Assembly: GCA_026985525.1 (NCBI GenBank)
Contig: JALSQI010000076.1
Location: 1 to 64,000, forward strand
DNA from: Archaeoglobaceae archaeon
GTDB taxonomy: Archaea > Halobacteriota > Archaeoglobi > Archaeoglobales > Archaeoglobaceae
Reading direction: 5' to 3'
Length of the DNA: 64,000 nucleotides
Shown here piece after piece: positions 1-64,000 of this stretch. Numbering within the stretch: position 1 is the stretch's first letter; each line of letters begins with the position of its first letter. Made by a program: the position numbers and the translations under genes. The notes under the pieces are model-generated. The model made no database searches. It was given only the letters and a program-made list of their open reading frames with translations, and was not told the origin of the DNA.

Positions 1-436
1 ACTCTCTTTTCTTAGCAAGTTTTGCACTTTTAAAGTTAAGACCAGTAACCTTAGATACCTCCTCCACGCTCATATTCCCGTAATACTTTATCGGATATTT
101 TTTTTCAAGCTCCCTTAGAAACCTAAGAATTTCTTTGTAATCTACTCCAAGCTTTATTAAAAGTTCATCTCTATCCTTTTTAGCTCCATAACTTTCAGCG
201 ATTTTTGAGAGTTCATTGTCTTTTGGAATTACTATTGCCGAACCGTCTTCGACTATATACGGATAGTTTAGCTCCATCTCTTCCCTCAATTTCCTCTGTT
301 CAGCCCTTGTTTTAGCAGAACAAAGTATTAAAGGAATTCCTTTCTTCTTTAGCTCTTCTATCTCTCTCCTCGCTTTTCTCCAATCGTACTTTTCGTCGAG
401 CAACGTTCCATCTAAATCTGTAAACAAGACTTTCAT
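1..436 (-). CDS. mpgP: Mannosyl-3-phosphoglycerate phosphatase, partial (3' end outside window)
   Basis: HAD-superfamily phosphatase that removes phosphate from mannosyl-3-phosphoglycerate to give the compatible solute mannosylglycerate. The N-terminus on the minus strand reads MKVLFTDLDGTLLDEKYDW, which carries the HAD motif DLDGT with the nucleophile and acid/base aspartates; a later stretch ILCSAKTRAEQ fits HAD motif II. About 145 codons are visible and the C-terminal half lies beyond base 1. Its ATG overlaps the stop codon of the upstream synthase by 4 bases, so the two are almost certainly co-translated. The specific substrate assignment rests mainly on this neighbour, because HAD proteins are hard to separate by sequence alone. 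Confidence 0.85.
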   Translation of the reverse strand, partial: MKVLFTDLDGTLLDEKYDWRKARREIEELKKKGIPLILCSAKTRAEQRKLREEMELNYPYIVEDGSAIVIPKDNELSKIAESYGAKKDRDELLIKLGVDYKEILRFLRELEKKYPIKYYGNMSVEEVSKVTGLNFKSAKLAKKRE

Positions 437-1611
437 ATTTCCTGAGAATACGTTGTTAGTGTTTCGGCATGGTTTAGTAGAACTTCTATGAATTTTTTCA
501 TGTCCATCTCAGCAATCGGCGGTAAAATTCTGTTTTTCTTCAACTCTTTCTCCTTCTTTATCATTTCGTTCTTTTTCAGCTCGTTCATGATCTCTTTTCT
601 TATTGTCTCATTTGCAAGCTTGCTGTGGTAAATAGTCGATAGAGAGCCTAAGAGCATTTCTTTTATGTGTTCATCTCCTTTATCTTCGTGGACGTGAGGG
701 TTTAACGTTTCTATTTGATATACTTCTATACCCGAATTCGTCGCCTCTTTGTATTTTGAATCCCCTTTCCAGAATTCCTCCAGCAAGTAAACTAACTGAT
801 AAGGTTCTACAGAATAGCCCGTTGAGTGAGCCATTATTTCAGCCAACTTCATCGTCATTCCATGCTCTCCGGCGTTGCCCGTTTTTATTATGTTGGTTTC
901 AAAGCCAGTATGAACAGAAACGAGCATGTTCAGGTATTTATTCGTAATTTCGCTAACCCTTCCCCACTTCTTAAAGTAAAGCCTGTCCTCCATGACTTTT
1001 GGCTTGTACCTCCAGTGCAGCCTTATCATCGAGTATGGTGTTTGAGACAATATGAACCCTGCTGCGTATAGCTTTACGTACTCGTTTACAGAGCACGGTA
1101 TGTAGTTGTCTGCGTCAACGAAGCATACGTAATCTCTCCCCATGTTTTTTGCTAAGGTTAGTCCAACAACCATTCCTTCAGCTTTTCCATCTCTTACAAA
1201 ACCTGAGTTATCGAGTATTTCTTCGTAATTAGCTTCTTTAAATGCAACGCCCAGCCCCGGATCTTTTTGATGAACTATAGTCACCGGATGCCTCGTAACT
1301 CTGTGAAAGTTATGCACGATGTCTTTTTCCATTCTGAATATGTCATTCTCTCCTCTCTGGCTGTTTGAAACTACGATTACTTCACATCCGGAAGGTATGC
1401 TTCTCAGCACCCCGTCGAGTAGGTGTAGCTTTTCGTTTTTTACTGGAATTATTACAACTGTTCTGTTCAATACTTCGTCTAACTCATTTCTGCTTATTCC
1501 TCTGAGTAAAGGACTCTCGAAAGTTTCTGATTCGAATTTCAATATTTTCTGAATTTCGTGGATTTTAACACATCCGAATATCTCTGCGTGTTTCGGTAAT
1601 TCGATCAACAT
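433..1611 (-). CDS. mpgS: Mannosyl-3-phosphoglycerate synthase (GT55 family)
   Basis: Cytoplasmic glycosyltransferase that joins GDP-mannose to 3-phosphoglycerate, the first step of mannosylglycerate synthesis in thermophiles. The 392-residue product has the family length. Visible features are the N-terminal nucleotide-binding region with PVKNEKLHLLDGVL and VIVVSNSQRGEN (about residues 56-90), and the metal-binding DADNYIP near residue 167. The ATG at 1611 lies close to AT-rich promoter-like sequence and no better start is seen upstream. Its stop overlaps the start of the phosphatase gene (ATGA), forming a two-gene operon divergent from the S19e operon. Mannosylglycerate is a known heat and salt protectant; its role in this organism is inferred. 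Confidence 0.93.
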   Translation of the reverse strand: MLIELPKHAEIFGCVKIHEIQKILKFESETFESPLLRGISRNELDEVLNRTVVIIPVKNEKLHLLDGVLRSIPSGCEVIVVSNSQRGENDIFRMEKDIVHNFHRVTRHPVTIVHQKDPGLGVAFKEANYEEILDNSGFVRDGKAEGMVVGLTLAKNMGRDYVCFVDADNYIPCSVNEYVKLYAAGFILSQTPYSMIRLHWRYKPKVMEDRLYFKKWGRVSEITNKYLNMLVSVHTGFETNIIKTGNAGEHGMTMKLAEIMAHSTGYSVEPYQLVYLLEEFWKGDSKYKEATNSGIEVYQIETLNPHVHEDKGDEHIKEMLLGSLSTIYHSKLANETIRKEIMNELKKNEMIKKEKELKKNRILPPIAEMDMKKFIEVLLNHAETLTTYSQEI

Positions 1612-1659
1612 TGAGTAAATTTATACTATCGAGAATATAAAGATTTCAGAAGTGCGAAG

Positions 1660-1672
1660 CAAAAGTTATTAA
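1660..1672 (+). promoter_or_regulatory. Candidate BRE/TATA promoter for the S19e operon
   Basis: The sequence CAAAAGTTATTAA lies about 25 bases before the first start codon at 1697, the spacing expected for an archaeal BRE plus TATA box that drives a nearly leaderless transcript. Assigned from position and composition only. Confidence 0.4.
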
Positions 1673-1696
1673 CTGCTTTGGAATCGAGCGAGAAGT

Positions 1697-1927
1697 ATGA
1701 GTAGGGATAGAATCGCAACTGTTAACGTTGGTAAGAACGGGCTTACGGAAAGCTTAATAAACGAGATTAATTTCCAGCTTGAAAAACGTGGAGTAGTTAA
1801 AGTGAAAATGCTCCGCAACTTTAGGAGCGGTAGAAACAGAAAAGAGCTTGCTGATATGATAGCCTCTAAGGTTAAAGGCGAGCTTGTCGATTTCAGAGGA
1901 TTCGTACTCACGTTCAAAAAGGGGTGA
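1697..1927 (+). CDS. CRM/YhbY-type RNA-binding protein
   Basis: A 76-residue protein made of a single CRM domain, the fold of bacterial YhbY, which binds precursor ribosomal RNA in bacteria. The N-terminal NVGKNGLTESLINEI and the central VVKVKMLRNFRSGRN match the family pattern, including the basic GxxG-like loop (residues about 46-50, RSGR). It is the first gene of a tightly packed operon and is followed after 6 bases by S19e, which suits a role in ribosome assembly. The ATG at 1697 begins almost directly downstream of a TATA-like box. Family assignment is firm; the RNA target in archaea is not established. Confidence 0.85.
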   Translation: MSRDRIATVNVGKNGLTESLINEINFQLEKRGVVKVKMLRNFRSGRNRKELADMIASKVKGELVDFRGFVLTFKKG

Positions 1928-1933
1928 TGTAGT

Positions 1934-2383
1934 ATGGCAACGGTTTATGATGTACCAGCAGATATGCTAATACAGAAGGTGGCGGAAAAGCTGAAAAACA
2001 TGGAAGAAATAAAACCGCCGGAGTGGGCAAAGTTTGTTAAAACAGGAGTTCACAAGGAGAGGTCTCCAGAACAAGACGACTGGTGGTACATAAGAGCTGC
2101 TGCAGTTTTAAGGAAAGTTTACGTTAACCAGCCCGTAGGACTTGAAAGACTAAGAACTGCTTATGGTGGCAGGAAGAGAAGGGGAGTTGAGCCTCCAAAG
2201 TTCATGAAGGGTAGCGGTTCAGTTATAAGAAAAGTACTGCAGCAATTAGAAAGTGCTGGATTGGTTAAAAAGACGGATGAAGGAAGAGTAGTTACTCCTC
2301 AGGGAAGAGCTTTGTTGGACAAAACCGCAGCTGAGATAAAGAAAGAATTGGTCGAAAAGATACCTGCCTTAGCGAAATACTGA
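1934..2383 (+). CDS. rps19e: Small subunit ribosomal protein S19e
   Basis: Archaeal and eukaryotic S19e, a 149-residue component of the 30S subunit head. The conserved signature stretches [18 protein letters not shown] and [14 protein letters not shown] are present, followed by the basic GGRKRRG loop and a C-terminal winged-helix region with [14 protein letters not shown]. The start ATG at 1934 has a GGGGTGATG Shine-Dalgarno sequence immediately upstream. It lies in the common archaeal order S19e, PDCD5-like, L39e, L31e, aIF6, L18a, prefoldin alpha, FtsY. Confidence 0.97.
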
Positions 2384-2409
2384 TAAGTTTTGCGAGAATA
2401 GTGATACAC

Positions 2410-2736
2410 ATGGACGAGCTTGAAGAAATTAGAAGGAAAAAACTCCTCGAATTGCAAAGAGAAAAACTCGAAGAATTGCAGAAACAGCAAGAAATTCAAA
2501 AACAGCTTGAAGCACAGAAAAAAGCTATTTTGAGGGCGATATTAGAACCTGAGGCGAGGGAGAGGCTGGCAAGAGTTAAACTTGCCTATCCAGAAGTAGC
2601 TGAAGCTGTTGAAAACCAGCTCGTTTACCTCGCTCAGTCTGGAAGAATAGGTACTAAGATAACTGACGAAATGCTCAAAGAGATATTGAAGAGGGCTATG
2701 CCAAAGAAGAGGGAAACCAGAATTATTAGAAAGTAG
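2410..2736 (+). CDS. PDCD5-family DNA-binding protein
   Basis: Archaeal homologue of PDCD5 (COG2118), a small basic helical protein reported to bind double-stranded DNA. The 108-residue product starts with a long charged helix (residues about 2-40, rich in E, K, Q, L) and ends with a compact bundle containing [20 protein letters not shown] and a basic tail. A GTG at 2401 is in frame, but GTGAT at 2401-2405 looks like the ribosome binding site for the ATG at 2410, which I prefer. It sits between S19e and L39e, the usual place for this gene in euryarchaea. Its cellular role is not settled. Confidence 0.9.
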
Positions 2737-2745
2737 GTGGTGAGT

Positions 2746-2898
2746 ATGGGGAAGAAGACAGTTGGTGTTAAAAAGAGACTCGGCAAGTTTTACAAACAGA
2801 ACAGAAGGTGCCCGGTATGGGTGACTCTTAAAACTAATAGGAAAGTTTTTGGAAGTCCGAAGAGGAGAAACTGGAGGAGCAAGACGCTTAAAGTTTGA
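2746..2898 (+). CDS. rpl39e: Large subunit ribosomal protein L39e
   Basis: A 50-residue, strongly basic protein that lines the exit tunnel of archaeal and eukaryotic 50S subunits. The reading frame begins [20 protein letters not shown] and includes the typical [13 protein letters not shown] and the C-terminal [22 protein letters not shown] ribosome binding site precedes the ATG by a few bases. It falls between PDCD5 and L31e in the conserved operon. Confidence 0.97.
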
Positions 2899-2909
2899 GG
2901 TGAGTAGCT

Positions 2910-3176
2910 ATGGCTGAAATAGTCGTTGAAAGGGTTTACAGTCTCAGGTTAAAACACAAGATGAAAAAATATCCAAGATGGTTGAGGTCAAAGAAAGCTA
3001 TGAGGTATATAAGAAAGTTCTTGGCAAAGCACATGAAAACGGATGAAGAAAAAGTAAAGCTTGATTCAAGCATAAACGAGAAAGTATGGGAAAGAGGAGC
3101 TCAAAAGCCACCTTCAAGAATAAGGATTAGAGCTGTAAAGTTCGACGACGGCGTTGTAGAAGCAGAGCTTGCATAG
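2910..3176 (+). CDS. rpl31e: Large subunit ribosomal protein L31e
   Basis: Archaeal L31e, 88 residues, a 50S protein near the tunnel exit. It shows the family core VERVYSLRLKHKMKKYPRWL, then KAMRYIRKFLAKHMK and the C-terminal strand RIRIRAVKFDDGVVEAEL. The ATG is preceded by GAGGTGAG. The gene is 11 bases after L39e and 10 bases before aIF6, so it is part of the same transcript. Confidence 0.97.
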   Translation: MAEIVVERVYSLRLKHKMKKYPRWLRSKKAMRYIRKFLAKHMKTDEEKVKLDSSINEKVWERGAQKPPSRIRIRAVKFDDGVVEAELA

Positions 3177-3186
3177 GGGGTGAAAG

Positions 3187-3843
3187 GTGGGTTCTCTACT
3201 CTCCGTGAGAGGAAATCCAATGGTTGGCCTTTACATCAGAGCTGGAGAAGAATTTGCAATTCTTGGGGTTAGAGACGAAGTAGCAAAGGAAGTTTTGAAA
3301 GAAACGCTTGAAGTTGATGTAGTTGTTACTACTGTTGCAGGGAGTGAGCTTGCTGGAGCTATGATTGCTGCCAATTCTAAGGGAGCTTTGATATGCCATC
3401 ACGTAAGAAAAAAAGAGATCGATGCGATAAGCAGAGTAGTAGATGTACGTGTAATAGAGACGAACATGACCTGCCTTGGAAACGTTATTTGCGTTAACGA
3501 CTTTGGTGCTGTTATACACCCAGAAGCGGATGAGAAAATAGAAGATGTTGTGAGAGATTTTCTTGACGTTGAAGTTATTAGAGGCACGATTGGTGGAATA
3601 AAAACAGTTGGAATGGCAGCTGTCGTAACGAATTCAGGTGGTTTAGTTCATCCAAATGCGAGTGATTGGGAAGTAAAGAGAATTGAGAAAACCCTAGGGA
3701 TAGAAGTTGAGAAAGGAACTGTTAACTTTGGACAGGATATGGTTGGAGCGGGGATAGTTGCGAATACTAAGGGATATGTTGCTGGAGAGGATACAACGGG
3801 ATATGAGCTTGGTATTGTTGAACAAGCTTTGGGATTTGTATAG
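3187..3843 (+). CDS. eif6: Translation initiation factor aIF6
   Basis: Anti-association factor that binds the 50S subunit and keeps it from joining the 30S subunit early. The 218-residue protein shows the fivefold pseudo-repeat of the family, each repeat carrying a turn such as NSKGALICHH, NDFGAVIHPEA, NSGGLVHPNA and NTKGYVAGEDT. The start is a GTG with GGGGGTGA a few bases upstream; no ATG gives the conserved N-terminal strand with GNPMVGLYI. It lies between L31e and L18a as in most euryarchaea. Confidence 0.96.
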   Translation: MGSLLSVRGNPMVGLYIRAGEEFAILGVRDEVAKEVLKETLEVDVVVTTVAGSELAGAMIAANSKGALICHHVRKKEIDAISRVVDVRVIETNMTCLGNVICVNDFGAVIHPEADEKIEDVVRDFLDVEVIRGTIGGIKTVGMAAVVTNSGGLVHPNASDWEVKRIEKTLGIEVEKGTVNFGQDMVGAGIVANTKGYVAGEDTTGYELGIVEQALGFV

Positions 3844-3855
3844 GGGGGATGTGTC

Positions 3856-4032
3856 TTGCTTTACGAAGTAAAGGGATTTTTTAGAATTGGAAAGGAATGG
3901 ATGAAATTTACTAAAGTCGTTAGTGCACATAATGAGAAGTTTGCAGTAGAAAAAACGTATTCAATACTTGGAAGTAACCACAAAGTGAAGAGAAACTTAA
4001 TAAAGATAGAAGAAGTGAAAAAACGTGATTAA
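3856..4032 (+). CDS. rpl18a: Large subunit ribosomal protein L18a (LX)
   Basis: A 58-residue archaeal LX/L18a protein. The frame reads LLYEVKGFFRIGKEWMKFTK and continues with the family pattern EKTYSILGSNHKVKR. The start is a TTG, supported by a GGGGGGAT ribosome binding site five bases upstream and by the absence of any alternative start codon before the conserved LYEVKG motif. Located between aIF6 and prefoldin alpha, the usual position. Confidence 0.93.
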   Translation: MLYEVKGFFRIGKEWMKFTKVVSAHNEKFAVEKTYSILGSNHKVKRNLIKIEEVKKRD

Positions 4033-4046
4033 AAACGGTGATTTTT

Positions 4047-4508
4047 ATGAGTGAAGAGAAGAAAGAAAAAAGTGAAAAAGAAGCTGGAAAAGGAGTAAGT
4101 GAAGAAGTTCAAGCGAAGGTCAGAGAAAAGCTACTAATACTGCAACAACTTCAAGGAGAGAGTGAATTGCTCCAGAGGAGAATAGTAGAATTAGAAGTAG
4201 TTAATTCTGAGCTTGAAAGGACGATAGAAAGTCTGGAATACTTTAACTCTTTGGATGGAACAATTGAAGCGTTGATGAACTTGGGTGGAGGAGTTTTCGC
4301 TTACGTTGACGTTAAGGATTCAAAAAAAATGCTTGTGGATGTTGGTGCTGGAGTAATAGTGGAAAAAGAAGTTGGAGATGTTATAGAATCTCTTAAAAAG
4401 AGAAGAGAAAAACTTGAAGAAAACATAAAGAAACTCGGCGAAGCTCTCGAAAAAATAGCGATTCAAGCGGAGAAAATTCAGGCTGAAATCGCCGAGCTAA
4501 CTCGGTGA
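4047..4508 (+). CDS. pfdA: Prefoldin subunit alpha
   Basis: Subunit of the hexameric jellyfish-shaped chaperone that hands unfolded proteins to the thermosome. The 153-residue protein has the expected two long coiled-coil helices (residues about 15-60 and 110-150) with a central beta-hairpin region containing LGGGVFAYVDVKDSKKMLV. A GTG at 4038 is in frame, but GGTGAT at 4037-4042 is placed as the ribosome binding site for the ATG at 4047. The stop codon overlaps the FtsY ribosome binding site, so the two genes are coupled. Confidence 0.93.
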   Translation: MSEEKKEKSEKEAGKGVSEEVQAKVREKLLILQQLQGESELLQRRIVELEVVNSELERTIESLEYFNSLDGTIEALMNLGGGVFAYVDVKDSKKMLVDVGAGVIVEKEVGDVIESLKKRREKLEENIKKLGEALEKIAIQAEKIQAEIAELTR

Positions 4509-4513
4509 GGAAC

Positions 4514-5602
4514 ATGTTTAAATTTCTTAAAGAAAAATTAAAATCTTTTAAGAAAAAAATTGAAGAAATAGAAAAGAAAGAAGAGGTTAAGAAAGAAGAA
4601 GTAGAGAGGTTTGAAGAAAAAAAAGTTAAAAAAGAAGTAGAAGAAGTCAAAGAAAAAGAAGGAGAAAAAAGAAAATTAGAGGAAGTTAAAGTTGAGAAAG
4701 AAAGGAAAGTAGGATTTAAAGAAAAAGTTTCAGCTCTAATTTTAAAGAGAGAAGTAGTTATAGACGAGAAAAAATTGGACAGCATCCTTCCAGAGCTTGA
4801 AATCATTTTGCTTGAAAGCGATGTTGCGTTTGAAGTCGTAGAAGAAATATCTTCGATGTTAAAAGATAGACTTATTGGTAGGAGAAAGAAAGTTGGAGAA
4901 AAGCTTGCAGACATAGTTATACAGGAATTAAAATTAATTATTAAAGATATTCTTGATAGAAATAAGTTTGACTTCGATGAATACGTCGATAATCTTCTAA
5001 AAGAGAAGAGACCGATCAACATAATATTCGTAGGCGTTAACGGAACGGGTAAGACCACGACCATAGCGAAGATGGCTAAGAGGTTGATGAACAGAGGTTA
5101 TAGCGTAGTAATTGCTGCAGGAGATACTTTTAGGGCTGGAGCAATAGAGCAGTTGGAAGAACACGCAAACAGACTCGGTGTTAGACTTATAAAGCATAAA
5201 CCCGGTGCAGACCCAGCGGCAGTTATATACGATGCAATAGTTCACGCTGAAAGTAAAAACATAGATTTCGTCCTTGCAGATACAGCAGGAAGAATGCATA
5301 CAAAGAAGAATTTAATTGACCAGCTTGAGAAAATAAAAAGGGTAACTGAGCCAGATTTAACAATATTCGTTGACGAGAGCATAGCGGGAAACGATGCTGT
5401 AGAAAGAGCGAGAATGTTCAACGAAGCTGTAGGAATTGACGGAACGATACTGACAAAATTAGACGCTGATCCAAAAGGTGGTACTGCGATATCTATTAGC
5501 TACGTAACTGGAAAACCAATACTCTTCTTTGGAGTTGGACAGGAATACGACGATTTAGTTAAATTCGATTCGGATTGGCTTCTGGAGAGAATATTTGGTT
5601 AG
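4514..5602 (+). CDS. ftsY: Signal recognition particle receptor FtsY
   Basis: SRP receptor GTPase at the membrane. The N-terminal 75 residues form a very Lys/Glu-rich charged region, followed by the NG domain: P-loop GVNGTGKTTTIAKMA (about residue 173), DTFRAGAIEQL, DTAGRMHTKKN and TKLDADPKGG. The protein has 362 residues from the ATG at 4514, for which GGTGAGG just upstream is the ribosome binding site; a GTG at 4505 is a weaker choice. It closes the S19e operon; the next gene is convergent. Assignment is certain from the ordered G motifs. Confidence 0.96.
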   Translation: MFKFLKEKLKSFKKKIEEIEKKEEVKKEEVERFEEKKVKKEVEEVKEKEGEKRKLEEVKVEKERKVGFKEKVSALILKREVVIDEKKLDSILPELEIILLESDVAFEVVEEISSMLKDRLIGRRKKVGEKLADIVIQELKLIIKDILDRNKFDFDEYVDNLLKEKRPINIIFVGVNGTGKTTTIAKMAKRLMNRGYSVVIAAGDTFRAGAIEQLEEHANRLGVRLIKHKPGADPAAVIYDAIVHAESKNIDFVLADTAGRMHTKKNLIDQLEKIKRVTEPDLTIFVDESIAGNDAVERARMFNEAVGIDGTILTKLDADPKGGTAISISYVTGKPILFFGVGQEYDDLVKFDSDWLLERIFG

Positions 5603-5613
5603 ATATTTGGTAA

Positions 5614-6462
5614 TTACAAGTTAAAAGAGAACATTCTTTCCCTTCTAATTTCTGGTACTCTTTCTGAAGGTTTTCTTCTTGCAAAAGCGATTTCTTCGAA
5701 GTCGAATTGTTCCATCATGTCCTTTACTATTTGTACTAAGCACCCCGGAATTCTGACGTCCGATATGTAGTTTGCCTTTTCAGCGATATCGAGAAAGTCG
5801 TACAGAGTATCTCTTTCGAAGTCGTAGATTTTTCTCAGTTTTTCCATTCCGGGATGTATTGAGCATGGTTGTATCATGTGTTCAGCGTTGTACTTTTCTG
5901 CTATTTTTGCTATTTCTTCTATTTCGTTTTCGTTTACTCCAGGAATATAAACAGTTCTTACGATCGTCTTTCCTTCGGAAGAGACTTCTATAGCATTTAA
6001 AACGTTTAAAAATTCGTCTCTTCCAGTTAAAAATTCATAACTTTTTCTATTCGAAGCACTAAGACTTATCATTACTATATCAGCATTAACTCTTCTACTC
6101 AACAAAACTCCGTTCGTTTGTAAATCAATCCTGACTTTCCCAAATCTTTTCTTTAACAAATTGAACAGCTTTTCAAGTTTGTCCAATCCAATAAGTGTGG
6201 GTTCCCCATATTGAGATACGGTAATAACTTTTGGTTTCTCCTCTCCATAATACCCTGGTTTTGGTAGCTTTTTTGCAAGCTCAGTAGATTTTGCGTAACA
6301 AAAAATACAGTTCAAGTTACACTTTGATGTTACCTCGTAGCTTGGATGGTGTAAACCCCCTTTCAATCCCGGACACAACTCGCAATGGGATGGTGTTTCA
6401 ACAGATTCGAGAAAAGATTCTAACTCTCTAAGTCTCGAATAAGTAAAAATTCTAATACCCAT
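5614..6462 (-). CDS. Radical SAM protein of unknown substrate
   Basis: A 282-residue enzyme with the radical SAM cluster motif CNLNCIFC (C-x3-C-x2-C) near residue 48, which binds a 4Fe-4S cluster and S-adenosylmethionine. The motif is preceded by CELCPGLKGG, a second pair of cysteines that may hold an extra cluster. Later strands include VSQYGEPTL and VRIDLQTNGVL, typical of the partial TIM barrel. It converges on ftsY (11-base gap) and lies 8 bases downstream of L10e, so it may be co-transcribed with it. No substrate can be named. Confidence 0.85.
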   Translation of the reverse strand: MGIRIFTYSRLRELESFLESVETPSHCELCPGLKGGLHHPSYEVTSKCNLNCIFCYAKSTELAKKLPKPGYYGEEKPKVITVSQYGEPTLIGLDKLEKLFNLLKKRFGKVRIDLQTNGVLLSRRVNADIVMISLSASNRKSYEFLTGRDEFLNVLNAIEVSSEGKTIVRTVYIPGVNENEIEEIAKIAEKYNAEHMIQPCSIHPGMEKLRKIYDFERDTLYDFLDIAEKANYISDVRIPGCLVQIVKDMMEQFDFEEIAFARRKPSERVPEIRRERMFSFNL

Positions 6463-6470
6463 AAAAAATA

Positions 6471-6995
6471 TTATACTTTACCTTTGAGGAGCTCTCTACC
6501 TTCTTCAACCACTATTTTGCAAGGAGTGGGCATTTTTTGAGCCGCTCTGTGTAAAGCTTCTTTTGCAAATTCGAAGAATTCCGGCTTCGTCCATATGCTC
6601 ATGATTTTCGTTCCGGGAAAAACTCTCGCTGCCAATCCTACTGGTTTCCCAAACGCGGCTCTCATTCCCTGAGAAATTCTGTCTGCTCCAGCTCCTACAG
6701 CCATTCTGTGCTCTCTTAGAACGTGGTGGGGATATATTCTTACTTTCAGGAAGTAGTTGCTACTTCCGGCTTTCCTCGATATATACTTGTTCGCAGAAAT
6801 TCTTGCAGCTTCCAGTGCTGTATCCCTTATCTGTACTCCCTCCTCTGCAATTAGAGTGAGCTTTACCGGAAATTGTCCATTTTTGTTTCCCATCTCAAAC
6901 TGCCTGAGCCTAATTCCGGGAACTCCGTCTATGTACTCTTTTCTCGTGTAGGGCCTTTCAAGCCTCCTAAACATCCTCGCTGGTTTTTTCGCCAA
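6471..6995 (-). CDS. rpl10e: Large subunit ribosomal protein L10e (L16 family)
   Basis: Archaeal L10e, equivalent to bacterial L16, a 174-residue 50S protein at the tRNA accommodation corridor. The N-terminus MAKKPARMFRRLERPYTRKE and the core NYFLKVRIYPHHVLREHRM and GADRISQGMRAAFGKPVG are diagnostic. The ATG at 6995 is preceded by GGAGGTG on the minus strand. It stands alone apart from the downstream radical SAM gene. Confidence 0.97.
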   Translation of the reverse strand: MAKKPARMFRRLERPYTRKEYIDGVPGIRLRQFEMGNKNGQFPVKLTLIAEEGVQIRDTALEAARISANKYISRKAGSSNYFLKVRIYPHHVLREHRMAVGAGADRISQGMRAAFGKPVGLAARVFPGTKIMSIWTKPEFFEFAKEALHRAAQKMPTPCKIVVEEGRELLKGKV

Positions 6996-7033
6996 GGCTC
7001 GACACCTCCCGACTATTCGATTTGGAAGGTTAT

Positions 7034-7669
7034 TTAAAAGTTCTTGTGATTAAACAAGCCGTATAGAGTTAGAGCTACTAACGCTATTGTCAGTATCCCT
7101 GCCACTATCGTCGCATCTCTACTGCTTAGCTTTCTAGCGTGTTTTATTCCATACCTCCAGAGCATGAATTGCCACGCAAGAACTGCAAGGTTTAATATAA
7201 CTGCAGCATCTCTAAAACCACTCAAACTGCTTAGGCCTAAAGTTTCGAGTGCTTTTGCCTCCTGAATTGCTATGTACAGTTTAAACGGAAATACGACTAT
7301 TCCCGGAATAAATGAGTACGCTACGACTTTTAGCGTGTCTGAAAAATCCCCATTCCCTCCAAAAAGTGCAGATATACCGTAAAGTATGGCAGAAACGAGT
7401 AACCAAGAAACTATTACGATCAGTGGAGATAAAACTACTGAAAGTTTTACAGTTGAAGCTATTGTTTTTGCCACTTCAGGCGAAACACTTTTACTCAGCA
7501 TAAAGCGGTAAATTGCCTTTGCCATTGCCGGAGATGTTATTGACGAGATTACAGCTGAAAGAAAAGCGGAGAGCAAAACGACTGTAAGTCCTCTGTAAAT
7601 AGGCTTTTTTTCCTCGACTTCTACTTTAAAAAACCCATCAGGATCAAAGAGTATGTCCAGCAATCCCAT
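7034..7669 (-). CDS. Yip1-type polytopic membrane protein
   Basis: A 211-residue integral membrane protein with about five hydrophobic segments. The N-terminus MGLLDILFDPDGFFKVEVEE followed by a membrane domain is the pattern of the archaeal Yip1 family (a short amphipathic LFDPDGFF segment, then TM helices). I start it at the ATG at 7669; an in-frame TTG at 7687 would add six residues but has no better ribosome binding site. It is transcribed in the same direction as L10e, 38 bases upstream of it. The function of prokaryotic Yip1 proteins is unknown. Confidence 0.7.
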   Translation of the reverse strand: MGLLDILFDPDGFFKVEVEEKKPIYRGLTVVLLSAFLSAVISSITSPAMAKAIYRFMLSKSVSPEVAKTIASTVKLSVVLSPLIVIVSWLLVSAILYGISALFGGNGDFSDTLKVVAYSFIPGIVVFPFKLYIAIQEAKALETLGLSSLSGFRDAAVILNLAVLAWQFMLWRYGIKHARKLSSRDATIVAGILTIALVALTLYGLFNHKNF

Positions 7670-7744
7670 GCCAGAAATACTTTTCAAGTACTTAAACTTT
7701 TTTCAGAATTACTGCTACAATTTTAAGTTTTTAGCAAATAAATT

Positions 7745-8080
7745 TTATACAAATTCATCAAATCTTTCAAAATTATTGATTTCACTACTATATTTAGCCT
7801 CTATAAGCTCTCTTGGGTTGTAGGCGTTTACTATTTCGCATTCCTCTGCCGGCAACATTTTTGCATCGACGTTTCTTCTCTTTCTACCCCTCAAGTATAG
7901 TTTTGCACTTGCTATTAAGTCGCAGTATGGAGGGCAGTGTCCGTTTAGTAAAACACCTCTCTTTATACACTCTTTAAACCAGTTACAATGAACAACTCGG
8001 TAATCTTTTGTTTCTGGATCGACCCATAAAATAGCTTCTCTTCTTCCGCAGCAAACCCTGATACAGAGACCATCGTTCAT
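7745..8080 (-). CDS. Cysteine-rich protein of unknown function
   Basis: A 111-residue protein I do not recognise. It has eight cysteines: C6, C10 and C11 in CIRVCCGRRE, C32 and C38, then C49 and C53 in HCPPYCDL, and C81. This could form a metal or iron-sulphur site. It has a basic patch LYLRGRKRRNVD and an acidic C-terminus. No signal peptide or membrane segment is seen. It is divergent from the ribbon-helix-helix regulator, with about 220 bases between them that hold a perfect inverted repeat, so it may be controlled by that regulator. Confidence 0.6.
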   Translation of the reverse strand: MNDGLCIRVCCGRREAILWVDPETKDYRVVHCNWFKECIKRGVLLNGHCPPYCDLIASAKLYLRGRKRRNVDAKMLPAEECEIVNAYNPRELIEAKYSSEINNFERFDEFV

Positions 8081-8198
8081 GAGCTATCACCTTATCGACA
8101 CATCATCATTAAACTATTAAAGCTTTGCTCATACTTATGCTTATAATGATGAAAATGTTGGTGCTTAAGTATATACATATGTAGATAATATCTATACG

Positions 8199-8301
8199 CT
8201 TTTGTTCAAGTTTTATCAAATAGAGCGAAGTAGTAGAGTTTATTCATTTTTAACCCCTATTTTCCAAAAGATTTTTAAATCAGATTTTACTTGAACAAAA
8301 G
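8199..8301. promoter_or_regulatory. Candidate operator: 13-bp inverted repeat around the regulator promoter
   Basis: CTTTTGTTCAAGT at 8199-8211 is repeated exactly as its reverse complement ACTTGAACAAAAG at 8289-8301, 77 bases apart. The second copy ends two bases before the ATG of the ribbon-helix-helix gene, and the AT-rich TATA-like TTTTTAAAT lies between the copies at about 8271-8279. This is the layout expected for autorepression by looping or double occupancy. The repeat is seen directly; its use as an operator is inferred. Confidence 0.5.
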
Positions 8302-8302
8302 T

Positions 8303-8830
8303 ATGAAAAATCCCATAAGAGTTACTATAGCTCTCGATGAGGAAAGCAATGAAATATTCAACAAGTTGAGGAGTAGCAGTAGATTTTCCCAAAGCGAAAT
8401 AATAAGAAGAGCTCTCAAATTTTATTACTCTTACCTCGAATTTGAAAAATACGATATGAACAAGCTAAGAATTTACGTAGAAATGCTCAGTGAAGGAGAG
8501 CACATTATACTTGACATGGACCACTTTGTATCCTTTATACACTTCATAGATACTCACCCCGAAAGAGATAAGTTCTTGGAAACTCATAGAGAAATAGCGA
8601 GAAGTCACGCCGAGCAGTTTTCTGGAAAAGATTTGGATTACATTCTCGAACGACTTGAAGCTTGTAATTTCTTTAGAGTAACTAAGTCTGGTAAGGAATA
8701 CACACTCGTTTTAACGAATCATGTAATAAAGGAATTCGTCAAGATTTTCATCGAAGAAGTGCTCAAGAACTTGGGATATAAGTATGAGTTAAAAGAAAAC
8801 TTAACCAAGCTCCGGTTGAAACTGTATTAG
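8303..8830 (+). CDS. Ribbon-helix-helix (CopG-type) transcriptional regulator
   Basis: A 175-residue DNA-binding protein. Residues about 3-45 form a ribbon-helix-helix domain: the strand IRVTIALDEESNEIFNKL and the helix FSQSEIIRRALKFYYSY. The remaining 130 residues form a helical domain of unknown ligand, with LEACNFFRVTKSGKEYTLVL near the C-terminus. The ATG at 8303 is chosen over the in-frame TTG at 8291, which lies inside the inverted repeat. The perfect 13-bp inverted repeat flanking its promoter suggests autoregulation. The regulated genes may include the divergent Cys-rich gene. Confidence 0.8.
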   Translation: MKNPIRVTIALDEESNEIFNKLRSSSRFSQSEIIRRALKFYYSYLEFEKYDMNKLRIYVEMLSEGEHIILDMDHFVSFIHFIDTHPERDKFLETHREIARSHAEQFSGKDLDYILERLEACNFFRVTKSGKEYTLVLTNHVIKEFVKIFIEEVLKNLGYKYELKENLTKLRLKLY

Positions 8831-8835
8831 GACAA

Positions 8836-8845
8836 CTTTTAAATA
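8836..8845 (+). promoter_or_regulatory. Candidate TATA box for tRNA-Lys
   Basis: CTTTTAAATA lies about 25 bases before the 5' end of tRNA-Lys at 8869, the expected archaeal TATA spacing. Confidence 0.5.
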
Positions 8846-8868
8846 ACGAAACATAAGCTTCTTTCAGA

Positions 8869-8942
8869 GGGCCGGTAGCTCAGCCAGGAAGAGCAGCGGA
8901 CTCTTAATCCGCCGGTCGGGGGTTCAAATCCCTCCCGGCCCG
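8869..8942 (+). tRNA. tRNA-Lys (anticodon CTT)
   Basis: A complete cloverleaf can be drawn. The acceptor stem is GGGCCGG pairing with CCGGCCC, with discriminator G at 8942. The anticodon stem GCGGA/TCCGC closes the loop CTCTTAA, giving anticodon CTT for AAG lysine codons. The T loop is TTCAAAT. No CCA is encoded and no intron is present. The btpA start codon follows 15 bases downstream. Confidence 0.96.
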
Positions 8943-8957
8943 CTTTTGAGGGGGAGT

Positions 8958-9704
8958 ATGTTTCCAAGAGTTGTTTGCGTTATACATCTGCCACCTTTAC
9001 CCGGATCCCCTCTTTGCAAAAACGAAGTATGGGAGATATCTGAATTTGCTTTAAAATCTGCAAAAGCAGTAGAAGAGGGCGGGGCAGATGGAATAATCAT
9101 AGAAAATTACGGAGATAAGCCATTTTTAAAAGAAGTTGGTGTCGAAACTGTAGCATCTATGGCTGCAATAGCAAGAGACGTAGTTAGAGAAGTTAACGTT
9201 TCAGTTGGAATAAACGTTCTCAGAAACGACTGTTTTTCTTCGATTGCAATAGCAAAAGCAGTTAAAGCAGATTTTATCAGAGTTAACCAGCTTTATTATT
9301 CATCACTATCTCCGGAAGGTTGGTTAGAGAGTAGAGCGGCGGAATTAATGAGATACAAGGCTTTTTTAAAGTGTGATTCTGCAGTTTTTGCAGATGTAAG
9401 CGTTAAACACGCAAAACACTTCGTTAACGCTGAAGAGTATGCTGAAAACTTTGAGAGAAGCTTAGCTGATGCGGCTATAGTTACAGGTTCTGCAACGGGT
9501 AAAGCTGTAAATTTGAGAGAGCTGAGATTTTTTAAAAACGCACTTTCAAAACCAGTCTATGCTGGAAGTGGAATTACTCCAGAAATAGCTGAGAAGATTA
9601 AAGAAAAAAGACTTGCAGACGGAATTATAGTTGGAACGTACGTAAAGGAGATGGGAGAAATAAGTGTTGAAAGGGTTAAAAAGGTAGTCAAAGCTTTTAA
9701 ATGA
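8958..9704 (+). CDS. BtpA/SgcQ-family TIM-barrel protein
   Basis: A 248-residue member of the BtpA family (COG0434). The N-terminus PRVVCVIHLPPLPGSPLC, the segment GADGIIIENYGDKPF and the C-terminal phosphate-binding strands PVYAGSGITPEIA and LADGIIVGTYVKE are typical. The cyanobacterial namesake affects photosystem I assembly, but archaeal members have no proven activity. A GGGGGAG sequence immediately precedes the ATG at 8958; the in-frame TTG at 8946 is less likely. The gene starts 15 bases after tRNA-Lys. Confidence 0.88.
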   Translation: MFPRVVCVIHLPPLPGSPLCKNEVWEISEFALKSAKAVEEGGADGIIIENYGDKPFLKEVGVETVASMAAIARDVVREVNVSVGINVLRNDCFSSIAIAKAVKADFIRVNQLYYSSLSPEGWLESRAAELMRYKAFLKCDSAVFADVSVKHAKHFVNAEEYAENFERSLADAAIVTGSATGKAVNLRELRFFKNALSKPVYAGSGITPEIAEKIKEKRLADGIIVGTYVKEMGEISVERVKKVVKAFK

Positions 9705-9754
9705 CAAAGAGTTTTAAAAAAGAGTTATAAACAAATACTATTCTGCGAAAAAAG

Positions 9755-10345
9755 ATGATAGGAATCGTCAACTCTCGAGAACTTGAAAAGATATACAAGG
9801 AATTAGAAGTTCTGGAGAAAGCGAGAGAAGAGTTAATAAAACTGTGTAGAGAACTGAGAATTCATTCTACAAAAGCCATTGCAAAAATCCATGCTGGAAA
9901 TTTAGAGGAGGCTGAGGAGCACGTATCTCGTGCAAAGGAGGTACTATCCAAAGTAATTAATTATAAAGAATATCCCTTCTATAGGACTATAAGTGGAGAA
10001 GCTATGCAAGAGTTCGTGGAAAGTGTAATTTTTTTAAGTTACGTTAAGGGTAAAACCGCTCCAGAATTTAGAGAAATTGAATATCCGTCTATCTTAACCG
10101 GTTATGCCGATGCAGTTGGCGAACTAAGAAGGTTGGCTTTAGATATGATGAGAATTGGTGACGTCGAAAAAGCCGAAAGTTGCATAGAAGCAATGGAAGA
10201 AATTTACAATCACCTAATTCAATTCAGCTTTCCCGAAAAACTCGTCCCCAACTTAAGACACAAAGTAGATGTCGCAAGAAACCTGATAGATAGAACTAAG
10301 TCAGACTTGCTCTCTGCTAAGCTACTTAAAGCTATAAAGAGGTGA
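9755..10345 (+). CDS. Archaeal translin-family protein
   Basis: A 196-residue, mostly helical protein of the translin/TRAX family (COG2178). Archaeoglobus fulgidus has a structurally characterised homologue that forms an octameric RNA-binding shell, as C3PO does in eukaryotes. The helix EAMQEFVESVIFLSYV carries spaced glutamates in the place where TRAX has its catalytic acidic residues, and the C-terminal LRHKVDVARNLIDRTKSD fits the family's RKVD-like motif. The ATG at 9755 follows an AT-rich promoter-like stretch. It is overlapped by the ribosome binding site of the LysE gene, so the pair is probably one operon. Nuclease activity is possible but unproven. Confidence 0.85.
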   Translation: MIGIVNSRELEKIYKELEVLEKAREELIKLCRELRIHSTKAIAKIHAGNLEEAEEHVSRAKEVLSKVINYKEYPFYRTISGEAMQEFVESVIFLSYVKGKTAPEFREIEYPSILTGYADAVGELRRLALDMMRIGDVEKAESCIEAMEEIYNHLIQFSFPEKLVPNLRHKVDVARNLIDRTKSDLLSAKLLKAIKR

Positions 10346-10350
10346 CAACG

Positions 10351-10941
10351 ATGGATATCTTAGCATTCGTTTTAATGGTAATTTTCATTTCTCTAAGCGG
10401 AGTTATGGCTCCCGGTCCACTTTTTGCTGCTACCTTAGCTGAAGGTAGAAAAAATCCCTTCTCCGGATTTATAGTTTCTACAGGACATGCAGTTGTTGAA
10501 ATTCCGCTAATTTTGGCTTTGTACGCTTTCGGTTTAACTCTCAACAGCTTGGAAAGAAAGTTTCTTGCAATTGCAGGTGGTATAGTAATGTTGTACCTCG
10601 CTTACTCTGAAGTGAAAGGTAGTGAAAGCGAGTATAAAGGAGGTTCCTTGTTTGCGGGAGCTGCTATGACGGCTTTAAATCCCTACTTTATAATGTGGTG
10701 GCTGACAGTAGGCTTGACATTGATAACCAAGTCCATAGAATTTGGCATATTTGGCTTAATCGTTTTCATATTAGCCCACGAAGTGTGCGATTACGTGTGG
10801 CTTGGGTTTGTTGCGGCTTTTTCTGGAAAAATTGCTAAAGCTGGTAAAAAGCTTCAAGACGTTTTAAGGATAACATCAGCATCCCTTTTGCTCTTCTTTG
10901 GAGCAGTTTTTCTCTACGCAGGATTAGTAGGAAAAATTTAA
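10351..10941 (+). CDS. LysE/RhtB-type small-molecule exporter
   Basis: A 196-residue membrane protein with about six transmembrane segments. The N-terminal segment FISLSGVMAPGPLFAATLAE contains the PGP signature of LysE-family amino-acid exporters, and SGFIVSTGHAVVEIPLIL follows as in the family. The ATG at 10351 is five bases after GAGGTGA, which overlaps the translin stop codon. The transported compound cannot be inferred from the sequence. Confidence 0.8.
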   Translation: MDILAFVLMVIFISLSGVMAPGPLFAATLAEGRKNPFSGFIVSTGHAVVEIPLILALYAFGLTLNSLERKFLAIAGGIVMLYLAYSEVKGSESEYKGGSLFAGAAMTALNPYFIMWWLTVGLTLITKSIEFGIFGLIVFILAHEVCDYVWLGFVAAFSGKIAKAGKKLQDVLRITSASLLLFFGAVFLYAGLVGKI

Positions 10942-10993
10942 ATATTTTTTAAACTTAAGTTTAGTTTTCAATATAATTAATCTTTATTAATAA

Positions 10994-11656
10994 CTACTTC
11001 AATCCAACCAGCTCTTCAAGAGCAGTTTTTCTGTCCTTTGCTTTAACTATACCACTTGCAAGTAGAACACCTTCAGCTCCAAGGTCGAGAGCCGCAACGT
11101 AATCTTCGTGGCAAGTTATTCCAGCGCCGCATAGAACTTTAACATTCCTGTTAACTTCTTTTGCCGCTTTTACAGAGTTCTCAACTATTTCCGGCTCTGC
11201 TTTGGAAACAGGAATCCCAGTACCGATTAGCTCTGGTGGCTCCACAGCAACGTAATTGGGGTTCAATGCAGAAGCAGCTGCCGTAGTTGGAACGTTGTTC
11301 GTACAAACGATAGACGTCAAACCTAAACTCCTCAACTTTGATACGATGAATTCTATGTCTGCTAACTTTAACCTTCTCTCACTGTGATTTATTAAACTAC
11401 CTTTTGCACCTTTCTCTTTTATCATTTCTGCATTTATTCTTCCCGTATGAGATCCAAAATCCACAGCATCTACGTGCTGAGCGAATACGTCTATTGACAC
11501 TTCTTTTACTATTTCAGCCAAGTCGAGCGAGTTAACTGCTATAGCTATGTATTCATCACTCCTGCTCGCAACATCATCAGCGATTTTCGCAAGCTCCATT
11601 GCGAGTTTTCCACTTCCTTCTCTGTAGGCTTTAAAATTAATGACGACAACACCCAT
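10994..11656 (-). CDS. tpiA: Triosephosphate isomerase (archaeal type)
   Basis: Interconverts dihydroxyacetone phosphate and glyceraldehyde 3-phosphate in central carbon metabolism. The 220-residue length is that of the short archaeal, tetrameric enzymes. Catalytic elements are seen in order: VVINFKAYREG (Asn and Lys near the N-terminus), LINHSERR with the catalytic His, VAVEPPELIGTG with the catalytic Glu, and the phosphate-binding CGAGI and GVLLASGIV. I start it at the ATG at 11656; an in-frame TTG at 11674 adds six residues. It is the last gene of a long minus-strand run. Confidence 0.96.
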   Translation of the reverse strand: MGVVVINFKAYREGSGKLAMELAKIADDVASRSDEYIAIAVNSLDLAEIVKEVSIDVFAQHVDAVDFGSHTGRINAEMIKEKGAKGSLINHSERRLKLADIEFIVSKLRSLGLTSIVCTNNVPTTAAASALNPNYVAVEPPELIGTGIPVSKAEPEIVENSVKAAKEVNRNVKVLCGAGITCHEDYVAALDLGAEGVLLASGIVKAKDRKTALEELVGLK

Positions 11657-11680
11657 AGTAGATATAGGATTCAAACGTTT

Positions 11681-12526
11681 TTAACGCTTGCGTAGTAAAT
11701 GCTGTCCGTCGCAACTTTTGGCTTTAAAAGCAATTCCTTCTCTGCAAAACGCACACTTCAAACCAAGATTTTTGCAAAACTCCTCAACTCTCCTCAGAAT
11801 TTTTATTCTAACGTGCTTTGGCAAGTAATAACTACCGATTCTACTACCTTTTTCGAAGTATAGCTCCCTATAAACTTCTCTCAACTTAGGGAATGCATCA
11901 CAAATTCTTTTGAATGAATCGTTTTTCAACTTTAGCGTAGATGTTACGACGTGGTCAACAAAACTACAGTGATTTAAAATTCTCTCAACTTCTCCTTCGT
12001 TGATAAAAGGTAAAATTGGATCCAACCTCAAAATTACGGGTATTCCCGAATCTTTTAATTTTTTTAGAGCTTCAATTCTTTTTTCTGGTTCGGGGGCGTT
12101 TGGCTCTAAAACTCTGGCGAATTTAAAGCTCGTAACAGTAATAGCAACACAGCAGTTCATTTCTGAAAGAATGCGTATGTCCCTTTCAACGATGTTACTC
12201 TTCGTAACTATCATGAGTTTTGCTCCGTATTCTTTCATTAGTTCTATACATCTCTTTGTTATTTCCTCCTTTTTTTCGATTGCTGGATATGGGTCTGAGC
12301 TGTTTGACATAGAAATTGGTAAATTTAAGTCTATTTTTCTCAAATCTTTCTCCAATCTCACGAGAAGTCTTTCTTTTTTTCTGAGTTCTCTAAACTTGGG
12401 AATGTATGTCGCGTAGCAGTAAATGCAATCGTGAGAACAACCCGTGTAAGGGTTAAACGAGTACTTTGGCATACAAGTGCAAAGCTTGGACTTCCAAGGG
12501 TCAAAAGGTCTAATTACGTCACTCAT
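11681..12526 (-). CDS. SplB-like radical SAM protein (COG1533)
   Basis: A 281-residue radical SAM protein distantly related to spore photoproduct lyase. The cluster motif GCSHDCIYCYA (C-x3-C-x2-C) is near residue 35, followed by NSSDPYPAIEKKEEITK and KLMIVTKSNIVERDI, both characteristic of this COG. The C-terminus CAFCREGIAFKAKSC has three more cysteines. Its start overlaps the end of the DUF84 gene by 8 bases. Archaeal members have no established substrate, so DNA repair should not be assumed. Confidence 0.85.
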   Translation of the reverse strand: MSDVIRPFDPWKSKLCTCMPKYSFNPYTGCSHDCIYCYATYIPKFRELRKKERLLVRLEKDLRKIDLNLPISMSNSSDPYPAIEKKEEITKRCIELMKEYGAKLMIVTKSNIVERDIRILSEMNCCVAITVTSFKFARVLEPNAPEPEKRIEALKKLKDSGIPVILRLDPILPFINEGEVERILNHCSFVDHVVTSTLKLKNDSFKRICDAFPKLREVYRELYFEKGSRIGSYYLPKHVRIKILRRVEEFCKNLGLKCAFCREGIAFKAKSCDGQHLLRKR

Positions 12527-13049
12527 TAAAGTACAGCTTTCTGTTAACGAAGGGAATTAACGCCATTACTACTGCGATTTCTGTTAGTTCAGCTCTCGTT
12601 ATAGCATTCTTGCTTAGATATCCAATTGCACCCTGTTTTTTACCCAACCCTTCTATGCCCGTTACAGTCTCCATTACTTTTCCCACTTCGCTTCCTCCCA
12701 AAACTGCTCTAAGGACTTTTTCTGGATATTCAAATCCCGGTCCGTAGCCTATGCAAACTCTATCTCCATCGTAAACAGCAGCAACTTGGATGTCCAAGTA
12801 ACCAGTATATGCAAAATTACACCTGAAAAGTCCTGCTTCAACGCCTACTCCAAAATCACATTTTCTGCATTTATAAGCATTAACAGCTCTGTTTATGGCA
12901 CCTCTTATAGTTTCAGTATCAAATGGCTGATTTGAAACCCCAGAATTTACTTCAACTCCTTCAACTTCAACGTCTTTAAAGAACTTTGAAAAAGCTTTTT
13001 CGACTCCTTTTATTTTAGCTGGATTCTTCGAACCCACTGCTACTTTCAA
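12519..13049 (-). CDS. DUF84/YjjX-type inosine/xanthosine triphosphatase
   Basis: House-cleaning NTPase that hydrolyses non-canonical nucleotides such as ITP and XTP. The 176-residue protein begins LKVAVGSKNPAKIKGVEKAF, the family signature, and has PFDTETIRGAINRA and FGVGVEAGLF in order. Three non-ATG starts are possible (GTG 13058, TTG 13055, TTG 13049). GGAGG at 13059-13063 gives the best spacing, about 9 bases, to the TTG at 13049. It overlaps coaD by about 35 bases, showing tight coupling. Confidence 0.9.
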   Translation of the reverse strand: MKVAVGSKNPAKIKGVEKAFSKFFKDVEVEGVEVNSGVSNQPFDTETIRGAINRAVNAYKCRKCDFGVGVEAGLFRCNFAYTGYLDIQVAAVYDGDRVCIGYGPGFEYPEKVLRAVLGGSEVGKVMETVTGIEGLGKKQGAIGYLSKNAITRAELTEIAVVMALIPFVNRKLYFNE

Positions 13050-13515
13050 CTTCAACACCTCCTATTATTTCGCCGTACCTATTAACTTCTCCTTTCTTTA
13101 TTCTCGTTGCCGACAACGGCTTTCCGTCATCTGCGAAAAACCAGTCAACTACGACTATTTTTATCTCCTTTTTTCCAGCTTTTTTTCTAACTTCGTTTAT
13201 TTTTCTCGCAACTTTTTCAGTTTCTGGAGATACAACTATGTAGTCGTAATCCTCCTCTATAGCCTTACCAAAAGCATCTTCTATTTTTTCTACTACTGGT
13301 TGAAAACCGTATTTTTTTAAGAAGTATCTCTTTAAGTTTTCTACTCTAATTCTATAAGGCATTACAGTCCTAAACCTCCTTCTCGCCATTTCGTCGCTAG
13401 TAACACCTATTACTACATTCCTCCCAGCGAGCTCTACTGCTTTTTCTATCAACTTTTTATGCCCTGCGTGTAAAGGATCAAAAGTCCCTCCAAGAGCAGC
13501 TTTCATAACTTTCAT
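13015..13515 (-). CDS. coaD: Phosphopantetheine adenylyltransferase (archaeal CoaD)
   Basis: Transfers AMP from ATP to 4'-phosphopantetheine in coenzyme A synthesis. The 166-residue protein has the nucleotidyltransferase motif GGTFDPLHAGHKKL (with HAGH) near residue 9, RTVMPYRIRVENLKRY, and the C-terminal LSATRIKKGEV that replaces the ISSTxI motif. An alternative ATG at 13506 (MKAALGG) would shorten it by three residues. It overlaps the downstream DUF84 gene. Confidence 0.93.
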   Translation of the reverse strand: MKVMKAALGGTFDPLHAGHKKLIEKAVELAGRNVVIGVTSDEMARRRFRTVMPYRIRVENLKRYFLKKYGFQPVVEKIEDAFGKAIEEDYDYIVVSPETEKVARKINEVRKKAGKKEIKIVVVDWFFADDGKPLSATRIKKGEVNRYGEIIGGVEVESSSGFEESS

Positions 13516-13520
13516 AACTC

Positions 13521-13835
13521 TTACTTGAAGATAGCTGAGTATATTTGATTTGTTACGTGTATTCCATTCATTTCAAGCAGGAAGTTCAAAACAGCTCCTA
13601 TTATTGCTCCTACTAGTAAAGACGCTATTGCTCTCAGCTTAAAAACGAAAACTACTATTGCTATTAAAAGTAAAATCGTCGTAGTTAAGTTAAGCTGAGT
13701 GATCTTTGCACTCATCGCTTGCTTAGCAGCTTCACCTATGGTCGAGCCAAGTAAGTTGAATATCGTAGCGACACCGCTAACTCCAAAAAGAAAGCCTATA
13801 ACAAAACCCGCTGCAGTGAGAACTTTGTCAGTCAT
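13521..13835 (-). CDS. Small membrane protein of unknown function
   Basis: A 104-residue protein with three likely membrane segments (residues about 5-30, 52-70 and 72-92). I find no recognisable family motif. It lies between livF (37 bases upstream) and coaD (5 bases downstream) and is transcribed with them. Although it follows ABC transporter genes it is far too short to replace LivH or LivM. Confidence 0.6.
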   Translation of the reverse strand: MTDKVLTAAGFVIGFLFGVSGVATIFNLLGSTIGEAAKQAMSAKITQLNLTTTILLLIAIVVFVFKLRAIASLLVGAIIGAVLNFLLEMNGIHVTNQIYSAIFK

Positions 13836-13872
13836 ACTGCAATATTGATAAAAAACAATAATAAAACTTGTG

Positions 13873-14592
13873 TTACTCTCCCAAACCTATGCAGTATTTC
13901 TCGAACTTCTCATGGTTAAGCAAATCTTCTGCCGAACCTTCGAAAATTACTTTTCCGCCTATGAGCATGTAAGCTCTATCGCTGATTTCCAGAGCTTTTT
14001 TGACGTTCTGTTCGACTAACAGTATTGTTAGGCCAAATTTCTTTCTAAGCTCTATTATCTTAGAAAAAATAGTCTCAGCAAACTTTGGAGAAAGTTGGGC
14101 TGTAGGTTCGTCGAGCATTAGAAGCTTAGACTTTCTTACGAGAGCTGTAGCTATCGCTAAAAACTGCCTTTCTCCACCGCTTAAATGTCCCGCTTTTCTT
14201 TTCATGTGCTTTTTTAACTCTGGAAAAACTTCAAGTGCTATTTTTATTCTCTCTTCAACTTCATCTTTGTCGAGAGTATAACCAGCAATTTTTAGGTTTT
14301 CTTCCACGCTTAGGTTTACGAATACGTTGTCAGTTTGAGGTAAATAAGCTATGCCGAGTTTTGTTTTTTCGTGTGGTGGCACATTTGTAACGTCTTTTTC
14401 ATCGTACAGAATTTTCCCAGAGTAAATTGTAGAGAGACCAAAAATTGTTTTCAAAAAAGTTGACTTTCCACTGCCATTAGGCCCAACAATTGTAGTTATC
14501 TGGTTGTCGTAAACCTTTGCACTGACGTCAAACAGTATGTGCAGTTTTCCATAACCAGCGTTTACGTTCTCAACTTTCAAAATCTCCTTCAT
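13873..14592 (-). CDS. livF: Branched-chain amino acid ABC transporter ATPase LivF
   Basis: Second ATPase subunit of a LIV-type importer, 239 residues. It has Walker [13 protein letters not shown], the Q-loop region with YLPQTDNVF, signature [15 protein letters not shown], Walker [14 protein letters not shown] and the switch histidine position occupied by VEQNVKKAL as usual for LivF. The gene starts one base after livG ends. The specificity is inferred from the binding protein upstream; LIV-family systems also import urea, amides and aromatic compounds. Confidence 0.9.
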
Positions 14593-15348
14593 CTAACCTC
14601 CTCCTATGTAAACTTCGACGACGTGTGGATTGTTGATAACTTCCTCTTCACTACCCTCTGCTATCACTTTCCCACTCGCCATAGCGTATATGTAGTCCAC
14701 GTACTTCAGAGCTATATCCAATCTATGTTCAACTATTAAGAAAGTAATTCCCCTATTTTTCAATTCATTAACTTTTTTCAGTATGTCATGGGCTAAAGCT
14801 GGTGCAACTCCTGCAATAGGCTCGTCCATTATTATGAGCTTTGGTTCCGTCATTAACGCTCTTCCTACTTCAAGCAACTTTAGCTGACCACCGCTTAGCT
14901 TGTAAGATTCTTCGTGCCACAAGTGGTCTATTTTGAGAAATTCAAGAACCTTGAATGCTCTCTCTACCAATTCTTCTTCGAATTCCATCCACTTTTTGTA
15001 GTTTAAAGCTGATATAACACCTTCTCCAACGTGTTTTCTCGCTATAAGTAAGTTCTCCAGCACTGTTAGCTTTTTGAGTGGCTGAGGAGTTTGAAAAGTT
15101 CTGACTATCCCCAAGTCGTAAATCTGATAAGGTAGCATCCTTGTTATATCTCTTCCCTCAAATATTACCTGCCCCGACGTCGCTGGATAAAAGCCAGTTA
15201 TAACATTTATCAGCGTTGACTTTCCACTGCCGTTAGGCCCTATGATTAGAGTTACTGAATTTCTCTCTACCTTTATATTTACTCCATCGAGTACTAATAC
15301 GTCTCCAAAAAATTTAACAAGGTTACGAGTTTCAAGAATTACGCTCAT
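14593..15348 (-). CDS. livG: Branched-chain amino acid ABC transporter ATPase LivG
   Basis: First ATPase subunit of the LIV-type importer, 251 residues. Motifs in order are Walker [15 protein letters not shown], the Q-loop stretch GIVRTFQTPQPL, signature LSGGQLKLLEVGRAL, Walker B LIIMDEPIAGVAP and the C-terminal VEHRLDIALKYVD. The LivG-type RTFQ is clearly present. Start and stop abut the neighbouring genes, so it is the middle gene of livK-livG-livF. The permease genes that normally sit in this operon are missing here. Confidence 0.92.
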   Translation of the reverse strand: MSVILETRNLVKFFGDVLVLDGVNIKVERNSVTLIIGPNGSGKSTLINVITGFYPATSGQVIFEGRDITRMLPYQIYDLGIVRTFQTPQPLKKLTVLENLLIARKHVGEGVISALNYKKWMEFEEELVERAFKVLEFLKIDHLWHEESYKLSGGQLKLLEVGRALMTEPKLIIMDEPIAGVAPALAHDILKKVNELKNRGITFLIVEHRLDIALKYVDYIYAMASGKVIAEGSEEEVINNPHVVEVYIGGG

Positions 15349-16746
15349 TCAGTGCCTCCTCTTGAGCAGTACTGCTGCAATTGCTATTATTGCTACAATA
15401 ACTTCGAAGCCCGGACTCTTCTTTGAAACCGCAGTTGTAGTAGCTGTAGCTGTTGGCGTTGTTGTTGTTATAACTGGTGGACTTGGCTTGTGGTACCAAA
15501 CTACCGTATCGTTCTTGTAGAACCACTTTCCAGCCATATCCCACTTGTCAGCCTTAGTTACGTAGTATATACCATAATTACCGCTCGCTCTGTCATTCCA
15601 TTTGTTTAGTTCTATGAATCCAGTTACTGGTGTAACCCCGTAAACACCTTTGCTGTAGTTCAGCGTTACTTTTGGAATAATCTCAGCCATTAGGGTTGCG
15701 TTGTACTTTCCGTGGTTCATCTTCATAACCTGAACATAGCTAAGGCATAACACCCACGCAGCATCGTATGCGTTGAGAGCGTACTGGTAAGGAGTGTGGT
15801 TGTAACCCATCTTCTTGTACTCCTCAGCAAGCTTTTTGAATGAGGGACCTCTTGCTTCGAACAGCGTTGAGTAAAGTCCAACGTTCTCTATTACCGGCTT
15901 CTTTGCAGCTGCCTTTATCACCTGTGAGCTCTTAGCACAACCATCACAGCCAAACCACGTTACTTTGAACAATATCGAGTTATCTGGTATCTGAGATAGC
16001 ATATCAGCTACTTCCTCGTAGCTGAAAGCAATAACTCCTACGTGAGTGTTTCCGTACTGCTTAACCAATTGGTTGACATCGTTTGCCATTCTCTGTATAT
16101 ACGAGCTAAAGTCTGCTGTGTTCTGGTCGTACGGTATGACGTCTTTTATGACTATCCCTTCCTTTTCAAGTTTCGGCTTTATGCACTGGTATAACCCCTT
16201 ACCCCAAGCGTTTGCTACGTACGTTATAACTACCGCCTTTATTCCAGCACTCTTTAGCTCTCTTGCTATTGCTTTTGTCTGGAAATCATCAGTGGCAACG
16301 AACCTGAATATGAACTTCTTGTCACTCGGCTTTGTGCACCCTATAAGTGGAGGTATTGCAGTAGAAGATGGAGATATTATTATTATTTGGTTCTGAGTTA
16401 CGTAGTTCCTTATGTTTGCAACTTCTCCACTACCCATGGGGCCTATTATAAGCTTTATTCCTCTTGAATTCAACATCTGAACTTTTTGAAGTGCTATTGT
16501 CGGGTTTACTTGCGTATCTTCGAAGTCAAAGCTTACAACATAAGGTTCGTTATGCGCTTTGAAGTAATTGTCTATGTCTTTCTGGGCAATAGTTAAAGCG
16601 TCCTTGATGTCATGCCCGTAAGTAGATAAGGGGCCAGAGAGGTCACAGAGAACTCCTATTTTTATAGTCTTTACTTCCTGTGCGTTTACTGCCGGCACTG
16701 CGAGTAAAAGCAACAATACTGGCAACAAAACTTTCCACTTACTCAA
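15349..16746 (-). CDS. LIV-type ABC transporter substrate-binding protein with PGF-CTERM tail
   Basis: Extracytoplasmic binding protein of the Leu/Ile/Val-binding type 1 family, about 465 residues. An N-terminal signal peptide (LLPVLLLLLAVPAVNA) is followed by IKIGVLCDLSGPLSTYG, the typical first strand, and IIGPMGSGEVANI. The C-terminus is a Thr-rich linker, then SPGF, a hydrophobic helix and LLKRRH: a PGF-CTERM sorting signal for archaeosortase. I choose the TTG at 16746 because GGAGG lies eight bases upstream, whereas the GTG at 16755 overlaps it. The ligand could be branched-chain amino acids or another small molecule. Confidence 0.88.
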   Translation of the reverse strand: MSKWKVLLPVLLLLLAVPAVNAQEVKTIKIGVLCDLSGPLSTYGHDIKDALTIAQKDIDNYFKAHNEPYVVSFDFEDTQVNPTIALQKVQMLNSRGIKLIIGPMGSGEVANIRNYVTQNQIIIISPSSTAIPPLIGCTKPSDKKFIFRFVATDDFQTKAIARELKSAGIKAVVITYVANAWGKGLYQCIKPKLEKEGIVIKDVIPYDQNTADFSSYIQRMANDVNQLVKQYGNTHVGVIAFSYEEVADMLSQIPDNSILFKVTWFGCDGCAKSSQVIKAAAKKPVIENVGLYSTLFEARGPSFKKLAEEYKKMGYNHTPYQYALNAYDAAWVLCLSYVQVMKMNHGKYNATLMAEIIPKVTLNYSKGVYGVTPVTGFIELNKWNDRASGNYGIYYVTKADKWDMAGKWFYKNDTVVWYHKPSPPVITTTTPTATATTTAVSKKSPGFEVIVAIIAIAAVLLKRRH

Positions 16747-16781
16747 ACATCTCACCTCCTATTGCTGTTTGCTACCAAATA

Positions 16782-16838
16782 TGCAGCTATTTGCTGCAAC
16801 CTAAAACAGCGAGTATGGAAATAGGTTTTAAACTTTTC
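16782..16838 (-). promoter_or_regulatory. Candidate promoter and operator of the livKGF operon
   Basis: On the minus strand a TATA-like GTTTAAAACC lies near 16828-16837. About 30 bases downstream is a 6-bp inverted repeat TGCAGC/GCTGCA with a five-base spacer (16782-16798), next to the expected transcription start. It could be a repressor site. It is short enough to occur by chance. Confidence 0.3.
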
Positions 16839-16916
16839 TCTGTTGTCAGAATCGTTTTTATGCAGTTTTGTGAATTAATACTAATGCTTGACTACATATT
16901 ATTAACGTTTTACTTA

Positions 16917-17255
16917 ATGTTCAGCAACTTTCTCAAAGTTGAAGAAGTAGATGCCGTAAAGGCAGTAGAAATGGTTAAAGAAGGAGCAGTTGCGATAGAC
17001 GTAAGAACGCCAGCAGAATTTAAACCCGTTTTCGAAGGAACTTTAAATATAAACGTTCTTTCAAAAAAATTTTTCGATGAAATAAAAAAGTTGGACAAAA
17101 ACAGAGTTTACGTCGTTTACTGCAGAACTGGTCACAGAAGTTTTGCTGCAGTAAAGCTGATGAGGAGAGCTGGATTGAAAGCATACAACGTTTCCGGCGG
17201 AGTCAAAAATTTAGAGTTTGTGTTGAAATCCCTAAGCAGGCGAAAAAGGTATTAA
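16917..17255 (+). CDS. Rhodanese-domain sulphurtransferase
   Basis: A single rhodanese domain of about 112 residues. Motifs are AIDVRTPAEF near residue 25 and the active-site loop YCRTGHRSFAA with the catalytic cysteine near residue 75, then AYNVSGGVKNLE. It may move persulphide sulphur between partners; the acceptor is unknown. I take the ATG at 16917; an upstream in-frame ATG at about 16884 would add a short hydrophobic N-terminus that might anchor it, which cannot be excluded. It precedes two Tat genes by 23 bases, and the three may form one transcript. Confidence 0.85.
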   Translation: MFSNFLKVEEVDAVKAVEMVKEGAVAIDVRTPAEFKPVFEGTLNINVLSKKFFDEIKKLDKNRVYVVYCRTGHRSFAAVKLMRRAGLKAYNVSGGVKNLEFVLKSLSRRKRY

Positions 17256-17278
17256 TCCAACAGTGTACATTTGAGAGA

Positions 17279-17581
17279 ATGTTTGACATCGGTTGGAGCG
17301 AAGCTACAGTAATACTGTTGCTCGCATTACTGCTATTCGGTCCGGATAAGATAGCCGAGTTTGCGAGAATGCTTGGAAAGCTGTATGGTGAATACCAAGC
17401 CGTAAAGAGAAGAATGGAACTTGAATTACTCTACGGCAAAGAAGTCGTGGATAGAGAGTATTTGAGAGAACTTGCAAAGAAAAAACTCGAATTGAACGAA
17501 GTTGAATTTAATCCGGAAAATATCGTGGACTTTGGTAGGGAAAAGTTTGATTTGGAGAGAGAAAATGAAAGGTTAAGCTGA
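17279..17581 (+). CDS. TatA/TatB-like twin-arginine translocase component
   Basis: A 100-residue protein with one N-terminal membrane segment (ATVILLLALLLFG, residues about 9-21), the family FGPDKIAEFARMLGK hinge and amphipathic helix, then a long charged cytoplasmic tail. This architecture is that of TatA or TatB. The tail resembles that of the next gene but is not identical, so the pair may provide two different protomers. No TatC gene is in the window. The ATG at 17279 follows the rhodanese gene closely. Confidence 0.8.
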   Translation: MFDIGWSEATVILLLALLLFGPDKIAEFARMLGKLYGEYQAVKRRMELELLYGKEVVDREYLRELAKKKLELNEVEFNPENIVDFGREKFDLERENERLS

Positions 17582-17593
17582 AGGTGGTGTTTG

Positions 17594-17908
17594 ATGATAG
17601 GTACGAACGAACTGTTGGTAATACTCGCAATAGCCGTATTCCTGTTTGGAGCGAATAAACTGCCTGAGTTAGCTAGAAATCTCGGTAGAAGTGCCGCAGA
17701 ATTCGAAAAAGCAAAGAGGGAAGCAGAACTCGAATTATTAGAGTTAGAAAGAAAGTATAGGGAAGGAGAGTACACTAAATCCGAGAGAAGAGTTAAACTG
17801 GAAAAAATTGCAAGGGACTTAGGAATAGACCCAACGAACAAGAGCGATGAGGAACTTCTCGATGAAATAAACAAAGCACTGCCAAAGGCTGAGAAGGCTG
17901 AACCTTAA
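17594..17908 (+). CDS. tatA: TatA-like twin-arginine translocase component
   Basis: A 104-residue protein with an N-terminal membrane segment [20 protein letters not shown], which contains the TatA FG-x-x-KLPEL hinge, an amphipathic helix and a charged coiled tail ending in KAEKAEP. It would form part of the channel that exports folded, cofactor-bearing proteins. AGGTGGTG precedes the ATG at 17594; an in-frame TTG three bases earlier is less likely. It follows the first Tat-like gene after about 12 bases. Confidence 0.87.
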
Positions 17909-17921
17909 AACGATTAATCGA

Positions 17922-18743
17922 TTAAATCAGAAATCTTATAATGTCCTCTGGACTGAAATAACAGTAATCTCTGTTTTTTCCACTTAATTTTTTCATTTTT
18001 ATGCAAATAGCCATTATGTTGCACATAGCGGCTACTACGCCTGCTTTAAATAACCTCTCTTTTCCGAGTTCCTCCATTCTCTCCATACACACTTCCCCAA
18101 TTCTTTTGGCTTTTTTGCAAGATAGCTTGCAGGGATAAAAGTTCAAAGCAAAAAGTGATAATGGCAACTCTACACTTTCTACGTCTTTGTTAGCGAGAAA
18201 AACACTGTCAAGAACTTTGTAGTATTCTTCGCTCAAAAACTCTTCAGCTATCTGCCCTTCTGGCGAGATAACTCTTTTTCCCAAATTTCTCATTTTCTTT
18301 TTTCTGACAAAGTTCTCTATGCAACATTCCGGATAACCGAGCATTTTTCCTTCTAACTCGTTTATTTTGCATATTTTTTCAGCTTTTCCACTTCTCAGAA
18401 TTTTTTCTTCTGCTTTTCTTATTTTAGCGAGCTTGTCTTTTAACCAGTCCTCATCTTCTATTCTACAAGCGTAGAATTGCAGTTCTGGTGAGATTAACAC
18501 TTTGCCAAAGCTTATTATTCTATTTATAACGTAAAAAAATGGCAATGTTACGAGTTTTAAATCTAAAACTTCTAATTTTGAATTACCTATTTTTTCCTCT
18601 AAAATCCTTATTGAATCGTAAATTGAATTGTAGTTATAATTTTGAATAAACAATTCTTCATTCAAATTTAAATTTTTAGAAGACATAACGCACTTAGAAA
18701 CGTTTGCACTTATTCTTGAAGCTTCAAAACTCAAACAGTACAT
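17922..18743 (-). CDS. GYPECC-motif protein, DUF483-like, unknown function
   Basis: A 273-residue soluble protein. The clearest feature is LGYPECCIENF near residue 135, a motif I associate with the archaeal DUF483 family; further cysteines occur in FYPCKLSCKKA (near residue 205), VCMERM and YCYF. A redox or metal-binding role is possible but unproven. It begins one base after the CBS-domain regulator ends and is surely co-transcribed with it. The 3' end converges on tatA with a 13-base gap. The family name is from memory and should be confirmed by profile search. Confidence 0.6.
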   Translation of the reverse strand: MYCLSFEASRISANVSKCVMSSKNLNLNEELFIQNYNYNSIYDSIRILEEKIGNSKLEVLDLKLVTLPFFYVINRIISFGKVLISPELQFYACRIEDEDWLKDKLAKIRKAEEKILRSGKAEKICKINELEGKMLGYPECCIENFVRKKKMRNLGKRVISPEGQIAEEFLSEEYYKVLDSVFLANKDVESVELPLSLFALNFYPCKLSCKKAKRIGEVCMERMEELGKERLFKAGVVAAMCNIMAICIKMKKLSGKNRDYCYFSPEDIIRFLI

Positions 18744-18744
18744 G

Positions 18745-19635
18745 TTACTTTTTTACCTGTTCGGGCCCAAGTTCTGTCAGTATCCTATGGGCTGTTATAA
18801 CTCCAACAGGTTCCCCCGAATCTGTTACAACGAGAATTCTCATGTTCTCTTCCCTCATAATCCTCATAGCTTCTCTTATTTTAGTCGTTTTCTCCACGAA
18901 TACGACTTTTGGTATCATATACTCTCTAACTGGAGTGTCAAATTTACCATCTGAGAGAGCTTTTGCTATCTGTAAAAGGCAGATTACGCCTACAAACGAG
19001 TTACCTTTTTTCACAGGAGCACAATGTATTTTATTTTCTGCCAATACTTTTGTAGCATCTCTAACGCTTTGTTCAGCATCTACAGTTATTATTGGAGAAG
19101 ACATGTGTTCTTCCACTGTATCTTTTGGAAGTGCAAATATCTTGTCTATGCTTATTAGTATCGAGTTAGTCGTATCGTCTCTACCAGTAACCTTTCCCCA
19201 TACCATAAGCTCGTTTACTGGAGTTGGGCCAATTATTACTTCATCTCCCGGTTCTATTGATTTTATATCTCCAACTATCCTCACTCTCGCAGTACATATA
19301 TCGGGATGGCTCAAAGATGGAAAATCCATTTCTTCCGCACTTGCATCTATACTTTTCCCGTTAACAACTACAGGTACTTTCACAGACTCTTCCGGTTTTG
19401 TTATTGCCATGAGTTCGTAAGCCTTAGCAGTCGGCCTGTAACCTCCTTTTGGCCCAGGCACTCCTTCAACTAATCCAAGCGCCCTCAACGCCTGCATTTG
19501 GTTTCTTACCGTTCCGGGATTTCTATTTATAAGCTCAGCTATTTTTTCACCTTTAATCGAGTTTCCTCCCATTTTCTTGTAAAGAGTTATTAAAGCGTAT
19601 AGTATATCTTTCTGAATCTGGGTCAACTCAAGCAT
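18745..19635 (-). CDS. Winged-helix transcriptional regulator with tandem CBS domains
   Basis: A 296-residue protein. Residues 1-75 form a winged helix (IAELINRNPGTVRNQMQALR as the recognition region). A middle domain (about 80-155) follows, then two CBS motifs: MSSPIITVDAEQSVRDATKV near 180 and MIPKVVFVEKTTKIREAMRI near 240. CBS pairs usually bind adenine nucleotides, so it may sense energy status. It is divergent from nog1, and the shared intergenic space has GTTAC/GTAAC inverted repeats that could be its operator. Confidence 0.88.
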   Translation of the reverse strand: MLELTQIQKDILYALITLYKKMGGNSIKGEKIAELINRNPGTVRNQMQALRALGLVEGVPGPKGGYRPTAKAYELMAITKPEESVKVPVVVNGKSIDASAEEMDFPSLSHPDICTARVRIVGDIKSIEPGDEVIIGPTPVNELMVWGKVTGRDDTTNSILISIDKIFALPKDTVEEHMSSPIITVDAEQSVRDATKVLAENKIHCAPVKKGNSFVGVICLLQIAKALSDGKFDTPVREYMIPKVVFVEKTTKIREAMRIMREENMRILVVTDSGEPVGVITAHRILTELGPEQVKK

Positions 19636-19722
19636 ACCCTATTCCTCCTTCCTTTTGTGTTTTTCGAGCTAATATAAATACCTTATTCCACGTTTTTGAA
19701 CTTCTACAGCGTTTGACATTTA

Positions 19723-19765
19723 GTTACACAGTGTTACCGTTTAGCTTTAATACTCGCGGTAACAG
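19723..19765. promoter_or_regulatory. Candidate operator between CBS regulator and nog1
   Basis: TGTTACCG (19732-19739) and CGGTAACA (19758-19765) form a perfect 8-bp inverted repeat that flanks the TATA-like CTTTAATAC of the nog1 promoter. A further GTTAC half-site at 19723 forms a small palindrome ACACAGTGT with its neighbour. The divergent winged-helix/CBS gene is the obvious candidate regulator. The repeat is seen; binding is inferred. Confidence 0.45.
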
Positions 19766-19774
19766 CTCTTAGCG

Positions 19775-20725
19775 ATGGACTTTAACGCCGAAATTTTGCA
19801 CAAATTGCCTACGGTATTAACTGCAGATGAATTACTCGATAAAGCTTTCAGAAGAGCTTCTAAGGTATCTGGAAGGGGAAAGGAAAAAGCCATAAACAAA
19901 ATAGCTACAGTTGGTAACGTAATTTCAGCTCATCTCAACTCAGTGGTGAAAGCTCATCCGAGCTACACGTCAATGCCTGAATTTTACAGAGAGCTAATAG
20001 ACCTAACAGTTGGCATTGGAAGGATAAGGAAAAGCCTTGCTGCATTAAAATGGGCGGATAGCATGGTACAAAGAGTAGTTACCAAGGGTATAAAACAAGT
20101 AAAAGGTGGTAAAAACCCTGAAAGAGTTATAAAGGAGACGTATGGAAGGGTAGCTTCAATTGTAAAGCAGATAGACGATGAGTTGAGAACGCTTAACGAA
20201 GCAAAAGTATCTTTGAGAAGAATTCCCGTATTCTTAAACGTACCCACCGTAGTCGTAGCCGGCTATCCAAACGTTGGTAAGTCGAGCTTAGTCTCAAAGA
20301 TATCAAGCGTTAAGCCCAAAATTGCAAGCTATCCATTTACTACTAAGGAAATATACGTAGGAATAATAGATTGCATAGATTGTGGAGAAAAAATTCAGAT
20401 AGTAGATACACCCGGAATGCTCGACAGACCAATACACAAGAGAAATGAAATAGAGAAAAGAGCCATACTTTGCATAAGACACCTCGCTGATTGCATACTC
20501 TTCGTTCTTGATCCTACGGAAAGCTGTGGTTATTCTATGGAAAAACAACTCTCACTGTTAGAGGAAGTTAAAGAATTGGGAAAGCCAATTATAGAAGTTT
20601 ACAGCAAAGCTGATTTACACGACAAAAGAGATAGAATAGCCTTCTCTACCGTTAGCGGAGAAGGAATAGAAGACGTTAAAAAAGAGATTTTAAAAGTTAT
20701 CAGAAAGAAATATTTACTACCATAA
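19775..20725 (+). CDS. Nog1-family GTPase
   Basis: Archaeal homologue of eukaryotic Nog1 (COG1084), an Obg-superfamily GTPase that acts in 60S subunit maturation in eukaryotes. The 316-residue protein has an N-terminal helical domain (residues 1-160) and a G domain: P-loop AGYPNVGKSSLVSKI near 168, switch region YPFTTKEIYVG, DTPGMLDRP, and YSKADLHD as the NKxD-type motif. The ATG at 19775 is about 30 bases after a TATA-like sequence. Its 3' end overlaps the convergent amidase gene by 26 bases. Confidence 0.92.
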   Translation: MDFNAEILHKLPTVLTADELLDKAFRRASKVSGRGKEKAINKIATVGNVISAHLNSVVKAHPSYTSMPEFYRELIDLTVGIGRIRKSLAALKWADSMVQRVVTKGIKQVKGGKNPERVIKETYGRVASIVKQIDDELRTLNEAKVSLRRIPVFLNVPTVVVAGYPNVGKSSLVSKISSVKPKIASYPFTTKEIYVGIIDCIDCGEKIQIVDTPGMLDRPIHKRNEIEKRAILCIRHLADCILFVLDPTESCGYSMEKQLSLLEEVKELGKPIIEVYSKADLHDKRDRIAFSTVSGEGIEDVKKEILKVIRKKYLLP

Positions 20726-21422
20726 AAGTTTCTTCAACCCTATCCGCCTCCGCTACAATTCCCGATGGATCTATAACCGCACTCTTTACCCCAAACTTTT
20801 TCCCGTCGTAAACCGAAATTCTCGAAATTTTTACTACTGTTACTCCATAACTCTTAGCCATAGCAATAGAAAGTGGATGTCCTTCTACTTTTGGATGATC
20901 GGGAGAGGTCATTGAGATAGGTAAAAACACTATTTTTGAATTACTACAAACTTCTTTTACTATTTCTTCTTTCAAACAATCGGCACATATCATTATTCCA
21001 GCTTTTACTCCTTCAACGTTAAAAGTTACAGTTTCTTTACCGGGAGTTATTCCAGCTTTTATTTCTTCATCTATCACGTTTATTTTCCTATATTTTGCTA
21101 CGATCTCACCATTTCTTAAAACGTAACACGTGTTGTAGTACTTGTTATCGCTTTTTTCTATAACACTTCCGGCAATTAAGTAACCTCTAAGCTTTTTACT
21201 ACCTTTCACAACTTCTTCGAGAATCCAGCTTGTGTAAGCTTTTTCTACAGCTCTTTTACCGTACTTTTCAGTCAGCTTTCTTAGATAACCTAAGGGGTAC
21301 GCAAAAAATTCGGGAAAGCAGAGAACGTCCACGTTTTGATTCTTTTTTACGTAGTTAACGGCACTTTTGACGTTTTCTTCTACACTTCCTTTGTCTTCCA
21401 TTTGGCATATACCCACTTTCAT
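20700..21422 (-). CDS. Carbon-nitrogen hydrolase (nitrilase superfamily)
   Basis: A 240-residue cytoplasmic amidase-type enzyme. The Glu-Lys-Cys triad is visible: Glu in VLCFPEFFAYP (near residue 40), Lys in AKYRKINVIDEE (near 110) and Cys in GIMICADCLKEE (near 143). I start at the ATG at 21422 (MKVGICQMED); the in-frame TTG at 21437 adds five residues. Superfamily members hydrolyse or condense many amides and the substrate is not evident. It overlaps nog1 tail to tail. Confidence 0.88.
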   Translation of the reverse strand: MKVGICQMEDKGSVEENVKSAVNYVKKNQNVDVLCFPEFFAYPLGYLRKLTEKYGKRAVEKAYTSWILEEVVKGSKKLRGYLIAGSVIEKSDNKYYNTCYVLRNGEIVAKYRKINVIDEEIKAGITPGKETVTFNVEGVKAGIMICADCLKEEIVKEVCSNSKIVFLPISMTSPDHPKVEGHPLSIAMAKSYGVTVVKISRISVYDGKKFGVKSAVIDPSGIVAEADRVEETFMVVNISF

Positions 21423-21484
21423 GCTTACCACGCTCAATCCTTTAGAACAATTGTTATAAATTCCTTGACTTTAATTCAGGTTAA

Positions 21485-24400
21485 ATGGTCAAAGTCGTGT
21501 TTGTTGTTTGGAACGGTCAGTTTCTCAGAAAAGCGATTGAAAGCTTGAACTTAAACGCAGTCGTTAAAGATGTTCAGGTTTTAAATCTAAAGAATAGCTG
21601 TGAAGAGCTTTTAAAGGAAAAAGCAGACCTCTACGTAATTTACCAGATGGGTAGGGGAGAGTGGGAAAAAGAACTTGCTGAAAAAGCTAAGATTATAGCT
21701 TTTAAATCGAGTGTTGACGACAAATCCGTAGTCAAAGGGGAAGAGTACAAAGAACTGTACATGTACTTAGCTTACGATGGAATAGAAAATCTGAAAAATT
21801 TTGTTTTGAGGTGCTTTGAAATTGCAAGTGGAAAGGAGAGGAGAGCAGCTAAACCAATTGAGATGCCATGGAACGGTATATACCACCCCAAAGGAGGTTA
21901 CTTCAAGAGTTACGAGGAGTACGAAAACTGGTATCCATTTAAAAATTTCTCAAAAAAAGCAGTAGTTCTGTTTTATAGAGCCAGATTTCTTTTTAACAAC
22001 ACAGCTCACGTTGACATGCTTATTAAAGAATTGGAGAGCAGAAGTATAATGCCTATTCCTGTTTTCTGCCTTACTTTTCCAGACAAAGAAGCTGGAATGC
22101 CGGGTATAGAAAAAGCTATAGAGGACTACGTTTTACCTGCCAAACCAGACGTCGTTATTTGGTGCTTGTACTTCAGAGTTAGTAGAGATTTAGAACTGCT
22201 TAGAAAATTAAACGTTCCAATTTTAAACGCAATAGAACTATACTCAACAACTCCCGAAGAGTGGATGAAAAGAGATAGTATAAGTCCAATAACACTTTCA
22301 ATGGCAGTAGTAATGCCAGAATTCGACGGTGTTATAAATCCAACAGTTTTTTCTGGAGAAATAAGGAACGAAAGAATTTTAGCGGCAGTTCCGATTGAGG
22401 AAAGGGTTAAGAGAATAGCTGAACAAGCCGAGAGATTTATAAATTTAAGAAAAAAAGATAACAAAGACAAAAAAGTTGCAATAATTATGCACAGCTCATC
22501 TACGGGAAATAACGAAGCTAATAGCGGAACTGCTCTTGGACTTGACAGTTTTGAAAGCGTTGTTAACATTTTAAAAGAAATGAAAAAAGCGGGCTACAAC
22601 GTTAAAGTCATAACTAAGGATGAGTTGATAAGAGAATTAGAAGGTTTGTGGGGTGGAAGATTCAGTTGCGGTAAAAGAGGATTAGAAGTTAATTACAGTG
22701 AATGGTTTGAAAACTTGCCTGAAAAAGTTAAAATTGAGATGACCGAAAAGTGGGGCAGTAGAGAGGAATTCTATAAAATTGGAGGAGTTTGGCTCGGAAA
22801 CGTCTTTGTTACAGTACAACCACCAAGAAGTGGAGAGTCTGATCACAGAATAGTGCATGATCCTGTTTTACCTCCGCCACACGAATATCTGGCTTTTTAT
22901 AGGTATGTAAGCTGTTTTGATGCCATAATTCACGTAGGAAAACACGGAAGCGTTGAGTGGTTGCCGGGAAAGAGTTGCTGTTTGAGTAATTTCTGCTATC
23001 CAGACGTTTGCCTCTCAAGCGTTCCAAACGGTTACATATACATAGTAAACAATCCAGCAGAGGGTACTCAGGCGAAGAGGAGGGGTTACTCTACGATAAT
23101 AGACCACCTTCCTCCCCCAATGGAGTGTGCGGAGATTTATGAAGATTTAGAAGAAGCTATAGAAAGCTACTTCAAAGCTAAGGAAAGAGGTCTCAAAAAT
23201 CAAATAGAGATTATTAAAAATAAAATAATAAATTTATCTAAAAAATATAAATTTGAATTTGAATCTAACGAGGACTTTGACGATTTCGTTGTTAAGTTAC
23301 ACTCAAAGTTGACGGACATAAACTGCTCTCTATTCAACGAAGGTTTGCACGTATTTGGAGTAGTTAGAAGTGCAGAAAAATACGCTTTATCCGCTGTTAG
23401 ACCTGAACTCAGGTTGGGTGTCAAAAGCGTATCTGAGAGAAAAAGGATTAGAGAATTATTTCTAAACGCTTTGAATGGCGAAATTAAAGAAATAGAGGGT
23501 ATAGACGTAGAAAAATTTGAAGAATGTGTCAGACTTGGCAAGGAAGTATTAAATAGGCTTAAAAAGATAAAAGAGCTTGAAAATACGCTTAGATTTCTTA
23601 ATGGGGAATTCGTAGAACCTGCACCTTCGGGGGATATAACAAAAGGCAGGTTGGAAACAATTCCTACTGGGTACAACTTCTATTCCGTAGATCCAAAAGC
23701 GATTCCAACGAAAACTGCGTGGGAAACTGGAAAAAAGCTCACGGAAAAACTTCTCAAAAAGTACGGAAAATATCCAGAGACCATAGCGTTTATACAGTGG
23801 ACGAGCGATCCTATGAACACAGACGGAGAACAAATAGCTCAAATCCTGTACACTCTTGGAGTAGAACCGGTCTGGGAGGGCAGGAGAGTTCAATCTCTTA
23901 GAGTTATCCCCTTAGAAGAGTTGGGAAGACCAAGAATAGACGTTTTTGTAAGGATAAGCGGTTTGTTTAGAGATACTTTCATGAACTTAGTGGAGTTAAT
24001 AGATAGAGCTATAGCTTTAGTTTCTTCCTTAGGCGAGCCTTTTGAAATGAATTTCGTTAGAAAACACTCCTTAGAAGGAATTAAGCATAGAATATTCGGA
24101 GACATGCCCGGAGCTTACGGTGCTGGAGTAAATCACGCAATAAACAGTTCGTGCTGGGAAAGTAGGGATGAATTAGCTGAAATCTACATCGAGTGGGGCA
24201 AGTATGCGTATGGAATCAACGCATATGGAGTTGAAGATAGAGATGGGATGTTAAAAGCTATGAAAAACGTAGAAGTAGTTGTTAGAAACCACTATACTGA
24301 CGAGTGGGATATATTCAGTGACGACTGCCCTTACGCATTTCAGGGAGGTTTGATGCTTGCAGTGGAGAAAGTAAGAGGAAAAAGGCCTGAACTTTACATA

Positions 24401-24799
24401 TCTGATACGAGACCTAAGTTTGACGGAGAAAAAGTCGTTAGCGTTGAAGAGGAGGTTGAAAGGGTTGCGAGAATAACTCTGCTAAACGACAGGTGGATAG
24501 AAGGAATGAAAAAGCACGGCTATAAAGGTGCAGGAGATATAATGAAGAGAATAGTAAACATGTTTGGATGGGAGGCTACTACCGACTCCGTAAAAGATTG
24601 GATTTTCGATGAAATTGCTAAAAAATACGTTCTAAACGAAGAAATGAGAGAGTGGTTCATGAAAAACAACCCGTACGCAGTGGAGGAAATAGCAAGGAGA
24701 TTGATTGAGGCTAATAGAAGGGGTTTTTGGAAAGGAGAAGTGGTCGAAGATGTGGAGAACGTATATCTCGAACTCGAAGGTTATCTTGAAGATTGTTAA
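21485..24799 (+). CDS. cobN: Cobaltochelatase-type large subunit CobN
   Basis: Large chelatase subunit (1104 residues) of the CobN/ChlH family, which inserts cobalt into the corrin ring with the help of AAA+ subunits. Diagnostic stretches are VTVQPPRSGESDHRIVHDP, PPPHEYLAFYRYV and DAIIHVGKHGSVEWLPGK near residues 440-500, and FGDMPGAYGAGVNHAI near 870. The ATG at 21485 has no strong ribosome binding site, so translation may be leaderless. No ChlI or ChlD partner is in the window. Homologues also include magnesium chelatase H and other tetrapyrrole chelatases, but cobalt is the likeliest metal in an archaeon that needs corrinoids. Confidence 0.9.
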   Translation: MVKVVFVVWNGQFLRKAIESLNLNAVVKDVQVLNLKNSCEELLKEKADLYVIYQMGRGEWEKELAEKAKIIAFKSSVDDKSVVKGEEYKELYMYLAYDGIENLKNFVLRCFEIASGKERRAAKPIEMPWNGIYHPKGGYFKSYEEYENWYPFKNFSKKAVVLFYRARFLFNNTAHVDMLIKELESRSIMPIPVFCLTFPDKEAGMPGIEKAIEDYVLPAKPDVVIWCLYFRVSRDLELLRKLNVPILNAIELYSTTPEEWMKRDSISPITLSMAVVMPEFDGVINPTVFSGEIRNERILAAVPIEERVKRIAEQAERFINLRKKDNKDKKVAIIMHSSSTGNNEANSGTALGLDSFESVVNILKEMKKAGYNVKVITKDELIRELEGLWGGRFSCGKRGLEVNYSEWFENLPEKVKIEMTEKWGSREEFYKIGGVWLGNVFVTVQPPRSGESDHRIVHDPVLPPPHEYLAFYRYVSCFDAIIHVGKHGSVEWLPGKSCCLSNFCYPDVCLSSVPNGYIYIVNNPAEGTQAKRRGYSTIIDHLPPPMECAEIYEDLEEAIESYFKAKERGLKNQIEIIKNKIINLSKKYKFEFESNEDFDDFVVKLHSKLTDINCSLFNEGLHVFGVVRSAEKYALSAVRPELRLGVKSVSERKRIRELFLNALNGEIKEIEGIDVEKFEECVRLGKEVLNRLKKIKELENTLRFLNGEFVEPAPSGDITKGRLETIPTGYNFYSVDPKAIPTKTAWETGKKLTEKLLKKYGKYPETIAFIQWTSDPMNTDGEQIAQILYTLGVEPVWEGRRVQSLRVIPLEELGRPRIDVFVRISGLFRDTFMNLVELIDRAIALVSSLGEPFEMNFVRKHSLEGIKHRIFGDMPGAYGAGVNHAINSSCWESRDELAEIYIEWGKYAYGINAYGVEDRDGMLKAMKNVEVVVRNHYTDEWDIFSDDCPYAFQGGLMLAVEKVRGKRPELYISDTRPKFDGEKVVSVEEEVERVARITLLNDRWIEGMKKHGYKGAGDIMKRIVNMFGWEATTDSVKDWIFDEIAKKYVLNEEMREWFMKNNPYAVEEIARRLIEANRRGFWKGEVVEDVENVYLELEGYLEDC

Positions 24800-24896
24800 A
24801 TTCTTAATTAAATAATTATTAAATAATTAAACTTTAATTTAACGTTAACTCGAATTTTCGGAAAATACTTATATTGTAATTAAACTCCTGTACATT

Positions 24897-25907
24897 ATGA
24901 AAACTAAGCTCGTAATTTTGTTGATGTTAGTCGTCTTGACAATGGGGTGTCAACAAAAAACAAATCCAGTAACCAATACAACAGTTGTAAATCAAAGCAT
25001 AAACCAAAGCATTACAAAAGAAGATATCGCAAAAAAAGTAGTCGAAAAGTATAACGAGATAAAGTCATACAGAGCAGACGTATTTGTTCTCATTTACAAT
25101 GAGAAATCTCCTAAAAAGTTTAACCTAAATTACGTTTATGCTTTTGAAAAACCAAACAAGTTCTACATTTATGATACCAAAATGGGAGTTAAGGAAGTCT
25201 GCAATGGTACAACAGAAGTAGTTTACTCGGAAAAAAGTGTTAGAGTTATTAAATTCCTGAACAGCAGTAAAATACATAAAGAATTTTATATGAAAATAAT
25301 TGACTTAGTTAAGAACGGTAAAGTCGTTTATGGCGAGAAATTAGCTGACGGATATTACCTCGAAATCAACAGATCTGGTAACACTTACAAGCTATGGATC
25401 AGCAAAGAGTACTTGCCCGTAAAGTTAGAGTACACAATTCATCCAAATACTATGTTTGGGCCAATAAATGTCGTCGAGGTTTATAGAAACGCAAGTATAA
25501 ACAACGTTGACAGTAACCTGTTCAATATCGAAATACCAAAGAAAAACGTTGAGTACACATACGTATGCGACAACTTCGAACAGGCTGAGAAATACCTTAG
25601 CTTCAAGCCTATAGTGCCAAGTTACACTGACGACTTAAAGCTTTACAGCGTATTGGTGATAAAAAACAATAACGATACTCTCTTTGCAAAATACGTAAAA
25701 AATCCAAATATTCCAAAGAATTACTTGTACATCACAGAAAAAACTGGAACAGCTCAAATAATCGGATCTAAGGTTGCAAACGTAAACGGAACAGAAGTTT
25801 ACAGTATCGGAAACTACTACTCTTTCAAAAAAGGTAAAGTGTTTGTTAACATACTCTCAGACCTAAGCAAGAACGAAATTCTAAAAATAATTAAATCTAT
25901 GATTTAA
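24897..25907 (+). CDS. Lipoprotein with LolA-like/outer-membrane-sorting-type domain
   Basis: A 336-residue secreted lipoprotein. The first 18 residues form a signal peptide with lipobox LTMGC (Cys18), followed by a Thr/Asn/Gln-rich linker. The body (about 45-220) has the pattern SYRADVFVLIY, FEKPNKFYIYD and YKLWISKEYLPVKLEY seen in archaeal proteins related to outer-membrane lipoprotein-sorting protein (COG2834). A second domain (about 230-336) may bind a ligand. The organism has no outer membrane, so only the fold is meant. Its stop codon overlaps that of the convergent lipoprotein gene. Confidence 0.75.
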   Translation: MKTKLVILLMLVVLTMGCQQKTNPVTNTTVVNQSINQSITKEDIAKKVVEKYNEIKSYRADVFVLIYNEKSPKKFNLNYVYAFEKPNKFYIYDTKMGVKEVCNGTTEVVYSEKSVRVIKFLNSSKIHKEFYMKIIDLVKNGKVVYGEKLADGYYLEINRSGNTYKLWISKEYLPVKLEYTIHPNTMFGPINVVEVYRNASINNVDSNLFNIEIPKKNVEYTYVCDNFEQAEKYLSFKPIVPSYTDDLKLYSVLVIKNNNDTLFAKYVKNPNIPKNYLYITEKTGTAQIIGSKVANVNGTEVYSIGNYYSFKKGKVFVNILSDLSKNEILKIIKSMI

Positions 25908-26338
25908 ATTTTTATTGTTTCTGTTTGTTCAAATGGTATCCCAAAGCTTGTAATCTTCAAATCTACATAAGCTGTACCTTTTATTTTAAGCGTAATTTCA
26001 CCATTTTTTGCTAAGGTGTACAAAGCTTTTATTGCCTGAATGTCTTCTATTTTTACTGGAATTGTAATCTCCGTAATTCCATTTGCTTTAATGCTAACGT
26101 CCTTTTTCTCTCCGTGACCCAGATAGCGGTTTTGATTATATATATCAAATTCTATTTTTGTTAAATGAGCGCCTATGGGATTTGGATTGTCTATTCTGAC
26201 TTTAACATTTAAAATTACGCTCGTTGGTGTTACAGAGCTTGGTTTTACACTGACAACGTTTACTGTGGGCTTTTTTATTGCTGCACACCCCATCAATAAG
26301 CCAGACATCAACACCAGTACTAACAATAACTTCTTCAT
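25904..26338 (-). CDS. LEA14-like (WHy domain) lipoprotein
   Basis: A 144-residue lipoprotein. A signal peptide with lipobox LLMGC (Cys18) is followed by a single LEA_2/WHy domain: VILNVKVRIDNPNPIGAHL is the characteristic NPN-containing strand, and GNGITEI-like strands with ITIPVKIEDIQA follow. The domain occurs in plant desiccation proteins and many archaeal lipoproteins. I start at the ATG at 26338 because the longer frame would precede the signal peptide. It converges on the lipoprotein gene upstream with overlapping stop codons. Confidence 0.82.
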   Translation of the reverse strand: MKKLLLVLVLMSGLLMGCAAIKKPTVNVVSVKPSSVTPTSVILNVKVRIDNPNPIGAHLTKIEFDIYNQNRYLGHGEKKDVSIKANGITEITIPVKIEDIQAIKALYTLAKNGEITLKIKGTAYVDLKITSFGIPFEQTETIKI

Positions 26339-26424
26339 GCCAATACGTTGCAAGCAAATGTTAAAAAGGATTTGGCAAAACGTTTTAAATTCCCGGCTTT
26401 ACTCGATAAGGCTCTGGGGGTGAT

Positions 26425-26787
26425 ATGCTGAAAGTGAAGACATCGAAAATAGTGACGAGCTTTACGTTCAGTGGCGCTCACAAGTTAAACTTACCTTACG
26501 AAAGTAAGTGTTGCAGGTTGCACGGACACTGCTGGAAAGTTGAAGTAGAAGTTATAGGAGAGATAATGGAAGACGGCATGGTGATGGATTTTTCCGAAAT
26601 TAAAAATCTGAAAAAACAGTTAGATCACACGTACTTAAACGATTTAATAGAACAGCCAACTGCAGAGAACATAGCTATATGGGTTGGTGGAAAAGTCGTA
26701 GAAGTCGCAAAAAACAGAAAAGTAAAAAAAGTAGTCGTTAGAGTTTGGGAATCGAGTGATAGCTACGCTGAAATAGAAATGGAATAA
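26425..26787 (+). CDS. 6-pyruvoyltetrahydropterin synthase/QueD-family protein
   Basis: A 120-residue T-fold enzyme. Zinc ligands are visible as the His in FSGAHKL (near residue 14) and the pair in RLHGHCWKV (near 32-34); the cysteines just before, KCCRLHGH, supply the catalytic Cys seen in QueD. The C-terminal Glu in VVRVWESSD anchors the pterin. It could make 6-carboxytetrahydropterin for archaeosine, or act in pterin synthesis. The GGGGGTGAT ribosome binding site supports the ATG at 26425. Confidence 0.9.
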   Translation: MLKVKTSKIVTSFTFSGAHKLNLPYESKCCRLHGHCWKVEVEVIGEIMEDGMVMDFSEIKNLKKQLDHTYLNDLIEQPTAENIAIWVGGKVVEVAKNRKVKKVVVRVWESSDSYAEIEME

Positions 26788-26801
26788 ATGTAGGTGAGTC
26801 G

Positions 26802-27620
26802 ATGAAACTCAACCCAAAGGTAATTCTTGTTATACTCGCAATATACGTTTCTGCTGGCTACCTCGGTGCGATCTTAACACCTCAGTACAAAGCGGCGGGA
26901 ATGCAGGCTTTTAAAAATCCACAAAATGTTGAGAACTCCGTAGCATACTTCGCTGCAATAATAGTTTTTACTGGTATAATACTATTTCTTTCGAAGTACA
27001 AATCTTTTCTCAAATTTATGCTATACTCAGTCGTATTTCTCTCCTGTTATTACACTTTCTATCCTTTTCTTGGATTTCTCGGTATAATTCCTTCCGCTTT
27101 AATTATAATCCTGCTTTTAAAGCGTCCGGGATGGTTAAGCGTTGATTTAGCGGCCTACTTTTTATCCATTGGAGTAATATCGATATTCGGTATAAGTCTC
27201 GCACCACTTCCAGCAATTATACTCATGCTCGTTTTAGCAATTTACGATGCTATTTCCGTTTACAAGACGAAGCACATGCTATCTCTCGCCGAATCAGTTA
27301 CCGATCTCGCAGTTCCAATGCTTTTTGTAATACCTCTAACGAAAAACGTTAAGGACATTAAAATAGACCCAGAAGAGAAAAAAGCCGTGTTTCTTGGAGT
27401 TGGAGATGTGGTTATACCGAACATATTAGTAGCTTCAGCTCAGAGGTTCGTTACTTCCCCAGTAATTCTGGGCTTAAAAGTTGCAGCTTGGTTACCTCTC
27501 ATTGGAGGAGCTGTTGGTTTAACAGTACTTCTAACAAAGTTTGCAGATAGACCTCAGGCTGGATTGCCTTTCTTAAACATACCAACTATTTTAGCATTTT
27601 TGCTCGGTACTTTAATTTGA
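26802..27620 (+). CDS. Presenilin/SPP-type intramembrane aspartyl protease homologue
   Basis: A 272-residue protein with about nine membrane segments. It has the two catalytic motifs of the family: YD in LAIYDAISVYKTKHM (near residue 150) and GxGD in FLGVGDVVIPN (near 208), and the C-terminal PAL-like segment QAGLPFLNIP. Archaeal presenilin homologues (COG3389) cleave type II membrane proteins within the bilayer; the natural substrates are unknown. The gene starts 14 bases after the QueD-like gene with a GTGAG site before the ATG, so the two are co-transcribed. Confidence 0.87.
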   Translation: MKLNPKVILVILAIYVSAGYLGAILTPQYKAAGMQAFKNPQNVENSVAYFAAIIVFTGIILFLSKYKSFLKFMLYSVVFLSCYYTFYPFLGFLGIIPSALIIILLLKRPGWLSVDLAAYFLSIGVISIFGISLAPLPAIILMLVLAIYDAISVYKTKHMLSLAESVTDLAVPMLFVIPLTKNVKDIKIDPEEKKAVFLGVGDVVIPNILVASAQRFVTSPVILGLKVAAWLPLIGGAVGLTVLLTKFADRPQAGLPFLNIPTILAFLLGTLI

Positions 27621-27632
27621 AGTACTTTGATT

Positions 27633-27660
27633 TAACTTTTAATTTTCTAACTTTTAATTT
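27633..27660 (+). repeat. Short direct repeat in AT-rich spacer before gyrA
   Basis: TAACTTTTAATTT occurs at 27633-27645 and again at 27648-27660 in a very AT-rich spacer between the presenilin homologue and gyrA. It may serve as T-rich termination sequence for the upstream operon, since archaeal polymerase stops at T-runs. No other element was seen. Confidence 0.35.
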
Positions 27661-27690
27661 AATTAAATTTCTTTTAAATTTTCTAAAAGT

Positions 27691-27698
27691 TTTAAATA
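27691..27698 (+). promoter_or_regulatory. Candidate TATA box of gyrA
   Basis: TTTAAATA preceded by the purine-rich AAAAG (BRE-like) is centred about 26 bases before the gyrA ATG, typical archaeal promoter geometry. Confidence 0.5.
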
Positions 27699-27720
27699 CC
27701 GCAGTAAGTAGGGAGAAGCG

Positions 27721-30030
27721 ATGGAATTGCTCAGAGAGATTACTGAAGAACTTAAGAGCTCTTACATAGACTACGCAATGAGCGTTATAGTTGGAAGAGC
27801 GCTACCAGACGTTAGAGATGGTTTAAAACCGGTTCAGAGGAGAATACTTTACGCCATGTACGAAATGGGACTGTTTTCAAACAAACCTTACAGGAAAAGT
27901 GCAAGGATAGTAGGAGACGTTTTGGGTAAGTACCATCCTCATGGGGATTCAGCTGTTTACGATGCTTTGGTTAGAATGGCTCAAGACTTCGTTATGAGGT
28001 ACCCTTTGATAGATGGACAGGGAAACTTTGGTTCGATAGATGGTGACTCTCCAGCAGCTATGAGGTACACTGAAGCCAGGCTTTCTAAGATAGCAGAAGA
28101 GATTTTAGAGGACATAGATAGAGATACCGTTGACTTCCAGCCAAACTTCGATGCAAGTCTTAAAGAGCCGATAGTGCTTCCATCCAAAGTTCCAAACTTA
28201 CTCATAAACGGTAGCACCGGAATTGCAGTAGGTATGGCTACGAACATACCTCCCCACAACTTGAAAGAAGTGTGTATGGCAATAATTGAATATATAAAAA
28301 ATCCCAATTTAACTATTGAAGATTTAATGGAGCACGTTAAAGGTCCAGACTTTCCGACTGGTGGCGTAATAACGGGATTAGATGGCATAGCTGAAGCTTA
28401 CAAAACGGGTAGAGGTAAAATAACAGTTAGAGGTAAAGTTGAAATTGATGGTAAAAAAATAATTATAAAAGAAATACCATATTTAGTTAATAAAGCCAAA
28501 TTAGTAGAAAAGATTGCGGAATTAATTGAAGAAGGAAGACTCGATGCGAGAACAGTTAGAGACGAATCAGATAGAGAAGGTATTAGAGTAGTAGTAGAAG
28601 TTAGAGAAGACGTTTCTACTGCTCTCAACAAGCTTTACGCTTACACAAGCTTGCAAACTACGTTTGGAGTAATAATGCTGGCGTTAGTAAATGGAGAACC
28701 GAGAATACTAAACTTAAAGGACATGATCGAATTTTACGTTGACCACAGAAGAGAAGTCGTTAGAAGGAGAACTGCTTTCGAGTTGAAGAAAGCTGAAGAC
28801 AGGTTGCACATCGTAGAAGGTTTAAAAATTGCCATAGAAAACATAGACGACGTTATATCACTTATAAAATCTTCTAAGTCTCCAGAACTTGCGAAGAAAG
28901 CGTTAATGGAGAAATACGGTATGAGCGAAAAACAAGCTGAGGCCGTTTTACAAACGAGGCTACAAAAGCTCACGGCAATGGAAATCGAATCTCTGATCAA
29001 GGAGTACGAAGAGTTAAGGAGAAAAATATCTGAATATAAAGAAATACTATCTTCTAAGGAAAGGATTGACGAAATAATAGTTGAAGAGATGCATTACTTA
29101 ATCGATAAGTATGGTGATGAAAGAAAGACTGAAATTGAAAAAGAAGCGACTGAGATTTCAAGTGAAGAGCTAGTTAGCGAAGAGAAAAGCATCGTAATAT
29201 TTACGAAAGCGGGATTCGTAAAGAGGATGCCTCTAAACTTCAAGTTGCAGAAAAGAGGAGGTGTAGGCGTCATAGGCATTCAGTTGAGAGAGGATACTCC
29301 AGCTTACATGACAGTTTGTAGTTCCAAAGATAAATTGTTGATTTTTAGTAAAAATAAAGCTTACTGTATTAACGCCTATGAAATTCCAAAACTCGACAGG
29401 TACGCTAAGGGAGTTAAGCTTTCAAATTTGATATCTTGCAATGAAGTAGTTTCAGCTGTGCCTATCAAAGAATTTGACGAAAAAGAATTGCTTATAGTCA
29501 GCGAAGAAGGATATGTAAAAAGAATTAAAGTAAAAGAATTCGAAAACGCGAAAAGAGCAGGAATAATAGCTTCTTCTTCTAATATAGCTTTTGTTTGTCC
29601 TGTAGATGGTAAAGAAGTTTTTATTTCTACAAGAAATGGATATACCATTAGGTTTGGCTTAGAAGAAGTACCAGTATTGAGCAGGAATGCGAAAGGAGTT
29701 AAGGGAATAAACTTGAGAAAAGGAGATTCCATAGCGTGGGTAAGCTGTAATAGCGGCAAATACTTACTTACAGTTTCGAAAGATGGTTACGCGAGGAGGT
29801 CGGATATAAAAGATTACAGAAAAGTTTCGAGAGGTGGCGTTGGAGTAATAAACTATAGAGGAGAAGTTGTTATGACAGAAGTTGTAGAAGGTGAAGAGAA
29901 ACTAATAACTCTTAGCTCAGACGGTTACTTACTGAAAACTGACGTGTCTGATGTACCAATACAAAGCAGAAACGCAAAGGGAGTAATTCTTAGTAAAAAA
30001 GAGGTTTCTTGCTGTTCAGTTGAAAGGTGA
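27721..30030 (+). CDS. gyrA: DNA gyrase subunit A
   Basis: Breakage-reunion subunit of type IIA topoisomerase, 769 residues. N-terminal motifs include [21 protein letters not shown] and the catalytic tyrosine in [10 protein letters not shown] (near residue 120). The helix-loop region [17 protein letters not shown] follows, and the C-terminal half (about 490-769) is a beta-pinwheel with repeats like [24 protein letters not shown] and SDGYLLKT. The GyrA box position is occupied by [10 protein letters not shown]. Gyrase is a bacterial enzyme shared by a subset of euryarchaea such as Archaeoglobales. The gyrB gene is not adjacent. Confidence 0.97.
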
Positions 30031-30039
30031 GACATTTCC

Positions 30040-30663
30040 ATGAAAATAGTAAGAGGAGAAGTTGAAAAAGGAAAGTTGTTAAAGAGGTACATTGGAGGAG
30101 AAGCGATAGTTGAAATTTACGAAAACGTTGTAGTTAAGAGAAGGATTCCAAAAAGATACAGAGTTAAAGAACTTGACGAGTTGTTGAGGAAGAGGAGGAC
30201 TAAAATGGAGATTAAACTCATGAACTTAGCGAGAAGGCAGGGGGTTGCTACTCCGATAGTTCTGGACTTTGACGATGATACAATAGTTATGGAGAGAATA
30301 GAAGGAAAAGCCGTTAGAGACGTTATGAACGAAGACATTTGCAAAAAGATAGGAAGAGACCTCGCTAAAATGCACGAAGTCAATATAATACACGGAGACG
30401 TGACGCCAATGAACATGATTTTAAAAGAAGGCAAAATATACTTCATAGACTTTGGACTGTCTTTCGTAGATTCAGGAGTAGAACCAAAAGGAGTTGACGT
30501 TCACGTGTTTTTTGAGGCTTTGAAAGCTTACTACGACGATTGGTTCAAATTTAAAGAGGCTTTCGTAGATGGCTACTTAGAAAAAGGAGATGTAGAAGTC
30601 ATCAAAAGAGCTGAGGAGATAGCAGAAAGGGGTAGGTACGTAAAAAGGGTTTCTCAATCTTGA
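30040..30663 (+). CDS. bud32: Kae1-associated atypical kinase Bud32
   Basis: Small RIO-like kinase or ATPase of the KEOPS complex, which makes the t6A modification on tRNAs reading ANN codons. The 207-residue length is typical. Motifs: the Lys-containing strand VVVKRRIPKRYR, the Glu helix KMEIKLMNLARR, the catalytic loop IIHGDVTPMNMIL and the DFG in FIDFGLSFVD. Kae1 is a separate gene and is not in the window. The gene follows gyrA by nine bases and probably shares its transcript. Confidence 0.94.
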   Translation: MKIVRGEVEKGKLLKRYIGGEAIVEIYENVVVKRRIPKRYRVKELDELLRKRRTKMEIKLMNLARRQGVATPIVLDFDDDTIVMERIEGKAVRDVMNEDICKKIGRDLAKMHEVNIIHGDVTPMNMILKEGKIYFIDFGLSFVDSGVEPKGVDVHVFFEALKAYYDDWFKFKEAFVDGYLEKGDVEVIKRAEEIAERGRYVKRVSQS

Positions 30664-30664
30664 T

Positions 30665-30952
30665 TTAATCTTGACTTTCAATTTCAATTTCTAAAACGTA
30701 CTTATCAGCGTAAATTTTTCTAACTCTTTTTCCAATTTCCGACCTTATTTTGTCAGTCACTCTACCAGAAGGCATTCCAAGTTTCGTGAATATACAACTC
30801 ATCAAAAGTGTACTGTTTGAGAAAAACAAGCTGGACATTCCGTTCCTCAAGTATATTCTCAAGTTTTCTTCTCCAAGCATTTTTGCGTAACCCCTTTCTC
30901 TAAGCCAATCCTCGAAATCGTCTATGGTTATTCTAACTTCTATTTTTGCCAT
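30665..30952 (-). CDS. Small conserved-looking protein of unknown function
   Basis: A 95-residue protein beginning MAKIEVRITIDDFEDWLRER and containing a basic helix RVTDKIRSEIGKRVRKIY. I do not recognise the family. I start it at the ATG at 30952 because the TATA-like TTATATA on the minus strand lies about 25-30 bases upstream of this codon, inside what would be coding sequence for the longer frame starting at 30991. This points to a leaderless transcript. It converges on bud32 with a one-base gap and is divergent from the zinc-ribbon gene. Confidence 0.65.
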   Translation of the reverse strand: MAKIEVRITIDDFEDWLRERGYAKMLGEENLRIYLRNGMSSLFFSNSTLLMSCIFTKLGMPSGRVTDKIRSEIGKRVRKIYADKYVLEIEIESQD

Positions 30953-30959
30953 GCCTATT

Positions 30960-31002
30960 TTACGGCATAAATGGTATATAATCCGTTCCACAAAGTAAAT
31001 CT
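30960..31002. promoter_or_regulatory. Compact divergent promoter region
   Basis: Only 50 bases separate the divergent starts at 30952 and 31003. ATAAATGGTATATAATCC near 30967-30984 contains overlapping TATA-like sequence readable on either strand and correctly spaced for leaderless transcription in both directions. Confidence 0.4.
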
Positions 31003-31218
31003 ATGAAGAAAATTTTGGTCTGCCCGGTATGTAAATCAACTGAAATCACGCTCGATACGGGGGGTATAACTGGAAAGTACATGTGCAAGAACTGTGGTTA
31101 CATAGGTTCGGTTGTTTTAGAACTTACGGAAGGAGAATACAAGGAAATGATGGAAGGAGAAAAAATAGAGAAGTTAGCTGAAAAAGAGAAAAAAGTTGAA
31201 AAAATTAGTAGAGAATAG
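31003..31218 (+). CDS. Small zinc-ribbon protein
   Basis: A 71-residue protein with two CxxC knuckles, VCPVCKSTE (residues 7-10) and MCKNCGYIG (near 29-32), separated by a short strand. Together they form a zinc ribbon. A charged coiled tail of Glu and Lys follows. Such proteins often bind nucleic acids or join larger complexes, but no partner is evident. The 3' end overlaps the convergent prs gene by 14 bases. Confidence 0.75.
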   Translation: MKKILVCPVCKSTEITLDTGGITGKYMCKNCGYIGSVVLELTEGEYKEMMEGEKIEKLAEKEKKVEKISRE

Positions 31219-32056
31219 CTTTGGCTATTACATCTGAAACGCTGACTCTGCTTACTGGACTCGGAACTGTATCCGTGCCGTATATCTCCTCCACACCAAC
31301 TTCGTATATTTTTCTCAACGTTTCCGCTTTAGCTAACACGTGTGTTGAAAACACGTAAATGTTTCTGCAACCTGCTTTTTTCAAAACTCTTACTGCCTGA
31401 ATTACCGTTGATCCAGCTGAAATCATATCGTCAACTACGAAAACGTCTCTACCTTTAACGTCTGTTGGCTTTGATGCAATTACAACGTTTTCCGCGTCAA
31501 CCCTTATCTTAGTCAACCACTCGTAGTCTAATCCAAGTTTACTGGCAAACCTCGAAGCCCACCTAACACCTTCCTCGTCAGGAGATACTACAATTGGATC
31601 TTTTACATCTAATCTCTCAGCAAACTCTGCGAGTTTTTCCATTGCACTTACGTTTCTTATTTCAACTTCTTTAATCTCTTTTATGTAGTCTTCGAGATGG
31701 TAGTCCACAACGTATATTCTGTCGAACACTGAAAAGAACTTGGGAATGACTTTTGCTGGAAAAGCCTCACCTCTTATAAACCTTCTCCTTGAATACGGCA
31801 TGTATGGGAAAACTGCGTAAACCTTTTTACAACCGTACTCTCTCAGAGTTTCAGCTATTAAAACTGATTCAACTATCATTTCATCTGGATTAAATGCGAG
31901 GCTGTTAACCACTATCGCTTTCTCGACTGGTTGCGTTATCCTTATGTATTTCTCTCCACTCGGAAGTTTTTCTATCTGAACATAGCCTAAGCTAAATCCA
32001 GTTAACCTACTCAATTTAACTCCGAGCAACCCCTGAGATCCGGGAATTATCTGCAT
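31205..32056 (-). CDS. prs: Ribose-phosphate pyrophosphokinase
   Basis: Makes phosphoribosyl pyrophosphate from ribose 5-phosphate and ATP, feeding nucleotide, histidine and tryptophan synthesis. The 283-residue length is that of the short archaeal enzymes. Motifs: the flexible-loop region VFPYMPYSRRRFIRGEAF near residue 84, VVDYHLEDY, and the PRPP-binding VFVVDDMISAGSTVIQA near 210. Its start overlaps the end of ykgJ by 10 bases, so the two are in one operon. Confidence 0.95.
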   Translation of the reverse strand: MQIIPGSQGLLGVKLSRLTGFSLGYVQIEKLPSGEKYIRITQPVEKAIVVNSLAFNPDEMIVESVLIAETLREYGCKKVYAVFPYMPYSRRRFIRGEAFPAKVIPKFFSVFDRIYVVDYHLEDYIKEIKEVEIRNVSAMEKLAEFAERLDVKDPIVVSPDEEGVRWASRFASKLGLDYEWLTKIRVDAENVVIASKPTDVKGRDVFVVDDMISAGSTVIQAVRVLKKAGCRNIYVFSTHVLAKAETLRKIYEVGVEEIYGTDTVPSPVSRVSVSDVIAKAILY

Positions 32057-32529
32057 CGTTTCTTAGGCGTTTTCCAAAAATTTAAATTTTCGGTTTTGCA
32101 CGTTATCTCTTCGACTTTTCTCTTTTTACCCAAAACTAATTCTACAGCTTCTCTAACTAATTTTTCCAGTCTTTCAGTTGGTTTTTTTGCTAAAACCGTG
32201 TTTCTACAATCTGTTGCAACGTAAACGTAAAATTCTTCTCCTTCGTATTCGTAAAGAGCTAATTCGTCCTTAGCGTTCTTTTTAACCAAGAACGGAAATA
32301 CTTTGCAAGCCAGTGGTTTGTTTTCTTGGAGAGTGCAAAGTCTTCCTTCTTGAAAAGGACACTTACCGTTCACTTTTCTTATGTAGTAACGATTTGCTCT
32401 CTCTTCTACGAATCCCGTGTGCTTTAGCTTTAAGTATTCGTAGAACGTTAGTTTTGGTTTGTACTTTAAACAACACTCACCACAAGCACTACAGTGCCAG
32501 GAGAATACTCTTCTCCACGGCACGTACAT
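32047..32529 (-). CDS. YkgJ-family cysteine cluster protein
   Basis: A 160-residue protein with the family pattern: CSACGECCLKYKP (C-x2-C-x2-CC, residues about 11-18), then KCPFQEGRLCTL and KPLACKVFPF, which together supply eight cysteines for a probable metal or iron-sulphur centre. The ATG at 32529 is preferred over the TTG at 32532. That ATG overlaps a TGA which would end the zinc-ribbon frame upstream, suggesting former translational coupling. The function of the family is unknown. Confidence 0.87.
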   Translation of the reverse strand: MYVPWRRVFSWHCSACGECCLKYKPKLTFYEYLKLKHTGFVEERANRYYIRKVNGKCPFQEGRLCTLQENKPLACKVFPFLVKKNAKDELALYEYEGEEFYVYVATDCRNTVLAKKPTERLEKLVREAVELVLGKKRKVEEITCKTENLNFWKTPKKRCR

Positions 32530-32662
32530 CAACTAAAAACGTAGTTGTGAGAAAAATACGATTTTCGATTGCCCGGAGAGATATTATTCCCACAATAACA
32601 ACAAATGTAAACGTCGTCGAGAGTTCGAAGCAGCTTGTGTTGCCGCATGTAGGGCATCGCAT
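32529..32662 (-). pseudogene. Frameshifted small zinc-ribbon gene
   Basis: From the ATG at 32662, after a GGGGGAG site, the frame reads MRCPTCGN, a classic first zinc knuckle. Shifting the frame by one base just after gives KLLRTLDDVYICCYCGNNIS, with a second knuckle, and ends at a TGA overlapping the ykgJ ATG (TGATG). The 134-base span is one base short of 45 codons, fitting a single-base deletion near 32635. A caveat is that the second frame also has its own ATG (MPYMRQHK...), so a 42-residue uninterrupted ORF exists. Sequencing error is possible. Confidence 0.5.
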
Positions 32663-32779
32663 TTTAATCAGCTCCCCCAATAATCGAAATTCTCTTCGCC
32701 AGGATCCCCCTCGAAAAGTCTTCGTCTTCCAGGAGGTCAAAATCTTCTTTGCTGCCGGCAGCGAAAGTTTCTTCGAGCA

Positions 32780-33193
32780 TCAGGCATTAACTATTACATT
32801 CTGTTTATCTATGTTCGTGAGAGGTTCGACTTTGAGGGATAGCTCTGGCAATTATATAACCTCCAGAAGACTTAACTTAGAGGTTGGATTTGCCGCTATA
32901 GGTACTGGCGGGCGGCATGCAGAATTGACATTGATTCAGAACGAGTTTCGCCCTACTGTAAACTTAAGTGAGGCAGTATTTCTAACATACTTGGCGAAGA
33001 AGAATGCGGAACATGCACCAGGCGTTGGCAAAAAACTGATATGGTACTGATAAAAGATGAAATTTTTACATATTTGAATGAATTCTGTATCAAACTTGAA
33101 AATGAAGTCGTGACACTCTCAAGAGGCGATAGTATGCTTTTGAAAGAAAAATCTAAGAAAAGCAGAGCTCCACCGCTGACCTACGATGTGTAA
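32780..33193 (+). pseudogene. Degenerate Ntn-hydrolase/proteasome-like gene fragment
   Basis: Three overlapping frames together resemble the C-terminal half of an Ntn-hydrolase. One gives YYILFIYVRERFDFEG (near 32785-32840). The next gives GFAAIGTGGRHAELTL, NLSEAVFLTYLAKKNAEHAP and GVGKK (to 33050). After a shift at the A-run 33030-33035 the third gives TDMVLIKDEIFTYLNEF (to 33193). The glycine-rich AIGTGG, the AK-x-x-AE helix and the GVG...TD segment are reminiscent of HslV/20S-type subunits. At least two frameshifts and no N-terminus mean it is dead. Family assignment is by eye. Confidence 0.45.
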
Positions 33194-33351
33194 CCCCATC
33201 TAATTGCAGAAATGAATAGGAAGGAGTCTAAGTTTCCAGTAGAAAAAATTAGACTCAAACGATAAAGAATGCGCTACCTGAACAACAAGATGAAGTAATC
33301 AAAAAGAAAGTCTTATAGCTAATTGGAGTTCTAAATTGTATAGTGATCGCA
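33194..33351. other. Gene-free stretch in the decayed island
   Basis: Multiple stops occur in all frames and no RNA gene or repeat was recognised. It separates the Ntn-hydrolase remnant from the toxin-antitoxin remnant. Confidence 0.5.
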
Positions 33352-33526
33352 ATGAGGCGAAAGACAATGACAATTGAAGAAGCTATTGAAAAGTTTGTGG
33401 GTCAACATACCACACCCTTATTGAGAAATTGGAAGAAACTAAAGGCTCATGAATGTTTTTGTTGACTCATGTATTTTTTCGACTCTTTGGAAAATGACCG
33501 GGTTTATAGAACTCTTAGAAGGTTAA
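33352..33526 (+). pseudogene. Remnant of a toxin-antitoxin pair (PIN-like)
   Basis: A 37-codon ORF from 33352 (MTIEEAIEKFVGQHTTPLL in its body) overlaps a second ORF starting at 33449 that reads MNVFVDSCIFSTLWKM before a stop at 33524. The second N-terminus, a hydrophobic strand ending in VD-S/T, is how PIN-domain toxins begin, and the overlap is typical of VapBC operons. Nothing recognisable follows, so at most a vestige remains. Confidence 0.35.
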
Positions 33527-33724
33527 AAAATGATGGTCATGCGGCCATAACTTAGGAGTTTAAAATGCCTAATGGATGTGGAATGAAAACGCAAATTGTT
33601 GATGTAGATGGGTTAAGAAATCATTTTGGATATCGATAAAGGTAGAATAAGAAGACGCTACAAGTAGTTGGCTCTCAAAGATTGAATGGGAAGAATAAAA
33701 TAGTTGTCCCACAAAATTGTGATC
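33527..33724. other. Gene-free stretch before vapB
   Basis: About 200 bases with only very short ORFs and no recognised element. TTGAATGGGAAGAATAAAAT near 33681-33700 may hold the TATA-like part of the vapB promoter. Confidence 0.35.
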
Positions 33725-33952
33725 ATGTGGGTTAAAGTTGATGATAGGGGAAGGCTGTACCTTCCGAGACGGGTCAGGGAAAAGATTGGTAAAGAAGTTT
33801 TCGTGGTTGAGGTTAAGGACGGAGTCCTGCTGATACCGAAACCCAGTGATCCGGTGAGAGAGTTTGAAGAAATCGGCAAAGGGTTTCCCGACAAGTTAGT
33901 TAAAGAGCTTAGGAAGGAGATCGAAGAGGCTGCAGTGGAGGAGCTTAAATGA
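33725..33952 (+). CDS. AbrB/SpoVT-type antitoxin (VapB)
   Basis: A 75-residue swapped-hairpin AbrB protein: the N-terminal WVKVDDRGRLYLPRRVREKIG is the canonical DNA-binding signature and VVEVKDGVLLIPKP completes the barrel. The acidic C-terminal helix would embrace the toxin. The ATG at 33725 is preferred to the upstream TTG because it begins the conserved strand directly. Its stop overlaps the vapC start (ATGA), so the two form an operon. It looks intact, unlike its partner. GC content appears higher than in flanking genes. Confidence 0.8.
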   Translation: MWVKVDDRGRLYLPRRVREKIGKEVFVVEVKDGVLLIPKPSDPVREFEEIGKGFPDKLVKELRKEIEEAAVEELK

Positions 33953-34312
33953 TATACGCCGATACTGATTTCTTCCTCGCCCTGCTGAAGGAAAGAGACT
34001 GGTTGAAAAAAAAGGGCAAAGAGTGTTTTGGAGAAGTATAAGGGGCAGATTACAACATCCGTCGTCACGTTTATAGAACTCGCACTCCTCGCTAAAAGGT
34101 ACAACCTCGATGTAGTCAGGATCTTCACAAGCGTAATGGCTATGTGCAACTTCGAAGATGATAAGCCACTCAAGGCGGCGATTTACATCAGGGATTACGG
34201 TCTCGGAGTCTTCGATGCATTTCATGCAGCGTACTGTGAGGGAAGGATAATTAGCTCCGATTCCGCATACGACAGGGTGGGGATTGAGAGGATCAAGCTT
34301 GAGGAAAGTTGA
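33949..34312 (+). pseudogene. VapC-type PIN toxin with frameshift at an A8 run
   Basis: The ATG at 33949 opens MIYADTDFFLALLKERDWLK, with the PIN aspartates near the N-terminus. After AAAAAAAA at 34006-34013 this frame ends at a TAA. Reading with one A fewer gives KSVLEKYKGQITTSVVTFIE and continues in frame with LGVFDAFHAAYCEG and SSDSAYDRVG to 34312, restoring all PIN acidic residues in a protein of about 120 residues. So the gene is broken only by a one-base change in a homopolymer. This may be a true mutation, a phase-variable site, slippage-dependent expression or a sequencing error. Confidence 0.75.
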
Positions 34313-35267
34313 CATTGAACTGGTATCGTTCTTCTTTCACCATCAACCTCCGCAACACTCTTTCGAGTTTGTCTCTTTTGAGTTCCGCATTTTCAACAGC
34401 GAGAGTTTCGATAGCACTCGAGCACTCTACCTTCACCCCCTTCTTCACGGCCTTGATGTCCCCGCTTAAGATGTTCAACGCTGGTTCGACAATCTTAAGC
34501 TTCTTTACCGTTTGTGTGAGCATATTTGCGAGAAGTCTCGAGTTTAAGGGAAAATACTTCTTCTTTATCATCCTGTTGTAGGTTACTAAGAGTAAATCAC
34601 AATCACATTTCGGGCGTATTTCGAGCCACTCTTTTATAGGGTTTTTGCATCTCTACCGATGAAAGCGTAGTAGTTCTTGACGTTAAGTCGGGATACCTTG
34701 CTGCGGACTATGGGAATCTGTAAAGGTTCTGGATTGTCGAGCCTGTTTATTATGAGGTGCCAGACGTGTTTGTTGAACCAATCATATTCCGAGCCACCAA
34801 AGGCTGCCTGGAAGCAAGTCATCATTGCTTGCTTTGTACGGTTACTGGAGCTCCATCACGATGCGGCAAAACTCTTCGACAGTCATGGCTTTCATCATTG
34901 TGCTTCTGAGCTTGTCTATCTCTGAGGGTTCTTAACGCTCTTTCCCTCTCCCACCTCGTAAGAGGGATGCGTGATACTCGTAGAAGTTTCTGACTGACTG
35001 CAGTCTGTTCTTGCGATCGTTATGGCCCGTGTTGCTACTCTACACCCATTAAATGAGAACACTAATTTGGCGCTGCAAGTCTCCATTCTTGGCGTCTTCG
35101 AGCATTTCAACGGCTGAGTTAAAGTAACCCTACTCTTTCAACCATTCGAGGTACTTTAGCATGTAGTAGAGATAGCGGGTTGTTGTGGTTGGCTTTAGGC
35201 CTTTCGCCCATCTTAATATGCAGTCCTCAACCACTCTTTTGATAAGAGTCTCAAGTGTGATCGGCAT
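34293..35267 (-). pseudogene. Degenerate tyrosine-recombinase (integrase)-like gene
   Basis: Starting at the ATG at 35267 the minus strand reads a SAM-like core-binding segment, LRWAKGLKPTTTTRYLYYML, then a TAG at about 35132, followed in the same frame by NRLQSVRNFYEYHASL. A middle part is in another frame (DNPEPLQIPIVRSKVSRL, NYYAFIGRDA, 34825-34634). The first frame resumes with KEWLEIRPKCDCDLLLVTYN and runs to 34293. The total size of about 320 codons fits archaeal integrases. No HxxR or catalytic tyrosine was found, and several stops and two frameshifts show it is inactive. It lies 42 bases from a tRNA gene. Confidence 0.5.
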
Positions 35268-35308
35268 ATTCAACCTTTTTTCTCAAGATTTTTGAACCCA
35301 TGTAAAGA

Positions 35309-35383
35309 TGGGCCCGGAGGGATTCGAACCCTCGACCGTCCGGTTATGAGCCGGACGCTCTAACCTGGCTAAGCTACGGGCCC
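35309..35383 (-). tRNA. tRNA with CAT anticodon, probably tRNA-Ile2
   Basis: Minus-strand cloverleaf: acceptor GGGCCCG pairs with CGGGCCC, discriminator A. The anticodon stem GTCCGG/CCGGAC closes loop CTCATAA, giving CAT. The T loop is TTCGAAT. No intron and no encoded CCA. The GGGCCC acceptor resembles archaeal tRNA-Ile2, whose CAT is modified with agmatidine to read ATA, more than elongator Met; this is from memory of known archaeal tRNAs. A TATA-like AATTTTAAATT lies about 30 bases upstream near 35412-35422. Confidence 0.93.
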
Positions 35384-35460
35384 TTTTAATAGCAGACACT
35401 ATACCTGAATTTAAAATTTGTGTTCGGAAGCAACATATAGTTATAGGTACACTTCAATTC

Positions 35461-36387
35461 ATGGACAGAATTCAGAAGATAGCAGAAGAGATAGTGGAAA
35501 AATTTAAAAAATCTGGATATGAGATAAACAGAAAAGACGTTTACAAAAGACTTAAGCTTTTAATAGAAGAGTTCAAAGTCCCAGAAAGTGAAGCTATAAG
35601 AACAGTTGAAAATTACCTGATAAAAGAACTTGACATATCGAGAGACAAACTTGTATCGGATAGTCCACTCGTAAAAGTTGAAGACATAAAAACTCCGGGC
35701 CAGTGGGTAAGTTTAAAAGCCAAGGTCGTTCAGCTTTGGGATTCTTCAAGCCCAAACGTTTCACAAGTAGGGTTGATTGGAGACGAAACGGGAATAATAA
35801 AGTTCGTAATCTGGGCAAAAGCAAACAAGCCAGAAGTCGAAGAAGGAAAAAGCTACCTTTTCGCCAACGTCGTTACAGACAGTTTTGGTGGTAGAATGCA
35901 AGTTAACGTAAACAGAAACAGCAGAATAGAAGAAATAGACGAGGACATTCAGCTACCTCCAAGAGAAGTCGAGGCGGTAGGAGCCTTAGTGGCGATACAA
36001 CAGAACAGCGGTTTGATAAGAAGGTGTAAAAAGTGTAACAGAGTTCTTACTAAAGGAATATGTCCCGTTCACGGAAAAACTGAAGCTTACGATGACTTGA
36101 GAGTGAAAGGAGTTATAGACGATGGGGAAAGTTACTACGAAGTGATTTTGAATCAGGACAACATCAAGTACCTTACTGGCATAGGACTCGAAGAGGCAAT
36201 AGAGATGGCTAAAAAGCATTACGATAGAGAAGTCGTCCTATCCGAATTGAAGAATAGACTGCTCGGAAGGTATTTTAGATTTACCGGAAGGAAAGGAGAG
36301 AGGTACTTTATAGTGAACGAAATAGACTTTCTCCGCTACGATGGAAAGGAAAAAGCAGAAGAACTCTTGAGCAAGCTTTCGGGGTGA
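35461..36387 (+). CDS. Replication protein A (RPA) single-stranded DNA-binding subunit
   Basis: Single-stranded DNA-binding protein of replication and repair, 308 residues. An N-terminal helical domain (1-60) precedes an OB fold (about 70-160; SLKAKVVQLWDSSSPNVSQV and GIIKFVIWAKAN), then a zinc finger CKKCNRVLTKGICPVHG near 190 and a C-terminal OB fold (DLRVKGVIDDGESYYEVIL). This is the euryarchaeal RPA large-subunit architecture. The next gene is its usual partner, four bases downstream. The ATG at 35461 lies downstream of the TATA-like region shared with the tRNA. Confidence 0.93.
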   Translation: MDRIQKIAEEIVEKFKKSGYEINRKDVYKRLKLLIEEFKVPESEAIRTVENYLIKELDISRDKLVSDSPLVKVEDIKTPGQWVSLKAKVVQLWDSSSPNVSQVGLIGDETGIIKFVIWAKANKPEVEEGKSYLFANVVTDSFGGRMQVNVNRNSRIEEIDEDIQLPPREVEAVGALVAIQQNSGLIRRCKKCNRVLTKGICPVHGKTEAYDDLRVKGVIDDGESYYEVILNQDNIKYLTGIGLEEAIEMAKKHYDREVVLSELKNRLLGRYFRFTGRKGERYFIVNEIDFLRYDGKEKAEELLSKLSG

Positions 36388-36391
36388 TACT

Positions 36392-37084
36392 ATGGATAGA
36401 TTTAAGAGGTCTGTTGCGAGGAGGGTTTTTGCCTTCGAATTAAACGAGGCAACTCATAGAATTGAAAGTGAGGAAAAACTCGTTCAACTACTATTACCAA
36501 CTGGCGTTCCGTGTAGTAGAGTTTTTATAGTAGGCGTTCTGCTCGACAGAGAAGAAACAAGGCCCGATTCCGATTTTTGGAAAATAAGAGTTAGCGATCC
36601 TACGGGTGTTTTCAGAGGTTTCATAGGCAAGTTTCAGCCAGACGCCTTGGAGAGTTTACTTAAAATCGATCCTCCAGAAATAGTAGCCATCGTTTCTAAG
36701 GTTAGACTTTTCGAAGGAAACAGAACTGTAGTAACTCTTAGACCAGAATTCATAGTACCGGTTGAAAGGGATGTTATGAACTACTGGATTGTGGAAACGG
36801 CAGAACACACTTTGTCGAGAATTGAAAATATGAAAAAAGGAGGAAAAGAGTTAGTTGAGGAGGCTTGGAGAATATACAACCCCGACTTGAGTAAATACGA
36901 AGAAAGAGTTAAAGAGGCGTTAGAGGCAGTCATAAGTTCTCCCAAGGTTGAAGAAGAGGAAGTAGAAGAAGAAAAAGAAGAAGTGGAAGAAGTAGAAGTC
37001 GAAGAATTTGAAGAAGTACCTGAGTTCTCCGATGAATTCGAGTTTGAAGAGGAGGAGCTTGACCTGAGCGATATATTGGGGTGA
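36392..37084 (+). CDS. RPA-associated OB-fold protein (COG3390)
   Basis: A 230-residue partner of RPA. An N-terminal OB fold (residues about 1-120) includes SRVFIVGVLLDREETRPDSD and WKIRVSDPTGVFRGFIGKF. A helical segment follows, and residues about 165-230 are a very acidic Glu-rich tail. Such RPA-associated proteins form complexes with RPA in euryarchaea. The gene starts five bases after rpa with GGGGTGATACT as ribosome binding site. The acidic tail could mimic DNA or recruit basic partners, which is inference. Confidence 0.9.
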   Translation: MDRFKRSVARRVFAFELNEATHRIESEEKLVQLLLPTGVPCSRVFIVGVLLDREETRPDSDFWKIRVSDPTGVFRGFIGKFQPDALESLLKIDPPEIVAIVSKVRLFEGNRTVVTLRPEFIVPVERDVMNYWIVETAEHTLSRIENMKKGGKELVEEAWRIYNPDLSKYEERVKEALEAVISSPKVEEEEVEEEKEEVEEVEVEEFEEVPEFSDEFEFEEEELDLSDILG

Positions 37085-37088
37085 TTTT

Positions 37089-38216
37089 ATGGAAGCGAGT
37101 AGAGTTAAGGAAATTTCCACTTCAATGATAAGGAGGATGTTCGAAGTCGTGGAGAGTGCAAAAAAGAAGGGTATAGACATAATCAGTCTCAGCATTGGAG
37201 AGCCAGACTTCGATACAGATAGCAGAATAATTGAGTTTGCTTGTAAAGCTAAGAAAGAAGGTTATACGCACTACACTTCTAACTTTGGACTGGATGAGCT
37301 GAGAGAGGCAATAGCTGAAAGATATGGAGTTGAAAAAGAGGAAGTAATGATAACGACTGGAGGAAGCGAAGCTTTGTTAAACGCATCTCTCGCCTTTATA
37401 GAAAGAAACAGCGAAGTTTTAATACCCTCGCCAAACTTTCTCTCTTACTTCGTTTATTCGAAGCTCTGCGAAGCAAAAACAGTTCAAGTTAAAACGCACC
37501 CTGAATTTAGGTTAAACGTTGAGGAAATTTCAAAAGCTTTGAGCGAGAAAACTTCGGTCGTTTTTTTAAACTATCCAAACAATCCAACAGGAGTAGTTGA
37601 AGATGAGAAAACGCTTAAAGAAGTCGTAGAACTTGCTCAGGAAAGAAAAGCTATAGTTATAAGTGACGAAATATACGATCAGATCTACTACGATAAAAAG
37701 CCAGTGAACCTCGTTGATTTTGAAAACGTAGTCGTAGTTAACGGATTTTCCAAATCCCTCGCTATGACTGGATGGAGAATTGGATTTACAATAGCTGACA
37801 AAAAGCTTATAGATTCGATGCTTAAAGTTCACCAAGTCAACGGAGTTTGTGCTCCAGCTTTTGCTCAAAAAGCAGTTGCAGAAGCTTTTTTTAGCGGTAT
37901 TTTTGACGAAGTAACTGAAAACATGAGAAAAGTGTTCAAAGAAAGAAGAGATTACGTTTACAAAGAGTTAAAACGTATAGGATTTGAAGCTGTAAAACCA
38001 GAAGGAGCTTTTTACATTTTTGCCAAGATTCCAGAGCAGTTCGAAAACTGTATGCAGTTCGTAGAGAAATTAGTCATGCATGGGGTAGCTTTAACTCCCG
38101 GAATACCTTTTGGAGAAGGTAACGAGAAGTACGTCAGAATTTCCTACGCATGCTCGATGGAATCTTTAAAGAAAGCAGTGGAAAGGATTGAAAAATTTAT
38201 GGATGAGTATAGATAG
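37089..38216 (+). CDS. Class I/II pyridoxal-phosphate aminotransferase
   Basis: A 375-residue aminotransferase of the aspartate aminotransferase fold. Landmarks are ISLSIGEPDFDTD, the PLP phosphate-binding TTGGSEALL, NYPNNPTGVVE, SDEIYDQIYYD and the PLP lysine in NGFSKSLAMTGWRIG near residue 230, with the substrate arginine in KYVRISYA near the end. It probably transfers amino groups from aspartate, alanine or an aromatic amino acid; the sequence does not decide. It follows the RPA partner by four bases and overlaps gltX tail to tail by 20 bases. Confidence 0.92.
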   Translation: MEASRVKEISTSMIRRMFEVVESAKKKGIDIISLSIGEPDFDTDSRIIEFACKAKKEGYTHYTSNFGLDELREAIAERYGVEKEEVMITTGGSEALLNASLAFIERNSEVLIPSPNFLSYFVYSKLCEAKTVQVKTHPEFRLNVEEISKALSEKTSVVFLNYPNNPTGVVEDEKTLKEVVELAQERKAIVISDEIYDQIYYDKKPVNLVDFENVVVVNGFSKSLAMTGWRIGFTIADKKLIDSMLKVHQVNGVCAPAFAQKAVAEAFFSGIFDEVTENMRKVFKERRDYVYKELKRIGFEAVKPEGAFYIFAKIPEQFENCMQFVEKLVMHGVALTPGIPFGEGNEKYVRISYACSMESLKKAVERIEKFMDEYR

Positions 38217-39882
38217 CTCTGATCCCCTCATCGCTCGCAAACTCAATCCTGCAGAAAGCAAACCTCTCGAATTGCACAACTTTTCCTGCATCTTTTAAAG
38301 CATTTTTTTCGGCAAAACCCCCCCACTTAAGCCTTGGTTTATCTCCTATAACTACGCATACGACTGAATCACTCCAGCTAAGCCAATGAACGATGTTTTT
38401 ACCTTTTTTCACTTCATTGGACATCTCCCAAGACACGAACTCCAAAACTCTATTTTCTTTGTCAACTTTAACTGTACAGAAGTCTTTCAACCTTACAAGC
38501 TCTCCATCTTTAAACCTTTCCCAGTCGTCTCCACTTAGGAAAACTGTTTTTTCACCTCTTAACACTCTAAATTCGCCGCTTTCAGGTTTCGTAGGTATTT
38601 TAACTGTAACTTCTTCGGGCAAACCATCTATTTTTACTTCCACCGCATCCCAAACGAAGAAGTATCTGTTTGCTTCCTTGTCTATCAATTTTCTGTTTTC
38701 CGCGTAAAGGTTCTTCAGGCTAACAGAAACGTCGTTCTCTCCAACTCCAAGAGATAAAAGAAACTTCCTTATAGCTTCTGCTCTAAAACCTCTTCTCCTA
38801 AAAGCCCTTATAGTCGGTAAAGCCGGGTCGTCCCACCCCTCGTATTCACCTTTTTCTATTTTCTTTCTAATTTCGCTCGTAGAAAGCTTTCCAAACTCGT
38901 GAATTTTCACTCTACCCCAGTGCTTCGTTACCGGATACTCCCAGCCGAAGTAGTCGTATATATACTTCTGCCTTCTTTCAGAATCGATTAAGTCTTTACC
39001 TCTTATTATGTGTGTTACTCCTTGTAAATGGTCTTCTATTGCCGATTCGAAGTCTAAGGTTGGATATACTCTGTACTCATTCCCAACGAGGGGGTGGTCG
39101 CAATCTATTATTCTGAAAGCAACCCAATCTCTTATAGCTGGGTCTTTGTGCTTCATGTCTGTTTTAATTCTTATAACGACTTCTCCCTCTTTGTACTCTC
39201 CAGAAAGCATTTTCTCCCAGACTTCTAAAGCTTCTTCTGCAGTAGTATTTCTGTGAGGACATTCGATTCCAGCATCTCTATATTTTTTGAACTCCTCTCT
39301 TGAGCAAAAACACGGATACGCTTTTTCCATTTTTAACAGTTCTTTTATGTAATCGTAGTAAATTGGTATTCTCTTAGAAGCGTAAATTACTCTGTCAAAT
39401 TTGACGTTTAACCACTCTGCATCTTCTATATACCAGTCGTATGCTTCTAACAAAGGTCTTTTAGTTCTCGGATCCGTATCGTCAAATCTTAGAATTAGTT
39501 GTCCATCGTACATCTTTACGTACTCGTCGTTTACAACCATACCCCTCGCAGAACCGAGAGTTGGAGGACCGTTCGGGTTTGGAGCGAACCTCATAACGAC
39601 TTTTCCCTTTTCTGCATTTGGCAGTTCTGGCAGTTTTCTCTCTTTTTTCTCTTCCTTTTTTTCTTCTATTGCTAAGGATGTTACCAAAGCCTTTTTTTCC
39701 TCCTCGCTAAGAGCTTCAAACTCCTCGATACACTTTCTAACTATTTCGAGTATTTCCTTAGCTTTTTTTCTAAGTTCAGGTTTTTCTGCTATTACTTTTC
39801 CCATTACTGCCTTTTCGTTTGGCTTTCCATACCTTAGTGCGTTAGTTGCTACGTATTTCATTATAAGGTCTTCAAGCTTCAC
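38197..39882 (-). CDS. gltX: Glutamyl-tRNA synthetase (archaeal, non-discriminating type expected)
   Basis: Charges tRNA-Glu, and in archaea usually also tRNA-Gln for later amidation by GatDE. The 561-residue class I synthetase has the HIGH-type motif in FAPNPNGPPTLGSARGM near residue 107, FDDTDPRTKRP, and the KMSKS-type KLSTS in EFGKLSTSEIRKKI near 345. The C-terminal beta-barrel is of the archaeal/eukaryotic GlxRS class. No GlnRS or amidotransferase genes are in the window, so the dual role is inferred from general knowledge. Confidence 0.96.
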   Translation of the reverse strand: MKLEDLIMKYVATNALRYGKPNEKAVMGKVIAEKPELRKKAKEILEIVRKCIEEFEALSEEEKKALVTSLAIEEKKEEKKERKLPELPNAEKGKVVMRFAPNPNGPPTLGSARGMVVNDEYVKMYDGQLILRFDDTDPRTKRPLLEAYDWYIEDAEWLNVKFDRVIYASKRIPIYYDYIKELLKMEKAYPCFCSREEFKKYRDAGIECPHRNTTAEEALEVWEKMLSGEYKEGEVVIRIKTDMKHKDPAIRDWVAFRIIDCDHPLVGNEYRVYPTLDFESAIEDHLQGVTHIIRGKDLIDSERRQKYIYDYFGWEYPVTKHWGRVKIHEFGKLSTSEIRKKIEKGEYEGWDDPALPTIRAFRRRGFRAEAIRKFLLSLGVGENDVSVSLKNLYAENRKLIDKEANRYFFVWDAVEVKIDGLPEEVTVKIPTKPESGEFRVLRGEKTVFLSGDDWERFKDGELVRLKDFCTVKVDKENRVLEFVSWEMSNEVKKGKNIVHWLSWSDSVVCVVIGDKPRLKWGGFAEKNALKDAGKVVQFERFAFCRIEFASDEGIRAIYTHP

Positions 39883-39932
39883 AACACGGATTTTGCGAAA
39901 GTTATTAAAAAATTTGTCTTGTAACTCTGTTA

Positions 39933-40523
39933 ATGCTCGAACTAATGAAGTACAGCATTAAAATCGATGAATACGTTTCCCGGTTGAGAATAGGTGTCGT
40001 GTGTAGCAGATTTGTCATGAACTTGCTTTGGAGGGCTGGAGTTGATTGCGTTAGATATGTGGGAGATTTTATAACTCCCCAAGACGTTTTCTGCGACGTC
40101 TCTCTCGATGTTTACGATGCCAACAGCTACGACATTCCAAACTCAAAAGAAGATACCTTAGTAATTTCCAATTTAGCCAGTGAATTGAGCTTAGAGTTTT
40201 TTGAGAAAGCTCTTAGAGGTTGTGACGTCGTAATCTCCCACAGATATTGCAAACTATCAGCAAAAGCGGCTGAAAAGTTAGGAGTTCCTTTTATACCTCC
40301 CGCAGTTACATGCTTTTTACCTGAAGACATAGACAGTAAAATCGAAGTGATTGAAAAGTTGGAGAAAGAATTGCCGAGAAATCCCATAGGATATTCAATG
40401 CTGTGTTCTGCACAAGTAATGGAAGTACTTAGGCTATGCACGAATGGGGAGGCTTTGCTCGCACCAGAAGCGTATCTGATTAAAGAAAAACCACCGTTTT
40501 TTGAGAAAGTAAAACTGTGGTAG
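39933..40523 (+). CDS. ThiF/HesA-like protein with degenerate nucleotide site
   Basis: A 196-residue protein. The N-terminal LRIGVVCSRFVMNLLWRAGV has the beta-alpha-beta layout of a ThiF/MoeB-type Rossmann fold, but the usual GxGxxG is not there. The C-terminal region NPIGYSMLCSAQVMEVLRLC resembles the end of E1-like enzymes. This suggests a non-adenylating or diverged relative, but the link is by eye and could be wrong. It is divergent from gltX and precedes mch by 127 bases. Confidence 0.55.
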   Translation: MLELMKYSIKIDEYVSRLRIGVVCSRFVMNLLWRAGVDCVRYVGDFITPQDVFCDVSLDVYDANSYDIPNSKEDTLVISNLASELSLEFFEKALRGCDVVISHRYCKLSAKAAEKLGVPFIPPAVTCFLPEDIDSKIEVIEKLEKELPRNPIGYSMLCSAQVMEVLRLCTNGEALLAPEAYLIKEKPPFFEKVKLW

Positions 40524-40650
40524 TTGAAGTTGCAACTTCGGCATTAAAACAGCTTTAAAACAGCCTTTGACTTTAGCATTTTTGACTTTGGCATTAAAAA
40601 CGAAACACTGAAAAACAAAACACTGATATAGTTCTAAGCAGAGGAAATAC
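40524..40650 (+). repeat. Short repeated motifs in the mch leader
   Basis: The spacer holds several imperfect duplications: GGCATTAAAA twice (near 40539 and 40589), TTTGACTTT followed by (A/G)GCAT twice, AAAACAGC twice and AAACACTGA twice. It also contains the likely mch promoter and GAGGAAA ahead of the GTG start. Replication slippage or regulatory half-sites could explain it. Confidence 0.4.
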
Positions 40651-41616
40651 GTGTTAAGTGTTAACGAACTTGCTCAGGATATTGTAGAAGAAATGCTCGA
40701 TTACAGCGATGAGTATAGAGAGCAGTACGGAATTGAGTTTCAAAGGTTGAAAAATGGGGCTTGGGTCATAGACTTTGGAGTTAATGTTAAAGGAAGCATT
40801 TCCGCTGGCATACTTTTTTCCGAAGTTTGCATGGCTGGTCTGGCGGAAGTAAATGTAAAAACGGGTAGCGTTGGCAATTTAGTCGTACCTTTCGTAGAAG
40901 TTAGAACGGACAATCCAGTTTTAGCCTGTCTCGCTTCACAAAAAGCTGGTTGGCAGATAAAAATTGACAACTACTTTGCAATGGGTAGCGGTCCGGCAAG
41001 AGCCTTAGCTTTGAAACCCAAGAAAACTTACGAGTTAATAGACTACGAGGATGACGCAGAGTATGCTGTAATAACTCTCGAATCAGATCTTTTGCCTGAC
41101 GAGAGGGTTGTAGATTACATAGCCGAAGAGTGCGATGTTGAAAGTGAAGACGTTTACGTTCTCGTAGCTCCAACTTCCTCCTTAGTTGGGAGTATTCAGA
41201 TTTCTGCGAGAATAGTTGAAGTCGCTATGTACAGACTACTTCAACTTGGATTCGATGTAAAAAAGATCTTTTCGGGATGCGGTAACGCGCCAGTTGCGCC
41301 CCTGTCGGGAGATAGCTTAAAAGCAATGGGAATGACTAACGACTGTTTGCTTTACTATGGCAGCGCTTTTCTGTTCTCCGAATTCGACGAATCTGAAATG
41401 GATATGATTGACAAAGCTAATTTAACGTCTGATAGTTCAAAAGATTACGGAAAACCCTTCTACGAAGTGTTCAAAGATTCTAATTACAATTTCTACGAAA
41501 TAGACCCGAATTTGTTCTCTCCAGCTAGAATTACCATATCTTCACCAGTTAAACTTATTAGCAAAGGAAGACTCAACGTCGAAGTATTACTAAAATCCTT
41601 CGGGGTGATAAGTTGA
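40651..41616 (+). CDS. mch: Methenyltetrahydromethanopterin cyclohydrolase
   Basis: Hydrolyses or forms methenyl-tetrahydromethanopterin in the archaeal C1 pathway, which Archaeoglobales run in the oxidative direction. The 321-residue protein contains WVIDFGVNVKGSISAGI, DNYFAMGSGPARALAL (near residue 110) and IFSGCGNAPVAPLSGD (near 210), characteristic of Mch. The start is a GTG with GAGG nine bases upstream. Its stop overlaps the next gene (a membrane protein) by four bases. Confidence 0.96.
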   Translation: MLSVNELAQDIVEEMLDYSDEYREQYGIEFQRLKNGAWVIDFGVNVKGSISAGILFSEVCMAGLAEVNVKTGSVGNLVVPFVEVRTDNPVLACLASQKAGWQIKIDNYFAMGSGPARALALKPKKTYELIDYEDDAEYAVITLESDLLPDERVVDYIAEECDVESEDVYVLVAPTSSLVGSIQISARIVEVAMYRLLQLGFDVKKIFSGCGNAPVAPLSGDSLKAMGMTNDCLLYYGSAFLFSEFDESEMDMIDKANLTSDSSKDYGKPFYEVFKDSNYNFYEIDPNLFSPARITISSPVKLISKGRLNVEVLLKSFGVIS

Positions 41617-41936
41617 ACGACATTCTAAGAGATGTAGTCGTTGCAGTAGTAATGGTAATCTCCTCAATACTCTTAACAGCTCAATGGCTCACCCTTTACA
41701 ACAGCTTTAATCCTATAGTCGTGTTTTTTGCGTTTCTCTTTACTCTTTCTCTTAGCATTCTCATAATAAGCCTGATATTGAGAATTTCAGAGTTAATGAA
41801 CGAGTTAGAAAGTACCAAGAGAATAATTGCCATGAATTCGGCTGAAATAGAGGAGAGAATAGATTCCAGACTTAGAGAGTATTTAAGAGATCTGGAAGAA
41901 AGAATTGAATCAATAGAAAGAAGAATTTACAGATAA
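41613..41936 (+). CDS. Small membrane protein with C-terminal coiled coil
   Basis: A 107-residue protein with two membrane segments (residues about 8-25 and 31-52) and a coiled-coil tail (about 57-107, ELMNELESTKRII and LRDLEERIESIERRI). The TTG start overlaps the mch stop (TTGA) and GGGGTGAT lies just before it. No family is recognised. Coupling to mch suggests co-expression but not a known role. It converges on the ArsR gene with a 10-base overlap. Confidence 0.65.
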   Translation: MNDILRDVVVAVVMVISSILLTAQWLTLYNSFNPIVVFFAFLFTLSLSILIISLILRISELMNELESTKRIIAMNSAEIEERIDSRLREYLRDLEERIESIERRIYR

Positions 41937-42220
41937 ATTTCCTCAAGTATGTCTTTTAAAATTTCAGTACTACAGCAGATTTCAAAGTTTACTGTTTTGT
42001 AGTATTTAACTGCTTTTCCATCAAGCCTTTTAACCTTACAAGAAATAAGTCCTGAATTCAGGAGTTTTTTCATGTGGGAGATAAACAGAGGTTTTGATAA
42101 GCCGAGAATTTCTCTGATCTCCTTAGAACTTCTCTCTTCGAGGCAGAGGGCGAGTATTTTCAACCTCACGGGATTCGACAGTACTCTGAGTAATTCTGCC
42201 AGTTCTTCTGCCGTATCCAT
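41927..42220 (-). CDS. ArsR-type winged-helix regulator
   Basis: A 97-residue winged-helix DNA-binding protein. VLSNPVRLKILALCLEERS is the standard ArsR N-terminal helix pair, and IREILGLSKPLFISHMKKLL is the recognition helix region. The pair of cysteines in FEICCSTEIL near the C-terminus could sense metal or redox. It sits nine bases downstream of a small membrane-protein gene on the same strand, which may be its partner or target. Confidence 0.85.
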   Translation of the reverse strand: MDTAEELAELLRVLSNPVRLKILALCLEERSSKEIREILGLSKPLFISHMKKLLNSGLISCKVKRLDGKAVKYYKTVNFEICCSTEILKDILEEIYL

Positions 42221-42229
42221 TTAATTTCC

Positions 42230-42424
42230 CTATTCTCTCAATTCTTTTCTTAATTCTTCTATTTCTCTTCTCAACAACCTCATCTCTTCTAAAAGCTCGG
42301 CATAACTTATACTCTTCTCTGTTTTCTTGTTTTCCACAAAGCTGTAGATTAAGTACAGTATAAATCCAAGAAACAACAGCCATATGAGGTTCGAAATGAA
42401 GTCATCAAAAGGTGGTATGGGCAT
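42230..42424 (-). CDS. Small single-pass membrane protein
   Basis: A 64-residue protein with one membrane helix (LIWLLFLGFILYLIYSF, near residues 10-26) followed by a charged coiled coil (ELLEEMRLLRREIEELRKEL). GGAGGTGA precedes the ATG at 42424, so the start is well supported. It is transcribed with the ArsR regulator. It may anchor or sequester a regulator at the membrane, but this is speculation. No family recognised. Confidence 0.6.
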   Translation of the reverse strand: MPIPPFDDFISNLIWLLFLGFILYLIYSFVENKKTEKSISYAELLEEMRLLRREIEELRKELRE

Positions 42425-42560
42425 ATCAATCACCTCCTATGGGTAAATTTTTGTTTACCCAAATATATATAATTTTCTCTTAATAGCCTCGTTAAATCTC
42501 GTCATACATACAAATTAATTAGTTCACCTAAAAAAGACATGAAAGCTCCAACATAAAAGA

Positions 42561-42641
42561 CGCCGGGGGTGGGATTCGAACCCACGCGGGCAGAGCCCAC
42601 ACGCTCTCCAGGCGTGCGCCTTACCACTCGGCAACCCCGGC
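42561..42641 (-). tRNA. tRNA-Ser (anticodon GGA)
   Basis: Minus-strand tRNA with acceptor GCCGGGG pairing with CCCCGGC and discriminator G. The anticodon stem CACGC/GCGTG closes loop CTGGAGA, giving GGA. A long variable arm (GGGCTCTGCCC hairpin) marks it as class II serine. The T loop is TTCGAAT. No intron, no encoded CCA. Confidence 0.95.
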
Positions 42642-42693
42642 TTTTCTACGTTGACATTAAATACAGAAATACAGAGGTTTAAAAAAGTAATGG

Positions 42694-43701
42694 TTAGCGT
42701 TTCAGTTTTCTGAGGAGTAGTACAATAACTACTAATGTTATTGCCGTAAAACCGGGCGTTTTCTTAGATGTTTTATTGATGGTGCTGTTTGCAGTGTTGT
42801 TAGTTCTTTCTACTCCAGTTTCATTTTTATTAATTTTTGTAATTTTAGTGGTTTTGTTAACTTCTCTTTTAACTCCAACTTCAACGGCTTTAGTTTTGTT
42901 AACCTCAGTACTGTTAACAGCAACCTTAGTATTAACGCTAACGTTAACCTTAGATTTGTTCACTTTAACATTTACGTTTGTTACGTTTGTTAAGTTCAAC
43001 CCGACTGTCGGCTTTGTTATATTAAACGTTATACTCCCAGTAATTCCCATAGCACTTACGACGATCCTACACTTACCAACTCCAATCTCTTTAGAAGGTA
43101 TTGCAACATCCCACACGCTGTTACCCTTTAAAACCTTCGAGAAATGCAAAATTTTTTGCCCCTCAACTTTCATGCTTACGTTCGTTTCCCCGTAAAGCCC
43201 CACTACTTTAACCCTAACTCTAACCATATCTCCAAGTGTTACGTTTTTACCGTTTAGCAACTCCAAAATCAGTTTTGGATTTCCTACTATTTTTATTTCG
43301 TGCGTTTTACCTATATTCCAAACGGCTTTTCTCGAAACCAGAACTATCGTCCAATATCCGGGATATAAGTTAGATATAACGAACTTTTTGCTCGGCTCGG
43401 AGCTTGTAAGGTAGCCTATTACTCTTTCAGTTCCGTCGTAAACGTTTACGAGCTTAACTATAACGTTACTGTTGATGTAGTCCGTTACTTGTATGCTGAA
43501 GTTAGTTCCAGCTCCATAGACTATTAGCTTTGGAGTATGAGATGTATCGTAGTAGAGAGGTACAGTTAAAAACTGTATTTCGTAAACGGGCTTAGAGTTG
43601 TTGTAGTAAACGAGGTCTATGTTCCCGGCGTTGAGAGCTAAAGCCATTTTCATCGCTAACACGATTAAAATCAAGGCCGAGCAAATTTTTAAAGCTCTCA
43701 T
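42694..43701 (-). CDS. Secreted PGF-CTERM surface protein
   Basis: A 335-residue exported protein. It has an N-terminal signal peptide (ALILIVLAMKMALALNAG) and beta-rich domains (about 25-225) resembling archaeal surface-layer Ig-like modules (YPGYWTIVLVSRKAVWNIG, LGDMVRVRVKVVG). A long Val/Asn/Lys/Thr-rich low-complexity linker (about 228-305) follows, then TPGF, a hydrophobic helix VVIVLLL and RKLKR. The last elements are a PGF-CTERM signal, processed and lipid-anchored by archaeosortase. Specific function is unknown. Confidence 0.75.
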   Translation of the reverse strand: MRALKICSALILIVLAMKMALALNAGNIDLVYYNNSKPVYEIQFLTVPLYYDTSHTPKLIVYGAGTNFSIQVTDYINSNVIVKLVNVYDGTERVIGYLTSSEPSKKFVISNLYPGYWTIVLVSRKAVWNIGKTHEIKIVGNPKLILELLNGKNVTLGDMVRVRVKVVGLYGETNVSMKVEGQKILHFSKVLKGNSVWDVAIPSKEIGVGKCRIVVSAMGITGSITFNITKPTVGLNLTNVTNVNVKVNKSKVNVSVNTKVAVNSTEVNKTKAVEVGVKREVNKTTKITKINKNETGVERTNNTANSTINKTSKKTPGFTAITLVVIVLLLRKLKR

Positions 43702-43752
43702 AACTACCGTTCATTAAATGAAACTGTAAATTAAGTTTTTCCTTAAATTTAT

Positions 43753-44964
43753 ATGTTCAGTTACACTGCAGAAGGTATGGAGTATTGCTTGAAGTGCATA
43801 GAGTGTGGCAGGGAGTATTCGAGAGAGGACATGTACACATGTGAATGTGGAGGATTGCTCGAAGTCTTAATAAAGGAAACCAAACTTTCCTTTAAACTTG
43901 ACGGAAACTTAAAGGGCGTATGGAAGTACAAATCACTTCTACCAGTAAAAATTGAACCCGTAACCCTTAGAGAGGGTAACACACCTCTTTATAGGTGCAA
44001 AAAAATTGAAGACATGCTAAATGTTAAAGTTGAAGTTTACGTGAAACACGAAGGGGCTAATCCGTCTGGATCCTTTAAGGATAGGGGAATGACTGTTGGA
44101 GTTACAAAAGCAATAGAGCTGGGAAAAAGTGCAGTTGCTTGTGCTTCTACGGGGAACACTTCTGCATCTATGGCTATGTACGCTGCCAAGGCTGGAATAA
44201 AAGCTTACGTGCTATTACCAGCGGGGAAGGTAGCTCTTGGTAAAGTCGCTCAAGCTTTAATGCATGGAGCAAAAGTAATAGGAATAAGAGGCAACTTTGA
44301 TCAGGCATTAAAGATAGTAAGAGAAGTTTGCAGGACAGAAGGATTTTATCTACTCAATTCAGTAAATCCGTTTAGGTTAGAAGGACAGAAAACCATAGCT
44401 TTTGAAATAGCCGATGAAATAGGTGTACCGGATAGAATAATTTTACCAGTTGGAAACGCTGGCAATATCTCCGCTATATACAAAGGATTTAAAGAACTGG
44501 TAAGGTTTGGTCTGACGGATAAAATACCAAAAATGACGGGAATTCAGGCGAAAGGAGCAAATCCAGTTTTCAAAGCAGTTAAAGAAGGCAGAGACGACAT
44601 AGAAGCCGTAAAAAATCCGGAAACAGTTGCTACAGCTATAAGAATTGGGCAACCAGTAAACGCTAAAAAAGCTATAAGGGCGATATACGAATCGGAAGGT
44701 ACAGCAGAAGAAGTCAGCGACGATGAAATAATAAATGCTCAGAAAATATTAGCGTCGATGGAAGGAATTGGAGTAGAACCTGCAAGTGCTGCGAGTATTG
44801 CAGGTTTAATAAAGTTGGCTGAAAAAGACGAGATAGAAAGGGGGGAAAGAATAGTCTGTATAACAACCGGACACCTTCTAAAGGATCCGGAAACAGTTAT
44901 AAGAGTTTGCGGAAAACCTATAGAAGTTGATGCGAGCGTTGACGCTGTAAAAGCTGTTTTGTGA
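43753..44964 (+). CDS. thrC: Threonine synthase
   Basis: PLP enzyme that converts O-phosphohomoserine to threonine, 403 residues. A zinc-binding N-terminus CLKCIECGREY...TCECGG precedes the PLP fold. The catalytic lysine is in PSGSFKDRGMTVG near residue 113 and the phosphate cradle is LPVGNAGNISA near 237. The start at 43753 (or the ATG at 43786) lies directly after TTTATATG, suggesting a leaderless mRNA. It precedes aroC by nine bases. Confidence 0.94.
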   Translation: MFSYTAEGMEYCLKCIECGREYSREDMYTCECGGLLEVLIKETKLSFKLDGNLKGVWKYKSLLPVKIEPVTLREGNTPLYRCKKIEDMLNVKVEVYVKHEGANPSGSFKDRGMTVGVTKAIELGKSAVACASTGNTSASMAMYAAKAGIKAYVLLPAGKVALGKVAQALMHGAKVIGIRGNFDQALKIVREVCRTEGFYLLNSVNPFRLEGQKTIAFEIADEIGVPDRIILPVGNAGNISAIYKGFKELVRFGLTDKIPKMTGIQAKGANPVFKAVKEGRDDIEAVKNPETVATAIRIGQPVNAKKAIRAIYESEGTAEEVSDDEIINAQKILASMEGIGVEPASAASIAGLIKLAEKDEIERGERIVCITTGHLLKDPETVIRVCGKPIEVDASVDAVKAVL

Positions 44965-44973
44965 GGGGTACAA

Positions 44974-46071
44974 ATGGGGAGCAGTTTTGGCATTGTTTTT
45001 AAAGTACACACTTGGGGCGAGAGTCACGGCAGAGCAGTAGGATGCGTTGTAGATTCCCCACCTGCTGGTTTAAAACTTAATGAGGAAGACATACAAAAAG
45101 AATTGGACAGAAGAAAACCGGGAGGTAAGTTAGCTTCAAAGAGAAAAGAATCAGACAAAGTTGAAATTCTTTCAGGTATTTTCGAAGGTCTTACTACTGG
45201 AACTCCTATTTCAATGCTCGTTTGGAATAGAGATGCAAGACCAGAAGCGTATGAACCAATTAAAAATCTGATAAGACCGGGGCATGCAGACTACACGTAC
45301 TTAGCAAAATTCGGGTTTAGGGATTGGAGGGGTGGAGGAAGAGCGTCTGCGAGAGAGACTGTAGCGAGAGTAGCTGCTGGAGCTATTGCAAAGAAGCTCC
45401 TTTCAGAATTTGGAGTAGGCATTTACGGATATACCAAGGAAATAGCAGGAATAAGATGCGAAGTAAGTGGAGAAATAGAGGAAATATTTAAAAGAGCCGA
45501 AAAAAACTCTGTAAGGTGTCCAGACGAAGAAAAAGCCGTTTTAATGGAAGAAAAAATAATCGAAGCTATGAAGAGTGGAGATAGCGTTGGAGGAGTTGTA
45601 GAAGTAGTTGCGAAAAACGTTCCTGCCGGAATAGGTGAACCCGTATTCGACAAATTGGATGCGAGGTTGGCTTACGCTGTTATGAGCATACCTGCAGTAA
45701 AAGGTGTGGAAATTGGTTCTGGTTTTTCATGCTCAAAAATGAGGGGTAGCGAACACAACGACGCTGTAATCCTTAAAGATGGAAAAATAAGATTCGAAAC
45801 AAATAACGCTGGAGGAATCTTGGGAGGAATATCTTGTGGAGAAGACATAGTAATTAGAGCTGCAATAAAGCCAACTCCTTCGATTTCAATACCCCAAAAG
45901 ACTGTAAACGTTGAGACTATGGAAGAGACGGAAATAGTAGTTAAAGGTAGGCACGACCCGTGTATAGTTCCCAGAGCCGTTCCAGTTGTGGAAGCGATGG
46001 TTGCAATAACAATAGCGGATTTAATGATGCTACAAGGCATAATACCAAGATCTCTCATTAAAAAGCATTAA
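44974..46071 (+). CDS. aroC: Chorismate synthase
   Basis: FMN-dependent last step of the shikimate pathway. The 365-residue protein has [18 protein letters not shown] at the N-terminus, [14 protein letters not shown], the signature [20 protein letters not shown] near 120 and the C-terminal [26 protein letters not shown] precedes the ATG. It forms an operon with thrC. A T-run at 46186-46193 in the downstream spacer may act as its terminator. Confidence 0.97.
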
Positions 46072-46185
46072 AATTTTAGGAGTTGAAAAATCCTTAGAAA
46101 ACACAGATTCAAAAAATAATCGATAACTCAAGAAATGGGAGAAAACGGTTAATTTTTAGCAATTCGAAACGATTTTGAAGCTTAG

Positions 46186-46194
46186 CTTTTTTTC
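46186..46194 (+). terminator. T-run after aroC
   Basis: CTTTTTTTCC follows a short imperfect GAAGCTTAGC palindrome about 115 bases after the aroC stop. Archaeal RNA polymerase terminates at such T-tracts, so this is a plausible terminator for thrC-aroC. Confidence 0.4.
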
Positions 46195-46237
46195 CATTTT
46201 CGTTAAAAACCGTGATTTTCCATTCGTTATGCGAAAA

Positions 46238-46333
46238 TTTTAAAAGCAATTGCATCAAGAGTGATGCACTCATTGAAAAGCGTTTCCCAAACACGAAAAA
46301 GTAAAATAAGCTTAATTTAGTTCGGGAAACGCT
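46238..46333 (+). promoter_or_regulatory. Structured promoter/leader of the AdoMet decarboxylase operon
   Basis: A TATA-like TTTTAAAA (about 46238-46245) is followed by a perfect 7-bp hairpin TGCATCA-AGAG-TGATGCA at 46251-46268, around the expected transcription start. Then AGCGTTTCCC (46279-46288) pairs with GGGAAACGCT (46324-46333) across 35 bases. AAAAGCGTT also occurs twice (46276, 46336). These could be operator sites or 5'-leader RNA structure controlling polyamine synthesis. The repeats are visible; function is inferred. Confidence 0.4.
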
Positions 46334-46370
46334 CTAAAAGCGTTATTCGTTTGTTAAGGGGTGAGAAAAA

Positions 46371-46454
46371 ATGAAGAAGGGTGATGACCATGATAGTCGG
46401 GAAGCACATAATTGCGGAGTTGTATGGAGTTCCAAAGGAGCTAATTTCATATGA
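46371..46454 (+). other. Short ORF overlapping the AdoMet decarboxylase start
   Basis: A 27-codon ORF (begins MKKGDDHDSREAHN) starts at an ATG preceded by a strong GGGGTGAG site and overlaps the first 65 bases of the decarboxylase gene in another frame. It could act as a regulatory upstream ORF, or the strong site may merely help load ribosomes for the start at 46390. No similarity to known peptides is recognised. Confidence 0.3.
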
Positions 46455-46728
46455 GAAAACAGTAAGGGAAATAGTAGAGGAGGTAGTTGAGAAATCGGGG
46501 CTTACGAAAGTTGGAAGCGTTTACAAACAATTTGAGCCGTATGGCGTAACTGGAATTGTTTTAGTTGCGGAATCCCATGTAAGTTTGCATACTTGGCCAG
46601 AATACGAGCTTGTAAATCTCGACATATTTACATGTGGCGACGCTAAAGCCGCGGAAAAAGCTTTTGAACTGTTTTTGGAAAAATTCAAACCTCGCTCCTA
46701 CAGACACTACGTGCTCGACAGGGGGTAA
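46390..46728 (+). CDS. speH: S-adenosylmethionine decarboxylase proenzyme
   Basis: Makes decarboxylated AdoMet, the aminopropyl donor for polyamines. The 112-residue proenzyme is of the small prokaryotic class and self-cleaves before Ser in AESHVSLHTWPEYE near residue 60, creating the pyruvoyl group. Catalytic His and Cys are in SLHTWP and FTCGD. Three in-frame starts exist (GTG 46381, ATG 46384, ATG 46390); GGGTGAT at 46379-46385 best fits the ATG at 46390. It is followed six bases later by bpsA. Confidence 0.94.
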   Translation: MIVGKHIIAELYGVPKELISYEKTVREIVEEVVEKSGLTKVGSVYKQFEPYGVTGIVLVAESHVSLHTWPEYELVNLDIFTCGDAKAAEKAFELFLEKFKPRSYRHYVLDRG

Positions 46729-46734
46729 AAAAGA

Positions 46735-47769
46735 ATGCAAGTAGAAGGCATGGATAGGAGAATAGTAAATCAGATATTGCAGGCGATAGATGGAGAGATT
46801 TCAATTTACAGGCTGATAGACTCCCAAGATGCAAGTCTTCCAGAATTTTTTAACATAATACAGGAAATGCAAAGAGATGGATTGCTGAAAGTCGAAAACG
46901 GAAAAGTAAAATTAACTGAAAAAGGAGAGAAACTGAAAGAAGAGGAGAAGTTGTTTTATTCCGACGTTAGGTGTAAGTGTTGCGATGGTAGCGGTTACGT
47001 AATAGCTGAAGAGTTTAAAGAGGCTTTTGAGGAGTATAAGAAGATAGCTAAGGAGAGACCGGAGACAATAGAAGTTTACGATCAGGGATTTATAAGCGTA
47101 GATGGCGTTATGAAGAGAGTCGAGTTTCTTTACGAAAGAGGAGATTTGAGGTCAAAAATATTCGTTGTAGGAGATGACGATTTGTTCAGCTTAGCTGCTG
47201 CCCTTACAGGAGTGCCAGAAAAAATTACAGTAGTAGAAATAGATGAAAGGCTTGTCAAATTCATAAACTCCAAAGCTGAAGAGTATAGCCTGCCAGTTGA
47301 GGCGAGAGTTTACGACGTACAGAAAGCTTTTCCTGAAGAGCTTAGAAAGAAGTACGACGTATTTGTTACGGATCCAGTAGAAACAATTCCGGGATTAAAG
47401 CTGTTTCTTTCGAGAGGTGTGTCAACACTCAAAAGTGCAGGATGTTCCGGCTACTTTGGATTGACAACTCTCGAAGCTTCGAGGAAGAAGTGGTATGAAA
47501 TACAAGAGATGATACACGAAATGGGTTTCGTAATAACTGATATGATAAGAAAGTTTAGCGTTTATCCTGAGGAAGAAAAGAACTTCTTTAGATTTCAGGA
47601 AAAGCTACCAGTTGTAGAAAAGCTTAGAGCTGAAATAGACTGGAACTGGTACAAGTCCACGCTTTACAGAATAGAAGCAGTTGTAGATCCGAAACCGCTT
47701 GTAGAGGGAGAAATGATAATAGACGAGAAAGTTTACAAAGACGATGAAAGCTGGGCAACGCCTTACTAA
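46735..47769 (+). CDS. bpsA: Branched-chain polyamine synthase (BpsA, DUF43 family)
   Basis: Aminopropyltransferase that adds two aminopropyl groups to one nitrogen of spermidine, giving N4-bis(aminopropyl)spermidine; the reference enzyme is from Thermococcus kodakarensis. The 344-residue protein has an N-terminal winged-helix-like region (1-70), CKCCDGSGY near 80, then the methyltransferase-like core with VVGDDDLFSLAAAL near 146 and DPVETIPGLKLF near 216, matching the family GDDD and DPxET motifs. GGGGGT lies eight bases before the ATG. Coupling with AdoMet decarboxylase supports the role. Confidence 0.93.
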   Translation: MQVEGMDRRIVNQILQAIDGEISIYRLIDSQDASLPEFFNIIQEMQRDGLLKVENGKVKLTEKGEKLKEEEKLFYSDVRCKCCDGSGYVIAEEFKEAFEEYKKIAKERPETIEVYDQGFISVDGVMKRVEFLYERGDLRSKIFVVGDDDLFSLAAALTGVPEKITVVEIDERLVKFINSKAEEYSLPVEARVYDVQKAFPEELRKKYDVFVTDPVETIPGLKLFLSRGVSTLKSAGCSGYFGLTTLEASRKKWYEIQEMIHEMGFVITDMIRKFSVYPEEEKNFFRFQEKLPVVEKLRAEIDWNWYKSTLYRIEAVVDPKPLVEGEMIIDEKVYKDDESWATPY

Positions 47770-47833
47770 GGTTTACGATTTTATGAATTTTATTAGGGGA
47801 TTATGAGGTTATGAAGAGATATGAGGTGATACT

Positions 47834-48607
47834 ATGCAAGAAAAAATCATAACTGGTAAAGATATAGCTGAAAAATTGAAAGACGTAGAACACAAAATAG
47901 TAGTTACGAGTGGTAAAGGAGGAGTTGGAAAGTCAACTATTGCTGCCTTATTAGCGGTTCACTACGCAAGGCAGGGAAAAAGCGTTGGTATTTTCGACGC
48001 TGACTTTTTAGGTCCATCTATACCGAGACTTTTTGGAATAGAAGATAAAGCTCAGGAACTCACAATAGGTACAAAGGGGATAAATCCAGTTTACACGGAT
48101 AAATACGGGATAAAAGTTCTATCAATACAATTCATGTTGAAAAGCAGAGAATCACCAGTTATATGGAGAGGTCTCGCAATAAACACGGCAATAAGGAGTT
48201 TTCTCGGAAGCGTTGAGTGGGGTAAATTGGATTACCTAATATTTGACATGCCTCCCGGAACGGGAGACGCAATACTAACCGTAATGGATTTCGTAGAACT
48301 CGATGGGCTGATTATGGTTACGATACCGCAAGACTTGTCAGCCATGATAGTTGAGAAGGCTATAAACATGGCAAGAAAAATGGATACGGAAGTGCTTGGA
48401 ATAGTAGAAAACATGAGTTATTTCGAGTGTCCCAAGTGTGGAGAAAGAATATACCTGTTCGGAAAAGATAAAGCAATAGAACTGTGCAGGAAATACGACA
48501 TAGACCTAATAGCTCAAATTCCTTTTGACAGAGAGCTTTTAGACTACTGCGACAGAGGTAGAATAGAAGACTTCCCTTACGACTACTTCGAGTACTTTTA
48601 CTATTAA
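47834..48607 (+). CDS. Mrp/NBP35-type iron-sulphur carrier ATPase
   Basis: P-loop ATPase that carries and delivers Fe-S clusters, 257 residues. The deviant Walker A VTSGKGGVGKSTIAALLA is near residue 22, with FDADFLGPSIPRLFG and the Walker B region LIFDMPPGTGD. The cluster-binding CxxC is in FECPKCGERIY near 196, the position used at the dimer interface. GAGGTGAT precedes the ATG at 47834. It ends with a four-base overlap against the convergent tmcA gene. Confidence 0.93.
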   Translation: MQEKIITGKDIAEKLKDVEHKIVVTSGKGGVGKSTIAALLAVHYARQGKSVGIFDADFLGPSIPRLFGIEDKAQELTIGTKGINPVYTDKYGIKVLSIQFMLKSRESPVIWRGLAINTAIRSFLGSVEWGKLDYLIFDMPPGTGDAILTVMDFVELDGLIMVTIPQDLSAMIVEKAINMARKMDTEVLGIVENMSYFECPKCGERIYLFGKDKAIELCRKYDIDLIAQIPFDRELLDYCDRGRIEDFPYDYFEYFYY

Positions 48608-50919
48608 CCGTTGAGGTTTTCATACCACTTCCAGACTTTTTTTAGTGCAGAAAGCAGAGTTTTGTACGGTCTCATTCCATATTCTCCAATACACTCTCCA
48701 GCGTAAGTCCAATCTCTGAGCTGGAGACATTTAGCTACTAAAACCGTCTCTTCTTTTTCACTCAGCTCAGCTCTGTTAGTTCTTGAGTACATATACCTTA
48801 CTAATGGCCTCAAAACGTCGGAGGAGTACTCGTAAAGACTGACTCCTTGCAGATACTTTTTAACTCTTTTTTTGTTCACGTAATCTATTTCCGGCGCGGG
48901 ATAGTTAAAATCCCTACGTAAAGAGTGTAAAAGCTGAATAGATACTTCTACCTCCAAATCCGAGAGTTCGTCGCTTAGCCACTCAAGTAGTCTTTTCACA
49001 AAACTGGCGTTTAACTTTTCGACTATCTCCTGAACGTGCATTTTAAGGGGTTTCATCACAACAACCGTATGTTCTCCAGAAACTTCATTTCTCTGAGGAG
49101 TCATGTGAACAGGCAAAAAGCCATTCTTCAACCAGAACTTAAGTAGTTCTGGAGACACACCAAATCCCGAACCGATCCAGTCGAACTCGTTTCCACAGCT
49201 CCAATCTACGAGTCTCTTCAAAGCAAAGCTACCAATACCTCTTCCCATGACTGATGGATGAGTTGCTATTCTAACGATTCTGACTCCAAACATCTTAGGA
49301 AATTCGTAGTCCCAGTGGTGTTTCAGTATAAGGTCGGGTATTATTTGCCCTTTTGGTTTAAATCCATCAGCCATTTCTTCTATGGTTTTTTCATCTATAC
49401 CTCCTTCAATCGCAACGTGGATTGAGCAAACAGTCTTCTCGTTAACTTTAACTCTGAAAGCTAAATGATTTGGCATGTCTAACAGTATAACTACATCAGA
49501 TGGCCTATTTCTGTAATGAGCGAGAACGTATATTCCGAAGAATTCTCTAAGGAGTTTTTCGTCTTTGAGTAGTTTGTCTTTGTCTATCATTTCAAATTCC
49601 AGCTTTCCTTCTTCTATCGCTCTCAAATCCTCATCATCAAGCTCAACAGGCTGAGCATCCAGTAGCAACACGTCGTAAAGCCACTTCTCTATTGGATCTC
49701 CTTTACCGTATCTTATCGGTTCTTCTAAATGAATCTTCTCTACTTCCGTGTTTTCATCACTTTCGAGCTTTTTCAAAAACCTTATGCTAAAACCCCTCCC
49801 CGCCCCTTCGTAACCGTGTATTGTTGAGGAGAAAACTATGTAACGTACTTTTTTCGTTATCTCCCACAAAACGGGAACGTCGATACCTGCCGCTTCATCC
49901 ACAATTACTATGTCTGCATATTCGCTTTCGACCATAGCCCTCCTCGGCACAACGTACTCCACTCTCGCGTATTTACTGTTAAGCACAGTAATCATTCCAG
50001 ACGTTTCCTTAACTTTAAACTCCCTCATTCCCTGCCTTACCATCGCTTTTCTGAGGAATTTGAAGTAAGTTTGAACCGCTTGAGGAGTTGGTGCAACAAC
50101 CATAATTCTTACAGCTCTCTTTAGAACTCTTTGCATTCTTGAGATTAAATACGGCGTAACTATACCCAGAACAGCAGTCTTTCCCCTTCCCCTATCTGCA
50201 GTTATAACTACTGCTTTTCTATCTTTTTCTCTGTCAAAAAATCTTTCAAAAAGCTGAAGAACTCTGATTTGATCTTGTGTAGCACAAAGCTTGTACAATT
50301 TTCTTTTTATCTCCCTACTTTCAGGTATAACTATTTCTTCTCTACTCTCTTCAGTTTCTGCAGGTTCGTACTTTTTTACAATTTTTCTCTTATCGGCGTC
50401 AAAAATTATTATACCTATAGCCTCAAGAGTTTTGCGTATAAACCTCCTATAAAATCTTGGAACTATGTCATCAACAGTATATGGGGAGCTTATCATTTCC
50501 TCATGCCACTTGCCAACCAAATTATTCCATTCTTCTAATTTTGGAGAAACAGCTATTAGTATTCCTCCTTCCTCAACTGTTTCAACTACTATTCCCAAGT
50601 CGTTGGGATGAAATCCTTCTGTTAAATCTATAAGCAAAGACTGGTGCGTTTCTCCAAGAACTGTTGGTGTATCTTTGTAGTGAATCACCTTTGCATTCTT
50701 AAAAAACTCTTCAGCCATTTCAGTAAACTTACTTCTTCCAACAACTAACAATTTTCTTTCGCCCGCTACTTCCCAGTAAGCTTTTAGAACTTTCTTAACT
50801 AACCTAAATATCCTGGGTTCAAGAGAAGATGTACAGATGAAAAGCATAAAACGATGTCTTTTATCAATAGCCTGAGATGCTGCATTTTGAACTTCCGAAA
50901 GCATTTCTTTTATCGTCAT
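48604..50919 (-). CDS. tmcA: tRNA(Met) cytidine acetyltransferase TmcA family
   Basis: ATP-dependent RNA acetyltransferase that makes N4-acetylcytidine; archaeal homologues also acetylate rRNA and other RNAs in hyperthermophiles. The 771-residue protein has an N-terminal DUF1726 domain (1-190), a helicase module with Walker A TADRGRGKTAVLG (near 243) and VIVDEAAGIDVPVL, and a GNAT domain with RIATHPSVMGRGIGSFALKRL near 565. The ATG at 50919 is preferred to the GTG at 50925. It is divergent from pdxS across 85 bases. Confidence 0.94.
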   Translation of the reverse strand: MTIKEMLSEVQNAASQAIDKRHRFMLFICTSSLEPRIFRLVKKVLKAYWEVAGERKLLVVGRSKFTEMAEEFFKNAKVIHYKDTPTVLGETHQSLLIDLTEGFHPNDLGIVVETVEEGGILIAVSPKLEEWNNLVGKWHEEMISSPYTVDDIVPRFYRRFIRKTLEAIGIIIFDADKRKIVKKYEPAETEESREEIVIPESREIKRKLYKLCATQDQIRVLQLFERFFDREKDRKAVVITADRGRGKTAVLGIVTPYLISRMQRVLKRAVRIMVVAPTPQAVQTYFKFLRKAMVRQGMREFKVKETSGMITVLNSKYARVEYVVPRRAMVESEYADIVIVDEAAGIDVPVLWEITKKVRYIVFSSTIHGYEGAGRGFSIRFLKKLESDENTEVEKIHLEEPIRYGKGDPIEKWLYDVLLLDAQPVELDDEDLRAIEEGKLEFEMIDKDKLLKDEKLLREFFGIYVLAHYRNRPSDVVILLDMPNHLAFRVKVNEKTVCSIHVAIEGGIDEKTIEEMADGFKPKGQIIPDLILKHHWDYEFPKMFGVRIVRIATHPSVMGRGIGSFALKRLVDWSCGNEFDWIGSGFGVSPELLKFWLKNGFLPVHMTPQRNEVSGEHTVVVMKPLKMHVQEIVEKLNASFVKRLLEWLSDELSDLEVEVSIQLLHSLRRDFNYPAPEIDYVNKKRVKKYLQGVSLYEYSSDVLRPLVRYMYSRTNRAELSEKEETVLVAKCLQLRDWTYAGECIGEYGMRPYKTLLSALKKVWKWYENLNG

Positions 50920-51004
50920 CAGCACGATTTCATAGCTATGCGTAAAAAAGGTTATCGCGGTAAAAGATATATGCCTTTGAAATCAACTGAAGACGGTGAC
51001 GATA

Positions 51005-52003
51005 ATGGTCGAACTGGAAAAGCTTAGATTTGGTACAGATCTTATAAAGAGGGGATTTGCAAAAATGCAGAAAGGTGGAGTAATAATGGACGTAACTAAT
51101 GCAGAACAAGCACAGATAGCAGAGGATGCAGGAGCTGTTGCCGTCATGGCTCTTCACAAAGTTCCAGCAGATATAAGGGCAAGTGGAGGAGTTGCAAGAA
51201 TGGCCGATCCCAAGAAAATTCAGGAGATAATGGATGCAGTAACTATACCGGTAATGGCAAAGTGTAGAATAGGACATGAAGCTGAAGCAAGAGCCTTAGA
51301 GGCTATAGGAGTAGATATGATAGACGAAAGTGAAGTGTTAACGCCAGCTGACGTATTCTTCCACATAGACAAACACAAGTTTACAGTTCCATTCGTGTGT
51401 GGTGCGAGAAGTTTGGGAGAAGCCGTTAGAAGGATATGGGAAGGGGCAGCAATGATTAGAACAAAAGGAGAGGCTGGAACTGGAAACGTAGTTGAAGCAG
51501 TTAGGCATATGAGGCTGATAAACAGAGCTATAGAAGAGATAACTTCTATGCCAAAGGAAGTTCTATATAGCGTTGCAGAGAAGTTTGCTGAATCCTATTG
51601 CAGGCTTTACAATTCAATTAGAGAAGAGTTGGGCGTTAGCAACAATCTAACACCAGACACCATAGTTTACGAGGAATACACATTTGGAGAAATAGTAAGT
51701 GGCATATACGACATTCTATTAGAGATAAGGGAGCTTGGTAGGTTACCTGTTGTTAACTTCTCAGCTGGAGGAATAGCCACACCAGCTGACGCTGCTTTCA
51801 TGATGAGACTTGGAGCCGACGGTGTTTTCGTCGGTTCCGGTATATTCAAAAGCTCAAACCCGCCAGAATATGCAAGAGCAATAGTAGAGGCTGTAAGGCA
51901 CTACGACGAACCGGAAATAGTGGCTGAAGTTAGCAAAGGACTGGGAGAAGCAATGATAGGAATGGGATCTATTGTGGAGAGGTTGCAGGAGAGGGGTGTA
52001 TGA
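51005..52003 (+). CDS. pdxS: Pyridoxal 5'-phosphate synthase lyase subunit PdxS
   Basis: TIM-barrel synthase that makes PLP from ribose 5-phosphate, glyceraldehyde 3-phosphate and ammonia. The 332-residue protein has [20 protein letters not shown], the lysine-bearing [18 protein letters not shown] near 80, [16 protein letters not shown] and [15 protein letters not shown] near 250, with [22 protein letters not shown] precedes the ATG at 51005, which I prefer to the GTG at 50996. A TATA-like AAGATATATGC is near 50964-50974. The stop overlaps pdxT. Confidence 0.97.
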
Positions 52004-52608
52004 GAGTAGCAGTCGTAGGTGTACAAGGAGACGTTGAAGAGCACGTTTTTGCAACCAAGCTCGCAATGGATAGGCTGGGTATTGAAGGAGAAGTTGTAGC
52101 AACTAAGAAGCCAGGAGTTGTTGAGAAAAGTGATGCAGTCATAATTCCGGGGGGAGAGAGTACAACTATAAGTAAATTAATTTTTAGAGATGTAGGAGGA
52201 AAAACCATAGCAGAGGAGATAATCTCCCTCGCGGAGAGTGATTGTGCTATAATGGGTACTTGTGCTGGCTTAATTCTTTTATCAAAACGCGGAGATGAAC
52301 AAGTGGAAAAAACTAAAACAAAACTGCTCGAACTGCTAGACATTAAAGTCAAGAGAAACGCCTTTGGAAGGCAGAGAGAGAGTTTTCAAGTGCCTATAGA
52401 ATTCAAAGGAATTGGAAAAGTTGAAGCCATATTTATAAGAGCTCCTGCAATAGTCGAAGTCGGAAACGTTGAAGTTCTGGCAAAATTTGAAAACTACGTT
52501 GTAGCAGTAAGGCAGAAAAAAATACTTGGACTTGCTTTCCATCCCGAATTGAGTGCTGAGTATGGAGATACGAGAGTTCACGAGTACTTTTTAAAGTTAA
52601 TTTGTTAA
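52000..52608 (+). CDS. pdxT: Pyridoxal 5'-phosphate synthase glutaminase subunit PdxT
   Basis: Class I-type glutaminase that supplies ammonia to PdxS. The 202-residue protein starts [14 protein letters not shown], has the oxyanion [12 protein letters not shown] near 47, the catalytic Cys in [15 protein letters not shown] near 87 and the His-Glu pair in [10 protein letters not shown] near 180. It overlaps pdxS by four bases (ATGA). A 14-bp tandem duplication covers its stop codon. Confidence 0.97.
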
Positions 52609-52626
52609 AAATAATTTGTTAAAAAT
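52599..52626 (+). repeat. 14-bp tandem duplication across the pdxT stop codon
   Basis: AATTTGTTAAAAAT is repeated perfectly twice, at 52599-52612 and 52613-52626. The first copy includes the TGT-TAA end of pdxT. The spacer that follows (to 52692) is almost pure A and T and probably holds termination sequence for the convergent pdxT and cmk transcripts. Confidence 0.7.
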
Positions 52627-52692
52627 TGAAAAGTTGAAATTAAAAATTTTAGAAAATTAAAATTAAATATTAAAATATATATTAAAATTAAA

Positions 52693-53217
52693 TCAACACC
52701 TAAACTTTTTAGAAGCTTCAACTATTAAATCAGCAATCGTTTCTGCGTCAAAGCAGGCAGAATTGAACACGATGTGGTATATACTCCAGTCGCTAACGTT
52801 TATTCCATAAAATTTCATGTACCTTCTTTTTTCGTATTCCTCTCTTTTTCTCATCTCTTCTCTCGCTTTTTCGAAACTTTTTCCTTCTCTTTTCGCAATT
52901 CTTTCAGCTCTGACATCTTCAGGAGCGAATATGTAGATTTTAAAAGAGTCTTTAACCATCCAAGCGGAAAGCCTTCCCTCAATTACGACGTTCTCTTTAC
53001 TTTCTGCAAGCTCTTTTTGAGTTCTATCGATGTATATGTCTATTTCTTCATTTTCTTCTGCAATTTTGCTGAATTCTTCTATGGAGTAACCTCTCTCTCT
53101 CGCCATTTGCCTGAACAATTCTCCGGCCGATACGAGTTCATAGTTTAACTTCTTAGCTACAAGCTTTGCTACGGTAGTAGTACCGCTACCCGGTGGACCT
53201 GATATAGCTATTCTCAT
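52693..53217 (-). CDS. cmk: Cytidylate kinase (archaeal type)
   Basis: Phosphorylates CMP and dCMP to the diphosphates. The 174-residue protein has the P-loop GPPGSGTTTVAKLVAKKL near residue 7, VIEGRLSAWMV with the substrate-site arginine near 80, and the lid ERIAKREGKSFEKAREEM near 112. It belongs to the short archaeal Cmk family that typically sits at the end of the spc ribosomal cluster. It lies 21 bases downstream of the DUF106 gene. Confidence 0.94.
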   Translation of the reverse strand: MRIAISGPPGSGTTTVAKLVAKKLNYELVSAGELFRQMARERGYSIEEFSKIAEENEEIDIYIDRTQKELAESKENVVIEGRLSAWMVKDSFKIYIFAPEDVRAERIAKREGKSFEKAREEMRKREEYEKRRYMKFYGINVSDWSIYHIVFNSACFDAETIADLIVEASKKFRC

Positions 53218-53238
53218 GTTTTCACCTTTTACGTGATT

Positions 53239-53877
53239 TTACATGTGGAGAGTCTTTCTAACGAGTATCGTTAGGGGCATAGAGCACATGAAGTACCAAA
53301 GGATCCACCACGGGATAGGAAATGGAATTGTAACAATTGGATGACTTACGTGTATATGTCCAAAAAACGGAGCATTCACGACGTAAGAACTCATACTCGA
53401 ATAAGCAGCCCTTAAGCCAAGAGAGAGACTGTTACCGTATATCACGTAAAGCAACCAGTAAAATATAGGCATGGTTACAGCCATAGAGTAAAACATAACT
53501 TTGAACTGCGGTCCCATAAGTTTTGCCTGCATTTCTTGAATTTCTTTCTGCCTTTCTTCAAGCTTTTTTAGCTTGTACTTGTTGTCGCTTTTCATCGCTT
53601 CCATGTATTCCTTCTGGAATTGCATGACTTCCTTCTGTATTCTCTTCATTTCTTCGATGTCTATCAGCAACCACTGTATCCCAGTCGTGTATATTGCCGT
53701 AAAAACTGAAAGGGCGAAAATTAATACAAGTATTGGAAGAGATAAGAGAGGATGTAACACCAAATCAACAGCTTTAGCTAAGCCAAAAAGTATGCTTCTG
53801 TCGAATACACCAAAAAAAGCAAAAATTCCGAGAGTTATAAAAAAGATGTCAATTACTCTCTTTACCACATCTTTCAT
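53239..53877 (-). CDS. DUF106 membrane protein, Oxa1/YidC/EMC3-like insertase
   Basis: A 212-residue membrane protein with an N-terminal membrane segment, a cytoplasmic coiled coil (LKKLEERQKEIQEMQAKL, near 95-120) and two or three C-terminal membrane segments. This is the layout of archaeal DUF106 proteins, regarded as relatives of Oxa1/YidC that insert membrane proteins. I start at the ATG at 53877; the GTG at 53886 overlaps the SecY stop. The position next to secY supports a secretion role. Confidence 0.88.
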   Translation of the reverse strand: MKDVVKRVIDIFFITLGIFAFFGVFDRSILFGLAKAVDLVLHPLLSLPILVLIFALSVFTAIYTTGIQWLLIDIEEMKRIQKEVMQFQKEYMEAMKSDNKYKLKKLEERQKEIQEMQAKLMGPQFKVMFYSMAVTMPIFYWLLYVIYGNSLSLGLRAAYSSMSSYVVNAPFFGHIHVSHPIVTIPFPIPWWILWYFMCSMPLTILVRKTLHM

Positions 53878-53882
53878 TGCTA

Positions 53883-55385
53883 TCACTCCTCTCCGAGTAT
53901 TCTTCTTATCATCGGGTGCATTTCCGTCAACTGCTCCTTAGCCAAATCCTCGTAGTACTGGTAAGCTATGCTTACTGCAAGCAGTAAACCAGTACCGGTA
54001 ACGTGTCCTATTGTTCCAAGCATATTGGCTATTAAGGTGAGAGCACCAATGACTGCACCACCTATTACTGTAACTTTTGGTATATACCTTTCAAGAACTT
54101 TTTCTAAAACTTTTGGGCTCTTCCTGAATCCCGGAATCTGCATTCCAGACTTTGCAAGTTGATCTGCAATAGTTTTTGGATCCATTCCTGACGTCTCCAT
54201 CCAGAATATTGAGAACAGGACACCTCCTATTATCAGTATAGTAGCGTCTGTTAGCAAGTGCAGAAATATCATCCAGTCAGGCGGAGGGGGTATGTGTATG
54301 TGATAAGTTTGAACCATCATTTGGTACTTAGCTTTCACGAGCTCAGGTATCCAATCGCTTGGACCTCTTATTGGATTTAACAAATACATTATACCGCTGA
54401 CTGGTTGTGTACCCACGTATTCTCCAAGAGCTTTTATTCCGTGCCTGTAAAGGATCAAACCGAATATCTCAATGTTTGCCTGAAGAGCTCTAACGAATAT
54501 CATCGGCAGAACGCTTGTGTAAATCAGCTTGAGGGGGTATCTGCCTCTCGCACCTCTAACCATTGAATGAGATAGGGGTATTTCCACTCTCGTACCTTCA
54601 GCGTAAACGACTAAAAGTATTATTATTGCAGTAGTTATTAGTGCTAAAACACCTCCGTCAATTAGTATAAACTTTATTCCAGAGAGAGTCAACAGCTGTG
54701 AAGGTGGCATGTGCTGAGCTATCCATATCCATCTCGGTATTATTCCAGCTGGTAGCTTGCTGTTCGCCGGAACAACCCAGTTTATTAAACCCGTAACTAT
54801 TGCTTGAGAAATGCCTGCGAGGATGAAAAGGCTAACACCGCTACCAATACCCCACTTTGAAACAACTTCGTCCATGTAAACTATCAGTACGCCACCTATG
54901 AAGAGTTGAATGAACAGTAAAGCAGATATTACAGCTGGGGAAACTCCAAACGCTTTCGCAATTTCGAGGTTAGGCTTTAAGAAACCTCCAAGTATCTGAG
55001 GTAAAGCCTCTAAGGCTATCATTACCAGAACGAGAAACCTCTGAAAGTCCTGATAAACAGCCTGATCATCTGGATCGGTTAAGTCGAGCTCTATAATCCC
55101 CGCTCCAACTAAAAGCTGAACTATGACTGAAGCGGTGACTATAGGCCCTATACCAAGAGCTATTATAGTACCGCCTTTACCGGCGAAGAACGCTCTAAAT
55201 CGAGCAAATAAGTCTATGGATTGAGGAGATAAACCGAAAAGGGGAACGTTGGATAAAACAAAGTATAACAATAAAACAGCAATAGTCCAACCAAACTTTT
55301 CTTTAAAAGGCACATGCCGCTTAGGTCTCGAAACGCTTGGAATTTTCTCAAAGTAAGGCTGTAACTTCCTAAGTGTTTCATCCAT
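53883..55385 (-). CDS. secY: Preprotein translocase subunit SecY
   Basis: Central pore of the Sec translocon, 500 residues with ten predicted membrane helices. Typical stretches are the plug and TM2 region KGGTIIALGIGPIVTASVIV (near 68-87), GSGVSLFILAGISQAIVTGL, and the C-terminal IPGFRKSPKVLEKVLERYI and TGLLLAVSIAYQYYEDL. It closes the ribosomal spc cluster as in most archaea, 22 bases after L15. The adjacent DUF106 gene overlaps in its potential start. Confidence 0.97.
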   Translation of the reverse strand: MDETLRKLQPYFEKIPSVSRPKRHVPFKEKFGWTIAVLLLYFVLSNVPLFGLSPQSIDLFARFRAFFAGKGGTIIALGIGPIVTASVIVQLLVGAGIIELDLTDPDDQAVYQDFQRFLVLVMIALEALPQILGGFLKPNLEIAKAFGVSPAVISALLFIQLFIGGVLIVYMDEVVSKWGIGSGVSLFILAGISQAIVTGLINWVVPANSKLPAGIIPRWIWIAQHMPPSQLLTLSGIKFILIDGGVLALITTAIIILLVVYAEGTRVEIPLSHSMVRGARGRYPLKLIYTSVLPMIFVRALQANIEIFGLILYRHGIKALGEYVGTQPVSGIMYLLNPIRGPSDWIPELVKAKYQMMVQTYHIHIPPPPDWMIFLHLLTDATILIIGGVLFSIFWMETSGMDPKTIADQLAKSGMQIPGFRKSPKVLEKVLERYIPKVTVIGGAVIGALTLIANMLGTIGHVTGTGLLLAVSIAYQYYEDLAKEQLTEMHPMIRRILGEE

Positions 55386-55407
55386 CGTTTTTCCTCCTCA
55401 AAAAAAT

Positions 55408-55929
55408 TTAGGCTAACTCTACGCTGCCACCGGCAGCTTCGATTTTTTCCGCGGCTTTTGGTGTTATCTTAGCTACAGTAACTCTTATCGCCTTATCGAC
55501 TCTTCCAGACCCAAGCAGCTTGGAGTATCCCAAAACTGAAAGGTCTATGCTGTAAACATCACCTTCTTTCTCTGCAATTCCATTTTCCACCAACTTGTCA
55601 ATTATATACGATAGTTCACCAACGTTGAGTTCCGGACGGGAGTAAAGGTATTTGTAAGTGTACTCATCTATTTTACCAGATTTCTTCAGCTCCCTAAGCG
55701 TTTCTTTAACTGCTTTTATCGCTTTAACGTCACTTCTTACTGCAACAGGCCTAGTAAATCCGTATTTACCTATATCATATCCTTCTTTTATAGCTTTAAT
55801 GTATTTGTGTTTAAACATTCCAGCGTTTCCAGAACCTCCTCTACAACCTCTACCTCTGCTATTGTTTTTATGCAAACCGCTTCCGCAAGTCCTCGATCCC
55901 CTAATCTTCTTTATTTTCGGCTTGGGCAT
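55408..55929 (-). CDS. rpl15: Large subunit ribosomal protein L15
   Basis: Archaeal L15, 173 residues. The Gly/Arg-rich N-terminus KIRGSRTCGSGLHKNNSRGR and CRGGSGNAGMFKHKYIKAI are diagnostic, and the C-terminal KLLGSGRVDKAIRVTVAKIT closes the fold. It follows L30 by 9 bases on the minus strand. Confidence 0.97.
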   Translation of the reverse strand: MPKPKIKKIRGSRTCGSGLHKNNSRGRGCRGGSGNAGMFKHKYIKAIKEGYDIGKYGFTRPVAVRSDVKAIKAVKETLRELKKSGKIDEYTYKYLYSRPELNVGELSYIIDKLVENGIAEKEGDVYSIDLSVLGYSKLLGSGRVDKAIRVTVAKITPKAAEKIEAAGGSVELA

Positions 55930-55938
55930 TATACCACC

Positions 55939-56394
55939 TCAGCGCATTTTTTCGAGTAATTTTTCAATTTCTCCATGTTTTCCAAGGTCTCCAAGCGGGT
56001 AGTGCCACTTTATGTTCTTTAAACCTTTTCTCGGAGGATGTAGTCTAAACACGGGTTTTAAATCCGGTAAATCCTTCAACTTTGCCTTTCCTTCTATTAC
56101 TGCTTTTGCGAACTCTTCTATCGTAGAGTACGGTGTATGTTCTTTGACGTAATCATCAGTTAACCTTCTGTTTCCAGTTAACCTACCCCTCCTTCTAAGG
56201 AGCATTGCAAGCGTTTCAGCTCCTATTTCTCCATAAGCAACGTAATCTTTAACGACTTGAAGCATACCCCTATACGAAGGAGTATCTGGAATTACTACGC
56301 AGTGATACCTTTTGTGTAACCTTAGCATTTTCAAAGTGTCCTTTATTTTCCTGTTGACGTCAACAGTCCCCCTAAGCCTAACTACTGCATACAT
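55939..56394 (-). CDS. rpl30: Large subunit ribosomal protein L30
   Basis: Archaeal L30 (L7e family), 151 residues. The strand [20 protein letters not shown] begins the conserved L30 domain, and [20 protein letters not shown] with [17 protein letters not shown] are specific to the archaeal and eukaryotic form. GAGGTGAT supports the ATG at 56394 over the GTG at 56403. Confidence 0.97.
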
Positions 56395-56399
56395 ATTAA

Positions 56400-56993
56400 T
56401 CACCTCTTTACGTACATCGTCTGTTTGAGCGCTTCGTAAGTTGCCCTCGCAAAGTTTATTGTCGTTTTAGTTTTACCCTTCGTAAAAGTCCAAACGTCTT
56501 TAACTCCTGCAAATTCCAAAACTTTCTTTGCGACATCTCCAGCGACTAATCCCAACCCCTTTGGACCGGGAATTAGGGTAACTCTGACGCTTCCCGACGA
56601 GCCGGTAACTTTACACGGAATAGAGTGTTCAGTTCCGCAACCGCACTCCCAAGAACCACAACCTCTTTGAACTTTAAATATGTTCAACTTCGCATTGTTA
56701 ACGGCTTTTTGAATTGCTGGAGCTACTTGTGAGGCTTTTCCAACTCCAACTCCAACGTAGCCGTTTCTGTTTCCAACGACGGCTGTAACCCTGAACTTCG
56801 TTCTTCTACCACTATCTGTCATCCTCTGAACCATGGATATGTCGAGGACTTCATCATCCAAATCTGGAAGGAGAATATCTACTATTTCAGGTTCTTTTAA
56901 AGGCAAACCGCTCGCTATCGCCTCATCCATCGTCTTTATCTTTCCTTCCGCAACGAGTTTTCCGAGCCTCGTTTTTGGAACCCACTCCTCCAT
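56400..56993 (-). CDS. rps5: Small subunit ribosomal protein S5
   Basis: Archaeal S5, 197 residues. [20 protein letters not shown] and [20 protein letters not shown] form the double-stranded RNA-binding part, and [20 protein letters not shown] the C-terminal domain. GAGGTG lies five bases before the ATG at 56993. It overlaps the start region of L30 slightly. Confidence 0.97.
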
Positions 56994-56995
56994 AG

Positions 56996-57559
56996 TCACA
57001 CCTCATTCATAATTTTCTCTTTAATCTCATCAACGTGAGATGGAAGTTGAGATGGAGTTAAACCTCTTTCCTCATATTTCGAAAACTTTTCGGGGTTCTC
57101 CTCATAGTAAGACGCAATGTGTTCCCCCCTAACCCTCGAATCGTCTGGAAAGACTTCTTCGCTGTGAGGTACATTCAATCCCGCTTCAACAGCCCCTCTC
57201 AGCACTGCAAAGACCCTCGAACCTCTTGTGGGTGAATGCAAGCCTATATCTAAAACTGCCTCTTTTACTCCTTTTTCCATAGCAACCTTAGCTATTAGCA
57301 TTCCAGTTAGATAAGCTGCAGGAGTGTTGTTTAAGTCACCTTTCCATCCAAGTTCTCTCAACTTTGATGAATCAACGGCAGCTATCACTCTATCCCCATC
57401 TGGATTGTATTCGATTATCTGCGCAATTACCCTCGTATTCGTTAACCTTACGACCAGTCTCGGCTTCTTAGACAGGAGAAGTTTAAGTCTCTTCCTGTAA
57501 TTAGTTTTTCCCTCTCTCCTCCTTCTGTACTTGACTCTATATCTCGGACCTTTCGCCAA
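56996..57559 (-). CDS. rpl18: Large subunit ribosomal protein L18
   Basis: 5S rRNA-binding protein, 187 residues. The N-terminus [20 protein letters not shown] is typical of archaeal L18, and [20 protein letters not shown] is the conserved core. The start appears to be a TTG at 57559, because GAGGTGATA is placed upstream of it and the conserved sequence begins there; the GTG at 57568 would overlap that site. Confidence 0.95.
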
Positions 57560-57577
57560 TACTATCACCTCACTTAA

Positions 57578-58027
57578 TTACTCCCTCTCCTCAACTATGC
57601 CTTGGGTTTGCAGGTAAGCGTTAAGATGAGACACGCTCCTAAATTCTCCACCCTTAGCCTTCATGTAAAGCATCCTATAAGTCCTCCTATCTATTACTCC
57701 GGAATCTCTGAGGTATCTCAACCTCCTTCTTATAGCTCTTATCCTCGTCATCCATAGCTCTTTTCTCGGCATTCTTGCAGTTTTCTTGCCCTTTCTTCTT
57801 CCATGTCCTCTCCTTCTACCCTTTCTCCTCTGAGCTTTCCTCGCATTTATTCTTGCCCTGCTTATACCTTTAACTGGCTTTCTCTTTATTACACCACTCT
57901 CTATTAGCTCTCTAATATCATCCTTAGTAGAGGCTGAGCTTACGTCCTCAAGTGCATTGGGATCTATCCAAACCCTGTTTTCACCGCACTTGAGTATTTG
58001 TGCAGCAAGTCTTCTCTGTAGTCTCAA
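57578..58027 (-). CDS. rpl19e: Large subunit ribosomal protein L19e
   Basis: Archaeal and eukaryotic L19e, 149 residues. LRLQRRLAAQILKCGENRVW and the highly basic KAQRRKGRRRGHGRRKGKK are diagnostic. The likely start is a TTG at 58027, preceded by GGAGGTGA; the GTG at 58036 lies inside that site. Confidence 0.95.
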   Translation of the reverse strand: MRLQRRLAAQILKCGENRVWIDPNALEDVSSASTKDDIRELIESGVIKRKPVKGISRARINARKAQRRKGRRRGHGRRKGKKTARMPRKELWMTRIRAIRRRLRYLRDSGVIDRRTYRMLYMKAKGGEFRSVSHLNAYLQTQGIVEERE

Positions 58028-58028
58028 G

Positions 58029-58427
58029 TTACTCACCTCCGTGGGGGTTTAGCACCTTTATTCCAAGCTCCTTAGCTTTGTCCTCTATAGCAAGTCTCTT
58101 TTTAAGTCCTACAGATGAGGCGATCCTAATAACCTGCTTTTCTGGATTAACGCTATCGAGCTGGGAGGGGTTGTAAACGAGTACTTCTTCTTTACCGCAA
58201 GGGTGAAGCCCTCTAACTGCAGAAGGTGAGCCATAACCCACTCTAACCAAAGCTCTACCGCTCCACTTTCCACCGTACATCTGCCTGAGTTTGTTATGCC
58301 TACCTCTCGGTTTTCTCCAACCTTTATCCCTCAACCTAAGCTTTTTATGGGATTCGTACCTCCTGAACTCAGGTTTCCTACTCTTCAACCTTCTCCTCAG
58401 TTTAAGCAGAGTTGAAAGTGATGTCAT
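58029..58427 (-). CDS. rpl32e: Large subunit ribosomal protein L32e
   Basis: Archaeal L32e, 132 residues. The motif GWRKPRGRHNKLRQMYGGKW and GYGSPSAVRGLHPCGKEEVL are characteristic. GAGGTGG supports the ATG at 58427. It lies between L6 and L19e as in other euryarchaea. Confidence 0.96.
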   Translation of the reverse strand: MTSLSTLLKLRRRLKSRKPEFRRYESHKKLRLRDKGWRKPRGRHNKLRQMYGGKWSGRALVRVGYGSPSAVRGLHPCGKEEVLVYNPSQLDSVNPEKQVIRIASSVGLKKRLAIEDKAKELGIKVLNPHGGE

Positions 58428-58442
58428 TTTAACCACCTCTTT

Positions 58443-58997
58443 TTACGGTTTCTCAACGATGTAAATTCCATCCTGAAATACTCTAATGTCGAGATTCTTT
58501 ATCCTCGTCGTCTGTTCCAAGTTTGCAGCTGTCTGACCACATTCTTCTTTGTCAATGCCTTCTACGATTATGTCGTTACCCTTTATCTTCACCTGAGCCC
58601 TTCCAACGATTTTAGCTCTTCTCGGATACTTTTCACCAAGGAAGTTTTCTATGATCACTTCATTACCTTCCACTCTAAGTTTAACTGGGAAGTGTGAATA
58701 AACGAGCTTAAGCTTGTACTGAAAACCTTCAGTTACACCTCTAATCAAATTCCTAATGTGAGCGGCAAAAGTACCAACCATCGCCCTCTGCTTCTTTTTT
58801 GGACTGGTTGTGTAAACTATCACTTTACCGTCTTTAACTTCTATGCGGACATCTCTAAACTTTAGAGTTTTCGAATTCTCACCCTTAGGCCCCTTAACTC
58901 TTACAGTGTACCCCGAAACGTCGTCGCCTTCAACATTAATTTCAACGTTTTCGGGTAAGTCAACAATTCTTTCAACTTTCTGCTTTACCTGCAACAT
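58443..58997 (-). CDS. rpl6: Large subunit ribosomal protein L6
   Basis: Archaeal L6, 184 residues with the usual two-domain repeat: [19 protein letters not shown] in the first domain and [20 protein letters not shown] in the second. GAGGTGAT is spaced five bases from the ATG at 58997, so the longer frame starting upstream inside rps8 is not used. Confidence 0.96.
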
Positions 58998-59007
58998 TGG
59001 CATCACC

Positions 59008-59400
59008 TCAGAACACATAAGCTAAAAGTATCCCTCCGAGCCCCCTTTCCCTCGCCTCAATCTGAGACATCACGCCTTTAACTGTTGAAACTATTAAAAT
59101 TCCCATGTCTCTTGCTGGAAGATACCTTTTTTCGAATTTCTCGTATTCAGTCTTTTTAACGGAAAACCTTGGCCTAACTGCTCCGCAGTCGTTTATCCTG
59201 CCAGAAAGTTCAACTATGAATGAACCGCCCTGCTTGTCATCTCTGTACTCAAAGCTCTTTATGTATCCGTAGTCTTTCATAACTCTAAGAACGTTTCCGA
59301 CTAACTTAGACGCTGGTCTTATTTCGCACTTGCCTGCACCGCAGCTTTCAGCATTTTTTATCGCAGACATCGCGTTTGAAAGCGTGTCGCTCAAACTCAT
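59008..59400 (-). CDS. rps8: Small subunit ribosomal protein S8
   Basis: 16S rRNA-binding protein S8, 130 residues, in its archaeal form: [20 protein letters not shown] at the N-terminus, FRYDDKQG-like strand with [16 protein letters not shown], and [19 protein letters not shown] with the C-terminal [15 protein letters not shown] supports the ATG at 59400. Confidence 0.97.
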
Positions 59401-59405
59401 AACTA

Positions 59406-59558
59406 TCACCAGTACTTCTTAAATCCAAGCTCACTCGCAACTTCTCTGAAGCACTGTCTGCATAGGTAAATGCCATATTTTCTTATCAATCCAGCTTTTC
59501 TACCGCATCTCCTGCACTGATTAGCTCCCCTGCCAAAGATTTTCTTCCTCTCCTTCAT
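59406..59558 (-). CDS. rps14: Small subunit ribosomal protein S14 (zinc-binding)
   Basis: A 50-residue archaeal S14. The frame reads [20 protein letters not shown] and later [20 protein letters not shown]. Four cysteines at positions 15, 18, 33 and 36 form the zinc site. GGGGTGATGC precedes the ATG at 59558. It sits between L5 and S8, where S14 is expected. Confidence 0.97.
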
Positions 59559-59564
59559 TTCGCA

Positions 59565-60140
59565 TCACCCCTCAATCTCAACGCCAATACTCTTTAACCA
59601 CTCTATTGTTTCCTCTTTCGTTATTCTGTGTTTTTTACCAATTTTAGTTCTGGCTATCTTTCTCCTCGCAACTCTGTAACCTCTCCTCTTTAAAGATACG
59701 CAAACGTCCATGCCGAAAATACCAACATCTGGATCGTAACTAACGCCCGGAAGGTCTATGTGTTCGGCTATTCCAAATGAGAATTCACCCTTACCGATTT
59801 GTCTTCTCCTTAACCTAAATTCTTTAACAGTAAGAGCGTCTTTCAAAAATTTCATCGCTCTTTCTCCCCTCAAAGTAACTTTAACACCTATAGCTTCTCC
59901 TTTTCTTATGTCAAAGTTCTTTATCGTTTTTTCAGCGTAAGTCGGCGTTGGTTTCTGACCGGTGAGTTGTTCCAGAAGCATCATAGCTTTCTTATGCCTT
60001 TCTCCACTCTCTCCAACGCCTATGTTAACAACGACTTTATCTATAAGTATCTCTCTCATTGGGTTCTCCTTTTTCTTTTCTTCTTTCCCTTTTCTCTCAT
60101 CTTTCCTTTCTTTTAATTCTTTTAATTCAACAGCTTCCAT
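59565..60140 (-). CDS. rpl5: Large subunit ribosomal protein L5 with charged N-terminal extension
   Basis: 5S rRNA-binding protein, 191 residues from the ATG at 60140 (GGGGTG six bases upstream). The conserved domain begins NPMREILIDKVVVNIGVGES near residue 26 and includes KVTLRGERAMKFLKDALTV and FGIAEHIDLPGVSYDPDVGI. The first 27 residues are unusually rich in Lys and Glu. An internal ATG at 60059, just before REILIDK, has its own GGAG site six bases upstream and could be a second start. Confidence 0.94.
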   Translation of the reverse strand: MEAVELKELKERKDERKGKEEKKKENPMREILIDKVVVNIGVGESGERHKKAMMLLEQLTGQKPTPTYAEKTIKNFDIRKGEAIGVKVTLRGERAMKFLKDALTVKEFRLRRRQIGKGEFSFGIAEHIDLPGVSYDPDVGIFGMDVCVSLKRRGYRVARRKIARTKIGKKHRITKEETIEWLKSIGVEIEG

Positions 60141-60153
60141 GGCAAACACCCCA

Positions 60154-60849
60154 TTAGATTCCAAGGTCAATTACTGGTTTTCCACCCGGCTTTCCCACGA
60201 CGAATACGTGATCTTCAATAGTAGTTATAGTGCCTTTTTCACCCTCAATAGTAACCAAGTTCGGTGCCGATCCCCTTACGACCTTGTACTCCTTTATGTG
60301 CCCAATCTCTCCAGCGTGTGTACCTCCAACAATCATGACTAAAGCTCCTTCCTCAAACTTTAAGTGGTCAACTATCTCTTTTTCCGGAATTCTTAGCAAT
60401 ACGCTATCCTTAGTTTTGTAGCTGTTGTCAGCCAGAATGTTCGTTCCGTCGAAGAGATTTAACTGGATTTTTCCACCTCTAACTACCGTCTTGTTCTTTA
60501 TTTTGTAGAGCTTCAGATTTCCATCCTCAACTTCTTTTGGTATGTACCTACCTTTTTCATCGAACAACATTCTGTACGTTTTGTTCAGCTTTGGAATCGA
60601 TATGACGTCAAATAAGCCAACGGGGAACTTGTAATCCTTTCTAACTCTTCCATCCACGAGTATCTCCCCAGAAGCAATTATTCTCCTCGCCTCTCTAGCG
60701 TTATCGGCAAGCTTTAGTAAATCTCTAACTACTACCAACAGAGGTACTGCGTTTTTGTTGTGTGGCCCAGGTGAAGTCTTAACTATCCACTTCGCAATTT
60801 TTCTCGGAACTTTTATCGTCTTAGGTGCGGAAAGCCTTTTCTGATGCAT
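60154..60849 (-). CDS. rps4e: Small subunit ribosomal protein S4e
   Basis: Archaeal and eukaryotic S4e, 231 residues. An S4-type RNA-binding region (KLADNAREARRIIASGEILV, near 50-70), a central domain and a C-terminal KOW motif (GALVMIVGGTHAGEIGHIKE) are present. The N-terminus MHQKRLSAPKTIKVPRKIAK lacks the usual second-residue glycine variants but is otherwise standard. It lies between L24 and L5. Confidence 0.97.
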   Translation of the reverse strand: MHQKRLSAPKTIKVPRKIAKWIVKTSPGPHNKNAVPLLVVVRDLLKLADNAREARRIIASGEILVDGRVRKDYKFPVGLFDVISIPKLNKTYRMLFDEKGRYIPKEVEDGNLKLYKIKNKTVVRGGKIQLNLFDGTNILADNSYKTKDSVLLRIPEKEIVDHLKFEEGALVMIVGGTHAGEIGHIKEYKVVRGSAPNLVTIEGEKGTITTIEDHVFVVGKPGGKPVIDLGI

Positions 60850-60854
60850 TTAAA

Positions 60855-61208
60855 TCACTTCCTTTCAAGTATTTTCTTTCTAACTTCGTCAACTTCCTTG
60901 AATTCCAATATCATAACATTCGAGGGGTGAATTGGTACGGCTACTTCTGTACCGTCAACTTTCTTCGTTGTAGCACCATCAACCATTATCCTGTAGTTTT
61001 TCATGTCAACTTCGAGGACTCTACCTTCGTGTCCCGCAAATTTACCCCTCATTATCCTTACCTTATCTCCTTTTCTAACTCTCACGGCTCTCTTACCATA
61101 TTTCTCCCTCAACTTTTTGCAGAGAGTAGCGTGAAGCAATTTATGCCTTTGATGTAGTTTTGCTGTGTAAATTTTTTTCCTCTGCTTCCTCGGCTGTTTC
61201 GAAACCAT
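60855..61208 (-). CDS. rpl24: Large subunit ribosomal protein L24
   Basis: Archaeal L24, 117 residues, an early assembly protein. The basic N-terminus [20 protein letters not shown] is followed by a KOW motif in [31 protein letters not shown] precedes the ATG at 61208. Confidence 0.97.
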
Positions 61209-61217
61209 ATCAACACC

Positions 61218-61616
61218 TCACACTATTGCTGATGCGAGAGAACCTATTTTGCTGAACCTCTCAGCTGCCTCCCTCGCAACTACGCCTCTAATTTCCGAAC
61301 CTTTTGGATTGCCTTTTGGATCAGTTATAACTGCTGCGTTATCTTCAAACTTAACCCTCGTTCCATCAGGCCTGCGGTACTCTTTTCTCTGCCTGATTAT
61401 TACGGCGTAGTGGACTTGCTTTCTTATTTCTGGAGTGCCTTTTTTGACTGTAACTATGACTATATCTCCAACTCCTGCAGCAGGATACCTTCTCCTAACT
61501 CCTCTATAACCCTTAACCGCTATTATTTCAACTTCCCTTGCACCAGTGTTATCGGCACAAACGAGTCTCGCTCCAGTAGGAAGGGCTTTCGGAATTTTAG
61601 ACTTTATACTCTTCAT
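61218..61616 (-). CDS. rpl14: Large subunit ribosomal protein L14
   Basis: Archaeal L14, 132 residues. [20 protein letters not shown] and [19 protein letters not shown] are the conserved rRNA-binding strands, and [10 protein letters not shown]-type [20 protein letters not shown] follows. It overlaps the end of rps17 by four bases. Confidence 0.98.
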
Positions 61617-61945
61617 ACTTCCTCAGCCTCCTCCAGTTTTTCAACGATGACGAAGCTTTTAGTCTTGCTTATAGGCCTACACTCAGCTACGAGGACGATA
61701 TCACCCGGTTTAGCGTTTATACACTTTGGATTGTGAGCGTGAAGTGTGCTCCTCTTTTTCAAGTACCTCTCGTATTTCGGTACGTAACGCAACATCTCCC
61801 TTACTATCACTGCCGACTTTTCGTAAGTCTTCACGACTTTTCCTCTGAATACCTGTCCTCTTACTGGTAGATTTCCATGAAAAGGACAGTTTTTATCGTC
61901 ACACTCCCTTTCAGGAGGTTTTACGTCCAAACCTATATCCCTCAT
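61613..61945 (-). CDS. rps17: Small subunit ribosomal protein S17
   Basis: Archaeal S17, 110 residues. [20 protein letters not shown] is the archaeal-specific N-terminus with a pair of cysteines, followed by the OB fold with [20 protein letters not shown] and [30 protein letters not shown] supports the ATG at 61945 rather than the in-frame TTG upstream. Confidence 0.97.
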
Positions 61946-61956
61946 ACCTATCACCT

Positions 61957-62280
61957 TTAACAATTTTTAACGAATTTTGATCTTTTTATAAGCATAATTC
62001 CTTTCTTTATTCTTTCCTCCGGCCTATACGCTATAAGATTACCACTAACTTTGAGCAACCACTTACCGTACTTTACTTTGAAAGCTCTGCCCTTCTTCTC
62101 AATTACTTTAACGCCTCTATCCGTCTTAATCTTGAGAGTTTTCATAGTTTCATCCACTACGACACCTTTTATTCCCAATTCACATGGATTCGGACTTTCA
62201 ACAACTTCTACTTCCATCCCTATCCACTCGTCAGCTATAACCAAGGCCGGAGAGTTTTTCAACACTTCACCTATTAGCAC
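61957..62280 (-). CDS. rnp1: Ribonuclease P protein component 1 (Rpp29/Pop4)
   Basis: Protein subunit of archaeal RNase P, which matures tRNA 5' ends. The 107-residue protein has the Sm-like barrel: [20 protein letters not shown], then [20 protein letters not shown] and the RxFKV strand. The start is a GTG that overlaps the end of rpl29 by seven bases. Its place between L29 and S17 is standard in archaea. Confidence 0.95.
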
Positions 62281-62471
62281 TTGTAACCCTCTTCTGCGAG
62301 AGAGAGCTTTATTCTGGCTATGTCCTTTTTTATAGCTCTCATTCTCCCCGGATTTTCTAAGGCTCCACCACTCCTCGAAAGCGTTCTGAGTTTGAGAAGT
62401 TCCATTTCGAGTTCTCTGAGTTTTTTAATTTTTTCCTCCCTGCTCATTTCCCTGATTTCCTTCATCTTCAT
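62274..62471 (-). CDS. rpl29: Large subunit ribosomal protein L29
   Basis: Archaeal L29, about 65 residues of two helices: EIREMSREEKIKKLRELEME and LENPGRMRAIKKDIARIKL. GAGGTG six bases before the ATG at 62471 fixes the start; the longer frame extends into rps3 and is not needed. Confidence 0.96.
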   Translation of the reverse strand: MKMKEIREMSREEKIKKLRELEMELLKLRTLSRSGGALENPGRMRAIKKDIARIKLSLAEEGYKC

Positions 62472-62481
62472 AACCCACACC

Positions 62482-63132
62482 TCACTCGTTCTCTTTACTT
62501 TCCTCACTTTCAACGACTTCTGTTTCAACAGCTTCAGTTTTCACATCTTTAACTTCAAATTCGTCTGGCAGAGTTACGTCAGGAGGTATTATTTTGACAG
62601 TAACTCCAAGAACTCCGAGTTTCTTTATTGCTATGTCAAATCCAGTTTTAACCATACTGCAAGCGGGCTCTCCCGTATGAACCATCGTACCAGCCAAGAA
62701 CTTTTCAGTTCTCGCTCTTTCACTCGTAAGCTTACCGCTTATTATTATCTCGCATCCCTTAGCCCCAGCGTCCATTATCCTGTAAAGGAATCTGTACCCC
62801 GCCTTTCTAAAGTACCATCCCCTTTCAAGAGCTCTTGCTAACAGAGATGCCATGAGTTGAGCGTTAAATTCTGGTTTTTCTATTTCATCAACGCTTACCT
62901 GTGGGTTTTCAAGACCGAACTCCTTTAACTTTTCAGTTAAAGCCTTAATTTTCCTACCACCTTTACCTATTACAAGCCCCGGTCTCTCGACGAATAGGGT
63001 TACCTGAGTTCCAAGAGGCGTCCTCATTATATCAACACCGCCAAAGCCTGCGTTTCTGATTTCCTTCTGCATCCATTCCTTGACTTTCATTTTCTTTATC
63101 CTGTCTTCTACAAATTTTCTCTCAACTACCAT
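62482..63132 (-). CDS. rps3: Small subunit ribosomal protein S3
   Basis: S3 of the 30S subunit, 216 residues, at the mRNA entry site. The KH domain is visible in RTPLGTQVTLFVERPGLVIG followed by KGGRKIKALTEKL, and the C-terminal domain in GAKGCEIIISGKLTSERART. An acidic tail of about 20 residues closes the protein. Confidence 0.98.
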   Translation of the reverse strand: MVVERKFVEDRIKKMKVKEWMQKEIRNAGFGGVDIMRTPLGTQVTLFVERPGLVIGKGGRKIKALTEKLKEFGLENPQVSVDEIEKPEFNAQLMASLLARALERGWYFRKAGYRFLYRIMDAGAKGCEIIISGKLTSERARTEKFLAGTMVHTGEPACSMVKTGFDIAIKKLGVLGVTVKIIPPDVTLPDEFEVKDVKTEAVETEVVESEESKENE

Positions 63133-63144
63133 CTAAGCACCCCT

Positions 63145-63612
63145 TTACTCCCCTCTAAGCTCTGCCACGAATTCAACAGTCGTATAAACTTTATATCTTG
63201 GAGTGGCTCTTCCAAAAGCTCTCGGCATGTACCTCTTCAGCTTTCTACCCATCTTAGCCTGAGCGTGAGTAATAACCAAGTCTTCCTTGTCGAGCCCCTT
63301 GTAATCAGCATTAGCTTCGAGGTTTTTCAAAACTTTAAGTATGTACTTAGCAGCTTTCTGGGGGTATCTGCCGGCATACCAGCCTTCAAGTCCACTTCTG
63401 TGAGGTACTTTTTTCTTGTGTTTCCTGAAAGGTACCGCTCTTTTCATAGCTATTACGTCCTCTAAGTACTTCTTAGCTTCCTCGATTTTCTTACCTTTCA
63501 ATTCTCTACAGATTTCCATTGCATGTTTGAAGCTTATAGGCATCTCATATCCCATAGCCCTAACAGCCTTATCCATGTTTTCGGGAGTGTAAGCATACTT
63601 AACACGAGCCAT
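63145..63612 (-). CDS. rpl22: Large subunit ribosomal protein L22
   Basis: Archaeal L22, 155 residues, lining the exit tunnel. PISFKHAMEICRELKGKKIE begins the conserved core and QAKMGRKLKRYMPRAFGRAT gives the extended basic loop. It lies nine bases after rps19. Confidence 0.98.
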   Translation of the reverse strand: MARVKYAYTPENMDKAVRAMGYEMPISFKHAMEICRELKGKKIEEAKKYLEDVIAMKRAVPFRKHKKKVPHRSGLEGWYAGRYPQKAAKYILKVLKNLEANADYKGLDKEDLVITHAQAKMGRKLKRYMPRAFGRATPRYKVYTTVEFVAELRGE

Positions 63613-63621
63613 TCAACCACC

Positions 63622-64000
63622 TCACTTGAGTGGAACAAACTTGCTGCTTCTCGTAGCTCCTACACCCGGACCGGAGTGCTTCTCGAACTTCCTCGTTAAG
63701 GCAAATTCACCTAATCTATGCCCTATCATCTCCGGCTTTATATCGACTTTAATGAAGTCTTTGCCATTGTGAACGTAAACAGTTTTACCAACCATTTCTG
63801 GCAGAATAACCATATCCCTACAGTGGGTTCTCGCTGTACCCTTCTTTCTAAGCTTTCTAAGCAGTTTCTCTTCCTGCTCAGTAAAACCTCTTTTTATCTT
63901 TCTCCTCTCTCTCGCAGGTAAAAGCTCAGCTATTTGCTCAAGACTCATCTGCTTCAGCTCTTCTATAGAGTAACCTCTATACCTGAACTCTTTCGGTCTT
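63622..64000 (-). CDS. rps19: Small subunit ribosomal protein S19, partial (5' end outside window)
   Basis: Archaeal S19 cut by the right edge of the window. An internal ATG at 63948 is not the start: the same frame continues to the edge as [17 protein letters not shown], the normal archaeal N-terminal region. The core [20 protein letters not shown] and the C-terminal [16 protein letters not shown] are complete. At least 125 codons are present. The rest of the S10 operon (S10, L3, L4, L23, L2) would lie to the right. Confidence 0.97.

Follow-up and report, generated by a model that had tools for sequence, protein, structure and literature searches.

The leader of speD, the gene coding for AdoMet decarboxylase (AdoMetDC), ends in an Archaeoglobaceae archaeon with a short upstream open reading frame (uORF) that has its own Shine–Dalgarno sequence (SD1) and start codon (ATG1) and runs out of frame across the Shine–Dalgarno sequence (SD2) and the start codon (ATG2) of speD. 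This overlapping uORF is well supported by comparison among relatives, which shows a conserved order SD1–ATG1–SD2–ATG2, a constant frame, an acidic peptide start and the recurrence of the arrangement before mgtE, a gene for a Mg2+ transporter. Chances are about even that the uORF acts in cis to repress AdoMetDC translation and that, as we infer, the repression is relieved when polycations are scarce; the relief would probably come from destabilization of the ribosome by the acidic nascent chain. A previous sequence-only reading of this DNA had expected a special regulatory element in the AdoMetDC leader, and this expectation is supported, by a uORF which that reading did not mention.

The speD Operon and Its Promoter

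The leader belongs to a 1.34-Mb draft genome of an Archaeoglobaceae archaeon, and the coordinates in Table 1 refer to the window, that is, the whole stretch of 64,000 nucleotides that was analysed. The leader is followed by speD, bpsA and a gene for a P-loop NTPase, and the N-terminus of the speD product from ATG 46390 is consistent with the N-termini of solved AdoMetDC chains. When 49 family leaders were aligned (locus L047 left out), the highest upstream conservation fell on CGAAAA-nTTTAAAAATCA, the BRE/TATA element, and a TTCAG-like spot was found about 30 nt beyond it. The TATA-to-start distance ranges from 76 to 180 nt across the family leaders, and in genus g4 speD is preceded by almost no leader.

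Table 1. Features of the speD leader and operon in the window.
Feature	Coordinates	Strand	Basis or remark
BRE/TATA promoter element CGAAAATTTTAAAA; family form CGAAAACTTTAAAAATCA	46232..46245	+	kept in alignment of 49 family leaders
TATA box	46238–46245	+	leader alignment
7-bp hairpin TGCATCA-AGAG-TGATGCA	46251..46268	+	downstream of TATA box, upstream of expected start; not conserved
Expected transcription start	46268..46272	+	inferred from TATA box distance
Long-range helix, 5' arm AGCGTTTCCC	46279..46288	+	genus-level feature
Long-range helix, 3' arm GGGAAACGCT	46324..46333	+	pairs with 46279–46288
SD1 GGGGTGA, Shine–Dalgarno of uORF	46358..46364	+	sequence
Overlapping uORF, 27 codons + stop, MKKGDDHDSREAHNCGVVWSSKGANFI	46371..46454	+	49/50 family loci, out of frame, 1 mod 3
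SD2 GGGTGAT, Shine–Dalgarno of speD; Gly-Asp in uORF reading	46379..46385	+	sequence, leader alignment
speD, AdoMet decarboxylase (AdoMetDC) proenzyme, 112 aa from ATG 46390	46390..46728	+	PF02675, 5.7e-36
bpsA, branched-chain polyamine synthase	46735..47769	+	PF01861, 1.2e-98

Architecture and Conservation of the Overlapping uORF

In the window, ATG1 (46371) lies 19 nt before ATG2. Of the two frames that differ from that of speD, only the uORF frame passes SD2 without a stop, the GGTGA motif giving one in frame 2. Among the 47 genes of the window, an SD followed by an ATG was found 10–31 nt upstream of two, and the second of these has an upstream ORF that stops after two codons, inside the SD of the gene; speD is the sole gene of the 47 with the SD1–ATG1–SD2–ATG2 architecture. 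The duplex energy with the 16S tail was stronger for SD1 than for SD2 in 38 of 49 loci.

The search of 55 family genomes yielded 50 speD loci, five genomes, several of them incomplete, giving no match (loci L111–L177, which partly repeat contigs of the G-numbered genomes, were left out of the 50). An SD and an ATG precede the speD ATG by 13, 16, 19, 22 or 28 nt in 49 of these 50 loci, and all 49 distances equal 1 mod 3. In a tree of speD built from 49 rows (the partial gene L051 excluded), the spacing between the two start codons has changed at least 10 times if the first ATG is taken, or at least nine if the last one is, without the frame ever being lost; by simple arithmetic and assuming equally likely frames, such retention would be expected by chance about once in 20,000 or less. 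The leaders around the uORF, meanwhile, can hardly be aligned between genera. The frame also remains open well inside speD: its first stop lies at least 20 codons beyond ATG2 in all 49 uORF loci, whereas synonymous recodings of speD place it at a median of 8–14 codons. The chance of such an open frame per locus, for rows that are related to one another, is 0.2–0.4 in genera whose frame stops at 20 codons and 0.01–0.14 in the others. ATG2 with its own SD2 is likewise retained in the 49 loci. The product of the uORF varies in length (25–55 aa), and synonymous sites of the overlap are no more constrained (1.26) than those elsewhere (1.24 and 1.15; L047 and L051 excluded from the test), so that the peptide beyond its start is unconserved; judged by this test and by the range of lengths, the uORF holds no conserved arrest peptide sequence independent of speD.

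The lone family genome without the uORF, and the exception to the architecture with which every other family leader ends, is G048 (L047/L060). In this genome ATG1 and SD2 have been lost, ATG2 has become GTG, and the uORF frame meets a stop at codon 15. Its speD is N-terminally extended, with an in-frame ATG 54 nt upstream of the GTG.

Outside the family, a scan of named genomes yielded 67 relatives. The uORF is present in all seven Hydrothermarchaeota-type loci (L127, L128, L131, L134, L136, L137, and L141), a name used here for all seven records although their labels differ: four carry the Hydrothermarchaeota or the Candidatus Pyrohabitans name, one more has a Hydrothermarchaeota title, and two are labelled Euryarchaeota or archaeon only. 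The AdoMetDC proteins of these loci are 72–79% identical to that of the window, and their leaders read GGTGAGA...ATG GGT GAT GAN N ATG ACA, with a uORF coding for MGDEDDSH or MGDDDDSH that starts 13 nt before the main ATG. No uORF was found in the deeper AdoMetDC relatives G055, G056, and G057 or in the second g8 copies, within a set made up of two genomes of the same order, one of the same class, three second copies from g8 and one fragment; nor was any found in 18 of the 25 loci of another set, or in L063, L065, and L066 of four more.

Some other AdoMetDC genes met in these searches deserve mention. Three g8 genomes carry a second, divergent copy (L056, L057, and L058; 36–42% identity) that has no uORF, and one genome has, on the same contig as its intact speD, a partial speD-like fragment with stops (L059, G039:C53:16411-16608), apparently a decayed duplicate. 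L135, whose AdoMetDC is 73% identical and has no uORF, lies in a MAG labelled Desulfohalobiaceae, by transfer or on a mis-binned contig. Finally, the distant gene L064 of G170 (37% identity) has a GTG/ATG roughly 49 nt before the matched region; it was not counted, and its acidic out-of-frame reading MTESGDADGDH is possibly another uORF case.

The Acidic Start of the Peptide and the Link with mgtE

The uORF peptides all start with M...G-(D/E)-X-(D, H, Y or N)-D. The G-D pair and the final D are forced, since they arise from reading SD2 and ATG2, GGTGAT and (N)ATGAT, in the uORF frame. The codon X is free, and in the 49 loci, which are phylogenetically related rows, it codes for D in 24, E in 11, G in 6, S in 6 and C in 2, that is, for an acidic residue in 35 of 49. 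Each start holds 3–6 acidic residues, and the acidic run is short (3–4 acids within 5–6 codons). The acidic motif, being mostly forced by the overlap, may be a by-product.

The same module was sought elsewhere by pattern searches that spanned the own genome, the family, the class, the phylum and the seven Hydrothermarchaeota-type genomes. A tight pattern gave a single match in the own genome, at speD, and none in the control. A looser one found speD in 42 of the 55 family genomes, together with 12 other places; the reversed control gave five. Two of the 12 precede mgtE, in G025 and G026. A 16-nt pattern with a GA codon matched 89 places in 294 genomes of the phylum; among the 50 of these that were inspected, nine were at speD and four at mgtE, most others lying inside genes or lacking an SD, and the places that have an SD1, lie outside any gene and precede a genuine one were essentially those nine and four. 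One further pattern search returned 40 places, 30 of them with loci.

In G025 (L068/L080) and G026 (L069/L081), close relatives that represent one lineage, the MgtE gene (PF01769) stands behind a uORF coding for MGGDDDG at 16 nt, again 1 mod 3. The mgtE gene of G014 (L083) is preceded, 16 nt upstream, by the out-of-frame acidic uORF MRGEDHD, and those of G057 (L110/L197) and G058 (L285) by MRGEDDG at the same distance; in G002 a GTG is all that stands 16 nt before mgtE, and its SD is weak. Other mgtE homologues, inspected by eye, mostly have no uORF (29 taken, 27 of them retrieved), and an MgtE search of eight genomes (the seven Hydrothermarchaeota-type ones and one of Thermoplasmata) returned weak or no matches. 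Another link between both genes is found in the Geoglobus group, where an mgtE-family gene directly follows speD–bpsA in G027, G028, G029, and G031 (L017, L019, L020, and L027), which ties Mg2+ uptake to branched polyamine synthesis in one cluster. The presence of the uORF before speD and before mgtE means that the module is common to two polycation genes that are unrelated to each other. It is conceivable, as a tentative proposal that we hold to be somewhat less probable than its opposite, that the acidic uORF gates AdoMetDC and MgtE as a two-gene archaeal polycation regulon of two phyla, with the ribosome as sensor; the uORF control of AdoMetDC would then have arisen apart from that of animals and plants.

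Proposed Mechanism

We infer that the uORF is translated, that its translation represses speD and that acid-induced loss of ribosomes serves as the sensor. SD1 would attract ribosomes to initiate at ATG1, and a ribosome that does not leave the mRNA would pass ATG2 and terminate at least 20 codons inside speD, too far from ATG2 for a restart, so that speD would be repressed. Mg2+ and polyamines keep the ribosome intact, which counts all the more near 80–90°C. When both are scarce, ribosomes carrying the acidic chain would fall apart over SD2, by intrinsic ribosome destabilization, and their loss would either free SD2 and ATG2 or pass the small subunit to them, with AdoMetDC, and then BpsA, being made. 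On the other hand, plentiful polycations would allow the uORF to be read through, and AdoMetDC synthesis would be damped. The choice of the ribosome on the acidic uORF as the sensor rests on precedents for acidic chains and for mgtQ, and on the link of branched polyamine with ribosome stability. Acidic N-terminal nascent chains are described to abort translation in bacteria and in eukaryotic systems, an effect counteracted by Mg2+ (PMC9718836); translation of MgtB, a Mg2+ transporter of Salmonella, is promoted by the acidic codons of mgtQ, although the authors note that destabilization was not directly demonstrated there (PMC8092293); and branched polyamine has been linked to the stability of ribosomes and of other expression machinery in thermophiles (PMC12979288).

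An alternative explanation dispenses with the sensing. A plain overlapping uORF might lower AdoMetDC translation independently of polycations, its peptide sensing nothing; the frame, the overlap and the avoidance of stops require nothing further, and the tail of the peptide is unconstrained. However, neither the acidic bias of codon X nor the presence of the same module before Mg2+-transporter genes is explained in this way, and we regard such a throttle as unlikely.

Secondary Structures of the Leader

A structured RNA leader, or a DNA operator, that senses polyamine and controls the operon has also been considered, in keeping with the earlier proposal of a polyamine-responsive operator or a new RNA element. 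The sequences on which that proposal was built (the 7-bp hairpin, a 10-bp inverted repeat and a 9-nt duplication) are all present. The hairpin exists, although upstream of the expected transcription start and not at it as had been thought: since the TATA box implies a start farther downstream, it would belong to the promoter and be absent from the transcript if initiation occurs where expected. Its stem length is at chance level, with at least 7 bp being found in 22 of 300 dinucleotide shuffles, and the 5' arm of the palindrome was not retained in the alignment of the four congeners L003–L006, on which account an operator palindrome at the start site was rejected. The 9-nt repeat, AAAAGCGTT at 46276–46284 and again at 46336–46344, is equally unremarkable, since repeats of at least 9 nt occurred in 30 of 300 dinucleotide shuffles.

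Only the inverted repeat proved to be noteworthy. The arms AGCGTTTCCC and GGGAAACGCT can form a long-range helix of 10 bp with a 35-nt loop, which was equalled by 2 of 200 shuffles when Watson–Crick pairs alone were counted (19 of 200 with G–U allowed). Compensatory changes, which had been called for in its support, were absent at the level of the family; within genus g1 they were found in two of the four congeners, where a strong helix is re-formed in the same place with other letters. The helix of L003 has 12 pairs including G–U (2 of 200 shuffles as good, or 28 of 200 by Watson–Crick pairs alone) and that of L004 has 14 (0 of 200). Of the remaining congeners, L006 has a weak helix in the same place (14 of 200, Watson–Crick) and the helix search found no counterpart in L005. 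A possible counterpart exists in g2, in the form of 8–9 bp helices, GCCAGATT(C)/(G)AATCTGGC, with loops of 34–36 nt in L022, L042, and L046 (7, 1, and 3 of 200 shuffles as good, respectively), the three g2 loci, out of six, that the test covered. Furthermore, in the minimum free energy fold of the leader in the window, CUCAUU, where the transcript should begin, is paired with the region of SD1.

A genus-level structure may therefore exist in the speD leader. Nevertheless, the helix is lost across genera, without any conserved loop, and cannot be the conserved element of this leader. The folding z of −3.05 for positions 46246–46389 falls to only −1.85 for 46268–46400, the portion downstream of the expected start, and the values within g1 are scattered (L002 −1.83, L003 −0.63, L004 −2.45, L005 +1.46, and L006 −1.33). 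No family-wide structure appeared when 50 leaders, each taken from the expected transcript start to a little beyond ATG2, were folded against shuffles (mean z −0.25, median −0.25), and the leader is almost missing in g4. An Rfam scan of 46000–46500 gave no family at gathering score. On the Rfam scan, the folds and the helix search, a riboswitch or structured leader was rejected as the conserved element, and polyamine sensing by such a leader or by an operator seems improbable.

Other Conceivable Roles for the Upstream Start

It has further been considered that the product of the uORF acts as a small protein, or through translational coupling, or that SD1 serves merely as a standby site, ATG1 being incidental. 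Tandem SDs could merely load more ribosomes, but ATG1 and its frame have survived at least nine changes of spacing, and a functional small protein, which was rejected in view of the missing synonymous-constraint signal, agrees poorly with a length of 25–55 aa and an unconstrained tail; these roles are left with a slim chance.

Programmed +1 frameshifting is the least probable of the explanations. In antizyme, polyamine sets the rate of +1 frameshifting, and in prfB frameshifting is known to be stimulated by an SD-like sequence inside the reading frame. By analogy, ribosomes that start at ATG1 might slip by +1 near SD2 and yield an N-terminally extended AdoMetDC at a rate set by polyamine, and in all cases the two frames are offset such that a +1 slip would correct it, but there is no conserved stop or slippery codon, ATG2 and SD2 are kept in 49 of 49 loci, and solved AdoMetDC chains start near the ATG2 residue, making the idea very doubtful.

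Relation to Known Systems

The preferred reading, a cis-acting uORF whose repression of AdoMetDC is relieved at polycation scarcity, has counterparts elsewhere. In mammals (MAGDIS) and in plants (tiny and small uORFs), uORFs before the AdoMetDC gene repress AdoMetDC in response to polyamine; these uORFs stop short of the main start codon and stall ribosomes at termination. The archaeal uORF resembles them in standing before the AdoMetDC gene, whereas it reads through the main start and codes for an unrelated peptide, and a common origin is not suggested. Another example of uORF control of a polyamine enzyme is SpeFL, an ornithine-sensing arrest peptide encoded before speF that acts through Rho and mRNA structure; unlike the speD uORF, it does not overlap the gene and has a conserved sensor sequence. 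The E. coli mgtA leader mgtL is an intrinsic ribosome destabilization leader. With this system the speD uORF would share the acidic N-terminal chain and the counteracting Mg2+, although the effect is described from E. coli and eukaryotic systems (PMC9718836) and here it would operate in an archaeon. In the Salmonella mgtCBRU operon, mgtQ is likewise a short ORF for an acidic peptide that directly precedes a polycation gene; acidic codons near its start make mgtQ less translated and the following gene more so (PMC8092293). As described there, mgtQ has 8 codons, no out-of-frame overlap with mgtB and alternative stem-loops (PMC8092293); the speD uORF, by contrast, runs into speD, lacks any conserved stem-loop and belongs to an archaeon. 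In the literature searched, which took in a minority of the subscription papers, no record of a uORF before an archaeal AdoMetDC gene turned up.

If this reading holds, AdoMetDC would be under uORF control in archaea as in animals and plants, by an unrelated device, and the destabilization of ribosomes by acidic chains, known from bacteria and eukaryotic systems, would extend to archaea as a physiological sensor. A single start-codon change would then make polyamine and Mg2+ sensing in hyperthermophiles directly testable. The assignment of gene starts is corrected as well: in this leader, the first good SD–ATG pair is not the start of speD.
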